Source: Diploptera punctata
Lineage: Eukaryota > Arthropoda > Insecta > Blattodea > Blaberidae
Direction of reading: 5' to 3'
NCBI GenBank assembly: GCA_030220185.1
Contig: JASPKZ010004568.1
Span: forward strand, 993,501 to 1,057,500
DNA: 64,000 nt
In this document: positions 1-64,000 of the stretch, one piece after another
How positions within the stretch are numbered: the first letter of the stretch is position 1
How the letters are laid out: the number at the start of each line of letters is the position of its first letter
The notes under the pieces: generated by a model
What the model saw: only the letters and a program-made list of their open reading frames with translations
What the model was told of the DNA's origin: nothing
Databases searched by the model: none
Program-made: the position numbers and the translations under genes

Positions 1-281
1 GTTAAATATATACATAAAAGCTCGTAACTGTGTATTATGAACAGAATTGATAATTTGATTATTCGAAGCACATGCATGCTTACTGTGCTCGGACAAATTT
101 AATGGAAAAACTAATGTTAAAATAATTCTAACTACATTTCACTATGTTCATACGTGTAATGTATAGGATTAAACATAATTATAAGTGCAAAGAGAGTTTT
201 GAAATACCCCCTAGAATTATTTGTGGATTAATTTATTTTAACATCTTATTTCTCCAAATATGACATATAGTACTTGGTCTA
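1..281. other. No supported feature
   Basis: AT-rich sequence with no reading frame, tRNA-like box or repeat that I could match elsewhere in the window. Confidence 0.5.
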
Positions 282-522
282 CTGTGATGGGCAGGACATG
301 TGGCATGAATGGGGGAATTAAAGACGTGCATGGAAGCTTCTTGTAGGAAAACCAGAGGGAAGATCAAGAATGAAGTGGGAGAATAACATTAACCATGGTT
401 TGAGGGAAAGATTATAGAGGGGATGATTGGAAAAACATTGGCTCAGGATAGGGATGTATGGAGAGCTTATGTCCGTGCGGCCATGAACCTATGGGTTCGA
501 TTGTGTCAGTAAGTTAGTTAGT
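282..522 (+). mobile_element. RTE-A LINE, 5'-truncated 3' end
   Basis: The last ~240 bp of the RTE-A LINE family, matching the 3' end of the better copy that ends near 28118. It covers the C-terminal tail of the polymerase (conserved peptide GHVARM and the GRPRMRW region) and ends in a degenerate TAAG/TTAG tail. Frame is lost by a small deletion and a premature stop near 416. This is a dead 3' fragment, as expected from truncated target-primed reverse transcription. Confidence 0.85.
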
Positions 523-794
523 TAGGACTTGGTCTACGTGTGTTCTGATTCATTCAATTTAATGTTATTGTAATATTTATATATACTGTAATTCATTATC
601 TTTATGCAAAGTAAATAGAAGTCATTCAAACTGTATCTACTCTAAATTTTGTCAATGGTATATTCGATGGAAGGAAGTTACAACGGTTACTATGTTTTGT
701 TTTTTTTATTTATGTTTGGATTTCGTAATAAATATCATTAGATAAATTAATTGATCGCGTTTTATATAAACCCAGTATTCATTTATTGAAATAA
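523..794. other. No supported feature
   Basis: AT-rich spacer between a LINE end and a SINE. Nothing recognised. Confidence 0.5.
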
Positions 795-1078
795 AGTGTC
801 AAACCTCAGACTTGGGAGGCCCTTGTGGGTAGATGGATGTTGAGACTTCCACATTTCTAGACAATATCCAAGGGATATCCACTGGGTTCTCAGTCCTGCG
901 TAACGGCCCCTTTGCCCCAGAACATGCGTCTGGTACTCATTTAAATTAAGAGCTGAGTAGACTCTAAGGCTATGATGCCGCCAGAAGGTTTGGACCAGCT
1001 AAAAACCTGACCCCTTTGAGACTCAAACCCACGTCCTTCCGGCTTGTTAGCGTGATTCCTCACATAATACACTTCAAT
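795..1078 (-). mobile_element. SINE-3 copy, diverged, minus strand
   Basis: Reverse-complement match to the SINE pair at 62399-63008: the stretches about gccgccagaaggtttgg, the acgcatgcg/agtacc region and a reversed tRNA-like head near 1010-1060 appear in the same order. The head would carry internal Pol III promoter boxes, but the B box is damaged. It is much more diverged than the pair near the window end, so it is an older insertion. Confidence 0.7.
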
Positions 1079-1399
1079 GTGAGCCATTAAAATTGCTTCA
1101 AATCACAAACATGATATTTTATTGTTAAGAATCAATAAAACCTCATAATGTTAAAAATTCCAACATTTATTATATTAAATGATATTTTATATTGAGTCAG
1201 ATGTAATGAAAAATTAATTAAGATGGAAATGCAGTGAAACTCTTGATTTCTTGAGCTACAAAAAGGTCTTCTTGTCTCATTTGTGTGCTTATATGTATAC
1301 CCATAAATTATACAGGTCTTGTGTATAAAAATGTGTAAAAAGTTGAAAAAATAGTAGCTTCATTATATTTTTGTGTCCTAATTTTCATAATTTTCATAT
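1079..1399. other. No supported feature
   Basis: Very AT-rich; possibly degraded LINE 3' sequence continuing from the neighbouring fragment, but I cannot support a match. Confidence 0.35.
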
Positions 1400-2930
1400 T
1401 TTGCTATTATGATTTCATATTTTAGTATAATTTTCTTCATATAATTCCTCACTCTAGTCATAATACATAGTTCTTTATTTTTTGACAGGCTTTTCTCTTG
1501 AAATTGTCTAATACAGAAAATATTGTCAATACATAATCTTCCACTCCGGAATCCACATTCTCTTAAGTTATATTTTATCTCCTTGAGTTTAAAATTTATA
1601 ATTTTACTAAAAATCCTAGCTGTTGAAGATAAAACACTTATACCTCTATAAATGGAACTCAGGCTTTTATAACTTTTTTTTTAAATGAGTAATATACGAT
1701 AAATTCCAGTCTTCTTGGATATCGTCTTCAATTTCAATTTTATTAAAAAGTTTTGTTAATAAGATTACTAAAATATCTCCTCCGTGTTTTAGGTGTTCAG
1801 TCCAAATATTTCCTAGTCCTGGTGCTCTCCCATTTTTTGACTGTTTCAACTGGAATTTATTGTACTTTCACTTTATCTTATTATGTATTTTTATCTAATT
1901 TCTTTTAATTATGAATCTTCTTTTATCTCTGGAGTGTCAAAATTTTACATCCATATCTGGAAGTTGAAACTCATTTATATTTTCTTGAAGTAAACCTTTA
2001 TAATGTTGCATCCATTCTGATGGTCTTATTAACTGTGTATTAATCTTCTTTTTTCTGATTTCCTGACATTTTGTAATGTTTTCCAAGCTTCTTTGGATCC
2101 AGTATATCCAATCGATTCATCTATATTCCAGCATATATTAATCCAGTATTCATTTTAAACTCTACTCACTTCTGCATTTGTTTTATGTTTTAAAGTGATA
2201 TATACATTTCGAGATGTTGTTGAGCGATCTGATAACCATTTCATCCGTGCTTTCTTTTCTTCTTCTACTAATTTGTTAATATCGTGATTAAACCATTCAT
2301 TATTTCTTTTTCATTCTAGATGTTCTGTCCCAAGTGCTTCTGAAGCTACTGAATGTATACTTTCCTTTAGTTGATCATATATTTCTACTACAGATTTATT
2401 TAAGTTTAAAATAAGTTTTTGTTTTAATATTGTTTGAAAAAGATATTTTATACTTTCAAAATAGAGCAAACTTACTTTATATATTTGTTAATTCAAAAGG
2501 GTTGTATTTATTCTGTCTTCCGTTATTTCAATATTTTGTTTTTTCCTACTTGTTAACATGAATTTTCCTAAAGGAGTATAATAATCACTTCCGCAGTCTG
2601 GTTTTGTATACACTCTAATATCTTTCACTATCACATCACGTTCTTGTTTCACAATTATATAATCTATTATTGATTTCAGACCTTTTGTTGGCTGTTCCCA
2701 TGTGTATTAATGTATTTCCCGATGTTGGAAGAATCTATTTATTATCATAAAGCCATGTTGTTTACATAAACTTATCAATCTATCTCCATTGTCATTATCC
2801 ACTTTTCTCCCAAATGGTCCAATCACTTCATCGTTCATTCTACTTCCTACTCGACTATTAAAATCTTCTGTTATTATTACTTTTTGATTATTTTTTATTT
2901 TCTCCAAAATTTCTGACTAACATATAATTA
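1400..2930 (-). mobile_element. RTE-like LINE remnant with EN and RT pieces
   Basis: Read on the minus strand, 2907 to 2707 encodes part of an APE-type endonuclease (ITEDFNSRVG, degraded from a GDFN.RVG motif). 1849 to 1667 encodes the reverse-transcriptase fingers (NGRAPG, a form of the usual GKAPG motif). About 1580 to 1500 encodes a FRSGR...IDNIF peptide typical of RTE-like polymerases. Between them the frame is broken many times. Both ends are missing. It abuts a minus-strand RTE-A 5' half at about 2940, so the two together look like one chimeric element but belong to different families. Confidence 0.7.
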
Positions 2931-2939
2931 ATAACTTTG

Positions 2940-5026
2940 TGTTGTATGCTGAATTTAACGTTTAAAAATTGATAGCATGCTCTAGTACAAAATTGAAAAA
3001 TAGAGTTGAGAGTGCATCTCATTTTTTAAATCCAGTGTAGATTTCAAAAGAATTTGAAAACTGTTCGATTACGCGCACCCTAATATTTGAGCCATGTAGA
3101 CACATTTTAATAAATCCACTTATTTTTTTATAATTTCATAACCCCAGCAGGATTTCCGCTATATTGATCCGTATGCCTTTTTGAAGTCTACATACTGTTG
3201 ATACATAGTACCATTATATCCCCTTTTGTTTTCTAAAACTGTCTTATTCTAAAAACCATTTCTGTTGTAGACTGTCTATTTTAAATCCACATTGATGATC
3301 TCCTATTATGTCATCAAGATCGAGGGTAAGTCTACTATTTGTTAGAATTTGGTACCAAGTTAAAAGTAATGCGATGACCCTGTAGTTGATGCAATCAGTT
3401 TTATCTCCTTTCTTATAGTTGGTGCGATAGTCGATACTTTACATTCATTTGGAAGAACCCAAATCATACTTAAGCAACCCAGTAACTCAATCATAATTTT
3501 TTCTCACCCTGATTTTATCAGTTCTGCTGGGATACTCGCTGAACATTCTTTATACATATTCATTTTTTTATCGCCAATTCAATCTGTAATGCGCTTGGTT
3601 ATGTGGTTAACATATCCACTGTATGCAAATCATCCTCTTCAATATCCTATTCTAAATGCACATTTAATAGCCGATAAAAGCACATTTTCCATCTATTTTA
3701 TATACTTCTAGAATCTACAATCATATCTCCATTTTCATTCCTATTTATGTTTAGTCTGTCCTGGAATTCTTTCCTCTTGATTCTAATTCCCTCATATAAT
3801 TCACTGATGTTTCTACTTTTTCGAAACATTTCAAGATCATTAATGCTCTCTCTCAAATATTTTCACTACTTAGTATTTATTAACTTACTGGTTTCCCATC
3901 TAATGCTACCCAAATGTTCTTCATTTACATAAATTCATCATCAAATCATCTCTTGTTTTCTTTCTATTTTTAAATACCAATACGCTTTCTGATGCTAAAA
4001 ATTTAATAGTACCTCTTATAGCTTCCTATTCTACATTTATGTTAGTTTCTTGTTCGGTTGCCACATTCTCATCTGTATATTCCAGTATTTCAATAGCAAT
4101 GGTAATTTTGATCCTGTATTCAAGCCACAGTTCTTCATTTCTCAAGTTTTTTATTTATTTTATTCAGAATCATCCTTAACATTTGTTCCTCTCATAAGCG
4201 ATAACCCTTCTATGATTTTCACCCTGACTAGATGATTATCGGAATTGAAGTCTGTTCCTCTAACTGAGCAGAAATCGATGATGCTACTTTGCCAGTTTCT
4301 GTCTATTATTATATGATCTATCTGGTTCCGAGCTTTACCAACTGGAGTCGTCCAGGTATATTTATGAATATGTTTATGCTGGAATGTTGTGCTCTGAACA
4401 ATAATATTTATTTGATGTGACAAAGATGACTAACTCCATTGTCGTTACTATCCTCATGAAGACTGAATTGTTCGCCTGAATATCCCACTTCACATGATAT
4501 TGTCGTTACTATCCTCATGAAGACTGAATTGTTCGCCTGAATATCCCACTTCACATGATATTGTCGTTACTATCCTCATGAAGACTGAATTGTTCGCCTG
4601 AATATCCCACTTCACATGATATCATGAAAAGCTAACAAATACGCATTCTAGTTTTTAATAGAACTCATCATTGATCTTAATATCCTTATCTTCTGTGGGA
4701 CCATGTGCATTCATGTTTACAAAATCATGTCATTTACACTTTATAATTATGCATGATATCGTATCAGTGAGAAGGTGAATTTCGGAAAAGATCCTCCTTC
4801 GTACAAAAATCCCGTTCTAAATTCGGCATTTCTTGACGGTTTCATTTTTACGGTGAAAAATCGGCAATTTTGGAATCAGGTAGTTTTGTCGTGTAGCTTA
4901 CTGCATTCGACCTGCCCGGCTTTGATATCTCTTTTGGCAGCAATGCTTACCGCCGGCATAGTTCTTGGGGTCATTCAAGCACGCAAGCCACTTCACCACG
5001 TCAAGATAATAATACCTTGGATATAT
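2940..5026 (-). mobile_element. RTE-A LINE, 5' half with 5' UTR, 3' part missing
   Basis: Minus-strand copy. About 5026 to 4770 is the 5' UTR, matching the UTR at 31370-31700 (shared GTGGCTTGCGTGCTT). About 4740 to 4160 is endonuclease, with RNQIDHIIIDRNW and SDNH (APE family Asp-His end). About 4050 to 2960 is decayed linker and RT, ending at the TSPLL/NFVLEHAI region. The YADD part and 3' tail are absent. The endonuclease is interrupted by a 61-bp triplication. Frames are broken throughout, so it is inactive. Confidence 0.8.
4438..4620. repeat. Three tandem copies of a 61-bp unit
   Basis: Units 4438-4498, 4499-4559 and 4560-4620 are essentially identical. The unit includes part of the RTE-A endonuclease region (minus-strand peptide about SLHEDSND). 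Because 61 is not a multiple of three, each extra copy shifts the frame. This is a local expansion inside a dead LINE. Confidence 0.95.
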
Positions 5027-5149
5027 GTATATTAGGATGGTCCTAATTTAGTGGTGTTGAATTAAAATATCGTCTGATTTTAACGCAAAAGCTCTAATGC
5101 TTTTCCTTTTTGCTCAATTTGATAGCGTATTAAATTGCATTACAATAAA

Positions 5150-6092
5150 TTAATGACAAAACATCCCCTACAGCTAAGTAGTAAAAAATCTGGATATCTA
5201 TATGGACCCAACACCTAGACTGGAAAATCCAGGTGAATAATACCTGCAAGAAAGTGTTCTCAATTCTTCACTCCCTAAATAGTTTTAAAAACTTCCTTCC
5301 TACAAAATTAAAACAAATACTTGTACAGACTCTTATAATGCCACATTTCGACTACTGCGACATATTGCTGACTAATCTGACAACTGATCTATCTGACAGA
5401 CTACAGCGTGCTCATAATGCGTGCATTCTATTTATATTCAATCTCCGTCGTTATGACCACGTGTCTCCTTCATTTCAGGTCTTATCATGGCTACGCCTAA
5501 ATAACAGAAGAACTTTACATTCACATACCTTACTATTCCAAATTCTGCACACATATTTACCAACTTATTTAACAACACGTTTTCAAAATTTATCGGCTCA
5601 TCACAATTTAGGAACAAGATCACAAGACTCTTCTTTACTTTTGATACCACAACACAGGACCTGTTTATACTCTGAATCTTACACAATGTCTATGGCTAGA
5701 GCATGGAACTCACTTCCCAGTCATGTCAGGGACTGTCAATCGCTATCATTATTTAAATCCAAATTAACTGATATCTTAAGTTCGACACAATGAAAACATT
5801 AACTGCATAACAACTACATACAGCTTTCCATTAGTAATCATCTAGGAAGCTACTTACTTTATTTTATATCATTTTAATTTTATTATATTCTATGTTTTTG
5901 TTAGTATTAGCTAGTATTAGATTACATCATCATTGTATTTTGTTTAGTCTGTACTTTAATAATATCTTAAAATTGTAATATGTACGTAATTTTTGTATAC
6001 TTTTACGATTCGCTGATTGAGTGAAAGAGAAGGCCGTATGGCCTTAACTCTGCCAGCTAAAATAAATCATCATTATTATTATTAATCTCTGC
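5150..6092 (+). mobile_element. CR1/Jockey-like LINE 3' end
   Basis: A 187-codon frame, 5233-5793, encodes the C-terminal domain that follows the reverse transcriptase in CR1- and Jockey-like LINEs. Visible landmarks are LHSL..FKNFLPTKLK, MPHFDYCDI, RLQRAHNACI, RYDHVSP, AWNSLPSHVR and a final FKSKL. Codons upstream of 5233 continue in frame to a stop near 5190, so this is a 5'-truncated insertion. Its 3' UTR carries ggccttaactctgccag before AATAAAT and a short (ATT)n tail. The same 3' motif recurs near 45525, defining a second family member. Confidence 0.85.
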
Positions 6093-6574
6093 CGCACTCA
6101 ACCCATATTCATAAATATTTTTGAAAATTACCCACAGCTAAGTGTTGTTTATTTATTTTTCTATGTCTACGAAAGATAAACAAATTAATAAATGTCTTCA
6201 AATACTGCAGATTTAATTAAATTAATTGTTAACATAATGATTCTTTACCGTTTCAATCGATATCTTCGTTTATCTTGTTGTAGCTAAATGCGGCATGGGT
6301 TCTTTACCTTAAATAATAATTTTTTTCTTACAATCGAAGAAATGAAAGGCGGAATATGCGGAATGAAATACGAAATGTCGAAAATAAGGACCACGTTAAT
6401 AAGTGTGTATACACATATATATTCGTGGGTGGTTCTTTCATCTTGTTTGTGGAGAAGGTTTACTTAACCTGTGCCAACTACTTGTGTTATCACTTTATTT
6501 TTTAGCGAATTTCGAAGGTTCTCATTAAAATATTTTTTGTACTTTTTTTACTAATCTTCACCGATAATGTATAA

Positions 6575-6576
<2 letters not shown>
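6093..6576. other. No supported feature
   Basis: AT-rich spacer between a LINE end and the foldback element. Nothing recognised. Confidence 0.5.

Positions 6577-6610
<34 letters not shown>
6577..6610. repeat. (TA)n microsatellite
   Basis: About 17 TA units directly outside the left arm of the foldback. A second TA tract lies inside it at about 7249-7270. Confidence 0.95.
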
Positions 6611-6613
<3 letters not shown>

Positions 6614-6753
6614 TGGAGAATATAAAAAATGACATATACCCAGTTTCGTTGCAAAAAATAAACATTATGACTACGATTTTTTTTTTCAGGTGAACGCGCA
6701 CTCATAATATTCCGATTTTCCTGCTTAACGAATTTTCGTTTCTTAATTATGTA

Positions 6754-7108
6754 ATTAAGTCCCGCGCCGTAGCCGAGCGGTTAAGGTAGGAAGCCTTGGC
6801 GCAGAGCTACGGGACTTACGCTGGTTCGAGTCTCCATGGGGGAAGAAATTTTCTCATGGTATTTCGGCCAGTATGGGACCGGTGCCCACCCAGCATCGTG
6901 AGGCAATTGGGTAGCTACAATAAGTAGCGGCTCCAGGTTGAGGAACCAGCTATAACGGCTGGGGGACTCGACATGCTAACCACATGTCACCCCTACACTG
7001 GCTGTTGATCATCTACCTCTGTGATTGACACATGTGGATGTGAAGGGCCAGCAGCCGGCTGGTAAAAGGGCAACCGCTGAAAAGTGGAAAGACCCTCAAT
7101 CGGATCGG
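6754..7108 (+). mobile_element. SINE-1 copy with tRNA-like head
   Basis: The head has a good A box (GTAGCCGAGCGGTTAAGG) and B box (GGTTCGAGTC), of the long-arm Leu/Ser tRNA style, followed by a ~260-bp body. Repeats of aattatgta at 6745-6753 and 7109-7117 fit a 9-bp target duplication. Body matches occur at 8580-8860 and, reversed, at 17722-17866. Expected to be transcribed by Pol III and mobilised by a LINE; the partner LINE is unknown. Confidence 0.8.
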
Positions 7109-7159
7109 AATTATGTATATAATACATATATAAGAAAAATAAATGTTTGAATTGGATTC

Positions 7160-7229
7160 GCCTGGTGGTGTAATGGATATCACACTGAGGTACAGACTTA
7201 GAGATCCGGGTTCGAATCCCGTCCAGGCA
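7160..7229 (+). tRNA. tRNA-like unit, probably pseudogene
   Basis: A 70-nt unit with acceptor GCCTGG/CCAGGC, a D arm with GTG/CAC, a five-pair anticodon arm and a TTCGAAT loop closed by CGGG/CCCG. The predicted anticodon is ACA, which is not a normal insect anticodon. The junctions of the acceptor and T stems carry mismatches, so it is likely a pseudogene or SINE head. A T-rich stretch follows, as for Pol III termination. It is bracketed by the perfect 16-bp inverted repeat ataagaaaaataaatg at 7130-7145 and its complement at 7228-7243. Confidence 0.5.
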
Positions 7230-7664
7230 TTTATTTTTCTTATCATACCATATATATATATATATATATACAGTGTAATTTAGCGCTGTAGCGCCTGGAT
7301 TTTTTTTTCGGGAATCAAACACAATTAAGAAACGAAAAATCGTTAAGGAGGAAAAATCGGAATATTATGAGTGCGCGTTCACCTGGAGAAAAAATCGTAG
7401 TCATAATGTTTATTTTTTGCAACGAAACTGGGTATATGTCATTTTTTATATTCTCCAAACAAGAAAAAATCAGACCATTAGGAGTAGGGATTTAAAGAAA
7501 AGTCCTAATTTTTATAAATAGCTTTAGCGGGTGTTATGTTTGTTTTATCGCTACGTAACTGGATATATACGATTTAATTAACAGAAGAAAGATATATTCA
7601 ATAATGCATCAAGATTGGATTATACATTCGAATTTTAAAAGATTTCGTTGGCTTATGCAGTTCC

Positions 7665-8000
7665 TACTCGACGGACGTTTATTTTCCAATCATTCTTTAT
7701 AAATCACTTATCTGAAGCAATAATAAAGTATTGTTTCTCACCTCATTCTTAGCTAACTTACTGGGCTAGTTACTCTCATTTTCCTACAAACGGTTACAAT
7801 GGTCCTCATCATGCGTGCCATATGTTCTGACTATGGAATTTTACATGTTTAATATAGAACTTCGTGCATAAGGTTTCCCATGTAACTGTCTACAATCTAA
7901 CATTCTCCCTTCACTTGTCTGTTCGTGTTTTCCTAAACAAATACTCGTAATCTTTACTCCTCTCTTAAAGTAAGAGACAACGTGTCTAAACCATTTAGTA
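7665..8000 (-). mobile_element. RTE-A LINE, decayed 3' segment
   Basis: Reverse-complement alignment to the RTE-A C-terminal region (for example ttttcctacaa and gtgccatatgt). It is heavily substituted and has small deletions. No open frame remains. Confidence 0.65.
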
Positions 8001-8104
8001 TAATAATGTTGGAAGGATCTATGTTTTATACGTGCTTAGTATAATTATTTTAGACACGTTGGGCTAGCAAAAGTCCCTGTTAGGCTTAACACTATTTTTA
8101 ATTT

Positions 8105-8560
8105 AAAAAAAAACTTTAAATGGTGCGGAAACTTGGACGTTGAAGCAAAAACACAGAAATAAATTTTTAGTCGTAAAAATTGACTTTTTAACAAGATCGG
8201 CAAGAATATCAAAATTAGACAAAATAAAAGAATAAAAGAAATAAAATAAAAGAAATAATGAATGTAGAAAAGGGTATTAAACAAGAGACTGAAGAAATCC
8301 AACTAAGATAGTATGGACATATAATGAGAAGAAGGGACACAGAAACAAACAAAGAAGTATTGAAGTGGATACCTCCTGGAAAAGGGAAAATGTGGTAAAC
8401 CAAAGCCAACGTAGATAAAGGGAATTCGAGAAATACGAAGAAACAGACAAGCGAGTTCGGGAAGTGTGGAGGGGAAAAAAATGTATATTTTGGTTGAGGA
8501 TACCTGCGTAAATAACAGAAACAATCCTGAAATAAAAATAAATAAAAATAATAAACTTTT
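8105..8560 (+). mobile_element. RTE-like LINE 3' tail
   Basis: Broken frames give NGAETWTLKQKHRNK, IDFLTRSARIS and WIPPGKGK. This is the usual order of the post-RT tail in RTE-like LINEs (YG.ETW, then an LRR-type stretch, then WxPxGxxxxGxP). It ends in an AAATA-rich tail near 8530-8557. The 5' part is absent. Confidence 0.7.
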
Positions 8561-8579
8561 TTTTTGACCCTTCTGTCCC

Positions 8580-8860
8580 GTGACTTCGTGCAGACAAAAT
8601 TTACAGGATTTGCGATGAATCCCATTTCGGGTAGAAATTTACCCGTGAAATTTCGGATAGTATGGCACGTGTGCGTACCCAGCATCATGAGTACTTTGGG
8701 TAGCTGCAGCTTATGAAAACCAGCTTTAAAGGCTGGGAGTTCAGAAATGCTGACCAAATGTCAGCGCCATATTGGCTGGAATGATCGTCAAGATCTTTTA
8801 TTAACACAAGTGGATATGAGGCCAATCAGCCGGCTGAAAGATCAAGGGACGTCCAGGCGT
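8580..8860 (+). mobile_element. SINE-1 copy, diverged
   Basis: Body sequence aligns with the SINE-1 copy at 6754-7108: cccagcatcatgag, gggtagctgcag, gctgaccaaatgtca, caagtggatatgaggcc and cagccggctg occur in order. The head region is too damaged to show clear Pol III boxes. Confidence 0.75.
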
Positions 8861-8879
8861 GTAGGGTCATGCATTCAGA

Positions 8880-9549
8880 GTAGGAATTACTTAGATTTCA
8901 GCACATGTAAACCTAATATAGAGTAATAATAGAATATTGGCCATGATCAACACCGTTACAATGTTTAGATTTATAGTGTATTTTGTGTATTCTGCAGTAA
9001 AGTGTGGAATTCGTTTAATTATTTTATTGGTAATTTGTCAAAATATTTTTAATTTGGTGACATTATGTAATAATATCGTTTATCAAACATGCGGTATATC
9101 ATGCAGGTTCAATAAATTGTTAAGCAAACAGAAAATTACTATAACATAAAAATTACCCCAGTATGTTACAGATTTAGGCCTCATTACTTTGCACTGGCAC
9201 GGAGTCGAACCCCGGCCGGTCGATTATCTTAACGTACTCATTAATATTCAACACACGCGATAGTTGTTGTAACAAGTTGCATGTTATAACGCGTGAAAGA
9301 CACGAGTCCCACGCCATGTGGGACAATAATAAGTATTTTACTGTCATCATGGGACAGCCGATTGCAGCTGAGGTCGCAACAACTGCTGCGCTGTTTACAG
9401 AGCTACCAACTGTAGGCAAAGTACTATATTATACAGTACAGTCCCGTCTGGTATACATGCATAAACTCGTACATGTGAATGAATAGTGATACTAGCTCTA
9501 AAAATGATTCAAGAATGGTGGTAACTCAACTAGAATAATTTTAATACTT
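8880..9549. other. No supported gene
   Basis: Contains a 70-codon frame at 8937-9149 and a shorter pair near 9174-9486 with no recognised similarity. A reversed B-box-like stretch (ggagtcgaaccccgg) lies near 9200, but no matching A box or cloverleaf was found. Confidence 0.4.
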
Positions 9550-10437
9550 AGTTAAACAGTTTTAAAATACAAGCAAGGAGATGCACTATCTCCTCTACTA
9601 TTTAATTTTGTAATGGAGCATGTCATCAAATTTTTAAAGGATGAAGAAGGATTACAACTCAATGATATTAATAATCTGTTACTTCATGCTGATGGTGTAG
9701 TATTATTGGACGAGAGCGCAGAGAAACTAAAGGCAACGCGCGCACACTATTGAGTAACACTAAGAAATTGGGACTGGAAGTAAATATCAATAAAGGTAAA
9801 TATATGGTCACACATTATATAATGGAAATGGACAGCTCAGACAAATGAGGGGAATTTTGAGGAAGTTGCTGAATTCAATTACCAAAGAACAATAATAATC
9901 ACAAATAGGAATGCGATGCACAAAGAAATTAAACATAGGCATTACAGAGAATCTTGAGTCCTAACTCCTTTCAAAAAAATTTAAAGTGAAAAAATATAAA
10001 ATTATTATTCTGCCAGTTATATTATATGGATGCGAAACATGGACTCATACTTAAAGGGAGGAAAGGAGATTGCGAGTATTTGAGAATAAAGTTCTTAGGA
10101 AAAATTTTGGACCAAAGAGAGATGAACTCTCTTCGTAATGAGAAGAGAAACGTAATGGAGAAGACTACATAACAGTGAACTTCGTGGTTTGTATAGGAAG
10201 CCAGATATAACAAGAACAGTTAAGTCTCGTAGACTACGATGGGTAGGACATGTGGCACGTATGGGGAATGACAGACGTGCATGGAAGCTTCTTGTAGGAA
10301 ATCCAGAGGGAAAACGCCCAGTTGGTAGACCAAGAATGAGATGAGAGGATAGCACTAACTATGATTGGAAAGCATTAGCTCAGGATGTGGATGTATGGAG
10401 AGCTTATATTCGATAGTGGCAGTGAATGAGTGAGTGT
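9550..10437 (+). mobile_element. RTE-A LINE, 5'-truncated and decayed
   Basis: Aligns with the RT-to-3'-end part of RTE-A. The B block (QGDALSPLLFNFV) survives at about 9575-9615; the YADD block reads HADG, which removes a catalytic Asp. Numerous stops and frameshifts follow. It ends in a diverged GTGA/GAATGAGTGAGTG tail. Inactive, and older than the copies at 11271 and 25271. Confidence 0.85.
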
Positions 10438-10445
10438 AAATTGTT

Positions 10446-10660
10446 TAGTCCACCGCTGTTATCTCGGGATAGCGTCGCTGCCTCGTACGCAGCGGGTCCA
10501 GGTACGATCAAGATCCGCATCAAGTTTCTTGAGTAATGATTTTTTTCGAGGCTTTCGCTTATCTGTGAAAACAACGTCAGGTAACTTCAAGGACCAAATG
10601 ATCTCCGAAAAGCATGCGGCCATCATAATCATCATTATCATATTCGTCATGAATGTGTGA
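10446..10660 (+). mobile_element. SINE-2 copy, decayed
   Basis: Begins gtccaccgctgttatctcg with a weakened A box and a mutated B box, then the family's caacgtcaggtaacttcaagg stretch and an ATC/ATT-rich middle. It lacks the 3' third. Intact relatives are at 36552, 38039 and 55416. Confidence 0.75.
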
Positions 10661-10739
10661 GTGAATGGCGTGTTTCGTTTTAAACGTTTGTGTTGTCTCT
10701 GTATAAGTCTTGATTTGTGCTGGCAATTGATTCAGGGAA

Positions 10740-10985
10740 ATTAATTAATAATGGGGATGAATTGGCCACACTCTTAGGAAGAATCAGAATGCTATTGAGA
10801 GAGAAGTTCTGTTTTGGAACCCGGAGAAAGAGAGGACTGTCATGAAGAAGGAGTGCAGAGGAGGAAGTCAGAAGGTGGGAGGAATGACATGGGGGGAATT
10901 GAAGTTATTGGGTTAGAACATGGTGCGCCGGAGTTGCTTCGACGAGGCTCTCTGCTCTGGGAAAGATATACTACTACTACTACCA
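10740..10985 (+). mobile_element. LINE 3' tail with (TAC)n end
   Basis: Shifted frames give AIEREVLFWNPE, RTVMKKECR and LCSGKD, resembling the LINE tail pattern FWNPxGKRKxGRPxxxW...ALC. It ends in a short (TAC)n tract near 10968-10983. The GRP core has been lost. The family differs from RTE-A. Confidence 0.6.
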
Positions 10986-11254
10986 AAGATCTACATGTAT
11001 ACATCTATTTCAATGAGTTGTGTTCATTTTTTGTTAAAACAAGATTAGATATTTGAGGAATATACCACAATTAATCATTAACTAAAGATTTTATGTATTG
11101 TGAACACATTCAGATTTGAAAAGAAATTCTTAATAAAATCTGAGTGCTACGCTTAATTTTATCATTCTTTTTAGATGTTGTATGTTAGATTCTAATTTCT
11201 ACATCACGTTTACACTGAAATAATTCTTTCACTTTTCTGTTGCCATTATCAAGT

Positions 11255-12313
11255 GTATATAAGTTTAATATGTGTCTAAATGGCTCAAAGAGTAGGGTGC
11301 GTGTAGGAAAACAGTTTTCGGACACTTTTGAAATCCAGAATGGGTTGAAGCAAGGAGACCCAGTATCTCCTCTACTATTTAATTTTGTACTAGACCATGC
11401 CATTAAATCTTTAGAGAATGAGGAAGGCTTACATCTCAATGGTATCAATAAGCTGTTAGTTTATGCTGATGATGTAGTACTACTGGCCGATAGCGAGGAG
11501 ATACTAAAGGCCAACACGCACACACTATTGAGTAACACTCAGAAATTAGGACTGGAAGTAAATATCAGTAAAACTAAATATATGGTTACACGTAGAAATT
11601 CAGTATATAATGGAAATGGACAGCTAATGACAAATGAGGGCAATTTTGAGGAAGTGGCTGAATTCAAATACCTAGGAACAATAATTACAAATAGGAATGA
11701 TACGCACAAAGAAATTAAACATAGGCTCAATTCAGGAAATGCATGCTATTATGCATTGCAGAGACTTTTCATGTCCCAACTCCTTTCAAAAAACGTTAAG
11801 CTGAAAATGTATAAAACTATTTTTCTACCAGTTATATTGTATGGGTGCGAAACATGGACTCTTACTTTAAGGGAGGAAAGGAGATTACGAGTATTTGAGA
11901 ATAAAGTACTTAGGAACATTTTTGGACCAAAGAGAGATGAACAGACAGGTGAATGGAGAAGACTACATAACAATGAACTACATGGTCTTTATAGGAAGCC
12001 AGATATAATAAGCACAGTTAAGTCTCGTAGACTGCGATGGGCAGGACATGTTGCGCGTATGGGGAATGAAAGACGTGCATGGAAGCTTCTTGTAGGAAAG
12101 CCAGAGGGAAAACGCCCAGTTGGTAGACCAAGAATGAGGTGGGAGAACAACATTAACTATGATTTGAGGGATGCAGATTATACAGGGAATGATTGGCAAG
12201 CATTAGGTCAGGATAGGGATGTATGGAGACCTCATGTCCGCGCGGCCATGAACCTACGGGTTTGATAGTGCCAGTGAGTAAGTAAGTAAGTAAGTAAGTA
12301 TATAAGTGTAATA
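11255..12313. repeat. Target-site duplication pair of an RTE-A insertion
   Basis: gtatataagtttaata at 11255-11270 and gtatataagtgtaata at 12298-12313 match at 15 of 16 positions and bracket the RTE-A copy exactly. Confidence 0.85.
11271..12297 (+). mobile_element. RTE-A LINE, 5'-truncated, frame intact
   Basis: A ~1-kb 3' segment whose polymerase frame is open from the insertion point to a stop at about 12263. It starts inside the RT at MCLNGSKSRVRVGK and includes block B (GLKQGDPVSPLLFNF), the catalytic YADDVVLLA at about 11461 and FKYLGTIIT. The tail region has YGCETW, LRWAGHVARM and GRPRMRW. It ends in five or six TAAG units. The upstream codons of the 341-codon frame (11240-11267) are flanking DNA, not element. 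The open frame and near-perfect TSD point to a recent insertion, but without endonuclease or RT fingers it cannot act alone. Confidence 0.95.
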
Positions 12314-12477
12314 TAATTATATGTTTATTTTATTGCTATTTTCTAGTTTGTACTTAATTTCCATTCCTCATAGCGTATTATGTTCAGTTATTTTAATTAT
12401 AGCTTGTTGATAATTGTTAATATCTGTGTACATTGTACATGTGTACCTTATTTGCAAGAAATACATAATTATTATTG

Positions 12478-12537
<60 letters not shown>
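12478..12537. repeat. (ATT)n microsatellite
   Basis: About 19 ATT units. Confidence 0.98.
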
Positions 12538-12699
12538 GTTACAATGAACGAATATCAAAATCCAAACATTTAATTACCCTAGAAGAATTTATATAAAATA
12601 TTGGAGAAAAATCCAAAAACCGTACTGTTAATTTAATGTAGATTTATTTAAATATGGGGAGGTATTCTAAAAAAACACTTGTTACAATTATTTAATTAT

Positions 12700-13345
12700 G
12701 ATATGGCAATCTAAAGGAATTTCTCAAGAGTGCCGGACAGGAACAGTTGTAAATATACATAAAAAAAAAGGTTCCATAAGTAAGTGATTAAATTAGAGAG
12801 ATGTACACTAATATGAACTGCAACAAATTATACGGAATTCTATTAAAATAGATGGGATCAATATTCTGAAACATTATTGCATGAAAAACAGTCTGTATTT
12901 CGAACAGACAGGAGAACAGTTGACGCAATATTTATATTAAACCACAATATTGATAAAAGAGTAGAATTTAACCTTCAGACATAGTATTATTTATTCGAAT
13001 AGTCTTTGATAAATGTTACGATAATATAAGCCTCAATAAATTATGGTAAATTTAGAAGAACATGAAATGCCAAAAGCAATAATTGGAGTCAACTATATTA
13101 ATTAAAAAATAAAAAATTGAACTTGAAAAGTATCAGAGTAGATATTAGTTAATACAAGTGTGGGACAAGGCTGTAACCGCTCACCAGTATTATTTAATTT
13201 GTATATTAATAAAATATTAAAGACTTGTAAAATGATATTTCGTCAGGATTATAGATTTTCAAAAATTAAACTATAGATCACGCTTGTATGCAGACGAATT
13301 AGTATCATTTGCAACCTCAGAGGACAAATAATAAGATATCATAAT
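12700..13345 (+). mobile_element. RTE-like LINE RT fragment, frameshifted
   Basis: Alternating frames give GTVVNIHKKGSISK, QSVFRTDRRTVDAIFIL, a VGQGC-type block B near 13160 and LYADELVSFATSED near 13290. That is the order of RT motifs in RTE-like LINEs. The catalytic pair reads ADE instead of ADD. At least five frame changes; dead. Confidence 0.7.
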
Positions 13346-13369
13346 TACAATAATGATAATAAGAGTAAT

Positions 13370-13870
13370 AATAATAATGATGTTGATAATACTCATTCAC
13401 CGTTACTATCGAACCCGTAGGTTCATGGCCGCGCGGACATAAGTTCTCCATACATCCCTATCCTGACCTAATGCTTTCCAATCATTCTCTGTATAATCTA
13501 CTTCCCTCAAATCATAGTTAATGTTATTATCCCACCTCATTCTTGGTCTACCAACTGGGCGTTTTCCCTCTGGTTTTTCTATAAGAAGCTTCCATGCACG
13601 TCTTTCATTCCCCATTCATGCCATATGTCCTACCCATCGCAGTCTACGAGATTTAACTGTTCTTATTATATCTGGCTTCCTATAAAGTCCATGTACTTCA
13701 CTGTTAAGTAGTCTTCTCCATTCACCTGTCTGTTCATTTCTATTTGGTGCAAAAATGTTCCTAAGAACTTTATTTTCAAATAATCGTAATCTTCTTTCCT
13801 CCCTTAAAGTAAGAGTCCATGTTTCACATCCATATAATATAACTGGTAGAATAATAATGATGTTGACAAT
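13370..13870. repeat. Target-site duplication pair, ~20 bp
   Basis: 13370-13390 and 13850-13870 share an AAT-rich sequence ending gatgttgataat / gatgttgacaat, with one mismatch. They bracket the minus-strand RTE-A copy. Confidence 0.75.
13391..13849 (-). mobile_element. RTE-A LINE 3' fragment, minus strand
   Basis: Covers the C-terminal polymerase tail from about TLTLREERR to the stop near 13406. The last 69 codons are still open (MGNERRAWK to AAMNLRVR). The TAAG tail is lost. With the plus-strand copy at 13954 it makes an inverted pair of ~210 bp arms. Confidence 0.9.
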
Positions 13871-13889
13871 AAAGCGAATTCATAATACC

Positions 13890-13923
<34 letters not shown>

Positions 13924-13936
13924 ATAATTATTATAA

Positions 13937-14199
13937 TAATGGCGATAATAACACTTGCATGGAAGCTTCTTGTAGGAGAGCCGGAGGGAAAATGCCCAGT
14001 TGGTAGACCAAGAATGAGGTGGGAGAATAACATTAACTATTATTTGAGGGAAGTAGATTATACAGGGAATGATTGGAAGACATTAGCTCAGGATAGGGAT
14101 GTATGGAGAGCTTATGTCCACGCGGCCATGAACCTACGGGTTCGATAGTGCCAGTGAGTAAGTAAGTAATTAAGTAAGTAAGTAATGGCGATAATAACA
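13937..14199. repeat. 17-bp perfect target-site duplication pair
   Basis: taatggcgataataaca occurs at 13937-13953 and at 14183-14199, exactly bracketing the plus-strand RTE-A fragment. Confidence 0.95.
13954..14182 (+). mobile_element. RTE-A LINE, very short 3' insertion
   Basis: Only the final ~200 bp of the element, from WKLLVGEPEGK to the stop, plus a TAAG tail with one variant unit. Its frame is open, and a perfect 17-bp TSD flanks it, so it is young. Confidence 0.95.
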
Positions 14200-14725
14200 T
14201 GGCAATGATAATAAGAATAATAATACTTATAATATTAATAATGATAATAGTGATGATAATCATCTTAATAAGCAGTCAAGGATAAAGGTCTGTTCCGGTT
14301 ACATTATCCATTTAGTTCTCTTCTGTGTTGTCGACTCTGACTTCGTTTTCCAATTGGATATTATTTTAATATTAGTATGGGCAGAATTTATCTGCTAATT
14401 GTTCCAAAATATGGTCTACATTTTTTATGTAATTTTGTATTTTATTTCAACAATGCGTTCTTCTGACACTACTTCTGTGTTTGTTTTATGATCTAACCGT
14501 GTGCAGTTTGCTGAACTCCACGAATTTCGTCTCAGTTTCCGTAATGCGGGATTTGTCTTTTTTTCTTTATATCCCATATTCCATATCCATATAACAATGT
14601 AGGTACTACAACAGAGTTACAGGTAGAATTCAATCATGTGAGCTTTTGCACTTGCGAGGGTTTTAAGAATCATTTATTATTCTTGTTATTTTAAAACTTT
14701 CGTGGGTTTTTTAGTGATATATATA

Positions 14726-14838
14726 TATTAATTAAATAAGAATGAAACTGTTAAAATGTTATACGATTTTTGTAAATAAATTTTAAAAAAGTGAAAATTG
14801 TATAAAACTCTAACTGTTTTATTCTTATTTAATTAATA
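14726..14838. repeat. Small palindromic (MITE-like) element
   Basis: Arms of ~45 bp, tattaattaaataagaat... at 14726 and attcttatttaattaata at 14821-14838, with a ~23-bp AT-rich centre. They match except for a few positions. Confidence 0.75.
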
Positions 14839-15378
14839 ATAATGGGTTTTCATCGAGTAAATGCCAAATCAATTGATTACTTTTTATCTTTGTATGACAT
14901 TGAACATCCTAGATAGTTAAATGTGATTTTTTTATTATTTGCAATTATTTAAGCTGTTCCTTTGAAAGGCATTGTCTTCGTTTTGTGCTATTAGAGATAT
15001 TTATGCCTCTTTTTCATGCTATTAATTTTAATTTTCAAGCTGTTTTTTGTAAAATTACATCTCTGAATCGACTATCACAACTGCATCATTCTTTGAAAGA
15101 AGTGTTTGAATGTATTACACTCCATATTTCCATTATTTTATATATTCCAGTTTTAAATGTGAAAAAAATATATGTTAAACAATGTTGGAGATAATGGGTA
15201 TTGTCTAATACCTTTGAAAATATTGATGTGGATTGTGTTGGATTCCAATTTAAGTTAATTTTAATTCATGTTCTCTTCATTGCTGTGAATAATGGATTAG
15301 ATTGGTTTTGCAAAATATTCTCACACCTTCAAAACTTTTCTCATAATGATAAAACACAAACTATGTTTCTAAATATCC

Positions 15379-15468
15379 ATCCATCCATAGTAATTCTGCC
15401 CTAGAGCAGGTTTTTCACTGAAATTATATCATTTTCATGCTATGCTTTACAGCTTTACTAGGGGATTA
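15379..15468 (-). mobile_element. SINE-2 3' fragment
   Basis: Reverse complement of the SINE-2 3' end (atccatccatagtaattctg, then ttttcatgctatgc and agctttactaggg). Only the last ~90 bp is present. Confidence 0.85.
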
Positions 15469-16081
15469 TTAAATATATATTTTTTCCTAATTATCTTTGG
15501 TGTGAAGATTTCATATGTGCAGGAACGATCCTTTCTGAAACCCATCTGTTCTCCCTCCAAGAGCTTCAATTACTGATTTAATATTTTGGCGCTGATTTTG
15601 TAATGTGAATTTATTAAACTTTATGCTTCTCTAGTTTTCAGGGTCATCTTAATTCATTTTTTAAATAATAATATCGTTATTGGAGTTTTCCGTTTTCCAG
15701 GTATTATTTCCTCTATGTTAATTTGGATGCAATATCTTAATTATCTTGATTTAAACTTCATCTCATGAATATTGGCACAGTTCAGGCGGTACATTATCTT
15801 CTCCTGGAGTCATACGATCCACAGTTTTCTTTAAAACTGTTATAAACTCACTTTTCTTTTTACTTCAGAGTTTTCCTATCCTTGTGGCGTCCAATTTTGT
15901 TCTTGAAATCATTATTATCATTTCCAAGGTTTTTGTGGTTTTGAGAAAAACTATTGCTATAAAAATGTACAGTGTATATTCCAACTTCATCTGATATATT
16001 GAGACAGATATTTTAAATTATTTCAATTTTTGTACCCTATCAATAATTTATTTTGTTTCCATAACGTTTTTCTGATAATAT

Positions 16082-16083
<2 letters not shown>

Positions 16084-16134
<51 letters not shown>

Positions 16135-16195
16135 TATAATAACAATATTATTATTAATAACAATAATAATATTAATAATAACAATAATAATAACA
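16084..16195. repeat. (AAT)n tract with internal inversions
   Basis: (AAT)n followed by mixed ATT/AAT/AAC triplets that can fold on themselves. Confidence 0.95.
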
Positions 16196-16199
16196 CTTT

Positions 16200-16810
16200 T
16201 TTCGGAATTTATCCACAATACAATGGTTTTTCATCACCATCCCCAAAAAATTCGCCTTCTCTATTTGTAGTGGTCTTGAACATCTTCGTGCGTAAGTACC
16301 TGATCACTTATATTTTCCATATCATCCATCGAACCTTTTTTCTTTTTTCATATTCCCTTTCTTCTTTCCCATCTATTCTCCACATCGAAGATCATCTTAG
16401 GGATTTTATCAGATGCCATCCTGTTGAGATGTCCGTAGGTTACTATCTTAATCGTCTTTCTTCAATTGCTTTTAACATATTTGTTTCAACTTACATAATT
16501 TTCCTAAATTCAATGTTCATTTTTTTTAAATCTCCATTTCCGGGATGATCTTCTCCAGGTATCCACCTCTGTTACTAATAACTTGTTACATTGACACATT
16601 TTAACTGTATGTCTTTGATCCATGTAACATAATAACATATGCAATGATTGTACATCTTTTTTCCTGTAATCGATTATCTACTCTACGAGTATAATACTGA
16701 GTTCAGTAACCATTTTACTCTCCGTCCAATACTTATTTTGTTTTCTTTTTTAAATTGTGAACAACTTCTTTCTCTAAGACTGATCCTGTATATCTAAATT
16801 ACTGGAAATG
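16200..16810 (-). mobile_element. RTE-like LINE 3' tail
   Basis: Minus-strand peptides KISIGRRVK..LLNSVLYS (about 16760-16690), VETNMLKAIEERRLR (about 16480-16440) and FKTTTNREGE (about 16270-16240) follow the order of the post-RT tail in RTE-like LINEs. The (AAT)n tract at 16084 would be its 3' tail. Frames are broken. Confidence 0.6.
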
Positions 16811-16833
16811 TTTAGTGTAATTTAAAATTGACT

Positions 16834-17094
16834 AACTAACCCACTGGCTCTATCCAACCCGTAGGTTCATGGCCGCGCGGACATAAGCTCTCCACACAGC
16901 CCTATCCTGACCTAATGTTTTCCAATAATCCGCTGTGTAATCTACTCCCTCAAATCATGGAAAATATTATTTTCCCACCCCATTATTGGTCTACCAACTG
17001 GGCGTTTTCCTTCTGGTTTTCCTACAAGAAGCTTCCATGCACCTATTTTATTCTCCATTAGAGCCACATGTCCTGCCCATCGCAGACTGCGAGA
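16834..17094 (-). mobile_element. RTE-A LINE 3' fragment
   Basis: Reverse complement of the last ~260 bp of RTE-A, from about SRSLRWAGHVA to the end, with a short TTAG/TAACTAAC remnant of the tail at 16832-16841. It has several substitutions. Confidence 0.9.
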
Positions 17095-17101
17095 CTAAAT
17101 A

Positions 17102-17175
17102 TATTCACTTAACAAAATTTCCATTCGGTTCTCTGGGCGGGAACTACTTCAGGGAATACATGCCTAAGGCTCGAT
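17102..17175 (+). mobile_element. RTE-A 5' UTR fragment, inverted relative to neighbour
   Basis: Matches the end of the 5' UTR at 31590-31665 (shared gggactacttcagggaa and catgcc.aaggctc). It lies head-to-head with the RTE-A 3' fragment at 16834-17094. Confidence 0.75.
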
Positions 17176-17185
17176 CATATATAAA

Positions 17186-17195
17186 ATGTTTATTA

Positions 17196-17233
<38 letters not shown>

Positions 17234-17255
17234 TATTATTATTATTAATAATAAT
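17186..17255. repeat. (ATT)n microsatellite
   Basis: ATT run followed by an AAT run. Confidence 0.97.
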
Positions 17256-17720
17256 ACAACTATTTATACAGTATTATTTGCAGATGACCAGTTGGTTATA
17301 TCACAGAATTAAGAGGAACTGGAATATATGAGTCCAAAACTAAATGCGGTATAAAAGTAAATTTAAATAAGTAATTTTATTTATCTTGCGGTGATTAAAA
17401 GAAGGATTCATTTTTGGAAGATGAAATGGGATGTATCAAAGAATGTGACAAATGTAATTATCTGGGATTAAAATTGACTCAAAGTGTACCCAAAAAATTA
17501 CATAAAATGTAGAATTAAAAAGACAGATCGACGATAACAATGTGAAACGGAGTTTTATGGGATAAAAACATATGAATAGATACCGAATTACACATTTATA
17601 AATCCATAATTTGAATCACGCTTGCAGATACTTGGCATTTGAATAAAAATTTGAGTTCAAAACTTAGCCTATGTCTATTGAAATGGATTGTTTTAGACGC
17701 TCAATTCTAAAACTCCTGGC
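17255..17720 (+). mobile_element. RTE-like LINE, RT catalytic block to tail, part 1
   Basis: Begins with TVLFADDQLVISQN, the RT catalytic block, in frame. It then decays through GCIKECDKCNYLGLKL-like sequence and an EMDCFRRS-like end near 17700. The element appears to resume at 17966 after a SINE-1 fragment. Confidence 0.7.
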
Positions 17721-17721
17721 G

Positions 17722-17866
17722 CGACAGACCTAGAAGACCCTTAGCCTACCAGCCGGGTGCTGGCCTAACTCCACATGTGCCAATCACAGAGGTAGATGAT
17801 CATTGAGCCAGTGTATGGGTGACATGTGGTCAGCATGTCGAGTCCCCCAGCCGTTATAGCCATTAT
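17722..17866 (-). mobile_element. SINE-1 body fragment
   Basis: Reverse complement of the SINE-1 body: ccagccg, cacatgtgccaatcacagag, tgatcat and ggtgacatgtggt match the copy at 6754-7108. No head or tail. Confidence 0.8.
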
Positions 17867-17965
17867 AAATTGAAAAAAACAAAAATACAATCATCAGGCA
17901 ACACACGAACGTCCAAAATCCAATATTAGATTTTGTGAGATACAGAGAGCTAGAATATACGTAGA

Positions 17966-18190
17966 ATGCCAGAGTCAAGATCACCCAGAAAAGTTTTGGA
18001 ATGGATTCCACGTGGGGAAGGAAAGAGGAGTCGACCTAGATTTAAATGGATGGATGATATTAGAAGAGGTATGAGGGAGATAGGTCTGGAAGAATTGGAA
18101 TGGGAAGATAGAGAAGAATGGAGAAATAAATTAAAAATTAAAACGCTTTGGTCACAGGAATATGTTTTTTACTTTGTAAACCTGTTTATG
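17966..18190 (+). mobile_element. RTE-like LINE 3' tail, part 2
   Basis: Open frame with RKVLEWIPRGEGKRSRPRF, WMDDIRRGM and LEWEDREEWR, the classic C-terminal tail of RTE-like polymerases. It is followed by an (AAT)/(ATT) tract. With 17255-17720 it probably forms one element split by SINE-1. Confidence 0.8.
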
Positions 18191-18249
18191 AATATATTAT
18201 GAATAATAATAATAATACTTATTATTAATATTATTATTATTATTATTAT

Positions 18250-18925
18250 CATTATAGTACACAGGATGATGTTTGCATTATCGCAAGACGAAAATGGAGT
18301 TTTGCCAGCAAGTCGTGGCCCGTTGCTCGGCGGAACAATGTAACTGCGGGTCTTCTAGGGTAATCTGGTGTTTCTAGAACGGTTTTTCTCCTGGATTCAC
18401 TAGCTGTTCTGGTAGCTAGTATTTAGGTGCTGTGCATTGTATAGTCCTTTTATTGTATTTCTTGCGGTCTGGAATGACATTGGTTTTTGGTAGATAAGTG
18501 GGAGCGTAGCTCGTTTCTGAGCAAAATAATCTGTTTATTCATTTTTATATATAGAACAGTGCCCAGGTATCCATTTTAGAACTACTACATTGTCGTGCCC
18601 TGCAAGTTCTCTCAGAAGATCTTGGCTATGTTTTATTTCTATAGAATAGGGTTGAAAGGTGTGAGCAAGTGAATGGACAGCCACTCTGGAGTCTGACAAG
18701 TTAACGGAATAATTAAATTTGTCTAGTTGTTGTACTACCACTTTAATTGCACGAACCTCTCCATCGTATGATGTTATGTTTTGCTCTACAGGGATATAAA
18801 ATGAGGTGAAAATACTAGCTCCCGCATTCGTATGAGCAGTTATAAACAAGGCTGTTTGTGTAGATACATAGTCAGTCTGTTCTTGGGTATCTAGTGTTAA
18901 TGGTCTCCAAGTCCATAAGCCTTAA
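18250..18925 (-). mobile_element. LINE fragment with RNase H domain
   Basis: A 104-codon minus-strand frame (18849-18535) shows RNase H landmarks: AGASIF, the YDGEVRAIKVV helix with catalytic Glu, LSDSRVAVHSL with catalytic Asp, and VVLKWIPGHCSIYKNE. The first Asp region is degraded (…LCIYTNS for the usual YTDGS, about 18875). Beyond a stop, C-terminal sequence continues with TDYFAQK and a RRATGHDLLAKLHF-like stretch typical of LINEs carrying RNase H (I/Loa-like clades). It comes from a different clade than the RTE-like elements here. Confidence 0.75.
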
Positions 18926-19193
18926 GGTTTTATTGTCATTTTGATTTTTGGTGACAACTTCTTCGAGATCTATGGAAGATGTCAGGAGGATTTTGCAGAT
19001 GTAATGGACCGACATCACTTTACAACATTCCCTGGCCTGCAGTCACAGACAGAAGCAGACCGCTACAGTGAGGCTGAGATGTCAAACTTAGACCATAATT
19101 GATTTTATGTTAACTGTTTAATTGCTATTCTGTTATTTTCTTTGTAGGTTGATGGTCTTATTACCATAATACTAGTCGTTAGATAACTAAATA
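18926..19193. other. No supported feature
   Basis: Possibly decayed sequence upstream of the RNase H piece. No motif supported. Confidence 0.35.
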
Positions 19194-19238
<45 letters not shown>

Positions 19239-19690
19239 TTTATTTATAGATAGATTTTTAATGTTTACACATATTTCTGTGCCTAAAGTTTTACTTTTCT
19301 TCTCCACTAGTCTCTATCCATCCACTCCATATCCTCAAGTCCCCTTGTTCTCATTCCCGTTCTTATTTCTTGCATCCACGAGTTTCGAGGTCTTCCTTTC
19401 CTTCTTCTTCCAGGTGGACACCATTTCAATGTTTTCCTGGATAATCTTTCTTCTTACATTCGTTGCACGTGCCCATAACAATGTAATTGATTATACCTTA
19501 TATATTCTACTACTGAATATCTAATATTAATTTTTTTCGTATGAGAGTAGGCTATTTCTTTTTTTTTTTAATTTTGAACATCTTGCTGCTCTCCTCAAGA
19601 AATCCATTTCCATTGACATAAGTTTTTGCTGAATTTCTAAACTTCAGCTCCAGATGTGACAGCACTTCTCACTATTGAATTATATATTTG
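19194..19690 (-). mobile_element. RTE-like LINE 3' tail with (ATT)n end
   Basis: Minus strand: MEMDFLRRAARCSK near 19600, then GHVQR-like, a PPGRRKRGRPR-like stretch near 19410-19390, LEDMEW and a final WAQKYV-like end near 19260. The tail is the (AAT)n at 19194-19240. Several frame breaks. Confidence 0.7.
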
Positions 19691-20322
19691 TAACTTATTT
19701 TTTCTGTGTCTGTTCCATAAGACTCCATTTATCATTGCTGTTATGTGGATTATCACCTTGGTAGAGAGGCTTAGTACCAATGACCCAGACGATCATAATC
19801 GGGAAGCCTTGGCTTGCGGTTAGATAAGAGGAGAGGAAACTAAGTATAAGCAGCAACGTGGGAGCAACGACCACACTGGAAGCTGCAAACACGGAAGACC
19901 ATAACGGCAGACATGGCGGAGATAGAAATATCCGAACGGCGAAAATGGCGGAAGTGGCAACCCAATTTGTGGGGATGAAATAAAAGACCCAGCTCCGGGA
20001 AACAAGAGTGAAGTCCTCAACGGCAGAAGGCGGAAGAGGCAACCCTCCTTGTGGGGATAAAACACAAGGAAGCAAGTCCAAAGGCTTTAAGGAGGCAGCC
20101 TCTCCAAATGACTAACCCTGCAGAACGATAGTAGCGTACTCAGGGGACACTTCAAAATACTTAGAAGCTCCAAAGCGATAGCCGGACTGTCCAACCGATG
20201 ACGATAAACGCAAAGCATAAGGATAAACGTTTTGGAATTCAAGACCAAATTAAAGTAGCAACATGGAAAGTCAGAGGAATACATCATAAAGAAACCGAAC
20301 TGGAAAGAGAATTATAAGAAAG

Positions 20323-20325
<3 letters not shown>

Positions 20326-20374
<49 letters not shown>
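20326..20374. repeat. (TA)n inside the RTE-G endonuclease
   Basis: About 24 TA units placed between the ERG and ISVITETKKK codons of the endonuclease. Confidence 0.97.
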
Positions 20375-20377
<3 letters not shown>

Positions 20378-21641
20378 TGATAACAGAAACAAAAAAGAAA
20401 CAAAGAGAAAGTCAAAATCTAAGTAACTACATAATGTTTTATAGTGGAGTAGAAGTAACAGAAAGAGCTCAAGCAGGAGTAGCAATATTAGTAAACACAA
20501 GATTAAGGAAAACAATAACTGCATACGAATGGATAAATCAGAGAATAATGAAAATAAGATGCAAAATATCAAAAGGAAATCTTTCTGTAATAGGAATCTA
20601 CGCACCAGAGGAAGGCAGAAAACAAGAAACAACAGAATTTTACCAACAACTACTAAAGATAATAGACCAAACAAACAAAACAATTACTTAATCATAACAG
20701 GAGATGCAAATGCACGTATAGGGAAAACACCAATTACAAATGTAACGGGAAACAATGGAGAAGAAACGCTAAATTATAACGGGAAAACGTAATTAAATTT
20801 CGCATGCTTTAACCAATTAAGAATAACGAACAATTACTTCAGACATAAGAAAATACATAAATATACGAGAAGTGAGAGAGGATCATGCTCTATAATAGAT
20901 TACATTATGCTTAATCAAAAAAATGAAAAATCCAGTCAGAGACACAAGAGTCTTCAGAGGAAGCGATATCCATAATGACCATTACCTATTGATTAGTAAA
21001 ATAAATAAACAAAAGAAATGGTATAGAAATTGGAATAAAGAATTAAGGAAGAAAACCAACAATAAGTTTATAAAATACATTTGTTAGAAGAAGAATCGAT
21101 ACAAGATTTATACAAAAGAAGGCTAGAAGATTATACAAATGCGGAAAAGCCAAAAAAAGGAAATTGAAGAAGAATGGAATAGTATAAAAGGACTCGTACA
21201 TAAAACAGCAAAATAAGTATTACGAACAAAGAAAGTAGGAGGAAGAAACAAAGGACTAAAAAAATGGGATCCCGAAAAGCAGAAATTGGTAAGAGATGAA
21301 AAGAGGCCTACTTAAAATACTTAAACAACAAGAATGACCAAAACAGAATAGATTATAATAGAACAAGAGCATTAGTAAAATAATATACCAGAAAATTAAA
21401 CAGAGAACATTGGGAAATATACTAAGCAGAAATGGAACACAATTTACGCGGAAGACAAGACAAAGTCTATAAATTTATAAGAAGCCTTAATTCTGAAGTA
21501 AAAGACAAAACAAATCTGCTAACTATACATGATATCGAATTAGAAAATTATTATAAGGAACTGTGGACGGACTAACAAAATAAAGAAGAAATAACACTCA
21601 TAGAAACAAACGAACAATATGCAGAAGTAGATGAATTAGAG

Positions 21642-22212
21642 ATGCAAGAAATTATAGAAGTATTAAAGAAATGTAAAAATAATACAGCGTGCGGAACAGA
21701 CAATATATACACAGAACTGATAAAAAATGCCCCAAAGAATTATCAAGAAAAATTATTAAAATTCTATAACAAGTGCTGGAAACAAAATACAATACCAGAA
21801 GAATGGAAAATTGGAAAAATAATCTCAATATTTAAAAAAAGGCGATACAGAAGACTATAGAGGCATAAGCTTTTTATGTGTCGCATACAAAATATATGCA
21901 AAAATGATCAACCAAAGATTAACAACTATAGTAGATGCAATAATATCAGAAGAGCAAACAGAATTTAGGAAAGGAAGAAACTGCACAGACAACGTATTCT
22001 CTTTAAAACAAATAATAGAGAAGCGAAGAGAATTCAACTTAGAGACACACATCCTCTTTATAGATTATAAGAAGGCCTTTGATAAAGTATCTAGACCAAC
22101 ATTATGGAACATATTAAGTGAAAAAGGAATTCCACTACAATTGATAGCAGTAATTAAGAAAATATATAAGATAACAAAAATAAAATTAAATCAAAGGAAC
22201 CAATACATATAA
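21642..22212 (+). pseudogene. RTE-G reverse transcriptase, fingers and palm
   Basis: Two frames, 21642-21860 and 21904-22212, carry the start of the RT domain. Motifs seen are CKNNTACGTDNIYTE (fingers), PEEWKIGKIISIFKK, FRKGRNCTDNVFSLKQ and block A IDYKKAFDKVSRPTLW with its catalytic Asp. The break near 21840 follows a run of A. Block B and the ADD motif lie just downstream at about 22215 and 22350 in a shifted frame. Confidence 0.8.
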
Positions 22213-22543
22213 CAGGAGGAGTTAGACAAGGTTGTCCACTACCAACCACGCTTTTTAACATTTATTTCGACGACATGATAAGATCATGGAAGCAAATGAC
22301 GACTGGGGGAATTAACGTAGGAAATATAGTAATAAAAACAGTAGCCGTAGCAGATGACCAGGTTTTAATAGCAAAAACAGAAGACGAACTACAAAGAATG
22401 CTAAATAAACAAATTGAAATATAAAAAAAATATAACATGGAAATATCCTCACAAAAATAAAAAACAATGGCCTTCAAAGATGCTCATCCAGTTCGGACAT
22501 AGATAATATTAGAAAATAAACCAATATAACAAGTAGTAACATA

Positions 22544-24047
22544 CACTGCTCAAAAAAATCAGGGGATATTGTAGAATAACCTATTAAGACTATGTTTTTG
22601 GAATAGTATTAGATGCAATCACTTTTTATTACTCCAAGATAATGTAAATAAGAGTTGAAGTTGTTACGTAACCTCGGTACCACAACAGAGGGCAGTGTCT
22701 GTACTGTTGATGTGAAAGGGTGGTGCGGGGGTGAATGTTTTGTTGCTGTTTTTAATCCAGTCCAGTTTTCAGTTACTGAATGACTTGCCTTAGGGACAGT
22801 GATGCCTCGACAACGTGATTTACCTGAACCAATGGCTTGGAGGGCCATAGGAAGGATGGAAGCTGGACAGACACAACAAGAGGTGGCACAAGCCATTGGG
22901 GTGTCTCAAAGTGTGACTTCCAGTCTTCGGAATCATTTTCAAAGAACATACTGTTCACAGAAGAGCCGGACAAGGTCGACCAAGGGCAACAACAGCAAGG
23001 GATGACCGTTACCTCTTGTTAACAGCTCGTTGGAATAGACAGCAGAATGCAACTCAACTGCGAAATACACTTCAAACAGCAACAGGACGCAGGGTGTCAA
23101 CTCAAACTGTCCCTAATCGACTGCATGGAAGTGGTCTCTATGCTCGTAGGCCCATGGTGTATAGCAGGTTAACTCCACAACACCGTAGAGATCGCAGAAA
23201 CTGGGCGGAGGAACATCGTGGGTGGAGGCATGCTGAATGGAGATCAGTTCTTTTTTCTGATGAGTCGCGATTCAACATGGAATGTGATAGTTGGCGTGTA
23301 TTCATCTGGAGAGAAAAAGGGACACGAAACAATCCAGCTTTTGTACGTGAAAGATCCCCATATGGTGGCGGTGGATTGATGGTGTAGGCAGGAGTCAGTA
23401 GTGGTGGACGTACGGACCTCTACGTTATCCAAGGTGGTACTTTGACTGCGGTAAAGTATAGAGATGAGATTCTCCGACCTTTTGTCGTGCCTTATGCTGA
23501 TGCCAAAGGTCATTCTTTTCTTTTTATGGACGATAATGCACGACCCCGCAGAAATGGCTTGGTGGACGACATGCTAGAAGTGGAGGGTATCGAGAGTATG
23601 CAATGGCCAGCTTCCTCCCCGGACTTAAATCCGATTGAGCATGTGTGGGATGCATTTGGCAGGTGCATTGCAGGCAGACCAATACCTCCCACAACTGTTT
23701 CAGAGCTGCACATTGCTCTTATGGAAGAGTGGCCACGTATCCCCCAAGAACTCATTGCTAACCTCATTGCATCAATGCCATACAGGTGTGAGGCAGTGCT
23801 GGCCGTTCGAGGAGACCATACACCATACTAAAGAAACATTTTCACCCATGTTAATGTTGCTTTGTTTGTTTGCCATATTCCTAATCAGGATCTCTTTGAC
23901 ATCTGGTGGTACAGAGGTTACGTAATGACTTCAAACTCTTGTTGACATTCTTTTGGAGTAATAGAAAGTGATTGCATCTAATACTGTTCCTAAAAACATA
24001 GACTTAATAGGTTATTCTACAATATCCTCTAATTTTTTTGAGCAGTG
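22544..24047 (+). mobile_element. Tc1-like DNA transposon, complete with TIRs
   Basis: 1504 bp with TIRs of ~140 bp starting cactgctcaaaaaaat; left about 22544-22683, right about 23908-24047. It is flanked by TA at 22542-22543 and 24048-24049, the Tc1/mariner target duplication. The long TIRs are ~90% identical. It holds one transposase pseudogene and sits within the RTE-G LINE. The family normally moves by cut-and-paste, its transposase binding the TIRs. Confidence 0.97.
22799..23831 (+). pseudogene. Tc1-like transposase, one frameshift and one stop
   Basis: About 340 codons in total, the usual Tc1 length. N-terminal helix-turn-helix: MEAGQTQQEVAQAIGVSQS. The frame shifts near 22965-22975, before the second DNA-binding part (RPRATTARDDRY). 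The DDE catalytic core follows: first Asp in LFSDESRF (about 23255), second in FMDDNARP (about 23525), Glu in SPDLNPIEHVWD (about 23630), a DD34E-type arrangement. An in-frame TAG at 23385-23387 interrupts the core. The remainder is open to 23831. The light damage suggests a recent insertion. Confidence 0.93.
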
Positions 24048-24574
24048 TATAACTTACTATGTTGCGAAATATCACACACAGCAGAGACAGATATAAATAA
24101 CAAAATAAATAAGTTTAATTATATAACAGGTACACTAAAAAGAACCTTGAAATATAAAGCCAGGAAAGACTCTATAATGAAATTATACAAGACAATGGCA
24201 CTGCCTATTATTACTTACGGATCCGAAACATGGACAGTGACAACACAACAATCTGCCAGAATACAAGCTGCTGAAATGAGATTCCTCAGACCAATAGCAG
24301 GATATCAAAGAAAAGACAAAAAACATTACACAAAAATAAGACAACAACTAAAAATAGTGGAATTAAACTCAACAATAGAGAAATACAGAACAAACTGGAA
24401 AGAATACTTGGCAAGGATGACTGAGAATAGATTACCAAAAGCAGCACACAACTATTCACCACGAAGAAGAAAAAGAAGATTGGGAAGACCAAGGAAAATA
24501 TGGAAAGAGCAGCAATTTGGAGCCAGAACAGGCTAGTAAATAAGCCTAAACCGTGAAGAAAAAGAAGAAGTTAT

Positions 24575-25075
24575 TTTTCTACCTTTATTTATTCTGTTCT
24601 TAGCATCACTTTCTTCTTTGTACTCTTTATCTACTTTTACTCCCAGATACTCAAATTCTTCACATTCTCTAATATACCCCCTTTGATCTTCTAATATTAA
24701 AATCTTCGGTTTCGACTCCACATCCCATATAAAATGTTTTCTTTTTCTAAATTTATTTTCAAACCCCAGTTATCGTATTCATCCAATAATTTTATGAACA
24801 TAAACAACATGTCTTCATATTCTTGTGCAAATATTATCTTGTCATCCGAAATTAACAGTGTTTATATTGTATCTGTTGATCCATCTCCAATTGGTACTCC
24901 CATTCCTGGAAATTTTTGCTCCAGTTTGACAATGATTTATTTATAAATATCTTAAATAATGTGGGGGTGATATGCTACAATCTTGACAAAGGCCTTTTGT
25001 AACTTTAATTTCTTCTAATACACATGTTTTAATTTTAATTTTAGAAACTGAATTTTTATACACATTTAATTGCAT
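24575..25075 (-). mobile_element. RTE-like LINE RT fragment
   Basis: Minus strand from 25075: KGLCQDCSISPTLFK (block B), then the catalytic block as LISDDKIIFAQ near 24840, NWGLKINLEK, and EFEYLGVKVDKE at about 24650. One break near 24725. Both ends missing; it meets RTE-G tail-to-tail. Confidence 0.8.
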
Positions 25076-25077
25076 TA

Positions 25078-25117
<40 letters not shown>

Positions 25118-25137
25118 GTTATTATTATTATTATTAT
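25078..25137. repeat. (AAT)n then (ATT)n
   Basis: Triplet tract that changes strand at about 25119, forming a potential hairpin. Confidence 0.95.
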
Positions 25138-25258
25138 TCCTACATTATTTTATGGGCTGCGAAACATTGGAAATGACCAAAATATTACAAAGTATAATAC
25201 AAAGCGCAGAAATGAACTTCCTTAGAAGAAAAAAAGCTGCACAAAATTCTATCGGATT
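25136..25258 (+). mobile_element. LINE-H fragment, left half
   Basis: Encodes FMGCETLEMTKILQS and QSAEMNFLRR, the post-RT tail of an RTE-like LINE related to RTE-G. It is cut at 25259-25270, the TSD of the RTE-A insertion, and resumes at 28131. Confidence 0.75.
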
Positions 25259-25270
25259 AAGAATGACGTT

Positions 25271-28118
25271 GCCAGGAGAAGGTAGTCAGGAATCAGGAAG
25301 CTTTGCATTATACTATGGGGGTGCAGAAAGACCTGCATTTGGAACGGGTTTTTTAGTCAGAAGGAGGATCCTAACCGCTATCCGAGATATTAAGTTTGTT
25401 AGTGATAGGATATCATACATAATTCTAAAGGGTAAACGACATGATTTTATAATTGTAAATGTACATGCCCCCACAGAAGATAAAGATGACAAGATCAAGG
25501 ATGAGTTCTATGAAGAATTAGAATGCTTATTTGATAGCCTTTAACGATATCATATGAAAATTGTCTTAGGAGATTTTAATGCAAAAGTGGGGCAGGAAGA
25601 TATATTCAAACCAACAATAGGCAAATTCAGTCTTCATGAAGATAGTAACGACAACGGGGTTAGATTAGTCACATTTGCCACATCAAAGAATCTCATTGTT
25701 AAGAGCACAACATTTCAGCATAAGGATATTCATAAATACACCTGGACGTCCTCAGATGGAGAAACTCGGAACCAGATAGATCATGTATTAGTGGATAAAC
25801 GCTGGCACAGTAGCATCATTGATGTTAGATCAGTTAGAGGGACAGACTGCAATTCATTCAGATCATCATCTGGTCAGGGTGAAAATCAGACAACGGCTAT
25901 CGCTTATGAGAGGAACAAACGCTAAAGATGATTCAGTAAAATATGAATTAAAAAAACTTGAAAAATAATGAAATGCGGCAAGAATACCAAATCAAAATTG
26001 CTAATAGATTTGAAGTACTGGAATCTTCAGATGACAATGTGGCAAACGAAGAAGAAACTGATATAAATAAAGAATGGGAGGCTATAAGAGATATTATTAA
26101 ATTGTCAGCATCAGAAAGCATTGGTTGTTTAAAAAAGAGGCAAAACAAGAAATGGTTTGATGATGAATGTGCCGACATTGTAAAGAAAAGAAAGCTAGCA
26201 AAAATGAAATGGTTACACGAGCCAAATGCGGTAAATTTAGAGCAATTGGGTAGTGTTAGACGGGAAACCACCAAGTTACTAAAGAGTAAAAAGAGGGAAT
26301 ATTTGAGAGAGAAGATTAAAGATCTTGAAATGAATGCAAAAAATAGGAACATTAGAGAATTATATCAGGGAATTAGTATAGAGAAGAAAGGGTTTCAGGC
26401 TAGAACAAACATAATTCGGAATGAAAATGGGGATATGATCGCAGATTCCAAGAGTATATTAAATAGATGGAAAAGTTATTTTAATCAGCTATTAAATGTA
26501 CGTACAGAACAGGACATTGAGAAGGATAAGTTACAGACAGCAGAAATGCTAGTCGCAGAGCCAAGTGCATTAGAGGTTGAAATGGCAATTGAAAAACTGA
26601 AGATGTATAAAGCATCAGGTTCAGATGAGATCCCAGCAGAACTGATAAAATCAGGGGGAGAAAAATTGATGGACAAGATACGCTGGTTGCTTAGTATGAT
26701 TTGGGAAAAAGAAGCTCTTCCAGATGAATGGAAGGAATCAATTATCGTACCAATTTATAAGAAAGGAGATAAAACTGATTGCAACAACTATAGGGGCATC
26801 TCATTACTTTCAACTTCGTCCAAAATTCTAACAAATATATTAGTAAGCAGACTTGCTCCCTATATTGATGACATTCTAGGAGATCATCAATGTGCATTTA
26901 GAAGAAACAGGTCTACAACAGATCAGATTTTTAGTATAAGACAGATTTTAGAAAAGAAATTGGAATATAATGGTACTGTACATCAACTATATGTAGACTT
27001 CAAAAAAGCATATGATTCAATTAAGAGGGAGAAGTTATATAGTATCCTGCTGGAGTTCGGAATTCCCAAAAAGTTAGTTAGACTTATACGAATGTGTCTA
27101 AATGGCTCAACGAGTAGGGTGCGTGTAGGCAAACAGTTTTCAGACACTTTTGAAATCCAGAGTGGGTTGAAGCAAGGAGATGCACTATCTCCTCTACTAT
27201 TTAATTTTGTACTAGAGCATGCCATTAAATCTTTAGAGAATAAGGAAGGTTTACAACTGAATGGTATTAATAAGCTGTTAGTTTATGCTGATGATGTGGT
27301 ACTACTGGCCGATAGCGAGGAGATACTAAAGGCCAACACGCACACACTATTGAGTAACACTAAGAAATTAGGACTGGAAGTAAATATCAGTAAAACTAAA
27401 TATATGGTCACACTTAGAAATACATTATATAATGGAAATGGACAGCTAATGACAAATGAGGGAAATTTTGAGGAATTGGCTGAATTCAAATACCTAGGAA
27501 CAATAATCACAAATAGGAATGAGATGCACAAAGAAATTAAACATAGGCTCAATTCTGGAAATGCATGCTATTATGCGTTGCAGAGACTTTTGATGTCCCA
27601 ACTCCTTTCAAAAAACGTTAAGCTGAAAATATATAAAACTATTATTCTACCAGTTATATTATATGGGTGCGAAACATGGACTCTTACTTTAAGAGAGGAA
27701 AGGAGATTACGAGTATTTGAGAATAAAGTTCTTAGGAAAATTTTTGGACCAAAGAGAGATGAACAGACAGGTGAATGGAGAAGACTACATAACAATGAAC
27801 TACATGGTCTTTATAGGAAGCCAGATATAATAAGAACAGTTAAGTCCAGTAGACTGCGATGGGCAGGACATGTTGCGCGTATGGAGAATGAAAGACGTGC
27901 ATGGAAACTTCTTGTAGGAAAGCCAGAAGGAAAACGCCCAGTTGGTAGACAAAGAATGAGGTGGGAGAACAACATTAACTATGATTTGAGGGAAGTAGAT
28001 TATACAGGAAATGATTGGAAAGCATTAGCTCAGGATAGGGATGTATGGAGAGCTTATGTCCGCGCGGCCATGAACCTACGGGTTCGATAGTGCCAGTGAG
28101 TAAGTAAGTAAGTAAGTA
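25271..28118 (+). mobile_element. RTE-A LINE, longest copy, 5'-truncated
   Basis: About 2.85 kb: partial endonuclease, full RT and 3' tail with TAAG repeats. The 5' UTR and start of the endonuclease are missing, as judged from the UTR-bearing copies at 2940-5026 and 31370-31804. Endonuclease, 25271-25925: IIVNVHAPTED, GDFNAKVG, RNQIDHVLVD. A stop lies near 25542 and a frameshift near 25858, where attc is repeated, just before the SDHHLV-type end. The downstream RT frame is intact. The 3' TAAG tail and an exact TSD show target-primed insertion into LINE-H. Confidence 0.95.
25958..28090 (+). CDS. RTE-A reverse transcriptase, 710-codon frame
   Basis: Reverse transcriptase of an RTE-like LINE; it would copy element RNA into DNA at a nicked target. 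Residues ~1-190 are linker. Fingers at ~200-270 (YKASGSDEIPAELIK, then PDEWKESIIVPIYKKGD). QCAFRRNRSTTDQIFS near 310. Block A YVDFKKAYDSI near 345. Block B GLKQGDALSPLLFNF near 405. Catalytic YADDVVLLA near 443. FKYLGTIIT near 510. The tail has YGCETW, LRWAGHVARM and a basic GK-rich stretch near 655. The endonuclease lies upstream in another frame, so the natural start was further 5'. The frame is fully open, which is rare in this window, but the endonuclease is broken, so it could work only in trans. Clade by tail and APE type; no tree was made. Confidence 0.93.
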   Translation: MKNNEMRQEYQIKIANRFEVLESSDDNVANEEETDINKEWEAIRDIIKLSASESIGCLKKRQNKKWFDDECADIVKKRKLAKMKWLHEPNAVNLEQLGSVRRETTKLLKSKKREYLREKIKDLEMNAKNRNIRELYQGISIEKKGFQARTNIIRNENGDMIADSKSILNRWKSYFNQLLNVRTEQDIEKDKLQTAEMLVAEPSALEVEMAIEKLKMYKASGSDEIPAELIKSGGEKLMDKIRWLLSMIWEKEALPDEWKESIIVPIYKKGDKTDCNNYRGISLLSTSSKILTNILVSRLAPYIDDILGDHQCAFRRNRSTTDQIFSIRQILEKKLEYNGTVHQLYVDFKKAYDSIKREKLYSILLEFGIPKKLVRLIRMCLNGSTSRVRVGKQFSDTFEIQSGLKQGDALSPLLFNFVLEHAIKSLENKEGLQLNGINKLLVYADDVVLLADSEEILKANTHTLLSNTKKLGLEVNISKTKYMVTLRNTLYNGNGQLMTNEGNFEELAEFKYLGTIITNRNEMHKEIKHRLNSGNACYYALQRLLMSQLLSKNVKLKIYKTIILPVILYGCETWTLTLREERRLRVFENKVLRKIFGPKRDEQTGEWRRLHNNELHGLYRKPDIIRTVKSSRLRWAGHVARMENERRAWKLLVGKPEGKRPVGRQRMRWENNINYDLREVDYTGNDWKALAQDRDVWRAYVRAAMNLRVR

Positions 28119-28130
28119 AAGAATGACGTT

Positions 28131-28382
28131 ATAAGAACATATATATCCATTAAAAATATATCCATTGAATGAGAAAATCAATGAATATAGATATAAATGG
28201 TTTACACATGTAGAAAGAATTAATGTAACAAGATAATCAATAGGTTCAAGGAATGTAGGAAGGTCAGTTAAAAGATGGACAGAACAACTGTGAGGCGGAA
28301 CAGGCAATTTTTGCCTTGCCCGTGAAATGAAGAAGAAGACGAAGAAGAGAAGAAGAAGAAGAAGAAGAAGAAGACGAAAAAG
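28131..28382 (+). mobile_element. LINE-H fragment, right half with GAA tail
   Basis: Continuation of the fragment at 25136-25258: YRYKWFTHVER, then GRSVKRWTEQL and a stop-broken end, finishing in (GAA)n at 28325-28375. The GAA tail resembles that of RTE-G. Confidence 0.75.
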
Positions 28383-28435
<53 letters not shown>

Positions 28436-28436
28436 C
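28383..28436. repeat. (ATT)n microsatellite
   Basis: About 17 ATT units just after the LINE-H tail. Confidence 0.97.
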
Positions 28437-28439
28437 AAT

Positions 28440-29545
28440 GAATGTAAATAGGTAGAGAAGGGAAAAAAGGAAGAAGAATTCTTACATTTTCTTAAAATTC
28501 ATTTGCTGAATAAATTTCCTGTAACTGGTCGCGAGCCACAAGTTACAAGAATTCAATCCCGTACTAATTGAACAATAGGACCATTGTACAATATCGCTTC
28601 TCCCAGTTCAACGAGATATTCTGTGAGCAAACAATGGCAGTAAACAAAACACATGAATGTAAAAGCTACGTGAACAATTACTTCTAATTGAAATGTGTAA
28701 TTACACAAATGTGAAGGTCGAAAACCAATCAATAGCTGCTATTTTCATTGGAAATCAAATGATCAGCATTTTCATATTATTTACCGAAAGAAAATCACTG
28801 TTTCTGCTATATTGTGTTGTAGTTTTCATTACTGTACACCTACAAAAGAATATTATTGAATTGATACCGTTTTCAATGTTATCTCTAGTAACACTCCTTT
28901 TATTTACAGTTATGAACGGAGTTTATTTATCCAAATAAAATTAAAAATACCTTAAAAGTATGTACACTGAAGGACAAACAAAACATCGGATAATTTTGTA
29001 GGTAAAATTCAACTTATTATTTGATGAAAAAAATAATAGAATAGCATTACTATGCTGGTAGATTATAAGAACTTAGGTTTAGCATTACATCTAAAATTTT
29101 GAAAGGTTTATAAATATATAGAGTGCAACATTTTTATTAGTGACTTAGACATTTTTATAAACAAAAAATCATATATATTTAATCACAGATTATGAAGAAA
29201 CCGATATCGTTATATTTGATCGCAGTACATGTAATTACTAATAAATAAATAAATACAAATATTGGTGCAATAGCAGACCTCATACTGTAAATTGAAAAAA
29301 AAATATATTACTGCAACAGTCTATTTTGTACTCTATAGAAAACATCCTTGATAAACATTGTATGTAAGTGATTGCTGGGAGGAGAGTGAATCCATTCATT
29401 TGTTTACTGCTCAATCTGAAGAATTTAATACGAATAAAGGAAAAGACCTAGTGATTCAACTTAAAGAAACTATAATTAATATTGCATTGAGGGATTAACT
29501 ATTAAGAAGAAATAGGCTCAATGGTTAATATACCCCGCTATACTG
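28440..29545. other. No supported gene
   Basis: AT-rich. An 81-codon hydrophobic frame at 28693-28938 has no recognised similarity and no supporting context. Confidence 0.45.
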
Positions 29546-29549
29546 TGAA

Positions 29550-30396
29550 TTATATTGGTAACAAGTTCAGAAATAATGGTACAACTGAAAATACCCCACA
29601 AAAGCCAAGGGAAAAGTACATGTATCATTAAGGAGAAAATCGTCATTATCAGGAAAGCAAAAATGAACCCTAGAATAACTGTAACCGATATCAAGCAATT
29701 ATCCGGACAGGTATCAGAAAATAAAGTGGCAGAATCCCCCCTCCCAAAAAAAATGTAAACAAGAAGAATCGTAAAGCAAGGCAGAACTTTGCCAAGGAAC
29801 ACCACGACAAAAGCCAGGACGATCTTGAAGTAGATTTCCGGACTGTAGGCTTGAAGTTTCCCGACGTATCGCCAAAAACTGCGTCTGGCATCCTCAAGAG
29901 TTGTCTCGAGATCGGAAATCTACTTCAAGATCATCATAATACAATAGCCAGGACATTTGAAACAACGTGATTTGGTTGGACATAATGAACTTTTTTTTTC
30001 GTATCCATTGGAATAAACTGGGTATGGAGAAAGAAGAACACTGCCTATGAAAATGCTAATACTCTTCCACAGTTATACGTGGAGGAATCTCCAGCCTTCT
30101 TTGGGGCTTTATGTCCTCAAAATAAGTGCGAACTATCCACTTCATCGATGACACTATGAATTAGTGGATCTAAAAAGACATTCTGAAAAGAGTGTAAAAC
30201 AAAGTGCTGAAAAATCGGGAGGTCCGCGTTTTATGCCTTTCAGCAAGACAAAAGTCCGAAACATACTGCAAATATTAAACGGTAGTTAATCTGGAACGTC
30301 CATAAGCAGCTAAAAACGCCTGCTGAATATTCGGACCTAAACCCCATTGAGCATATGTGGGAATTCTAAAACGAAAAGTTCGTCAATGGAATGTTT
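29550..30396 (+). pseudogene. Tc1-like transposase, heavily decayed
   Basis: Frames in order: KAKMNPRITVTDIKQLSG (second helix-turn-helix), an NFAKEHHDKSQDD-like stretch near 29785, WVWRKKNTAYENA near 30010, FQQDKSPKHTA near 30240 (second catalytic Asp) and SDLNPIEHMWE near 30330 (catalytic Glu). The first catalytic Asp (SDES motif) is missing, and 29815-29990 looks like foreign or scrambled sequence containing a perfect inverted repeat. No TIRs recognised. Confidence 0.8.
29821..29932. repeat. Perfect 20-bp inverted repeat
   Basis: gatcttgaagtagatttccg at 29821-29840 and its exact complement at 29913-29932, with a 72-bp loop. Confidence 0.97.
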
Positions 30397-30510
30397 CATC
30401 TAATAAATATGAAATTATTGTATTGTCACGGGTCCTTTACAAGAATACAACAATTCAAGTCGATCCAACTATTTTAAGTGGGTGAAAAACGCGTTGAAAG
30501 ATTCAGTTAC
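30397..30510 (+). repeat. Repeat D partial copy
   Basis: attattgtattgtcacgggtcc, ttcaagtcgatcca and taagtgggtgaaaaacgcg match 54500-54600 and 63340-63430 / 63500-63590. It runs straight into the GATA tract; the post-tract sequence (acaggccaagctaatataaagcg, 30661-30684) matches 54609-54632. Confidence 0.9.
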
Positions 30511-30661
<151 letters not shown>

Positions 30662-30684
30662 CAGGCCAAGCTAATATAAAGCGT

Positions 30685-31355
30685 GTAAAAATAAACTGAA
30701 GTAAGTTGTTTTGGAAGAAAGCGGAAAAATTACTACACAATCTTGTTTAAAATTAGCAAAATCAAGGGGAAAGGGGTAAATCTATTATTAAGGCTAAGGC
30801 ACAATCCACAAACACTGACTATTTCAGTTCTGAAAATTTGTTCCAAATTAATTATTAATTTATTTTAAGTGTATAAGTAACAATGTTGTACCACATAATA
30901 CATGTTTGTATTGTAATTAATTAATTGTTTTGTTGATTGAAAGTTCATGAATTTCACCTGTAGTCTATGTTTCTGTTAAATTAATGAATACTTTCTAAAA
31001 AAGAAAACCGAAAAAAATATTATGTTTAACTACAAACTTGTTTTATTTTGTTGAAAAATATCTGTACAAATATAAAGTCTACATTCTGTACACACACTAC
31101 AGTAACGAGAATTATTTAATTGAGTTGAGTTTCACCTGGACAAAGAAATTGTAAAATTAACTTCACAAAAAAAAGTAAAGTAAACCTGCCGTGTTTGCGG
31201 CCACTTCCACAACAAATTGGTCTGTTTGTAATTATCATAGTTAGAAGATATAAAAATATCATGTGACATAAGGGTAATGAAACTTCTATAGAATAGAGAA
31301 ACGCCATAATGAATTTGCATCAATAAAGGAAAAATTATATTAAATTAGCCAAAGT
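30685..31355. other. No supported feature
   Basis: AT-rich spacer. Short hydrophobic frames only. Confidence 0.45.
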
Positions 31356-31818
31356 AGTGAATAGTAGTTTCCCTCCATGGTATCTTTACCTTGTCGTGGT
31401 GGAGTGGCTTGCGTGCTTAAATGATTCCGAGAGCTATGCCGATGGTAGCATTCCTACCGATATAGGGTTACCCATGCCGGACTGGTCGAAGGTGATAAGA
31501 CGAAAAAAGTACCTTAGTCGAAAGAGTGACGATCTTTCACCGTAAAAATACAACCGTCAAGAAATGCGGACATGGGTTTCACTGGGTTAAAATTTTCCGG
31601 AGGTCAAATAGTCCCCCATTCGGATCTCCGGGCGGGGACTACTTCAGGGAACCCATGCCAAAGGCTCAAACACAGGGACATGTTCCTAGGAAATGCAACA
31701 TTAGGACTTCATAGAGAGCTTATGTCCGCGTGGCCATGAACCTACGGGTTCGATAGTGCCAATGAGTAAGTAAGTAATTACGTAAGTAGGTAAGTAACTA
31801 AGTAAGTGAATAGTAGTT
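31356..31818. repeat. 14-bp target-site duplication pair
   Basis: agtgaatagtagtt at 31356-31369 and 31805-31818, perfect, bracketing the mini RTE-A. Confidence 0.95.
31370..31804 (+). mobile_element. Mini RTE-A: 5' UTR fused to 3' end
   Basis: About 335 bp of RTE-A 5' UTR (ccatggtatctttaccttg, gtggcttgcgtgctt, tttcaccgtaaaaat, gggactacttcagggaa) is joined near 31706 to the last ~60 bp of the 3' end (agagcttatgtccgcg, gaacctacgggttcgata). A TAAG-rich tail follows. Endonuclease and RT are absent. A perfect TSD proves it inserted as this short form, so it behaves as a non-autonomous, LINE-derived element that would need RTE-A enzymes in trans. The fusion may have formed in a previous copy or during this insertion. 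Confidence 0.9.
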
Positions 31819-31859
31819 GCTCAAATGTTTCTGACAGGCAACAGGAAGATGTATTTTAA

Positions 31860-32530
31860 TATACGGTGTTCGGAAATGTCGATGAAAAAGCTTATATCAC
31901 AGAGAAGAATGAAAGATTGTTATTGCAGTGAAGAAAACTGTAATCTAAGTTCTTCTGAAATTGGAGCACTCGCGCATGCAAATTTGACTCTTGTTCATGC
32001 ATAAACAGTGAAGAGAAGTCTTCATCGGCTGGGTACAATGCCCCAGCATCAAAAGAAAACTCTACGTATCTAAGATAATTAAAATGAAAATAATCTCATT
32101 TTCAAATGAATGTTTGGTAAATGATATGGAGTTTAGGAACAAAGTCAACTTCTCAGACGTGAGTAAATATAAAGGATATCATTCTAATGGGCGTGTTTGC
32201 GTGTGTAGCAACCCAAACACTAAAATAGAACAGAAAAAATCTCATTCCTCAGTGAAACATGGGGGTAGAAATATTATGGGGGAGGGTTTATGACGACTTT
32301 GGGAGTGAGTCCACTTGTTTCCATAGAAAAGAAAATATAAAATAATGGATAAACGAAGATATTGTAAAATATTATCCTGCAAAGTGCAGAATAACTTAGC
32401 CTGGCCAGTGATTATTATTAAAATGCAATTACTTAAAACATAGCCAGATATAGTTCCGCAATGTACAGCCTGGAACATACTTCACACTTTATGGCCTCCA
32501 CTTCAACACCGGTTTTTAAATCCAATAGAG
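31860..32530 (+). pseudogene. Tc1-like transposase, N-terminal and central part
   Basis: Decayed frames: LVHA..VKRSLHRLG-like stretch near 32000, NFSDVSKYKGYHSNGRV (for the SDESK first catalytic motif) near 32145, KHGGRNIMG near 32260, and a final LNPIE-like codon set (ttaaatccaatagag) at about 32516-32530. There the mitochondrial insert begins. Confidence 0.8.
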
Positions 32531-32823
32531 AGAGGGGGTTTTGCAGTAGATAATGCTACTTTAAATCGATTCTTTACCTTTCACTTTCTATTACCATTTA
32601 TCATTGTGGCAATAGTAATAATTCACTTACTATTCTTACACCAAACAGGATCAAATAACCCTATAGGCTTATTCCTTCACGAAATTTCATTATATGAAAT
32701 TCAATCTTAGATGCTCTTCACAAAGAATTTAAAACATTAATTGGATACAAAAATATTAGTAAGGGAAGAACATTTATTTTTATTCCAGTTTTTTCAATCA
32801 TTATATTTAACAACTTTCTAGGT
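32531..32823 (+). pseudogene. NUMT: joined cytb and ATP6 fragments
   Basis: 32531-32668 encodes a cytochrome b segment ([17 protein letters not shown], then FLLPFII and [10 protein letters not shown]). From about 32669 to 32823 it encodes an ATP synthase subunit 6 segment (LIPSRNFII, then [16 protein letters not shown] and [17 protein letters not shown]). The ATP6 part needs TGA read as Trp (about 32694), the invertebrate mitochondrial code. The two genes are not adjacent in the usual insect mitochondrial order, so two pieces were joined, with a Leu codon region shared at the seam. The insert interrupts a Tc1 transposase just after its catalytic Glu motif. Confidence 0.93.
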
Positions 32824-33060
32824 CAACTAATGAAACAAGTCCGGAAATGTGACATAACTATAGAGACCAATCTCAAACACATATGTCTGGTGGAATATGA
32901 TAAAACTGGACAAATTATTTTGGAAAACAATATAGTCAATTCTATGCCTACTCGATGGAAATAACTTATTCACAGATACGGGTTGACAATATAACTTTAA
33001 ATACTGCATTTTGTATTTTGAATAGCATTAGAATACTATTTAGGCCAAAATATATAATGA
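32824..33060 (+). pseudogene. Tc1-like transposase, C-terminal part
   Basis: Resumes in frame with [30 protein letters not shown] and NSMPTRWK, the C-terminal segment that follows the NPIEHLW motif in Tc1 transposases. Only about four codons between NPIE and LMKQV are missing, replaced by the NUMT. Confidence 0.85.
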
Positions 33061-33834
33061 TGAGGAAACTGAGCCTACGCTTCTGTTGGCAGCTTCACTC
33101 ACACCTTTCATTTTACAACAATCCGCAAGAGATAATTTTTTTTTTCGGATGTATTCGTTTCATTACGAAGCCGCATGAATAAATGAAAATACAGCAATTT
33201 ATTCAAAAAAGTTATTTGTAAAAAAATAAACAATGAAAAAATCCTGGTACAGCAAATAGTGTAACTACTTACCTCACTTCACCGGAAAACAACTTGTTAC
33301 GGAATACTTTAGTGAAGATGGTGTAAGTTTAACGTGAAGACTTTAAAACACAGTTAAAATATATAATTGTACTCAAAATATAGATTTCTGAAATTATATT
33401 AAGTAACAACTATCCCTCTACCCCTACATTTTTGACTAGCAAGGTCATGTGGATTGTCTTCTGATGAGTGACTGACCAAAAGCCGAGACACCCCCGAGAC
33501 ATAACGAACATTTAAGACAAGTCGCACTATTCACTCTACATGCATATGATACGGATGATTATAATGGCGAGATGACGTTGTAGTAGATAACCTAAAATTT
33601 TCCTACCAAGTATCTCACAGTCAATAAAAAAAACTGAAAAAAGTATCACAAAATCCCTTGTATCTACCGGGAATCAAATCGGAGCTCTATGCCTTCGAAG
33701 CAACGATACATTCCCGAAATCATAGATGAGTTTAGAATTGTTGTAAATTCAGGTATTCAAATTTAACAGGGGTCAATTATTTGTTCTATGGAATAGAAAT
33801 TCCTACGGAAATATCGAATTAGGGACGTAAAATG
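33061..33834. other. No supported feature
   Basis: AT-rich. May include the 3' end of the Tc1 element, but no inverted terminal match was recognised. Confidence 0.4.
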
Positions 33835-33990
33835 AAATACTATCCCACAGACCAATGGACGGGAGACGAACAAGAGGAAGACCAGCCAGGAGATGGATAG
33901 ACAGGAAATGCACATTCAATACGTCTTTCTCCGAAGAGTGATTTTTGGAAATAAACAGGATGAAATCCTTACAAATTATGAATAAGAAGA
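33835..33990 (+). mobile_element. Possible LINE tail fragment
   Basis: A short frame reads GRRTRGRPARRWIDR, resembling the basic GRP tail of RTE-like polymerases. Nothing else supports it. Confidence 0.4.
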
Positions 33991-34249
33991 ACAATAAGAA
34001 AACTATTCCATAACCCATTTGCTTAAATGAACGTTACATAAAATTCCCAAGTATTGAATAAATGTCACTTTTTTATTTATTAATTTTAAAACTTTGTTAT
34101 TGTAGGTAGCACTAAAAAAACTTCTGTGTTGAATATTTTATAACTATTATGAACGGAACTTTTATTCTGAAGCACGATGAAAAGGGGATAAATAAAGTAA
34201 TCTTTAAATTCTTAGAAACATAAGAAAGTTTGAGTTGGATTTTCACAGT

Positions 34250-34990
34250 CTTGTTAACTTTGTGGAAACTTTGAGCCACATGTGGGTGTAATGTAATTCT
34301 ACACTACGAAAGTAAGAGATGGCCTCTAGTGGTCATTTATATCAACGCCCTCTGTTAAGTAATGCAATTCTTCTCTAGGGACCACCAAGTTAAGATATGT
34401 CATATGTCACTTATGGAAGGAAGGAAATGTTTCCAAGTTATCACACCCACAAAACTTGTGACGCTGAAGAAAAATGGAAACTCAACCAATATATGACGTG
34501 ATACTGAGATACAAATAAAGACTGGATCAGGAACATTAGTGTGACTATTTAACTCATGCCCCAAATGGGAGTCAATGACCAATCACGTTTCAATGATTTC
34601 TGTTTTACAACCAATCAGAATCGTGTTTCACCAAATATTTATCAGTGTTATGATTACCATATTAAAGAAAGCTCCTCCTTACAATATTGCGTTCCTTTGG
34701 CAATAAATAGTATGATCTGGTTGCAGTGATAAACAAATGAAGCAGTAGAAGCGTACCTATCGTTTCTCATTTGTTTTCAAACATCGCCGTTTACATTAAA
34801 TATATAAATATTTTAAAATAACTATAGTTAAATAATGATTTGTGAGTAAACAGCTTAATTTTATTCGTTAAATAGTCCTAACAAATGCCACTCTTGATTT
34901 CCAAATTCTCTAGATAAATTCACTCCTCACTTCGTGAGTCGTGAATTTATCGATAATTTGGAAATCACTCGTGGCATTACTTATGATAAT
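34250..34990. repeat. Repeat R, copy 1
   Basis: From about 34545 the sequence aligns with 40315-41005: ccaaatgggagtcaatgacc, caccgccgttt/catcgccgttta, aataatgatttgtgagtaaa and the terminal palindrome are shared. No coding capacity. Copy 2 carries extra sequence (about 40500-40690), so one has an insertion or the other a deletion. Confidence 0.8.
34886..34976. repeat. 91-bp palindrome in repeat R
   Basis: Arms start tgccactcttgatttccaa and end ttggaaatcactcgtggca around a centre of ctcac-ttc-gtgag at 34926-34938. Few mismatches; it could form a cruciform. The copy 2 equivalent at about 40895-40985 is more decayed. Confidence 0.93.
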
Positions 34991-35471
34991 GTCAAATGTA
35001 CTGTAACCATCATTCAACAGTTCTAGTTCAATTAATGTTGACGGATGATCAGGCAATATAGAAGATAGAAAAAGGGTAAAAAAGGCACTTAAAATGTATT
35101 ATAATATAGGCTCTAAAATTTATATTTATACTTTTAAACAGCAACAAAATTGACAACATCAGCCTTTTAAATATATTTCATGAATTCCCGGATTCCGTTC
35201 CGCTCAGACTACAGGAATTTTTCCTTCGAGATTAATTATCTTCTGGTCACCCGTTTTCTGGAATCATAATATCCGGACAATTTAATTCGGCCTTCTAGAT
35301 ACCCAACTTCAGAAGTTAGTTCAAATTCAGCCAATACCAGGATAGAATGTCAGATATGTCTTGAGATAATCTAGTAGCATTGGAGAAATACTATATATTT
35401 ACAAACAAAATTCACAAATATACTAAACTTGCGCTTTTAATGCTGTTTACCAATTATTGCAGATATTCTTA
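34991..35471. other. No supported feature
   Basis: AT-rich, nothing recognised. Confidence 0.45.
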
Positions 35472-35813
35472 TGACCAAAGAGAAACGACCAGACAAGTGA
35501 ATGATGACTACATAACAATGAGCTGCATGATCTTTATGGCATAAAAATATGTAATAAGGTTTGCAGGTTGAGATGGACAAAACATGTAACATAAATGGGG
35601 GATGAAAGAGGGGAATGGAAACTTTTTTAGGAACATCAGAAGGAAATTTGTCAGTAATGAGCCAGAAATGAGATAGGAGAATGATTTAAGAGGGTTAAGT
35701 ATACAGGGAATAAATGGAAAATATTAATTCCACATAGGGGTGTAAGGAAAGTTTACGTCTGCACGGCCATGAACCTCTGGGTTCGATAACGTAAGTGAAT
35801 TAGTTAGTTTATT
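35472..35813 (+). mobile_element. RTE-A LINE 3' fragment, decayed
   Basis: Aligns with the RTE-A tail from GPKRDEQTGEW to the end (ggccatgaacctctgggttcg at 35767-35787), with deletions and stops. Tail reads GTGAATTAGTTAGTTT. Confidence 0.85.
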
Positions 35814-36540
35814 TTTAATTAATCAGTTTTTTTCAGATTTTTCAGAAAGTAAATTTTATGTTTTGTCAGATGATGTATATTCATTAAATCTGTATGACAG
35901 TGAATATTTTCGTAGTTCTGCAGAAATTCAATGCATTGTTTGAGTATTTTATTTAAAAAATGTAATCTGTGTAAGACAGTCTTTGCAATAGGTGCGCTTG
36001 GAATTAACTAACGAATTCACTATCAGTGCCGAACCCGAACATCAAATAATGGTTTATTAAAATGTATTAATTTATTAAATAACAAAGATATAAAATAAGG
36101 GAAAATAAAGAAATAATAACTACAGAAAAGCACAAAAGGCAGAATAATAAAAATAAACTACAAAACGGCATAAATGAAATATTCTCTAAATGTTCGATTG
36201 ATCACAAATATAATGTCTGTTTACATAAAAATTTTAATGGTTATAAATAAAATAAACTTATTGAGCGAACTACTTATAAAAAAAGCAATACATTCGTTCA
36301 TCGTCATTTCTCTTTTTTACACATACCAGATCTTGAGGCACGTTCTGTGATCAGTTGACACATATTTACAGAAATTGCTGTTCAAGTTTATTATTTGTCA
36401 TCCAATTTGCAAATCTCTCTACATTATGACAGTTCGTATTAATGCAAATCTTGTTTACGGATGTTTTATCACGTCCCTAGTCTCTGATTACATCCGGTAC
36501 ACTTTCTAATTGTATCATTTAATTTATATTTCAAAGGTAT
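35814..36540. other. No supported feature
   Basis: AT-rich, nothing recognised. Confidence 0.45.
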
Positions 36541-36551
36541 ATGTACATTAT

Positions 36552-36887
36552 ATGTCCACCGGTCTCGAGGTAGCGTGCTGCCTTGTCACGCAGCGGGCCC
36601 GGGTTCGATCCCCGGTCGGGGCAGTTTTTCTGGGTAAGGTTTTCATCGGGGTTTTTCCTCACATATAAGACAAATGTCAGGAAAACGTTAAGGCCCAAAC
36701 GGTCCCCGAAATCATATGGTCATCATCATCATTATTATCATCATCATTATCATCTTCATCCTTCACCGGTGTGGAAAGCAACGGGAAGCTACCACACCTA
36801 CAATTCCCTAGTAAAGCTGCAAGCATATCATGAAAATGCTATGATTGCAGTGAAGGACCTGCCTTCGGGCAGAATTACTATGGATGG
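36552..36887 (+). mobile_element. SINE-2 copy
   Basis: tRNA-derived head with A box (GGTCTCGAGGTAGCG) and B box (GGGTTCGATCCCC), conserved body, a central (ATC/ATT)n tract at about 36720-36755, and a 3' end in atggatgg. An 11-bp TSD, atgtacattat, lies at 36541-36551 and 36888-36898. The 112-codon frame across it is only SINE sequence. Expected Pol III transcript, mobilised by an unknown LINE. Confidence 0.93.
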
Positions 36888-36898
36888 ATGTACATTAT

Positions 36899-37479
36899 TC
36901 CTGAAGATTTATATCAACTAGAATGTGCCTTAACAACTGAGAAATATCACAACAACCCTTTGTAGGGGATTGAACTTGAGACCTCTCGAATACGAGTATA
37001 TATTCAATGAAACGATTATGAAGTAGATTATTAAAAGAAATTTAAGAATAGTTCCCAGCCAATAATGTCTTCGCATTATAATTAACGTATAAAATGACGT
37101 CTCCATATCAACTCTTTTGCAGTATTGTTGTAATATAGTACGTTAGTGCCAGTGAATAAAACGTGACAACTCACCTTGAATGTTAAATACTTATCCGTGT
37201 AAAATAGAAACCACAAAGCAAAGCGCCTGAAAATTAAAATGCTGAGGCCACTATACAACTTTTATTGTAGAAATATTTAACTATAACCTCAACGGTGCAA
37301 AATATATTTTATAAGTTATTATTTGATTTAAGAAAAAAACTCATTGTTGTAAGTATATATTTTTTTTTCTTTTTGTTCAATGCCACCATGTTGCCATTCC
37401 GACATCTGGTAATTGTCTTTCAAATTTTAGATGCGCCGCTCTTTACTTCCGAACGAGTTTACGTAATATTACGATACAT
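36899..37479. other. No supported feature
   Basis: AT-rich, nothing recognised. Confidence 0.45.
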
Positions 37480-37732
37480 AAATTAATATTTCTTTCTGCA
37501 TTCGTCCATTATCTAATTTCTGTATTTCTAATTTTTTCCAGTCTAGATTTTCTGGCAGCTTTTCTCCAAAAATCCATTTCAACTGAATTTATTCTGTTGA
37601 CATGTTGTTGTCTCATTGTCCAGACTTCCGATCCATATAACATTATACTTTCTAGGATGGATTTATAAATTAGTTGTTTTGTTCTATTAATTATGTTTTT
37701 ACTCCATAGTATAGAGTTTAACATTCCTACGG
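37480..37732 (-). mobile_element. RTE-like LINE, inverted upstream segment
   Basis: Minus-strand frame LNSILWSKNIINRTKQL, YKSILESIMLYGSEVW, VEMDFWRKAARKSR and KIRNTEIR: the tail segment just after the RT. Its downstream continuation lies on the plus strand at 37735, so the insertion is inverted in its 5' part. Confidence 0.88.
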
Positions 37733-37734
37733 GG

Positions 37735-37975
37735 CATTAGTGGATGAGATTGAACACAGAAGGCTAAAATGGTATGGGAACGTAAGAAAAATGCAGCATG
37801 GAAGAGTACCAAAGGCCGTCTATTAATGGAAAATTGAAAGAAGGCACAGAAATGGAAGACCAAAAACAACCTGGAACATCCAAAATTTGGATGGAAATTT
37901 GAGGAAATTTGGTGTAACAGATGAAGACACAGAGGACGCAGAACAATGGAGAACTTTTAATTAAGGAAAAATTGT
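37735..37975 (+). mobile_element. RTE-like LINE, sense 3' segment
   Basis: ALVDEIEHRRLKWYGNVRKM, RVPKAV and NGRPKTTW, ending EDAEQWRTFN: the C-terminal end of the same kind of LINE, one or two residues downstream of where the inverted segment stops. One in-frame stop near 37823. Confidence 0.88.
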
Positions 37976-38038
37976 GAATGTTTGTGGCAAATAATAGTCA
38001 TTTATATTTATTTATTTTTCTAGTTCATGTTAATTACT

Positions 38039-38391
38039 GTCCACCGCTGTGGTCTCGAGGTAGCGTGCTGCCTTGTCACGCAGCGGGCCCGGGTTCGATC
38101 CCCGGTCGGGTCAGTTTTTCTGGGTGAGGTTTTTATTGGGGTTTTTCCTCACTTGTAATACAAATGTCAGGAAGACGTTAAGGCCCAAATGGTCCCCGAA
38201 ATCATATGGCCATCATCATCATCCTTATCATTATCATCATCATCATCATCACCATCATCTTTCACCGGTGTAGAAAGCAACGGGAAGCTACCACACCAAC
38301 ACAATTCCCTAGTAAAGCTGCAAGCATAGCATGAAAATGCTATGACTGCAGTGAAGGACCTGCCTTCGGGCAGAATTACTATGGATGGATC
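38039..38391 (+). mobile_element. SINE-2 copy
   Basis: Same structure as the copy at 36552, with a longer (ATC)n middle at 38213-38260. A 9-bp TSD, ttaattact, lies at 38030-38038 and 38392-38400. It lies about 65 bp from the inverted LINE. Confidence 0.93.
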
Positions 38392-38400
38392 TTAATTACT

Positions 38401-39205
38401 AAGATTGGTTGGATAAAACCCTTAATGATGAGGAAAATTCTCTAAATAATAATAAAATGAAGTATTATTGGTAATTAGGATTTTAATGTAAGATAACACC
38501 CTACAATTAAATCACTTTATTGAAGTTAACTTTTTTATTCTTGAAACTAAAAACTAAACACGTTAATTTTTTAACTATTCTGCGTCCGTAGAATGTGCAG
38601 AGAAAATATTCGAATTAAGCCATATGCGCAAAAGGCGGGCAAAAATGCACGGCCAATGAGGCCACAGTAGGAAGTGCAGGAGGAGAACTTATCACCTGAC
38701 ATTACTGAGAGTTTCATGCGAGAAATATAATATGTATTCAGAAAACTGAGTGTTGCGTTTAGCAGAACGCAAGTTTGTTCTCAATGTTGTTTTTTGGAGG
38801 GGGGATCACAATCTTTTTCATACAACCATAAAAAAATCTAACTGGGAAACAAGTGGAGAAATTTTCTCAAAATCTATAAAAAAATATACAACTCAGTTCA
38901 TGTGTTTTGCGTATCAGAGAAATTATAATTTTATAGTGTATTAAAAAAATTGTGTGAGGCATTACACAAAATGTACATTAAAAACAATTTATAACAACTG
39001 AATATTTCATCGAAATCGATTTGATCTGGTTTCAAAAATAAATTTGCAAAAAATGAAAGTTTTCATTTTTTGAACTGTAAATTTTCGTGACTTAATTTTA
39101 TTTTCTCCGTCAGATGAAAACTGATTTTGATTATATTTTCAGGCACTATTGAAATAAAAATAATAAAATTCTTAAATTCAATCAATTGGACTGGATGTTG
39201 TGAAT
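38401..39205. other. No supported feature
   Basis: AT-rich, nothing recognised. Confidence 0.45.
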
Positions 39206-39280
39206 AGTTCTTAGGATGGCTCAATGGCAGAGCATTGGTGTATTAAACCAAAGCTCCGAGTTCAGTTCCCGGTCCCAGAA
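39206..39280 (+). tRNA. tRNA-like sequence, probable pseudogene
   Basis: Folds with GTTCT/AGAAC acceptor, a D arm GCTC/GAGC, an anticodon arm TTGGT/ACCAA with predicted anticodon ATT, and a T arm CCGAG/CCCGG holding one mismatch. An anticodon ATT (Asn codon) is not the normal insect form, and two acceptor pairs fail. It is likely a tRNA pseudogene or a SINE head with no recognised body. Confidence 0.45.
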
Positions 39281-39690
39281 CACTTTCTCACGTAAAATCA
39301 TGAATTTGATTAAATGTTTGTAATACCTGAATAAGTTTCAAAATTCGTGTGATTTTCAAGACACTATGAAACAAATGAAAATATGTAAAACACGTTAAAG
39401 GAATTGTAGTTTGTTCCACCTGATTACAAATTCTGACAAGACTGTGACATAGTATCATGGATCCATATACATATATTTATTTTTAGAGAATAACACAATG
39501 TATTATTACTATTATTATTAATATTATTATTATTATCGCCATCATTATTATATGGGAACATTGTTTAATTTAATTTAAGAACACTAAATAAGAAGCTAGG
39601 TAACACCAAATCTGCTGCTTCATTAAAAATTAGACAAGACATGCTATAAATCCAATTTAAAAATAATATTGTAATTTCCAAACATGTAAA

Positions 39691-39691
<1 letters not shown>
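39281..39691. other. No supported feature; short ATT tracts
   Basis: AT-rich with a broken ATT tract at about 39503-39545. Confidence 0.5.
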
Positions 39692-39768
<77 letters not shown>

Positions 39769-39769
39769 C
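39692..39769. repeat. (ATT)n microsatellite, ~25 units
   Basis: Pure ATT repeats. Confidence 0.98.
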
Positions 39770-40314
39770 CAGACTTATTAACAAATAAAAATTGTTTATG
39801 CGTAATTATGATACGTAATGTTCAACATATAACATATTTCGTTCTAAATAATCCCTTTATTGTTTCTTTCTTCTAATATTAATTATCAGTATTTGTTAAT
39901 TTATGCGCAAAGTTTTCCAAAATTTCATGTTTCACGTTTTCTAGATGTTGCGTGAAATATTTCTCACAGTTTTGATATTTCAAGTTTTTATTATTTTATT
40001 GTGTTAATCCCATATGGAAATAATATAATTTGTATTGAATTTAACATAACAGTATATTATTTTTACCAATATTTCTAAGCAACGGCAAGCTTTAATCTTT
40101 TCTAAACATTATTGAATGTTCGGAACGGAATCATTATGCAGAACTCGGAGGGATTGTAACTGTCCAGCGTTCATCTTCAGACTAACTTGGAAATCAAAGG
40201 GCACATGCACTCTTAAGTTCCATTCTATGTCTCACAAACATGATGCGGGAATTTCTCTGCAGATTCCACGGACGCATATATGTGAATAACTATATCGAAA
40301 CTACAAATATTGAC
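39770..40314. other. No supported feature
   Basis: AT-rich, nothing recognised. Confidence 0.45.
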
Positions 40315-41005
40315 TATTTAACTCTTGCCCCAAATGGGAGTCAATGACCAATCACGTTTCACTGAATTTTGTTTTCAACCAATGATAGTCATGTTTCATC
40401 TCGCTATTTATGGAATTCTGTTTACCGGAATAAAAATGCTCCTCCTTTTTAAAACTCTCAACAGATCAAACCATTATTTTGCAGTGACTGACTCTCCAAA
40501 AAATAGCCAACGTTGAATATAACAAATAATGAACAGATTCCTTCCAACTATACATTTGATAATTGTGTGTTCAATAATTGCGTTTTAAATAATGATTTTA
40601 CTGAGTTCTTTCTTAAAAAATATTAATAATCTATAATGTAGGTTATAATATACAGTTTGACATGTATCATTTTTTATCCTCTAGGGTGCACTTTTACAAT
40701 ATTGCGATCCTATATGACAATAAATAATATAATCAATTGCAGTCTATCAATAAATATAAGATAACCAAACATTTCTCAATTGTTTTCAAACACCGCCGTT
40801 TGAATTAAATACATAAATATTTTTAAATAACTATACATAAATAATGATTTGTGAGTAAACAGCTTAATTTCATTCGCTAAATGTTCCTAACAAATGCCAC
40901 TCTTAATTTGCAAATCCCCTGATAAATTCACTCATCACTTCGTGACTTGTGATTTTATCGATGATTTTAAAATGACTCGTTGCATTACTTGTGATAAAGA
41001 TCTGT
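40315..41005. repeat. Repeat R, copy 2
   Basis: Second copy of the dispersed repeat seen at 34250-34990, same orientation, with a decayed palindrome at its right end and ~190 bp of additional internal sequence. Confidence 0.8.
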
Positions 41006-41225
41006 GGTACGGAATCGTAAGTCGTGCTAATAATATCTTATTGTATCTAGTTGTATATTTAACATGCTTATCAACATCCCTAATGTCTCAGCGATCAACA
41101 CGAAAATACTAAAAAATGCCATAAATAAATAAAGATTCACCAAGTCATTCAAGGAGTGTCTTTATTCCACCTAACAACTGATCATCATTGCCTGGCTGCT
41201 CTCTTAAATTATAAAACAAATATTA

Positions 41226-41370
41226 GTATTACTCCTTATATTGACAGAATGATATGTGGCCATCAATGTTAATTTACAAGAAATAGGTCTACAATATATC
41301 AGATTTTTGGTATAAAATAAATTTTAGAAAATAAGTGAGAATATGGTAACACTAAACATTAACTATACGT
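41226..41370 (+). mobile_element. Old RTE-A LINE, left part
   Basis: Aligns with the RTE-A RT from PYIDDILGDHQC to LYVDFKKAYD, diverged and with stops. It is interrupted at 41371-41384 by a young RTE-A insertion and resumes at 42052. Confidence 0.85.
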
Positions 41371-42051
41371 AGACTTAAAAAATGAGGGAAATTTTGTGGA
41401 AGTGGCTGAATTCAAATACCTAGGAACAATAATCACAAATAGGAATGAGATGCACAAAGAAATTAAACATAGGCTCAATTCTGGAAATGCCTGCTATTAT
41501 GCATTGCAGAGACTTTTGATGTCCCAACTCCTTTCAAAAAACGTTAAGCTGAAAATATATAAAACTATTATTCTACCAGTTATATTATATGGGTGCGAAA
41601 CATGGACTCTTACTTTAAGAGAGGAAAGGAGATTACAAGTATTTGAGAATAAAGTACTTAGGAACATTTTTGGACCAAAGAGAGATGAACAGACAGGTGA
41701 ATGGAGAAGACTACATAACAATGAACTACATGGTCTTTATAAGAAGCCAGATATAATAAGAACAGTTAAGTCTCGTAAACTGCGATGGGCGGGACATGTT
41801 GCACGTATGGGGAATGAAAGACGTGCCTGAAAACTTCTTGTAGGAAAGCCAGAAGGAAAACGCCCAGTTGGTAGACCAAGAATGAGGTGGGAGAACAACA
41901 TTAACTATGATTTGAGGGAAGTATAGTATACAGGGAATTGGAAAGCATTAGCTCAGGATAGGGATGTATGGAGAACTTACGTCCGCGCGGCCATGAACCT
42001 ACGAGTTCGATAGTGCCAGTGAGTAAGTAAGTAAGTAAGACTTAAAAAATG
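41371..42051. repeat. 14-bp target-site duplication pair
   Basis: agacttaaaaaatg at 41371-41384 and 42038-42051, perfect. Both copies are the same codons of the old RTE-A host. Confidence 0.96.
41385..42037 (+). mobile_element. Young RTE-A LINE 3' insertion
   Basis: Nearly identical to the matching part of the 25271-28118 copy, from GNFVEVAEFKYLG onward. A TGA at 41828-41830 (cgtgcctga for cgtgcatgg) and a small deletion near 41935 break the frame. The tail is (TAAG)n. It is inserted into an older copy of the same family. Confidence 0.96.
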
Positions 42052-42970
42052 TTTTCGATTCAATTACAAAGGTGAGGTTGTAAAATATCCTGCTAGAATT
42101 TGGAATTCTTAAAACGTTTCTTACCATTATTGGATTATAAGAGTATCTAAATGGTACAAATAGTAGGGTGCGGGTTGGCCAACACTTTTCTGATATTTTT
42201 AAAACTCATAATAGTTTAAAGCAAAAACATGAACTTTTCCCTACATTACTATCCAATTTTCAAGCAATAAAATATTTAGCGAATAAAGAGGTCATACAAC
42301 ACAATTATATTAATAGCTGATGTTATATCATGTTGATTAACTATTAGGCGATACTGATCGGAAATAATTAAAAACACACATACTCTATTAAATAACAATA
42401 ACAAAATGGTACTGGAAGTAAATATCGATGAAACGCAATATATTTTATGTAACAGAAATAGACACTTCAAAAGGGGAAATTGTGAAGAAGTGACGGAATT
42501 AAAACACGTAGGAACAATAAATACAAAGTGGAATGACAAGTAGAAGGTAATTAAATATAAATTTCATTCTGAGAAGACAAGCTTTTATGCATTACAGAGA
42601 CTCTTACCATCCGAATTTACCTACAAAATTTAAATTATTAATAGAGTATAATTACAAATGGGGATCATGCATATTTTAACGATGAAAACATGGTTTCTTA
42701 CTTTTAAAAGAGGAGAAAGGATTACAATATTTGAGAGTAAAATGTTTAGAAACATTTTTGGACCAAAGGAAAATGAAGAAAATTACTTAACAGCTCTGAC
42801 CTTTATGGGAAATCAGATATATTAAAGATAGTAGGTTCCGTAGAATGTAATGGGAACGGATTAAACTGTATAATAACAAGTGTCATTATACAGATATTGT
42901 TGGGAAACATAAGCTCAAGATAGGGATGTTTGGAGAGCTTGTATTCGTGCGGCCTTTTAGTTAGTTAGCT
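42052..42970 (+). mobile_element. Old RTE-A LINE, right part
   Basis: Continuation of the copy at 41226: FDSITK (for YDSIKR), a YLNGTNSRVRVGQ stretch near 42150, a degraded YADD region near 42320, VNIDETQYI near 42430, and the tail to gtgcggcc at 42949-42956 with a TTAGTTAG end. Far more diverged than the insertion it hosts. Confidence 0.9.
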
Positions 42971-43139
42971 ATAAAAACTAACAAACTTACTGTCTTACTA
43001 TGAACATCAAAACACAAAAATGGCGGCGTGTCTTGTCATGTAACACATATACCCATACATCCCCACGTGGTGACAAAAGTACATCCTGTCATGAACTGAC
43101 GAATCATGCTAATTTTGTTACTATTATTTATCTACTGAT

Positions 43140-43210
43140 TCCTGCAGTAACTTGTGGTTAGCACATCGTCTCATAGAGACATCTAGTAGGTGACTAAGAA
43201 ATTACTTGAT
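43140..43210 (-). mobile_element. SINE-4 fragment, left part
   Basis: acttgtggttagcacatcg and catctagtaggtgactaag resemble 61725-61780 (catgtggtcagcacatcacc, gtagtaggcaactac). It is separated from its apparent continuation at 43466 by an RTE-A fragment. Confidence 0.5.
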
Positions 43211-43263
43211 GGCGAAGACCGGTAAATTTAGCTCAGAGTTTCGTAGACGGCAATATATGTCGC

Positions 43264-43465
43264 AGTAATTGGGAATGGCATGACAACTCATTTAAGGAAA
43301 ACCAGAGAAATCGCCCAGTAGGTAATCCAAAAAATAAGGTGAGAGAATAAGATTAACCATATTTGAGGGAAGTAGATTATTATACAAGGCATTATTGGAG
43401 AGCTTATGTCCACGCGTCCACGGAATTACTGGTTCGATATGTCAGAGAGTTAGTTAGTGAGATAT
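43264..43465 (+). mobile_element. RTE-A LINE 3' fragment, decayed
   Basis: Shows gcccagtaggtaatcc, ataaggtgagagaataaga, gagcttatgtccacgcg and a GAGTTAGTTAGTGAG tail, the RTE-A 3' end. Confidence 0.85.
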
Positions 43466-43620
43466 TCTAATTTAGGCTTGAGTTTCCTTTAATGAGCCCT
43501 AAGTCCCTCCTAGGTGACCTATCTCTTGAATTTTTCCTATCTAAAAACGGGTTTGAACCCGAATCCCTGGATCTCAGAGGCAAGGAACTTAACCATATTT
43601 CACCGAGACCGATATTGGTG
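43466..43620 (-). mobile_element. SINE-4 fragment, right part
   Basis: Reversed tRNA-like head with acgggtttgaacccg (B box region) and ttaaccatatttcaccgag (A box region), next to the body segment ctcctaggtgacctatctct, which matches cccggatgacctatccct at 61900-61918. Confidence 0.6.
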
Positions 43621-44428
43621 TTACGGACCGTGATGTGTAAGACCCAACCTAACTTTTGTCGTGAATGAGGAAAATAACAAATAAAAACTCATTTCTGTGT
43701 GGTCTGTACTGGGATTTGAACTCAGGAGTTCATATGTGTCTAAGTCATTCATTGTTTGTTATTACAAAATGTTTGTGCAAGGAGACTGCCAACGAAACTC
43801 GATCGGCAATTTTTTGTTAAAGCGCTGAATGGGCGGCCGACCGAATATTACAATATTACCCAGACCCACCTGAAATTCAAACAGATGCTTTCCACCTACT
43901 TCAGTGTGAAACATTCCTTAAGATATTGGAGCTCTTATTACGTTTTTGCACTATGTAACTAACATTGTATACTTACTGCTATTGTTGATGTGAATCGTAA
44001 TTTGACATTCCCTCAATTACAATCTTGGTTGCTATGAAAACAAAAGAAATCTCAATACTGTAAAAATTACTAGTGCGGTAAGTAAAATACATTTATTTTG
44101 AAATATTGGTAGTGATACTGCAATTTGTATTAATTTCGGTATTAATATTCATCACATCCAGCTTTCCACACCTCTTCTATTTCATCATCATTGCACACAT
44201 CGTCTAAAACTTTCTCCATAATCAGAAATAAATCCCAAATCAAATTGGTTTTACAGTTTTCACAAAATATAAGATGGCGACATGACCAACAATACTTATT
44301 ATTTCTCCATATTAACACATATAGCCGATTCACCCTCTGAAATCTAACATTCATCTTCAATTATATTTATTAATATTTTAGCTAATATCTTAATTACTAA
44401 AATAAATACACATAATGGAAAAAAAGTA
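43621..44428. other. No supported gene
   Basis: Contains a 72-codon minus-strand frame, 44360-44142, with CWSC and CENC pairs that could bind a metal, and a 69-codon plus-strand frame at 43756-43962. Neither is recognised, and no splice context supports them. Confidence 0.35.
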
Positions 44429-44566
44429 GTATGCAATACTCAAGTGGTAAACATATAACGGAATCTCGGAAATTAAAAAAATAAATAATTCGGCGCAAGC
44501 GCCTCGTTTTTTTTTAACTTTTCCGCGAACCGTGTAACGTATTTACCACACTCGTATTGCGATATA
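44429..44566. repeat. 138-bp palindromic element
   Basis: Imperfect inverted arms (tatgcaatactcaagtggtaa ... ttaccacactcgtattgcga) centred on GGCGC-AA-GCGCC at 44492-44503. The GC-rich centre is unusual in this AT-rich region. Confidence 0.8.
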
Positions 44567-45129
44567 ATACTAAAGCAAATTCAGAAATTAAACAACACTA
44601 GTGAGAATTTTAAGTTTGATCGATTGAGCAGTTGCTGCGAGTATAATAAAGCTGAATCAATGGGCTTCGCCGAAGTCCGATTTTCATTACTCTTTACTGA
44701 AACATTTAAACAAACTCTAAACAAATTCCGCTCCTACAGTGAAATTCCCTAGTGGTGGTAAGAATTCCTCATATCCCGGGCTACATTCATTTTAGGATTA
44801 ACGATTTTATTGTTGTAATGCCACAATAAATTAAGTAAACGTAATGCCATGTCGAGGGATGAGATGAGTCGATGTTCATGCAATTTAAGTTCTGAGATAC
44901 ACTAGGGTATCAGCTGTCTAGGCCTCTCGTACCATCACATGTCCGATTAGAATGGAGAAGTAGTGCGGATGAAATTTAGGAGGGGGAAAATAGGACGAAC
45001 CCCAAGAAAAGCCTACCTCAGCTCCAATTCATCCACCATCAACCGAGACGCTAACATGTGTCCCACAATTTGACGGATACTCACAACCATTTGCACAATG
45101 AGAAGCAATTGTTGCCACCCAATCATCTA
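44567..45129. other. No supported feature
   Basis: Includes a short hairpin, gggcttcgccgaagtcc, at 44660-44676. Otherwise unrecognised. Confidence 0.4.
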
Positions 45130-45283
45130 CTATAATGTCATATACTCCATTTCATATACCATATCCACTTCTCGCAACTGGAATTCCCTACCACAAGAAA
45201 TAAGGGGCTGCCGGACATTTGCATCTTTTAAAAGAAATCTAAATTTATATTTGCTCTAAACTCGACTTCATTATTATCCAGTG

Positions 45284-45335
<52 letters not shown>

Positions 45336-45548
45336 TGGTGTTTCCCGTATAATGTATCATATTTATATTATTATTATTATTATTGTTATTACCCTATAAA
45401 ATGTTGTTTGTACATGACATTTACATTGCTACATTTATTGTATCTTTAACTGTTTATAATTAGTATAGTGTATATCTATATTTGTCAAATATTTATTTGT
45501 ATTTGTGCTGGTTGAGTGGAAGTGGCCTTAACTCTGCCAGAATAAGTA

Positions 45549-45605
<57 letters not shown>
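45130..45605 (+). mobile_element. CR1/Jockey-like LINE 3' end, second copy
   Basis: Encodes WNSLPQEIRGCRTFASFKRNLNL near 45180-45255, the C-terminal end of the LINE domain also seen at 5233-5793. The 3' UTR has tggccttaactctgccag at 45526-45543 and an (ATT)n tail at 45552-45605. A (TA)n tract at 45284-45332 lies in its 3' UTR. Confidence 0.85.
45284..45332. repeat. (TA)n microsatellite
   Basis: About 24 TA units. Confidence 0.97.
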
Positions 45606-47203
45606 AATGGGAATAAAATTGTTTCGAACCCAGAGTTTAATTCTGCCAATTGTTTGTGTATATCCGGTCTATAGTATCCATCTCTCTACAGTGTACATCG
45701 TTCACGGATGCGGGCGCTCACTCCTATTGAATCATGAACACGGTTCAAATGTTCGAAATGTGCTCCTTCGTTAACTTTCTGCTTCCGACTACCTCCCGTA
45801 AGATACCACATTCATCTCCTCTTGCGTCACTTGCGCATTCTCGGATCCGTGTACCTTCATATGACACAGGCAAACCATTCATCTCGTTTGACAGTTCGGC
45901 TTGAGTTTGTTAAGTTGGTTTTACCGCATAGCGTAGGCCACCCTTAGGTATACTTTTTTATTGGTGTCTTGTTGGAGAATCTTGATGTAAGAGCATGTGT
46001 TCGGAATTTTATTATTTTATTAACTAATTATTAATTATGCACTCTTTAAATTACATTTAATTTGTTATTTTGGATAAATGTATCTCTTTCATTGCTGGCT
46101 TTTTAAGTTATTATCTTGGCAACCACAAGGTGCCCAAGCTGTGCAAAACATTTCTTCCACTTACTTGTGTTTTGCACTCTTTTAACTTTACTATCTAACC
46201 TCTCTTGGTTAACTCTTGTTTTTTCGACCCCGACGCTATTAGGGCATCCGAGGGCTAGGGAGTCCTTCCTTTCTTCCATTTCTTCTTTCCTTTATTTTCT
46301 TTTCTTCTCCAGAAAGCCTGACCAGAGGCTATAAGATGGCAGCTCCATCACTGGTCTTGCCTTCCTTTGGCCAGCAACCAATCGAAGGGACTATTATTAT
46401 GCTTTCAAGTCTTATATGAGAATTTCCCATAAGGGAAAATTTTCTATAGGATCGTAACAGGCCTTGGCCTAATACTTGAAAGGAAGAATAAGAAGAATTT
46501 GTGTTATTTATATTTTTATTAATGTACATTTCAACTATTTAATTATTTCACATTATATTATGTTAAGTTCTACAACTTATTTTGCATGTAGTCAGCCCAA
46601 TCTCTGTATATTTTCCTTTAACTTAATGAAATTAGACATGTTTATATTAGGAATCATAGCGATAGCTTCCAGGTAAAGTATTGGTTGACAATTTGTGTGA
46701 TTTGCTCTGTTTATTAGATGTAATAATTCCAACTCATCTACACATTTCCCTTGACTCTTTTTTTTAAACTTTTAGAGCTACATGCATCAGCGCTCGAAGG
46801 ATTTATACTTTAAAGTCAACCACTGCGAAACTGTTTTCTCTCTTTGTTTAATGTCCTTTATTCAGCTTTATGCCTTTAGCTATCTATAATGATCTACATG
46901 TAACGTATAAATATATTATGTAGAACCGGCATAGGTACAAATATTAGCCCATACTTTAGGTCGAGGTTCTTGGGTTATAATAAAAGTTAGATTATGTTCA
47001 AGATATTGTGACGTAAAGTATATATTTCTTATCGATATCATATATAAAAAATACTCTGCTTAAAGTAGTCTTATATTTGTTTCATTTTTACCCCGATGTT
47101 TAAACTCACTCAATATAGATAACATAAATCTAATTAGATGATTGGCAAATTGAAGGAAAATGAAGAAAGAAATAAATCCAGTCTTCAGAAGTTTTATATT
47201 GTA
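45606..47203. other. No supported gene
   Basis: A 1.6-kb stretch. The part at 46080-46480 is less AT-rich and has a 72-codon frame (46116-46334) starting after no recognisable context; it reads as low-complexity Ser/Phe/Leu. It may be an unrecognised repeat. Nothing else seen. Confidence 0.35.
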
Positions 47204-47763
47204 CAGAGTATTCAGAAAGAAGGAACAGACTTCGTACATTTATTTTTTCCAAACTACAAAAAAAAAATAGAAACACAATTCCAACTTTCCAGGAAAGACA
47301 AAATTTTCAGTTTCCGATCACGGCCGCAATTCCCTAACCACGTCCTACGTTACCAGAATAACACCATTCCAGGAAGTTGGATTGGAAGAGGATGAGCAGA
47401 AGATTAATTTCAACGCAAGTGGCCTCCTGGGTCACCAGACCTAACCACGTGTGATTTCTATCTCTAGGTTTTACGTATAATACTGTGTTTTTATCCCCCT
47501 ATGCCTGACACGTTTGAAAATCTGCGACATGGAATTGTTGAAGCTGTGAATTCGGTAACTGGAGACCAGGTGAATCAATTGTGGCAAGAAATGAGCCACG
47601 TTTTGATATTTGTCGTGTAACATATGGTCCTCATATTGAATGTATAAAATGGTGAAATTTGAACTTTTCTCTTTCCAGGAATGTTGGGATTGTGTTTCTA
47701 GTTTTTGTAGTTTGGAAAAGAAAATAATATTTGAAGTCTGTTCTTTATTTTTGAACAGCCCTG
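47204..47763 (+). mobile_element. Mariner-like element, internally deleted
   Basis: Terminal inverted repeats of ~110 bp (left gaacagacttcgtacattt, right complement near 47730; both share ccaaactacaaaaa) enclose only a C-terminal transposase piece. That piece has WPPGSPDLTTCDFYL (the third catalytic Asp region), PDTFENLRHGIVEAVN and LWQEMSHVL. About half the element is deleted, so it is non-autonomous. The exact outer ends and TA duplication are uncertain. Confidence 0.8.
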
Positions 47764-49290
47764 CCCTTCCATCACCACAGATCCACCGCGTATTTGCGTG
47801 TATTTGTAACAATATGTGCAACAAATATTAGAGGTAAATAATTTACATGGAAAACAAAATTAAAGTAATAAACTAAATCTACCGTTATTTAAGGAAGGGA
47901 TATAACAGTAAATATTTCATGCAAAAAAGGCATTAAACCGAATTAAATTCAAAATTCTGTTTTATCGTATATTATATACATTAATTTGTTTGTAAATTGT
48001 TAATTGTGCTAAAGTAATTACTAGAGAGCGGCATTTGTTCCACGGCATTTGTACTGGTATTGACTTTACTGGAGCAATTTGGAGGGTGTGGAATGTGGCC
48101 TATCAGGTCTGCATTCTGATCTGACGATTCTTGTGTAATATAAACATTAGGAAGGTTATGCATTACTTAATGAAATGTTTTAAGGAAGGTTGCCCAATCG
48201 CATGCTCATTTGTTATCATTTTGGGTGGCATTTTACTACCCGTAATATCAGGTACGCACAATGTCAACTACAGATGTACTCTACAATAATTCTACCTCTT
48301 TACTAAATGAAACGTTTATTGCTTACTTGATAGCCCGATAGATATGCAGCTATGTGATACATCCCATTTCACTCACTTCCGCGCGATCTTGTGTAGTCTA
48401 CATAAATACAAGTAAGCCTTCGACATTGTGGAAGATTTCCGCTCTCTGGTTATTACTATAAAATATTATAATTCTACTAGTGGACAGAAAATCGAGTTTA
48501 TCTATAGAGCCCAAGAAGCATTAAATATTTTTAAATTTTAAAGATCACAGGAATGTCCTCTGAAGAATCAATTTTATACATGAGCGTTTTAGATCTTCCC
48601 AAGTTTCTTCGTACTTTTTCAGTAATAGCAAGAATTTGTCCAGTCTATCAAGTGGGATCCATACTCTGGATATACTCTTTTTAGTGAAGTCTATACAGCT
48701 GATAGTAATTAGCTACAGAATCGTTTCAAGTCGTTTTAGAATATCCTCATTTTTACGGCTTCAAACCTGGAGAGTCAAAATGCACTTCTCTTAACCCGGG
48801 AGAGGTGGCGCCTTAGCTACATACGTAAGGAGTGACGCAGGGGATTTTCCAACCCCAAAGTAATAAACAAAAAGAGTGTTCACAACAAAATAAATCTTGA
48901 TTTCATTTATGTATGTACAAGTTGTTCTTGCGTTAATTAAACTAAAATTAAAGTAATGTTAGAGTTACTTGATATAAAAGTAAAAAAACACAAATGGGAG
49001 GCCTACTAAAATGTTATGTGATTTTAAATAAAATATTTAACAAATTTACGATAAGAAAATAAAATATTTATTAAACATACTGATTTAAAAGGTTTATTAA
49101 ATTTAATTTACAGCGTAAGTGGGTACTATAATTATTGTATTAATTTTTTCACTTGATGTACGATGATAATAGTTTTCTCAAAACATTGTTAGCACTGTAA
49201 ATAATTATTTTACAAATATTGTTGCTACATATAGTTTGATTTTAAATTGTATGGTGATATATTATTATTAATACTGGGCCCATTATTGGT

Positions 49291-49330
<40 letters not shown>

Positions 49331-49353
49331 CATCATCATCATATTTTCACAGA
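47764..49353. other. No supported gene
   Basis: A 60-codon minus-strand frame at 48163-47981 (starting HNLPNVYITQESSDQNADL) has unusually balanced composition and could be an exon, but a stop precedes it and no partner exon was found. The (ATT)n/(ATC)n tract at 49294-49341 precedes the LTR element. Confidence 0.35.
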
Positions 49354-49841
49354 TGGCATAGGGTTTTCCTTTTACGTATTTCGACTTAAATAAACATACT
49401 GTTGTTATGTAATATTTTCTTTTTATTTTGTTTTCTTCTCACAATTATCACTAAATCTTCAATCACAATTTTATCTCACAACTATTCTTGTTTGAAAGTT
49501 TATCAGATAATCACATATAACGCAGTTGCAGACACAGTCCTTCCTCACAGTTTCTCTCACACTTAACCTCTCGCTGTCTAACGCAAGACTGTCGCAACAC
49601 TGACTGTCTGGCCTTCTCCTCCGCTCTTTTATATAAGCGCGAGGAAAACTCTACTAACAGATTCGAGCAACTTCGAAGCCCAGAAACCTCTGGCTTCCGA
49701 TCTTTCTTCAAGGGGAAGGGAGAGGCCGGTAGAAACATCTAACAACATATTCCAGACAATTCAAGCGGCTCTGCGGGTCACCTGCCTCGCCATGGGTGAC
49801 TCGCCCGCGCAATTCAACCGCCGCTTACACGACATGTAACA
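49354..49841 (-). repeat. 3' LTR (488 bp)
   Basis: Minus-strand sequence starts TGTTACATGTCG and ends near CCTATGCCA. It carries a TATATAAAAG promoter box (minus strand, about 49629-49638) and AATAAA (about 49423-49429). It is longer than the partner by an insertion around 49680-49740. Confidence 0.88.
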
Positions 49842-50510
49842 CTGCTCCCTCCTTAATGCTGATCGTCCCAATTAGCTTCCTCGGTATGCAGCCAGTCGAT
49901 CCAGGTGTTTCACAACCTTTCCTCTTTCGTGCTGGCACTGAATCTTGCAGACCACACCGTTGCTTCTTCTCCAAAACCATACCACCCTGTATGGTCCATC
50001 ACCGAGACGCTGGGGCTTCGGTAGTCCTCCACTGGTTCTGGCTGACTACCAGTCTGACGAGGCATCCGACGACAGTGGGTGTCGTCCTTCCAGAGATATC
50101 TCTCTCATGGGCTTGCTGCGTTCTCATTCATTAACCTTCTGCCCATCCTAGATGCGTGGTCGCCGGGGTTGACCACGTCCACCTCTGACGTTACGACGGA
50201 CGAAGCGATGTCGTGGTCCTCAATGGTCTCCATCTCCTCCATGATCGTCCTTCAACTCGCCCCCTACTTTGGTTTGGTCTCGTTCGAAGGGCTGCATGTT
50301 GTATTAGCTTCCGGGCTCAAAGCGACGAGGCTGGCCTCCATGTCGAACTTGCTTGTCCTCCTCGACTTCCCTTTTGCTGCTCTCGACGTGGACTAGGACC
50401 TCATTACTCCCAAAGCGGAGTACTCGTTGTCTGATGTCCACAGTAGCGTCGTACATCCTCAGAGCGTCCTGGCCTGACATGACGTCCTCGGTAACTCCGG
50501 CGACGAACGC

Positions 50511-50759
50511 TCATAGTTGCAGCTCGCACCCTCTCAGGACCAACTCCAGAAGAACCTCCTTCTCCACAGGCACACTGTCCCCTGACGCGGTGCGCAGCTC
50601 AAACTTCCGTAGCGGCGTCCTCTCAGCCAACCCTTCTGCTACTTCAGGTCGCACGATGGTCAGTGACGCTCCCGTATCGACGAGTACTCGGCAGGGCCGT
50701 CCACGAATCCATCCATCAGCAGTAAGTCCTTCGTCGTGTATGTCGTTCACTGTATTCAC
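50511..50759 (-). pseudogene. Retrotransposon aspartic protease fragment
   Basis: The frame encodes WIRGRPCRVLVDTGASLTIV with the active-site DTGAS motif, then FELRTASGDSVPV and a VLRGCEL strand. The protein would have cut the Gag-Pol precursor as a dimer. The usual second-half Gly region is in decayed downstream sequence. It lies between a damaged zinc knuckle and a deleted pol region. Confidence 0.85.
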
Positions 50760-51515
50760 TACGAAGCGAGGAGATGATGATGATGATGATGACGGTCGGC
50801 GCCGGTGGCTCCCTCCTCACACTGGACCATCTTTGTTTCGCGGGCCTTCGTCTGCAATCCCGCATCACAAGACCGATTCGTCGACAATTCAAGTAGGTTG
50901 ATCTTCCTTGTCGGCGATGCTCGGGTGGTGGTGAACGTCGCCCCTCTGCGTCGATTATTGTCAGTCGTCTCACTCGTGGCGACGCCTCCAGGTCTAGGTG
51001 GCGTGTAGTCTCCTTTGCTGCCTCTTGACGAAGTGCCGGATTCAGGGCTCCATTGATGGCGTAATGTTCTGCCGGTAACAGGCGTTGTTTAATCTCTTAT
51101 TTATCCATCTTGCCTTCAATTTTAGAAAAGTCTGTTTTTAATTCGTCTTTCAAATGTTCGATTTTATCTTGTAATTTCTCATTCTGTGTACTGATCTTAT
51201 TAACTTCTACATTTTGTGTCATGTGATTTTGTTTTGTTTTTGTGTCTGTTTAATTTCTTCCTTCTAATCTTCATTTTCATATTTTCATTTTGTATCTGTT
51301 TAAGTAAATTTAACTGTTCTTCATTTTCCTTTACAAATTGTTTCAATATTTATGAGTTGGAGTTCCATTGTTTTTTATTTACTTACTGATTTGAAGTATT
51401 TCTAATTTGGACAAGAGATGGCAATTCCTTCGATCTTAAGGCACTCTGTTTTACCGACTTCTCCAAAGTAACCTGCGTGTACGTAATCCCAACTTCTGTC
51501 ATCAGGTATCACAAA

Positions 51516-51954
51516 TGGTGTAGGGTTTTCCTTTTACGCATTTGGACTTAAATAAATACACGGTTGTTATGTAATATTTTTGTTTTCACTTTATTTTCTT
51601 CTCACATTATCACTAAATCTTCAATCACGATTTTATCTTACAACTATTCTTGTTTGAACGTTTATCAGATAATTACTAATAACAAAGTTGCAGACACAGT
51701 CCTTCCTCACAGTTTCTCTAACACTTAACCTCTCGGCGTCCATTTTTCTGCATTTCTAACACTGACTGACCAGCCTTCTCCTTCGCTCCTTTATATAAAC
51801 GGGAGGAAAGCTCTAGTAACAGATTCGAGCAACTTTCAAATCCCGAAACCTCTGGTAACACATTCCAGACAATTCAAGCGGCTCTGCGGGTCATCTAACT
51901 CTCCATGGGCGACTCGTCCGCGCAATTCCAACGCCGCTTACACGACATGTAACA
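51516..51954 (-). repeat. 5' LTR (439 bp)
   Basis: Direct repeat of 49354-49841 with ~85-90% identity by eye. It has the same TATATAAA promoter box (about 51792-51801, minus strand) and an AATAAAG. The divergence between LTRs implies an old insertion. The tRNA primer site next to 51515 was not recognised. Confidence 0.88.
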
Positions 51955-52384
51955 ATATATTGTGATTGTTGTCCAGCTGTTAGACTTGGATGTTTGTATA
52001 TTTGAATATATATCGTCTATCACTGTTTATGCTAGTTGCATTATTGTGACAATCACATTATTTAGTACAAAAACTCTTTTGTTTGTGAACGGACAATTTT
52101 ACACATATTATGCTGCACTTATGAAATACAGTTTTTACACGAACTTCACTATAATCTATACAAATTTTATATTTGGTTAACTTGGAGGAGAATGTGATCC
52201 TGTCACCTCACCACTGGATATTTTTATAAATATCTTTAGAATTTGTGCTTGAAGGTTGACGTTATTGACATCAAACAAAAGGGTAAGAATACAGTGAAAG
52301 GTATGTGGAAACAGAGTGACATATTCCAAGAATTAAATGCTAATTCTTAGAACTTAAAATCATGTGGGTCAGAATATACTGCAC
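51955..52384. other. No supported feature
   Basis: AT-rich; a 72-codon hydrophobic frame at 51962-52180 is unrecognised. Confidence 0.4.
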
Positions 52385-52475
52385 ACCACCACTCCCGGAT
52401 TAAATCTCATTTCAACTGCTTTTAGCTTTTCTTCATGAGCTTTCATAATAGTCTATGTTTTACTGCCAAAACGAT
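52385..52475 (-). mobile_element. LINE tail fragment
   Basis: Minus-strand codons read FGSKT-TIMKAHEEKLKAVEMRF, matching the YGSETW...AVEMRFLRR segment of RTE-like LINEs. One stop replaces the Trp. Confidence 0.6.
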
Positions 52476-53420
52476 CGAGATTTGACATTCAACCTTATAT
52501 AGCTTTTAACTTGGGAAAACTTGAGAACGTCATTTTTTATTATTCCAGGAAGCGCCGGACTCTCACTCCATCTATGTAGAATTATGGTTATTTCGATTCC
52601 TTTATATGCTTCCGCCACCTGACGGAATAGTTTTGAAGTAACTATTCCGCTTAGACTCTTCTCCATGAAGCGGTCTCTTTTAAATCGGTTTAGTTCATTT
52701 GGCTCCCAGAATGCAAGCGCTAAGTATGACCCAATCCACGTAGTTATTCATGATGGCTGGCACAGGTTGTATGTTTGTGGATATGAATTTCCTTTATTAG
52801 GGAAAAAAATCCGAGACGAAATTTTGATAGCCTATGTGGAGATGTGTGGAGGCATGAATGTATTTGGTAGTGGGAGCTGCGAGTTAGTGTCCGTTTGGTC
52901 AGGTGAAGTGAGCTTAGTAAACATGGAAGTTTATTTTTAAAGTTTAATCGTCAAGTGATCATGTTCTAATAGTTTATAATTGAAATTTCCCAACATTCTA
53001 ATGTACCATTAAAGGAAAAAAATACACTATTACATCAAATTATAATCTTATATTTATTTAAAAGAATTCTGTACAAAAGTTAATTGAAATAGGAAAATTA
53101 ATTTCTGAATTACTGAAATGTTATTTAAGTAAATTCAGAAGTAGATTTTTGTTGTAGAGTGTATTATTTTGTTCAGCCTTTGAAATAATTGTTGGCGCAC
53201 AGATAATTTTCAGGCCCCAGAATGAAGCCACTGCGCATGACCAGAGAAGCTGTTTGGTTCACACCGTAATCAACTATTGGAGAAACTAAAATCCGTTATG
53301 TTTCGTTATGTATCATGCAATAGAAAATAACTTCGCGTAAATAAGTAGTGCGGTAAATACCGTAAATAAAACAAAGTAAAAGAAAGAAAATTAATAATTG
53401 AAACAAGGACGAAAAAAGAA
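52476..53420. other. No supported gene
   Basis: A 91-codon plus-strand frame at 52665-52940 is not recognised; it has no low-complexity bias but no supporting context either. Confidence 0.35.
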
Positions 53421-53491
53421 CATGACAGCGGAATCGAACACGTGATCTCATGCATGGGAAACAGAAGCGCACACCACTAGATCGCTGCAGA
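53421..53491 (-). tRNA. tRNA-like sequence, probable pseudogene or SINE head
   Basis: On the minus strand, ctagtggtgtgcgc (A-box-like) and gtgttcgattcc (B box) are spaced as in a tRNA gene. The arms pair poorly and no body repeat was matched. Confidence 0.4.
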
Positions 53492-53701
53492 AACAGTCTA
53501 TATGAAGCGATATATTAATTCAGGACTTACTTGTACAATTAAATTATATATTAACTTACCTAGTTTAAATATATCAGACGTGCTTTCAATTAGTAGTGGA
53601 AGTGAACGCTCTTGTTATGCCTTTTGTTTTTTGAACGAAGTAACGAGACTTTTTCAATCGTTATTCATCTTCTATAATATCTAATATATAATAAATAATA
53701 G

Positions 53702-54158
53702 TTTAAAAAAAAATAAAACAACGCGCTTTATTAGAGAACCGAACTTAAAAATGGAAAGTAATTTTAATTTCCAACACGCTTGGGATAAAATTAAAGTGGT
53801 CAACAAAAAAATCATCTCGAACACATCTAGAATAGAACTAGAGTTATCTACAAAAAAAAAATAATTTCACCATCAAAAGCGAGGGGTGCTAATTATCAAT
53901 TAATATATTTCATAATAAACATATATTGGTAAAAGTAAAGTCGCTAAGAAGAAAACGTACAAACCACAAAAAGCACCCCACGCTTTTGATGGTAAAATTA
54001 TTTGTTTTTGTACATAACTCGAGTTTTATTCTAGATGTGTTGGAGATGATTTTTTTGTTGACAACTTCAATTTTATGTCAAGTGTGTATGAAATTAAAAT
54101 TAGTTTTCATTTTTTAGTTCGGTTTTCTAATAAAGCGTGTTGTTTTAGTTTTTTAAAT
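53702..54158. mobile_element. Long hairpin (MITE-like) element
   Basis: Left arm 53702-53890 and right arm 53972-54158 are imperfect reverse complements over ~185 bp (e.g. caccatcaaaagcg / cgcttttgatggt, catctagaat / attctagatg), with an 81-bp centre. No coding capacity. The last ~65 bp of the right arm is repeated in tandem at 54163-54228. A piece of the same arm occurs at 63009-63050. Confidence 0.88.
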
Positions 54159-54162
54159 ATTG

Positions 54163-54632
54163 TTTATTTTTATTTTTTAGTTTGGTTTTCTAATAGAGCG
54201 TGTTGTTTCAGTTTTTTAAAACCATTATTTATTTTTTTTAATTTTTAGTTTAATTGATTGCCATAAACCGGAATCCCATGAAAATGTAATTGCTTAATAC
54301 TCTTCTAAATAAATCCTCCGGGCCGGATTTGAACCAGCGACCTATGGATTACTGAAATTATATACCACTACAGTCCTGTTCTCTACCAACTGAGCTCTTA
54401 CAACAATTGACTAAAAAGACGATAATTCCGCAACCTATTACACCAATTTATTATTTTTTTAAATTCTGATGATTCTGGCCAGGATTTTAAAAACGAATTA
54501 TAAAATTATTGTATTGTCGGTGGTCCTTTATATGTATACATAGTTTCCAGTAGATCCAATGTTTTTAAGTGGGTGAAATCGTATTCAAAGATTCCGTTAC
54601 ATAGATACAGGTCAAGTTAATATAACGCGTGT
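54163..54632 (-). repeat. Repeat D, copy with tRNA-like segment
   Basis: Order on the plus strand: arm-like gctctattag region (complement of agagcgtg), ~90 bp spacer, reversed tRNA-like segment 54318-54404, then gattctggccaggatttta, attgtattgtc, aagtgggtgaaat and the catagataca site. The same order is found at 63009-63600. Confidence 0.8.
54318..54404 (-). tRNA. tRNA-like segment of repeat D
   Basis: Minus strand: gagctcagttggtagag (strong A box) and ctggttcaaatccgg (strong B box), but ~45 nt apart from extra sequence, too long for a normal anticodon/variable region unless an intron is present. Probably a Pol III promoter within a repeat. Confidence 0.5.
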
Positions 54633-54639
54633 AAAAAAT

Positions 54640-55340
54640 GAATGTTTGTTTGTTTATTTGTTCGTATTCTATGCACGGCCATACCGTTGATCCGATTTTA
54701 ATGGGGGTAATACTCAACCCCTTCACCCCTACAAATCACGCTTTGTAGCGAAAACGTGAAATAAAGTCGCTATTTTGACGCCTAAATCACTTCCGTTGCC
54801 TAAACCACAACAAATACACCAAATTATCCTACACGGAATTGAATATTTAAAAAATCTCTACAAAAAAGTTCACAACAGCATGTGTTTATCTTTTACGGAT
54901 AACACACAACAACAATTTTCGTATTTCATTGATTCCGAGAAGATAGGGATAAGTAGATTCCCGGGCAAGCGTGCTCTGCTATAGCGTTCATCCGATTGTG
55001 CTGGAGCTTTTTGAAAATATTCAGGAGATTTCGGGGATGAACATAGGCTATAAGGGAGTTGTAATACTCCACCTCTTCACCCCTAAAAATCACTCTTTGT
55101 AGTGAAAAACGTGAAATAAAGTGCCTATTTTGACGCTTAAATGACTTACGCTGCCTAAACCATGAAAATACACTAAATTATTGTACAGGGATTTGAATAT
55201 CTCAAAAACCTCTACAAAAACGTCCGGGACAGCATATGTTTATCTTTTACGGTTAACTAACAATAACCATTTTTGTCTTTCGATGATGCCCAAGAATATG
55301 GAAATAAGCTGATACCCGGCAAGTATAGCAGCTTAAGGCT
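54640..55340 (+). repeat. Two diverged tandem repeat units
   Basis: About 54690-54975 and 55060-55325 share, in order, caaccccttcacccctac / cacctcttcacccctaaa, aaaacgtgaaataaagt, tattttgacgc, aaaacctctaca / aaatctctaca, gtttatcttttacgg and gg.aagcgtgctctgct / ggcaagtatagcagc. A ccgggcaa-type end resembles Helitron-like 3' hairpins, but no hairpin plus CTAG end was confirmed. Confidence 0.7.
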
Positions 55341-55415
55341 TGTGATAAAAACACATTAACATTTATTTAGGAGTAAGAACGGACGCCGGATATTAGCTAA
55401 TATATATATATCCAT

Positions 55416-55768
55416 CCATCCATTAGTAATTCTGCCCGAAGGCAGGTCCTTCACTGCAATATTAGCATTTTCATGCTATGCTGGCAGCTTTACTAGGGAA
55501 TTGTAGGTGTGGTAGCTTCCCGTTGCTTTCCACACCGGTGAAGGATATGATGATGATGATGATAATAATGATAAGGATGATAATTATGATGATGACCATA
55601 TGATTTCAGGGACCGTTTGGGCCTTAAAGTTTTCCTGACATTTGTTTTACAGGTGAGGAAAAACCCCGATAAAAACCTCACCCAGAAAAACTGCCCCGAC
55701 CGGGGATCGAACCCGGGCCCGCTGCGTGACAAGGCAGCACGCTACCTCGAGACCACAGCGGTGGAGAG
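55416..55768 (-). mobile_element. SINE-2 copy, minus strand
   Basis: Reverse complement of the copies at 36552 and 38039, with intact A and B boxes, (ATC)n middle and atggatgg 3' end. Flanked by similar aatatatatata stretches, which may be the TSD but are low complexity. Confidence 0.93.
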
Positions 55769-55843
55769 AATATATATATACGAGTACATATGAGCTATTT
55801 CCATTAATAAATTAATTTCCCTATCTATGCAAATTTATTTATA

Positions 55844-57340
55844 CAGGGTGTTTCAGAAGTGACAGGCAATAATTCACACATGGAAAATACAAACCAAAAG
55901 TAGCTAAAAAGCTTAAATAAACATAGGTCCGCAAGTCCACCGTTGTCGAGATGTACTCGAGATGCGAAACAACTCTAAACGCCCTTGGGTAATTACAATG
56001 GTGTCTCAAGATTTGGGATCAACTACAATTTGTTGACGCATGCGCAACAATATATCTTTCTCCCTACCTACACTGTGCCTACAGGCCTCAAAATCAGTTA
56101 CGAAAATAAAGACACGATGCACAGAGGTTACACCAATGAAGAGTACGCTAACATGCACTTCATGCATCGCAAAGCAAATGGCAGAGCACTTGATGCTGCA
56201 CGATTGTATGAAGAAGTTTTCCTCGATGCAGGCAGCCCGATAGGCGTACATTTATCATTTTACATCAGCACCTTAGAGAAACTGGGTGTTTCGCACACCG
56301 TGTACGAGACGTTGTACCCAGATCCATTACACATGATGTAGAGGACAGGGTGTTACGTAGTGCACACGAACGTCCGAGTACTTCAATAAGGATGATTGCT
56401 ACCCAGAAGCGTGTCCAGGTGCGTATGGCGGATTCTCCATCGGTAAATATTGTATCTGTATCAACTCCAGCGACTGCAAGCTCTCAATAATGCAGAATTC
56501 CCTCCTAGAGAGAATTTCTGCCAATGGGTGCAACAACAGTGTACCCTGAAGCAGCATTCTGTTTACGGATGAAGCAGGGTTTACTCGTGACCTTACTTTT
56601 AACTTCCGTAACTGTCAGATTTGGGCCGATGTCAATCCTAATGCAATTCACGCGTCATGACATCAGCAAGCGTTTTTCGTTAAACATCCGGGCAGGACTA
56701 CTCGAAGACCGCATAATTATACCACAGAGACTAACTGCAGAGTTGTACAGGTGTTTTCTGCGGACTGCACTTCCAGATCCCCTTCATTATGATGATGTTC
56801 CACTGATCCAACGCCTGAATATGTGGTTCATGCATGACGGTGTTTCAGCACATTTTCAATTACGTGTGCTCCGGCTTCTAACTTGAAGTATGGTCAATAT
56901 TGGATAAGTAGAGGAGGGCCTGTGCCATGGCATCCAAGGTCACCGGATTTAAATTCCATGGACTTCTGTGTATGGGATCATATCAGAAACCTGCTTTATG
57001 CTACTGACGCAAACTCTCTTGAGGGATTACGTTTGCGGATTGAAGCAGCCTTGCAGCATTTATATAATTCTCCAGGATTGCCTGACAGGATTCGCAACTC
57101 ATTTCAGAGATGTATCATTTCAGTTCGATGTAGCATTCAGACGCATGGGCAACATTTTGAACAGCTACTTTAAAGTTTGGAGATTCCATGTGTTCCTAGA
57201 CACTGATGAACCGTAACAGAAAATGTGTTCTATCTCGACAACGGTTGATTTGCGGACCCATGTTTATTGGAGCTTTCTAACTACTTTCGGCCGGTACTTT
57301 CCATGTGTGAATAATTGATCATCACTTCTGAAACATCCTG
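55844..57340 (+). mobile_element. Mariner-like DNA transposon with TIRs
   Basis: 1497 bp. The ends caggrtgtttcagaagtga are inverted at left (55844) and right (57340) and extend ~100 bp (shared tggtccgcaa-type and cgttgtcgagat stretches). TA lies on both sides (55842-55843, 57341-57342). It contains one broken transposase gene. The related fragment at 47204-47763 comes from a different subfamily. Confidence 0.92.
56085..57173 (+). pseudogene. Mariner-like transposase, several frameshifts
   Basis: Pieces in order: YTNEEYANMHFMHRKANGRA (N-terminal helix-turn-helix, 56130-56190), ALDAARLYEEVF, a FTDEAGFT-like first Asp in a shifted frame near 56560, FSLNIRAGL near 56675, MWFMHDGVSAHF (second Asp, near 56825) and RGGPVPWHPRSPDLNSMDFCVWDH (third Asp, near 56940). 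It ends HFEQLL near 57170. The third residue is Asp, as in mariner-type DDD cores. At least three frame changes; inactive. Confidence 0.88.
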
Positions 57341-57402
57341 TATAACGAAACCTGGTAAAGTGTAGGCATTATAAAAATTCACGATGTTATTAAAAAAAAC
57401 AT

Positions 57403-57474
57403 TCCTGAGGAGGATCGAACATGGGTCTGCGTCGTCGCAAGAAAACGTCTTACCGACTCCTCTATTGAAGCGAA
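57403..57474 (-). tRNA. tRNA-like sequence, probable pseudogene or SINE head
   Basis: Minus strand: gaggagtcggtaagacg (A-box-like) and catgttcgatcctcc (B box) at tRNA-like spacing. T arm pairs partly; acceptor weak. Confidence 0.4.
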
Positions 57475-57485
57475 CGATACAAACA

Positions 57486-59289
57486 CTGCATGAAGAAAGA
57501 CTTATGCCGCCGGATTTGATGTCAAAGGAGACAGCACACGTAACAATTTACTAGTGTGATTCGCGCTTCAAAACTTTAACTTTCCACCACCAAGACTTGC
57601 GCCACCATTTTTTTCAAAGGCGTGCATTTTAATCCAAGTTGAAGTGGAATATTATCTATTCATTTTAAAGGTGGAGTCACATGGTTAACATGTCGGGTCA
57701 TACCGTTCTATGCATTAGTCGAAAAGTTATGGGGAAATTTGTTCTCCCATGGGATATCGAATCAGTTTACATCCCGTATTTCTAGTCAGAGATAGTATTC
57801 TTTACACCCCTCGGTCACGAATAAAGGCTTCTAAACTCAAAATGAACAAATTAATAATCAAAGAACATACATTTTTTAATACAAAAGGAAGTAACATTAA
57901 GACATTCATTTAATAAATAAGAAATGTGGTCTGTAAATTCTTACCTCATATGTTAGTTTTTGTTGCACATATGTTTCAAGGCTTCTGAGCCCTATCGTCA
58001 GCGATGACAGAATACGGAAACAATTTGAGGTAAGAATATATACACAAAATATATTAATTATTGAACATACTGTTCATTTCACAAGTTAAGTTGAAAGGCA
58101 AAAAATAAAAAATAGAAAAAAACTGATAGGCTATGTGTTAAAATAATGAAAGTGTGAAATTGGCATATGGAATAGATATATATTGGCGCACAAAACACGA
58201 GTTTTAATTTGTAGCAATTATAATATAATGAATGACCATTTAATTGTCCTGCACAACGCGGGGCGCGTTAAAAATGGAAGTGCGTTATTGCCTGACCATT
58301 GACTAAATCTCATCAGACCAAAAACACATTTGAAGCTCGCTTTCAGTTGACAATCAACAGAGTTAATAATGACTATTATAGTGGCGTTCAAACTGCTATA
58401 ATTAAACCATTACGCTATAATTATCCTTTCCCTTATATTTATTTTCATCAGTCATTTGCAAATAAACAATATAATGTAACAATATTTTTGTTAACATAAC
58501 ACAAATGAACCAAATTAATTTTTTGCGCGATAATGCGTTTTGTCGTACTTACAGCAATGGCGACCATGATTGAAATTTCAACATCTTACATTTTGGGGTT
58601 GCCAACCAAAATAACTATACTGTATTAAAATAACTCTACTGTAATGTTACATAATACAAACACGCGTGTGGGAGGTAAAACCACTGCCCTATATGTATAC
58701 TACATACAATGTATATACAAAAATACATCCAAAAGGTAGTGCAGATGTACATTATACTAAGTAACTCACTGCAATTTATATGAACTGAACTTTATTTGAA
58801 ACAATATAAAACAATAAATACACACTTGCCACCATTTTATAATAAAATTGGTCTCACGGCTTCCTGTTGTTTCGAATAGTAAACATTGCCCACACTGTTA
58901 ACGTTAGTCAGTTGTCTACTATGAACGCAAATATTTCCAACAAAGATATTATTTTACTATTATTTATTATTTTGAAAAACCATCGCTCAAAAAATAATGT
59001 ACAATGCACAATTGTGAAGTGTTTACAGAATCTCAGATATTTAAAACCTTGCTATCGCTCGATTTTCAAACATTTTCTTCGAATCTGTAAAAATCACTTT
59101 CCAACATTGCATCGTAATATATTATTTTACAGTTACACGCGTTCAGCGATTATTGGATGACCTTGTTTCTTCTCTCACAGTGGGTTCTTCTTTCATTCCC
59201 ACTAAGATTATTGACGGATAAATTCTGTATCCGATAAGGACTATAATGGCCTAAATCCTTAAATGTTCCCTTAAAAATTCAAATATTTA
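57486..59289. other. No supported gene
   Basis: AT-rich. A 12-bp inverted repeat (attcttacctca ... tgaggtaagaat) lies near 57938 and 58029. Frames at 58299-58499 and 58867-59160 are not recognised. Confidence 0.4.
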
Positions 59290-59980
59290 AAAGTAGGGTT
59301 GGCTCGGGTGAATCGCGACAAAAATAAGAATATATGTAATATCGGTTTCGTTATTGATAAGACATTTATGTTGTTTACTTCATGTTTTAATATAATATTT
59401 GATCAACATTTTGTACCAGTTATAGATGTCCCTACTCATCCTTATCTGTTAGGGTGAATAGGAATAGTCTTTTGGGTGAATCCGGACATATTTTATATGA
59501 CTTCCTTCGGTAAAATATTAGTTTCGCAGACGTTTAAAACACAATTTTATAACAGAATTTTCTCAATAAAGTATCATACAATAAGATCTATTTATTTATT
59601 TATTTATTTATATTAGGTCTGCTATTATTTTTCTTCCTTCAGTTTTAACAAACTTTTCATTATGCCATTCATGTCAATTACCATCACATCAGATGCATTC
59701 TCCCAGTTTTGATGAAATGGGAAAATTATATTTTATAAAACAAAAACCACACATAGTGTTATTCAGTTCCGCCTCTCCAGTATCATCATTTTCCATTTAT
59801 AATTCAGATTCTGGCGACGATAAATTTGTACTTATTGAATTTTTCTCCGCGAAGCAAAAAACCGCCTTTCTTATATTGATGAAATTTAATTTAAATTCAC
59901 ATGCAGACAATGGAAGAACTCATTGTACGAACTGTTATTTTCAGCGGATCCTAACTTCCACTGATAAGGGACGGTGAAGA
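59290..59980 (-). mobile_element. Possible pogo/Tigger-like element, C-terminal remnant
   Basis: Minus strand from about 59810: DDTGEAELNNTMCGFCFIKY and then GECI-CDGN-HEWHNE, a paired-Cys pattern like the zinc-finger C-terminus of insect pogo-like transposases. To its left, three related short repeats (gggtgaatcgcgaca, gggtgaataggaatag, gggtgaatccggaca; 59307-59490) look like subterminal repeats. The catalytic core is absent, so the assignment is tentative. Confidence 0.45.
59581..59608. repeat. (TTTA)n short tract
   Basis: About six TTTA/ATTT units. Confidence 0.9.
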
Positions 59981-60010
59981 CATAAACGAGTTACACCAAA
60001 TAACTCTGCT
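59940..60010 (-). mobile_element. SINE-4 fragment
   Basis: tcagcggatcctaacttcc, ggtgaagacataaacgag and aataactctgc match 61999-62070. Only the middle of the element is present. Confidence 0.65.
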
Positions 60011-60689
60011 GCAATTTCTTCAACTATATCCATATCGATTGATACCATATACACACTTTTTAGTCTTTTATGAAATAAAGTTGTTAGACCACTCTAAATT
60101 CCCTCCATATGCCCATGTGACGTACAAGCGAGTTCAATGGTCGTTCCTGTTTTCATAGAACTGCATTTCACTATAATTCACTATAGGGACAACACGATAT
60201 TGAAGGATTGATACTAAGGGACGGTAATGGTTACTCATGGATAGACCTCAGATTTTAGGGTCTAAAAATATAGATTTAAGTGCTTAACATAACCTTTATG
60301 AACAATAATGTACGTTTGAAATTACAACTTTAAGATTTTAAGAATGTGTAAAACTTTATAATATAACTTTTGTCATCAGAAAATTAATCTAAGTATTATA
60401 AGATAAAATATTAATTTAATTCCTTCTGGCTTTTTTCGTGTTGAGACTTGAAAGTAGTTTTGAAGTTCCTTAGGACAGGTTACTGGCCCGACGCTAAGTA
60501 GTCCAGTGGTAGGGCTGCTACCTTTTAGTCTCTGGACAGACATTAGGATACCGCATTTACTCAGTACCTGATGGAACGGTTATACCGCCGTGACTCGGTC
60601 CTCAGAGCCTCGTTTGTGAAAACGGGTTGTACCACGAGAAGGTGAGGATGAGAATTGGGTAGGAGAGGTTATACACACGTCACTACCCC
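60011..60689. other. No supported gene
   Basis: AT-rich up to about 60440. The stretch 60480-60660 is less AT-rich and contains an A-box-like gtagtccagtggtagggc, but no B box was found. Confidence 0.35.
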
Positions 60690-61170
60690 TTACAATATTT
60701 TTAAGAATTTTTTAGGGTTAATAAATTCTATCTTCAAGCCACAGTTAGTCCAAAAGCATTCAAGACTGATAGTGTATAAAACACTTGCTCTTCCAACTCT
60801 TTTGTATGGTAGCGAAGTATGGACGGTGAAACAGAAGGATATACAGAGACTTAGATCTGCTGAAATGAGATATCTTCGGAGGACTGCAGGATACACACTA
60901 CTAGATCACAAAAAAGATGAAGACATCTTAGAAGAATTACACATGAAATCTTTAGAAAACAAAATTTCTGATTATAAGTCAAGAGGGATACAACATGTTC
61001 ATCGAATGGAAGATCACAGAATACCCAAACTAATGTTAAGATATCAACCCGCAGGAAGAAGAAGACCAGGACGTCCACTCAAAAGACTTCTGGATGGTGT
61101 TTCTCTTGAGGCCGAAACAGGTCAACAAATGGCCTAAATTCGTGAATGTACTATGATGATGATGATGATA
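60690..61170 (+). mobile_element. RTE-like LINE 3' tail with (ATG)n end
   Basis: An open frame to 61137 encodes YKTLALPTLLYGSEVW, RSAEMRYLRRTAGYTLLDHK, HVHRMEDHRIPKLML and PAGRRRPGRPLKR, the complete post-RT tail. It is followed by (ATG)n at about 61153-61169. The RT itself is missing. The frame is long and unbroken, so the insertion is fairly recent. Confidence 0.88.
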
Positions 61171-61572
61171 TTAATTTAATTAACTATACTAAATATAATT
61201 AATGTACATAAAGGGAAATTAGTCACACGTTATTATTATTTTGATTTTATGATAACAGTCCAAAGATCTGGGATAGTTTCTGGATACTTGGTGACAGTAA
61301 ATTGGAATAAGTTATGTATATTTAATTTTAAAATGACATTATAGGATCATGGACACAAAGTAAGTATAAATGGGAATATATAGGTCTATATTTCAGGCAT
61401 AATTAAGGCTAAAAGAGCATATGATAAAATAAATATATTTGATCATCGATAAACTCTTGCAGTTCTTACAACGTTTCGTGAACCTTTCACTTATATTATT
61501 GGTATAAATTTATTCTATCAGGAAAAAAAGGCATAAAATTTAAAATCCAAGATTCAGTTACAAAACATACAA

Positions 61573-61573
<1 letters not shown>
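61171..61573. other. No supported feature
   Basis: AT-rich, nothing recognised. Confidence 0.45.

Positions 61574-61621
<48 letters not shown>
61574..61621. repeat. (TG)n(TA)n microsatellite
   Basis: Compound tract: TG run 61573-61588 then TA run to 61620. Confidence 0.96.
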
Positions 61622-61625
<4 letters not shown>

Positions 61626-61719
61626 CGTCGCTTTAGGTCCCTCGTGAAAGCATGGTTGCACCCATTGCGAGGTTTATTGACCATGGCGAATTTCGTTACG
61701 GTTATTTCACTACAGATAA

Positions 61720-62080
61720 CAGCGAGCGACATGTGGTCAGCACATCACCTCTGAGACATATCGGCGTAGTAGGCAACTACGATAATACTTGGATAAGAAA
61801 GATTGGATAAATTTTGTTCAGAGGTCTTATCTTTCGGGCTCGAGGATTTTTAGGAGCACGAAAATCTTCAGAGTTGGGACCAACGTTTAAAACTCCCTCC
61901 CGGATGACCTATCCCTAGGGTTTTTCCATCATAAAAATCCATCCACTCCAGCCGGGTTTGAATACGCGACCCTAGAGATACAATTCCAGGCTTTTTTTTT
62001 CAGCGGATCGTCACTCTCACTGTTACGGTGACGTTGAAGACACAAAACGAGGTAACCAAAACAACTGTGCCGAATGATAT
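61720..62080 (-). mobile_element. SINE-4 copy
   Basis: Most complete member. It contains catgtggtcagcacatcacc, gtagtaggcaactac, tctttcgggctcgagg, ctcccggatgacctatccc, a reversed tRNA-like head around gccgggtttgaatacgcgac, then tcagcggatcgtcact. Fragments occur at 43140-43210, 43466-43620 and 59940-60010. Confidence 0.65.
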
Positions 62081-62384
62081 AATCTCCTCCCGAGGCGGTA
62101 TGTTCTAATAGATATATGTATTTCACATCTATTCAAATCAGTTTAGAATTACACAAGGTCAATGCAATATTTACAAACAAATTAGTGAAATACATTATCC
62201 CTATTCATCCAACAGTGTTTCAATTTTCATGTGTTGGTAACACTCAAACCTTTGTCGAAAATTACGAGAATTGTCGCAATCAGTTTGGGGATAATTACTT
62301 TATATTTCAGTAAAACTTATTTCGTAATCCGACCTTTAGTTAAAACCAGACACACAAAATAAATAAATCATAGTTATAAAAAGC
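62081..62384. other. No supported feature
   Basis: AT-rich, nothing recognised. Confidence 0.45.
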
Positions 62385-63022
62385 TAAAAGAACACGCTCT
62401 AGGGCACGCCGTAGCGTAGTGGTTAAGGCACTGAGCTACAAGCCGGAGGGTCGAGGGTTCAAGTCCCGTTGGGGGTCAGAATTTTTAAACTGACCCAAAC
62501 CTTCTGGCGGCACTATGGCCCTGGGGTCGACTCAGCCTCTAACGGAAATGAGTACCAGGCGCTTGTTCTGGGGTAAAGGCGGCCGTCACGCAGGGCTGAC
62601 AACTCGGCTGACATAAAGTGCCGATTGTCTAGATAAAGTGGGAGCCTTAACCTCCTACTACCCCAAGGGCCTCCGGGACTGTTGTGGGATAACTTTTTAG
62701 GAGGCACGCCGTAGCGTAGTGGTTAAGGCACTGAGCTACAAGCCGAAGGGTCGAGGGTTCAAGTCCCGTTGGGGTCAGGATTTTTAAACTGGCCCAAACC
62801 CTCTGGCGGCACTATGGCCCTGGGGTCGACTCAACCTCTAACGGAAATGAGTACCAGACGCTTTTTCTGGGGTAAAGGCGGCCGTCACGCAGGGCTGACA
62901 ACCCGGCTGACATAAAGTGCCGATTGTCTAGAAAAAGTGGGAGCCTTAACCTCCTACTACCCCAAGGGCCTCCGGGTCTGTTGTGGGATCACTTTACTTC
63001 ACTTTACTTAAAAGAACACGCT
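62385..63022. repeat. 14-bp target-site duplication pair
   Basis: taaaagaacacgct at 62385-62398 and 63009-63022, perfect, bracketing the SINE-3 dimer as one unit. Confidence 0.95.
62399..63008 (+). mobile_element. SINE-3 head-to-tail dimer
   Basis: Two ~300-bp units, about 62399-62701 and 62702-63008, >95% identical by eye. Each has a tRNA-like head with A box (GTAGCGTAGTGGTTAAGG) and B box (GGGTTCAAGTCCC), a body with ctctggcggcactatggcc, and an end in tgggatcactttactt. The first unit's tail is shortened to ataactttttag. One TSD encloses both. An old single copy lies at 795-1078. Confidence 0.95.
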
Positions 63023-63591
63023 TTATTAGAAAACTAATTTTTTTATTTTTTAGTTTCAATATTTTACAGAATAAGATAAAAATGTAAATATGTTTAAATT
63101 CGATACTATTGTAGTATGAGCTAAAAGTAGTACTCTTCTATAAAAAAACCCTCCCAGCCGGATTTGAACCAGCGACGTACGTATTACTGAAATTACATAC
63201 CACTAAGAGTTATCTGCTCTACCAACTGAGCTCTTACAACGATTGACTAAAAACTCGACAAGCCCGCCACCTATTATGCAAGTTTTCATTTTTTTTATTT
63301 TCGGATGATTCTGGCCAGGATTTTAGAAACAAAATATGAAATTATTGTATTGTCACGGGTCCTCTACACATATACAAAGTTTCAAGTCGATCCATTGTTT
63401 CTAAGTGGGTGAAAACCGCGTTGAAAGATTCCGTTACATTGATACAAAAACACTTTTTTTGATTTTCTGATGATTATAGCCAGTATTTTAGAAACTAAAT
63501 ACGAAATTATTGTATTGTCACGGGTCCTCTACTAGTATACAAAGTTTCAAGTCGATCCAATGATTTTAAGTGGGTGAAAATCGCGTTGATA

Positions 63592-63600
<9 letters not shown>
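63009..63600 (-). repeat. Repeat D, copy with duplicated segment
   Basis: Order: hairpin-arm piece (cacgctttattagaaaac), spacer, reversed tRNA-like segment 63151-63241, then the tgattctggccaggatttta segment present twice (about 63304-63446 and 63466-63600), the second running into the tetranucleotide tract. It matches 54163-54632 in order. Confidence 0.85.
63151..63241 (-). tRNA. tRNA-like segment of repeat D
   Basis: Minus strand: gagctcagttggtagagc (A box) and ctggttcaaatccgg (B box), both better preserved than in the copy at 54318, with ~50 nt between them. Either an intron-bearing tRNA relic or a Pol III promoter of the repeat. Confidence 0.5.

Positions 63601-64000
<400 letters not shown>

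Follow-up and report, generated by a model that had tools for sequence, protein, structure and literature searches.

A two-piece mitochondrial insert in a decayed Tc1 transposase of Diploptera punctata and a possible capture hot spot in atp6

The window considered here is the whole stretch of 64,000 nucleotides at G000:C4456:993501-1057500, taken from an assembly of 3.12 Gb in 10165 contigs and lying on a contig of 1.195 Mb. It holds a decayed Tc1-type transposase on the plus strand. The 5' part (31836..32531) carries frameshifts and stops and ends in the codons NPIE, and the 3' part (32825..32964) reads from QLMKQVRK to SMPTRWK and a stop. Between them stands an insert formed by a mitochondrial cytb fragment (32534..32667, plus strand, 134 bp) and a mitochondrial atp6 fragment (32668..32824, plus strand, 157 bp), joined directly and in the same orientation. 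The cytb piece matches Pfam PF00033 (E 5.7e-13) and, in the PDB, 43 distinct sequences, the best of them at E 5.2e-19; its translation in the invertebrate mitochondrial code begins at 32534 and reads through to NNPMGL. The short atp6 piece gave no match in the Pfam search and matches ATP synthase subunit a among PDB sequences (E 0.002). In the same code its translation begins at 32668 and reads through to NNFLG, and the W of its FIMW motif is encoded by TGA at 32695-32697, which requires the tryptophan reading. Thus, two claims of the first-pass annotation, that a cytb segment is joined directly to an ATP6 segment and that the latter needs TGA as Trp, agree with the Pfam, PDB and mitochondrial contig matches and with the reading frame. 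The insert was likewise real where the annotation had placed it, at 32531-32823, its limits needing adjustment: the right edge is 32824, as the bases TC fit atp6 as well as Tc1, and on the left the edge falls somewhere in 32531-32534.

The assembly contains a complete mitochondrial contig of 19,372 bp (C9691; loci L029 and L030), with tRNA genes in what we take to be the standard insect order and a control region of tandem repeats of about 174 bp. The contig ends repeat each other (96.7% over 1663 bp). Since it is longer than one circle and its ends are 96.7% alike, C9691 may itself be partly nuclear or misassembled. One unit of it, reverse-complemented, serves as the reference M. The cytb piece (M 2707-2840) aligns at 94.9% over 138 bp (M 2707-2844) and differs at 7 sites, all synonymous third positions. 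The atp6 piece (M 12994-13150) is 92.4% identical over its 157 bp, with five synonymous and five nonsynonymous codon differences; to the atp6 of another nuclear mitochondrial insert (NUMT L004) it is 95.5% identical, with three of each. For the atp6 protein encoded by L004, the best match in the database comes from Diploptera punctata (96%); the L004 protein differs from that of the mitochondrial contig at 7 of 226 residues. Both pieces thus derive from mtDNA of the same lineage. On M they lie on the same strand, 10.1 kb apart in one direction and 6.6 kb in the other. This spacing and the gene order of L004 (cox2, atp8, atp6, cox3) exclude cytb next to atp6 as the normal arrangement. Alignment to the species' own mitochondrial genome, the check proposed in the first-pass annotation, hence matched both segments as non-contiguous, and the adjacency of cytb and ATP6 that would have overturned its reading was looked for on the mitochondrial contig and not found. 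Reversed mtDNA, compared with the window and the fetched loci as a chance control, gave seven matches, none above 60 bp (best E 2.5e-5).

The host sequence is a relic, in which homology to Tc1 transposases is present and an intact frame is absent. At the protein level the assignment is weak: the joined flanks match Sleeping Beauty (5cr4) at E 0.003, the flank pieces gave no match in the Pfam search, and none of the 18 candidates from a protein search with the relic reached E 0.001. DNA comparison among the fetched mtDNA-bearing loci revealed no Tc1 relative. A genome search with the 704 bp to the left of the insert returned 43 matches with 40 of 59 candidates scored, namely the locus itself and 42 other stretches of 65-76% DNA identity (best E 3.8e-65), and the position of the insert inside a Tc1 transposase is strongly supported by these. 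The matches elsewhere in the genome and the 1.195-Mb length of the contig place the insert in nuclear DNA. Six copies reaching or nearing the site, all paralogues from one assembly, were fetched, and the insert is absent from all six. Judged by eye, they agree on AATCCTATAGAA CATTTATGGGAT CAACTGGAG, that is, NPIE HLWD QLE, and the window reads NPIE, insert, QLMKQV; HLWD (11-12 bp, four codons) was therefore lost. No target duplication is seen against the six empty relatives. The replacement of about four codons without such a duplication is what had been proposed.

Tc1 elements are cut at their terminal repeats and not inside the coding region. Because the copy is broken and only 65-76% similar to its relatives, it was probably already inactive at the time of the insertion, and it looks like an old bystander. 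A tie between the break and the transposon, at which the first-pass annotation had hinted, is unsupported for the same reasons: the cutting of Tc1 takes place at its ends, and this copy is broken.

At the right junction (32823..32824) the atp6 piece and Tc1 share the 2-bp microhomology TC, which occurs in five of the six relatives, the sixth having a gap there. The left junction (32531-32534) has no clear microhomology and an uncertainty of 3 bp. The seam between the pieces (32667..32668) is blunt or formed at an imperfect microhomology, with cytb reading GGATTA, atp6 GACTTA and the window GGCTTA. A perfect 4-bp microhomology CTTA, suggested by overlapping BLAST matches, was rejected because cytb reads GGATTA both in the mitochondrial contig and in four other cytb copies. 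In a simulation, 21% of random joins of mtDNA with mtDNA share at least two bases, so the 2-bp microhomology alone proves nothing. The insert nonetheless shows what is expected of end joining, which is a small deletion or none and junctions that are blunt or have 1-7 bp of microhomology; a seam with no clear microhomology is permitted by end joining and does not prove it.

All 39 other matches listed in the search with the insert were fetched. After removal of two duplicates (L007, L013) and two stretches of near-complete mtDNA (L018, L020), 36 distinct inserts remain, that of the window included. Eight of them consist of several pieces in direct or near-direct joins (L001, L008, L012, L015, L022, L026, L027 and, less clearly, L042). 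The insert of L015 (1614-2713) is a chain in which eight pieces, each 70-169 bp long, follow one another in scrambled order and orientation; the overlaps measure 0-14 bp, and there is a single gap of 69 bp. Three of 14 loci found with one of the control windows described below (mt1 1350-1506) are also multi-piece (L058, L061, L069). Given these two proportions, the two-gene insert belongs to a common local type. Short and sometimes chained mtDNA pieces are frequent enough in this genome for the breakage of mtDNA before it enters the nucleus to be studied.

Junctions could be compared in a separate set of 36 atp6 loci, which includes duplicates and two control loci and was tested for inserts up to 600 bp; an unoccupied site was seen in another fetched stretch for 12 of them (11 distinct). 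Nine of the 12 show junction changes of 1 to about 16 bp. Among them, about one base is changed in L005, L014 and L019, 4 bp are lost in L038, L039 and L044, about 16 bp are lost in L023, and L035 has a 4-bp duplication. Junction losses in L010 are larger, and the alignment of L006/L007 to their unoccupied counterparts is too loose to tell. A density of one NUMT per 50-100 kb, guessed from chance finds in flanks, was not borne out: 50 kb from the middle of ten contigs gave three weak matches (E 1.4e-4 to 4.8e-4), no better than the reversed-mtDNA background. Two other arrangements were noticed by eye. The NUMT of L025 (about 1982-2185) lies between direct repeats of at least 48 bp, and those of L004 and L024 have a nuclear sequence on one side and its inverted copy on the other, as if in the middle of a palindrome.

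The insert is best explained, with a probability of about 0.9, as a complex NUMT in which cytb and atp6 fragments were end-joined at a break within an old copy of Tc1. This is a known kind of insert. A double-strand break, presumably spontaneous, would have arisen in the broken transposon. Two short mtDNA fragments present in the nucleus would then have been ligated to each other and into the break, apparently in one event, most likely by non-homologous or microhomology-mediated end joining and with the loss of 11-12 bp. The capture of mitochondrial fragments during break repair, as the first-pass annotation had it, is supported by the non-contiguity of the pieces and the small deletion, and it also fits the missing target duplication and the one-sided 2-bp microhomology.

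The same-strand arrangement of both pieces would also be expected if a single longer NUMT had been inserted and a later deletion had removed about 10.1 kb or 6.6 kb from its middle, and L066 does present a collinear internal deletion within a NUMT. Deletion alone, however, does not produce the changed order and orientation of L008 and L015, and the pieces of L015 are still 96-100% similar to mtDNA; the later-deletion history is accordingly improbable. The same strand order and the brief, imperfect homology of the two pieces at the seam (one mismatch, then TTA) are likewise compatible with a junction made inside the mitochondrion, as a deletion molecule that was captured whole. As judged from the coordinates, a circle keeping the seam would lack the control region, and none of the 39 other matches listed spans the seam, which makes an origin of this kind more improbable still.

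The least credible of the alternatives is an assembly artefact in which mitochondrial reads were misjoined into a nuclear contig. Such a misjoin might exist elsewhere in the assembly: a 355-kb contig (C6400) carries at about 89,491-105,745 (L031-L033) a near-complete mtDNA in the same order and 99.0-99.7% similar to C9691, and this stretch is either a huge recent NUMT or a misassembly. The insert of the window differs from the mitochondrial contig at 5-8% of sites and is therefore not a read of that mtDNA. Furthermore, other inserts of this type occur on two contigs each (L006/L007 and L012/L013). Capture of two fragments by end joining is thus retained as the most likely explanation of the insert.

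The two halves of the insert are unequally represented in the genome. The atp6 half is matched by 35 of the 39 other matches listed and the cytb half by four. Because the halves differ in length, windows of equal length were used, three of 157 bp cut from NUMT L004 (mt1 coordinates; M = mt1 + 12002), both control windows lying in atp6. For each, candidates come from a loose first look, and the best 40, ranked toward query coverage, were scored. The piece present in the insert (mt1 992-1148) had 1234 first-look candidates, and all of its best 40 reached at least 240 bits. The adjacent window (mt1 1149-1305) had 356 candidates with 7 of the best 40 at this level, and the third (mt1 1350-1506) had 286 candidates with 6 of 40.

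The size of the inserts also differs. The set covering the hot core comprises 34 inserts; it counts two near-complete mtDNA copies and omits the duplicates L007 and L013. Two longer inserts found by the control search, L060 and L063, reach into the hot core and are outside the 34. In 29 of the 34 the matching stretches measure 137-231 bp, and all of these lie within M 12933-13175, a 243-bp stretch of atp6 (L029 3854-4096, minus strand, on C9691). Inserts of 243 bp or less make up 29/34 of the hot-core set and 4/18 of the control set (Fisher p 1.2e-5, Mann-Whitney p 9e-4); the latter consists of ranks 5-18 of the best 40 for mt1 1350-1506 (14 loci) and four long inserts, several of its lengths are lower bounds, and 9 of the 14 are older (84-89% identity), which may bias the sizes. 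The idea that the hot spot is a mere short-fragment effect is weakened, not eliminated, by the equal-length windows and the fetched control inserts. Since more inserts come from this stretch than from the two neighbouring windows compared with it, an atp6 piece is a likely candidate for capture.

Amplification of one repeat together with its flanks was rejected for the fetched loci because the flanks differ and the 29 short inserts have 29 different end-point pairs. Flanks (700 bp, alignments above 245 bp) are common throughout only to L006/L007 and to L012/L013; seven other pairs have common repeats of 272-362 bp (65-89%), whose registers to the insert differ (by eye). Over 126 core positions the copies form several haplotypes, with low support at most forks of the tree. 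L021 and L015 are equal to M or one base off, and L034, L035, L037-L040 and L042 are mutually identical with 12 differences from M in 126. By codon position, the differences from M number 77, 5 and 200 in total for 36 loci related by descent, so the copies vary in a mitochondrial manner. From these sequences the pattern is read as repeated capture from several mtDNA haplotypes. It is also conceivable that small pieces were copied into breaks from nuclear NUMTs or transcripts.

The matches listed for the adjacent window include 25 with an internal left end; this end lies in mt1 1171-1192 (M 13173-13194) in 21 of them and in mt1 1150-1170 in only two, despite a ranking that favours early starts. 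Left-hand inserts thus end about where right-hand inserts begin, as a preferred break zone predicts. A zone of preferred mtDNA breakage near M 13140-13194 is a good guess for what lies behind the hot spot, and it perhaps raised the supply of atp6 pieces. When folded as a single strand, the 243-bp stretch has a z of -2.25 and one control stretch a z of 0.38, which is suggestive only. A 12-bp palindrome, ACTAGTACTAGT, lies at mt1 1166-1177, and 1961 bp contain three of this kind, itself included; it is imperfect in the mitochondrial contig and was not used as proof. A broader proposition is put forward tentatively, as somewhat doubtful: mtDNA of this lineage may break preferentially, chiefly in atp6 at about M 13140-13194, freeing a fragment of about 140-240 bp. 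Capture of this fragment would have happened at least dozens of times (29 verified) and perhaps hundreds of times, over several haplotypes, and the NUMT record would then map the fragmentation. If a position-specific hot spot is true, random and non-random cutting of escaping mtDNA could be told apart from a single assembly. The hot spot is also a reason for caution in using short atp6 markers within the lineage.

Complex NUMTs form a recognised class, described in plants (PMC6215612), and concatenated NUMTs are described in humans (PMC9630118). The insert resembles those treated in the two accounts in the direct joining of non-contiguous pieces through blunt or short-microhomology junctions, and differs in the very small size of its pieces (134 and 157 bp) and in the origin of one of them from an often-captured stretch. 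In primates, numts act as filler of double-strand breaks, with deletions in 41 of 90; of 71, 8 have microhomology on both sides and 33 on one, according to PMC2567098. The small deletion and one-sided microhomology seen here are similar; the two pieces and the insect host are not. As reported for fig wasps (PMC7600805), NUMTs came in bursts, with duplicate and complex NUMTs, and many copies are ascribed there to fragmentation and duplication with neighbouring transposable elements. The Diploptera genome is likewise an insect genome rich in NUMTs near transposable elements, but its short inserts vary in flanks and end points. Across insects, NUMT counts increase with genome size, and Blattodea rank third by mean COI NUMT count among the rows shown of Table 3 (PMC10249859). 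For another cockroach, Episymploce splendens, PMC9162313 gives two single NUMTs, one 557 bp and the other 975 bp long; unlike those described here, they are single-piece, come from the large rRNA region and were found by PCR. Among the matches listed from the open-access literature, titles and abstract openings included none on Diploptera NUMTs or on an atp6 capture hot spot. Taken alone, the insert adds a further case to the complex NUMTs, and the capture hot spot adds the interest.

Two further features of the window were observed. A second NUMT lies at 1849-1915 and corresponds in all 67 of 67 bases to M 1478-1412 on the reverse strand, about 100 bp from tRNA-Thr; given this identity it is probably young. 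At 62403-62995 a tRNA-like, SINE-like unit about 299 bp long is present twice in tandem (95-96%), and by eye the NUMT of L035 lies in a related unit.
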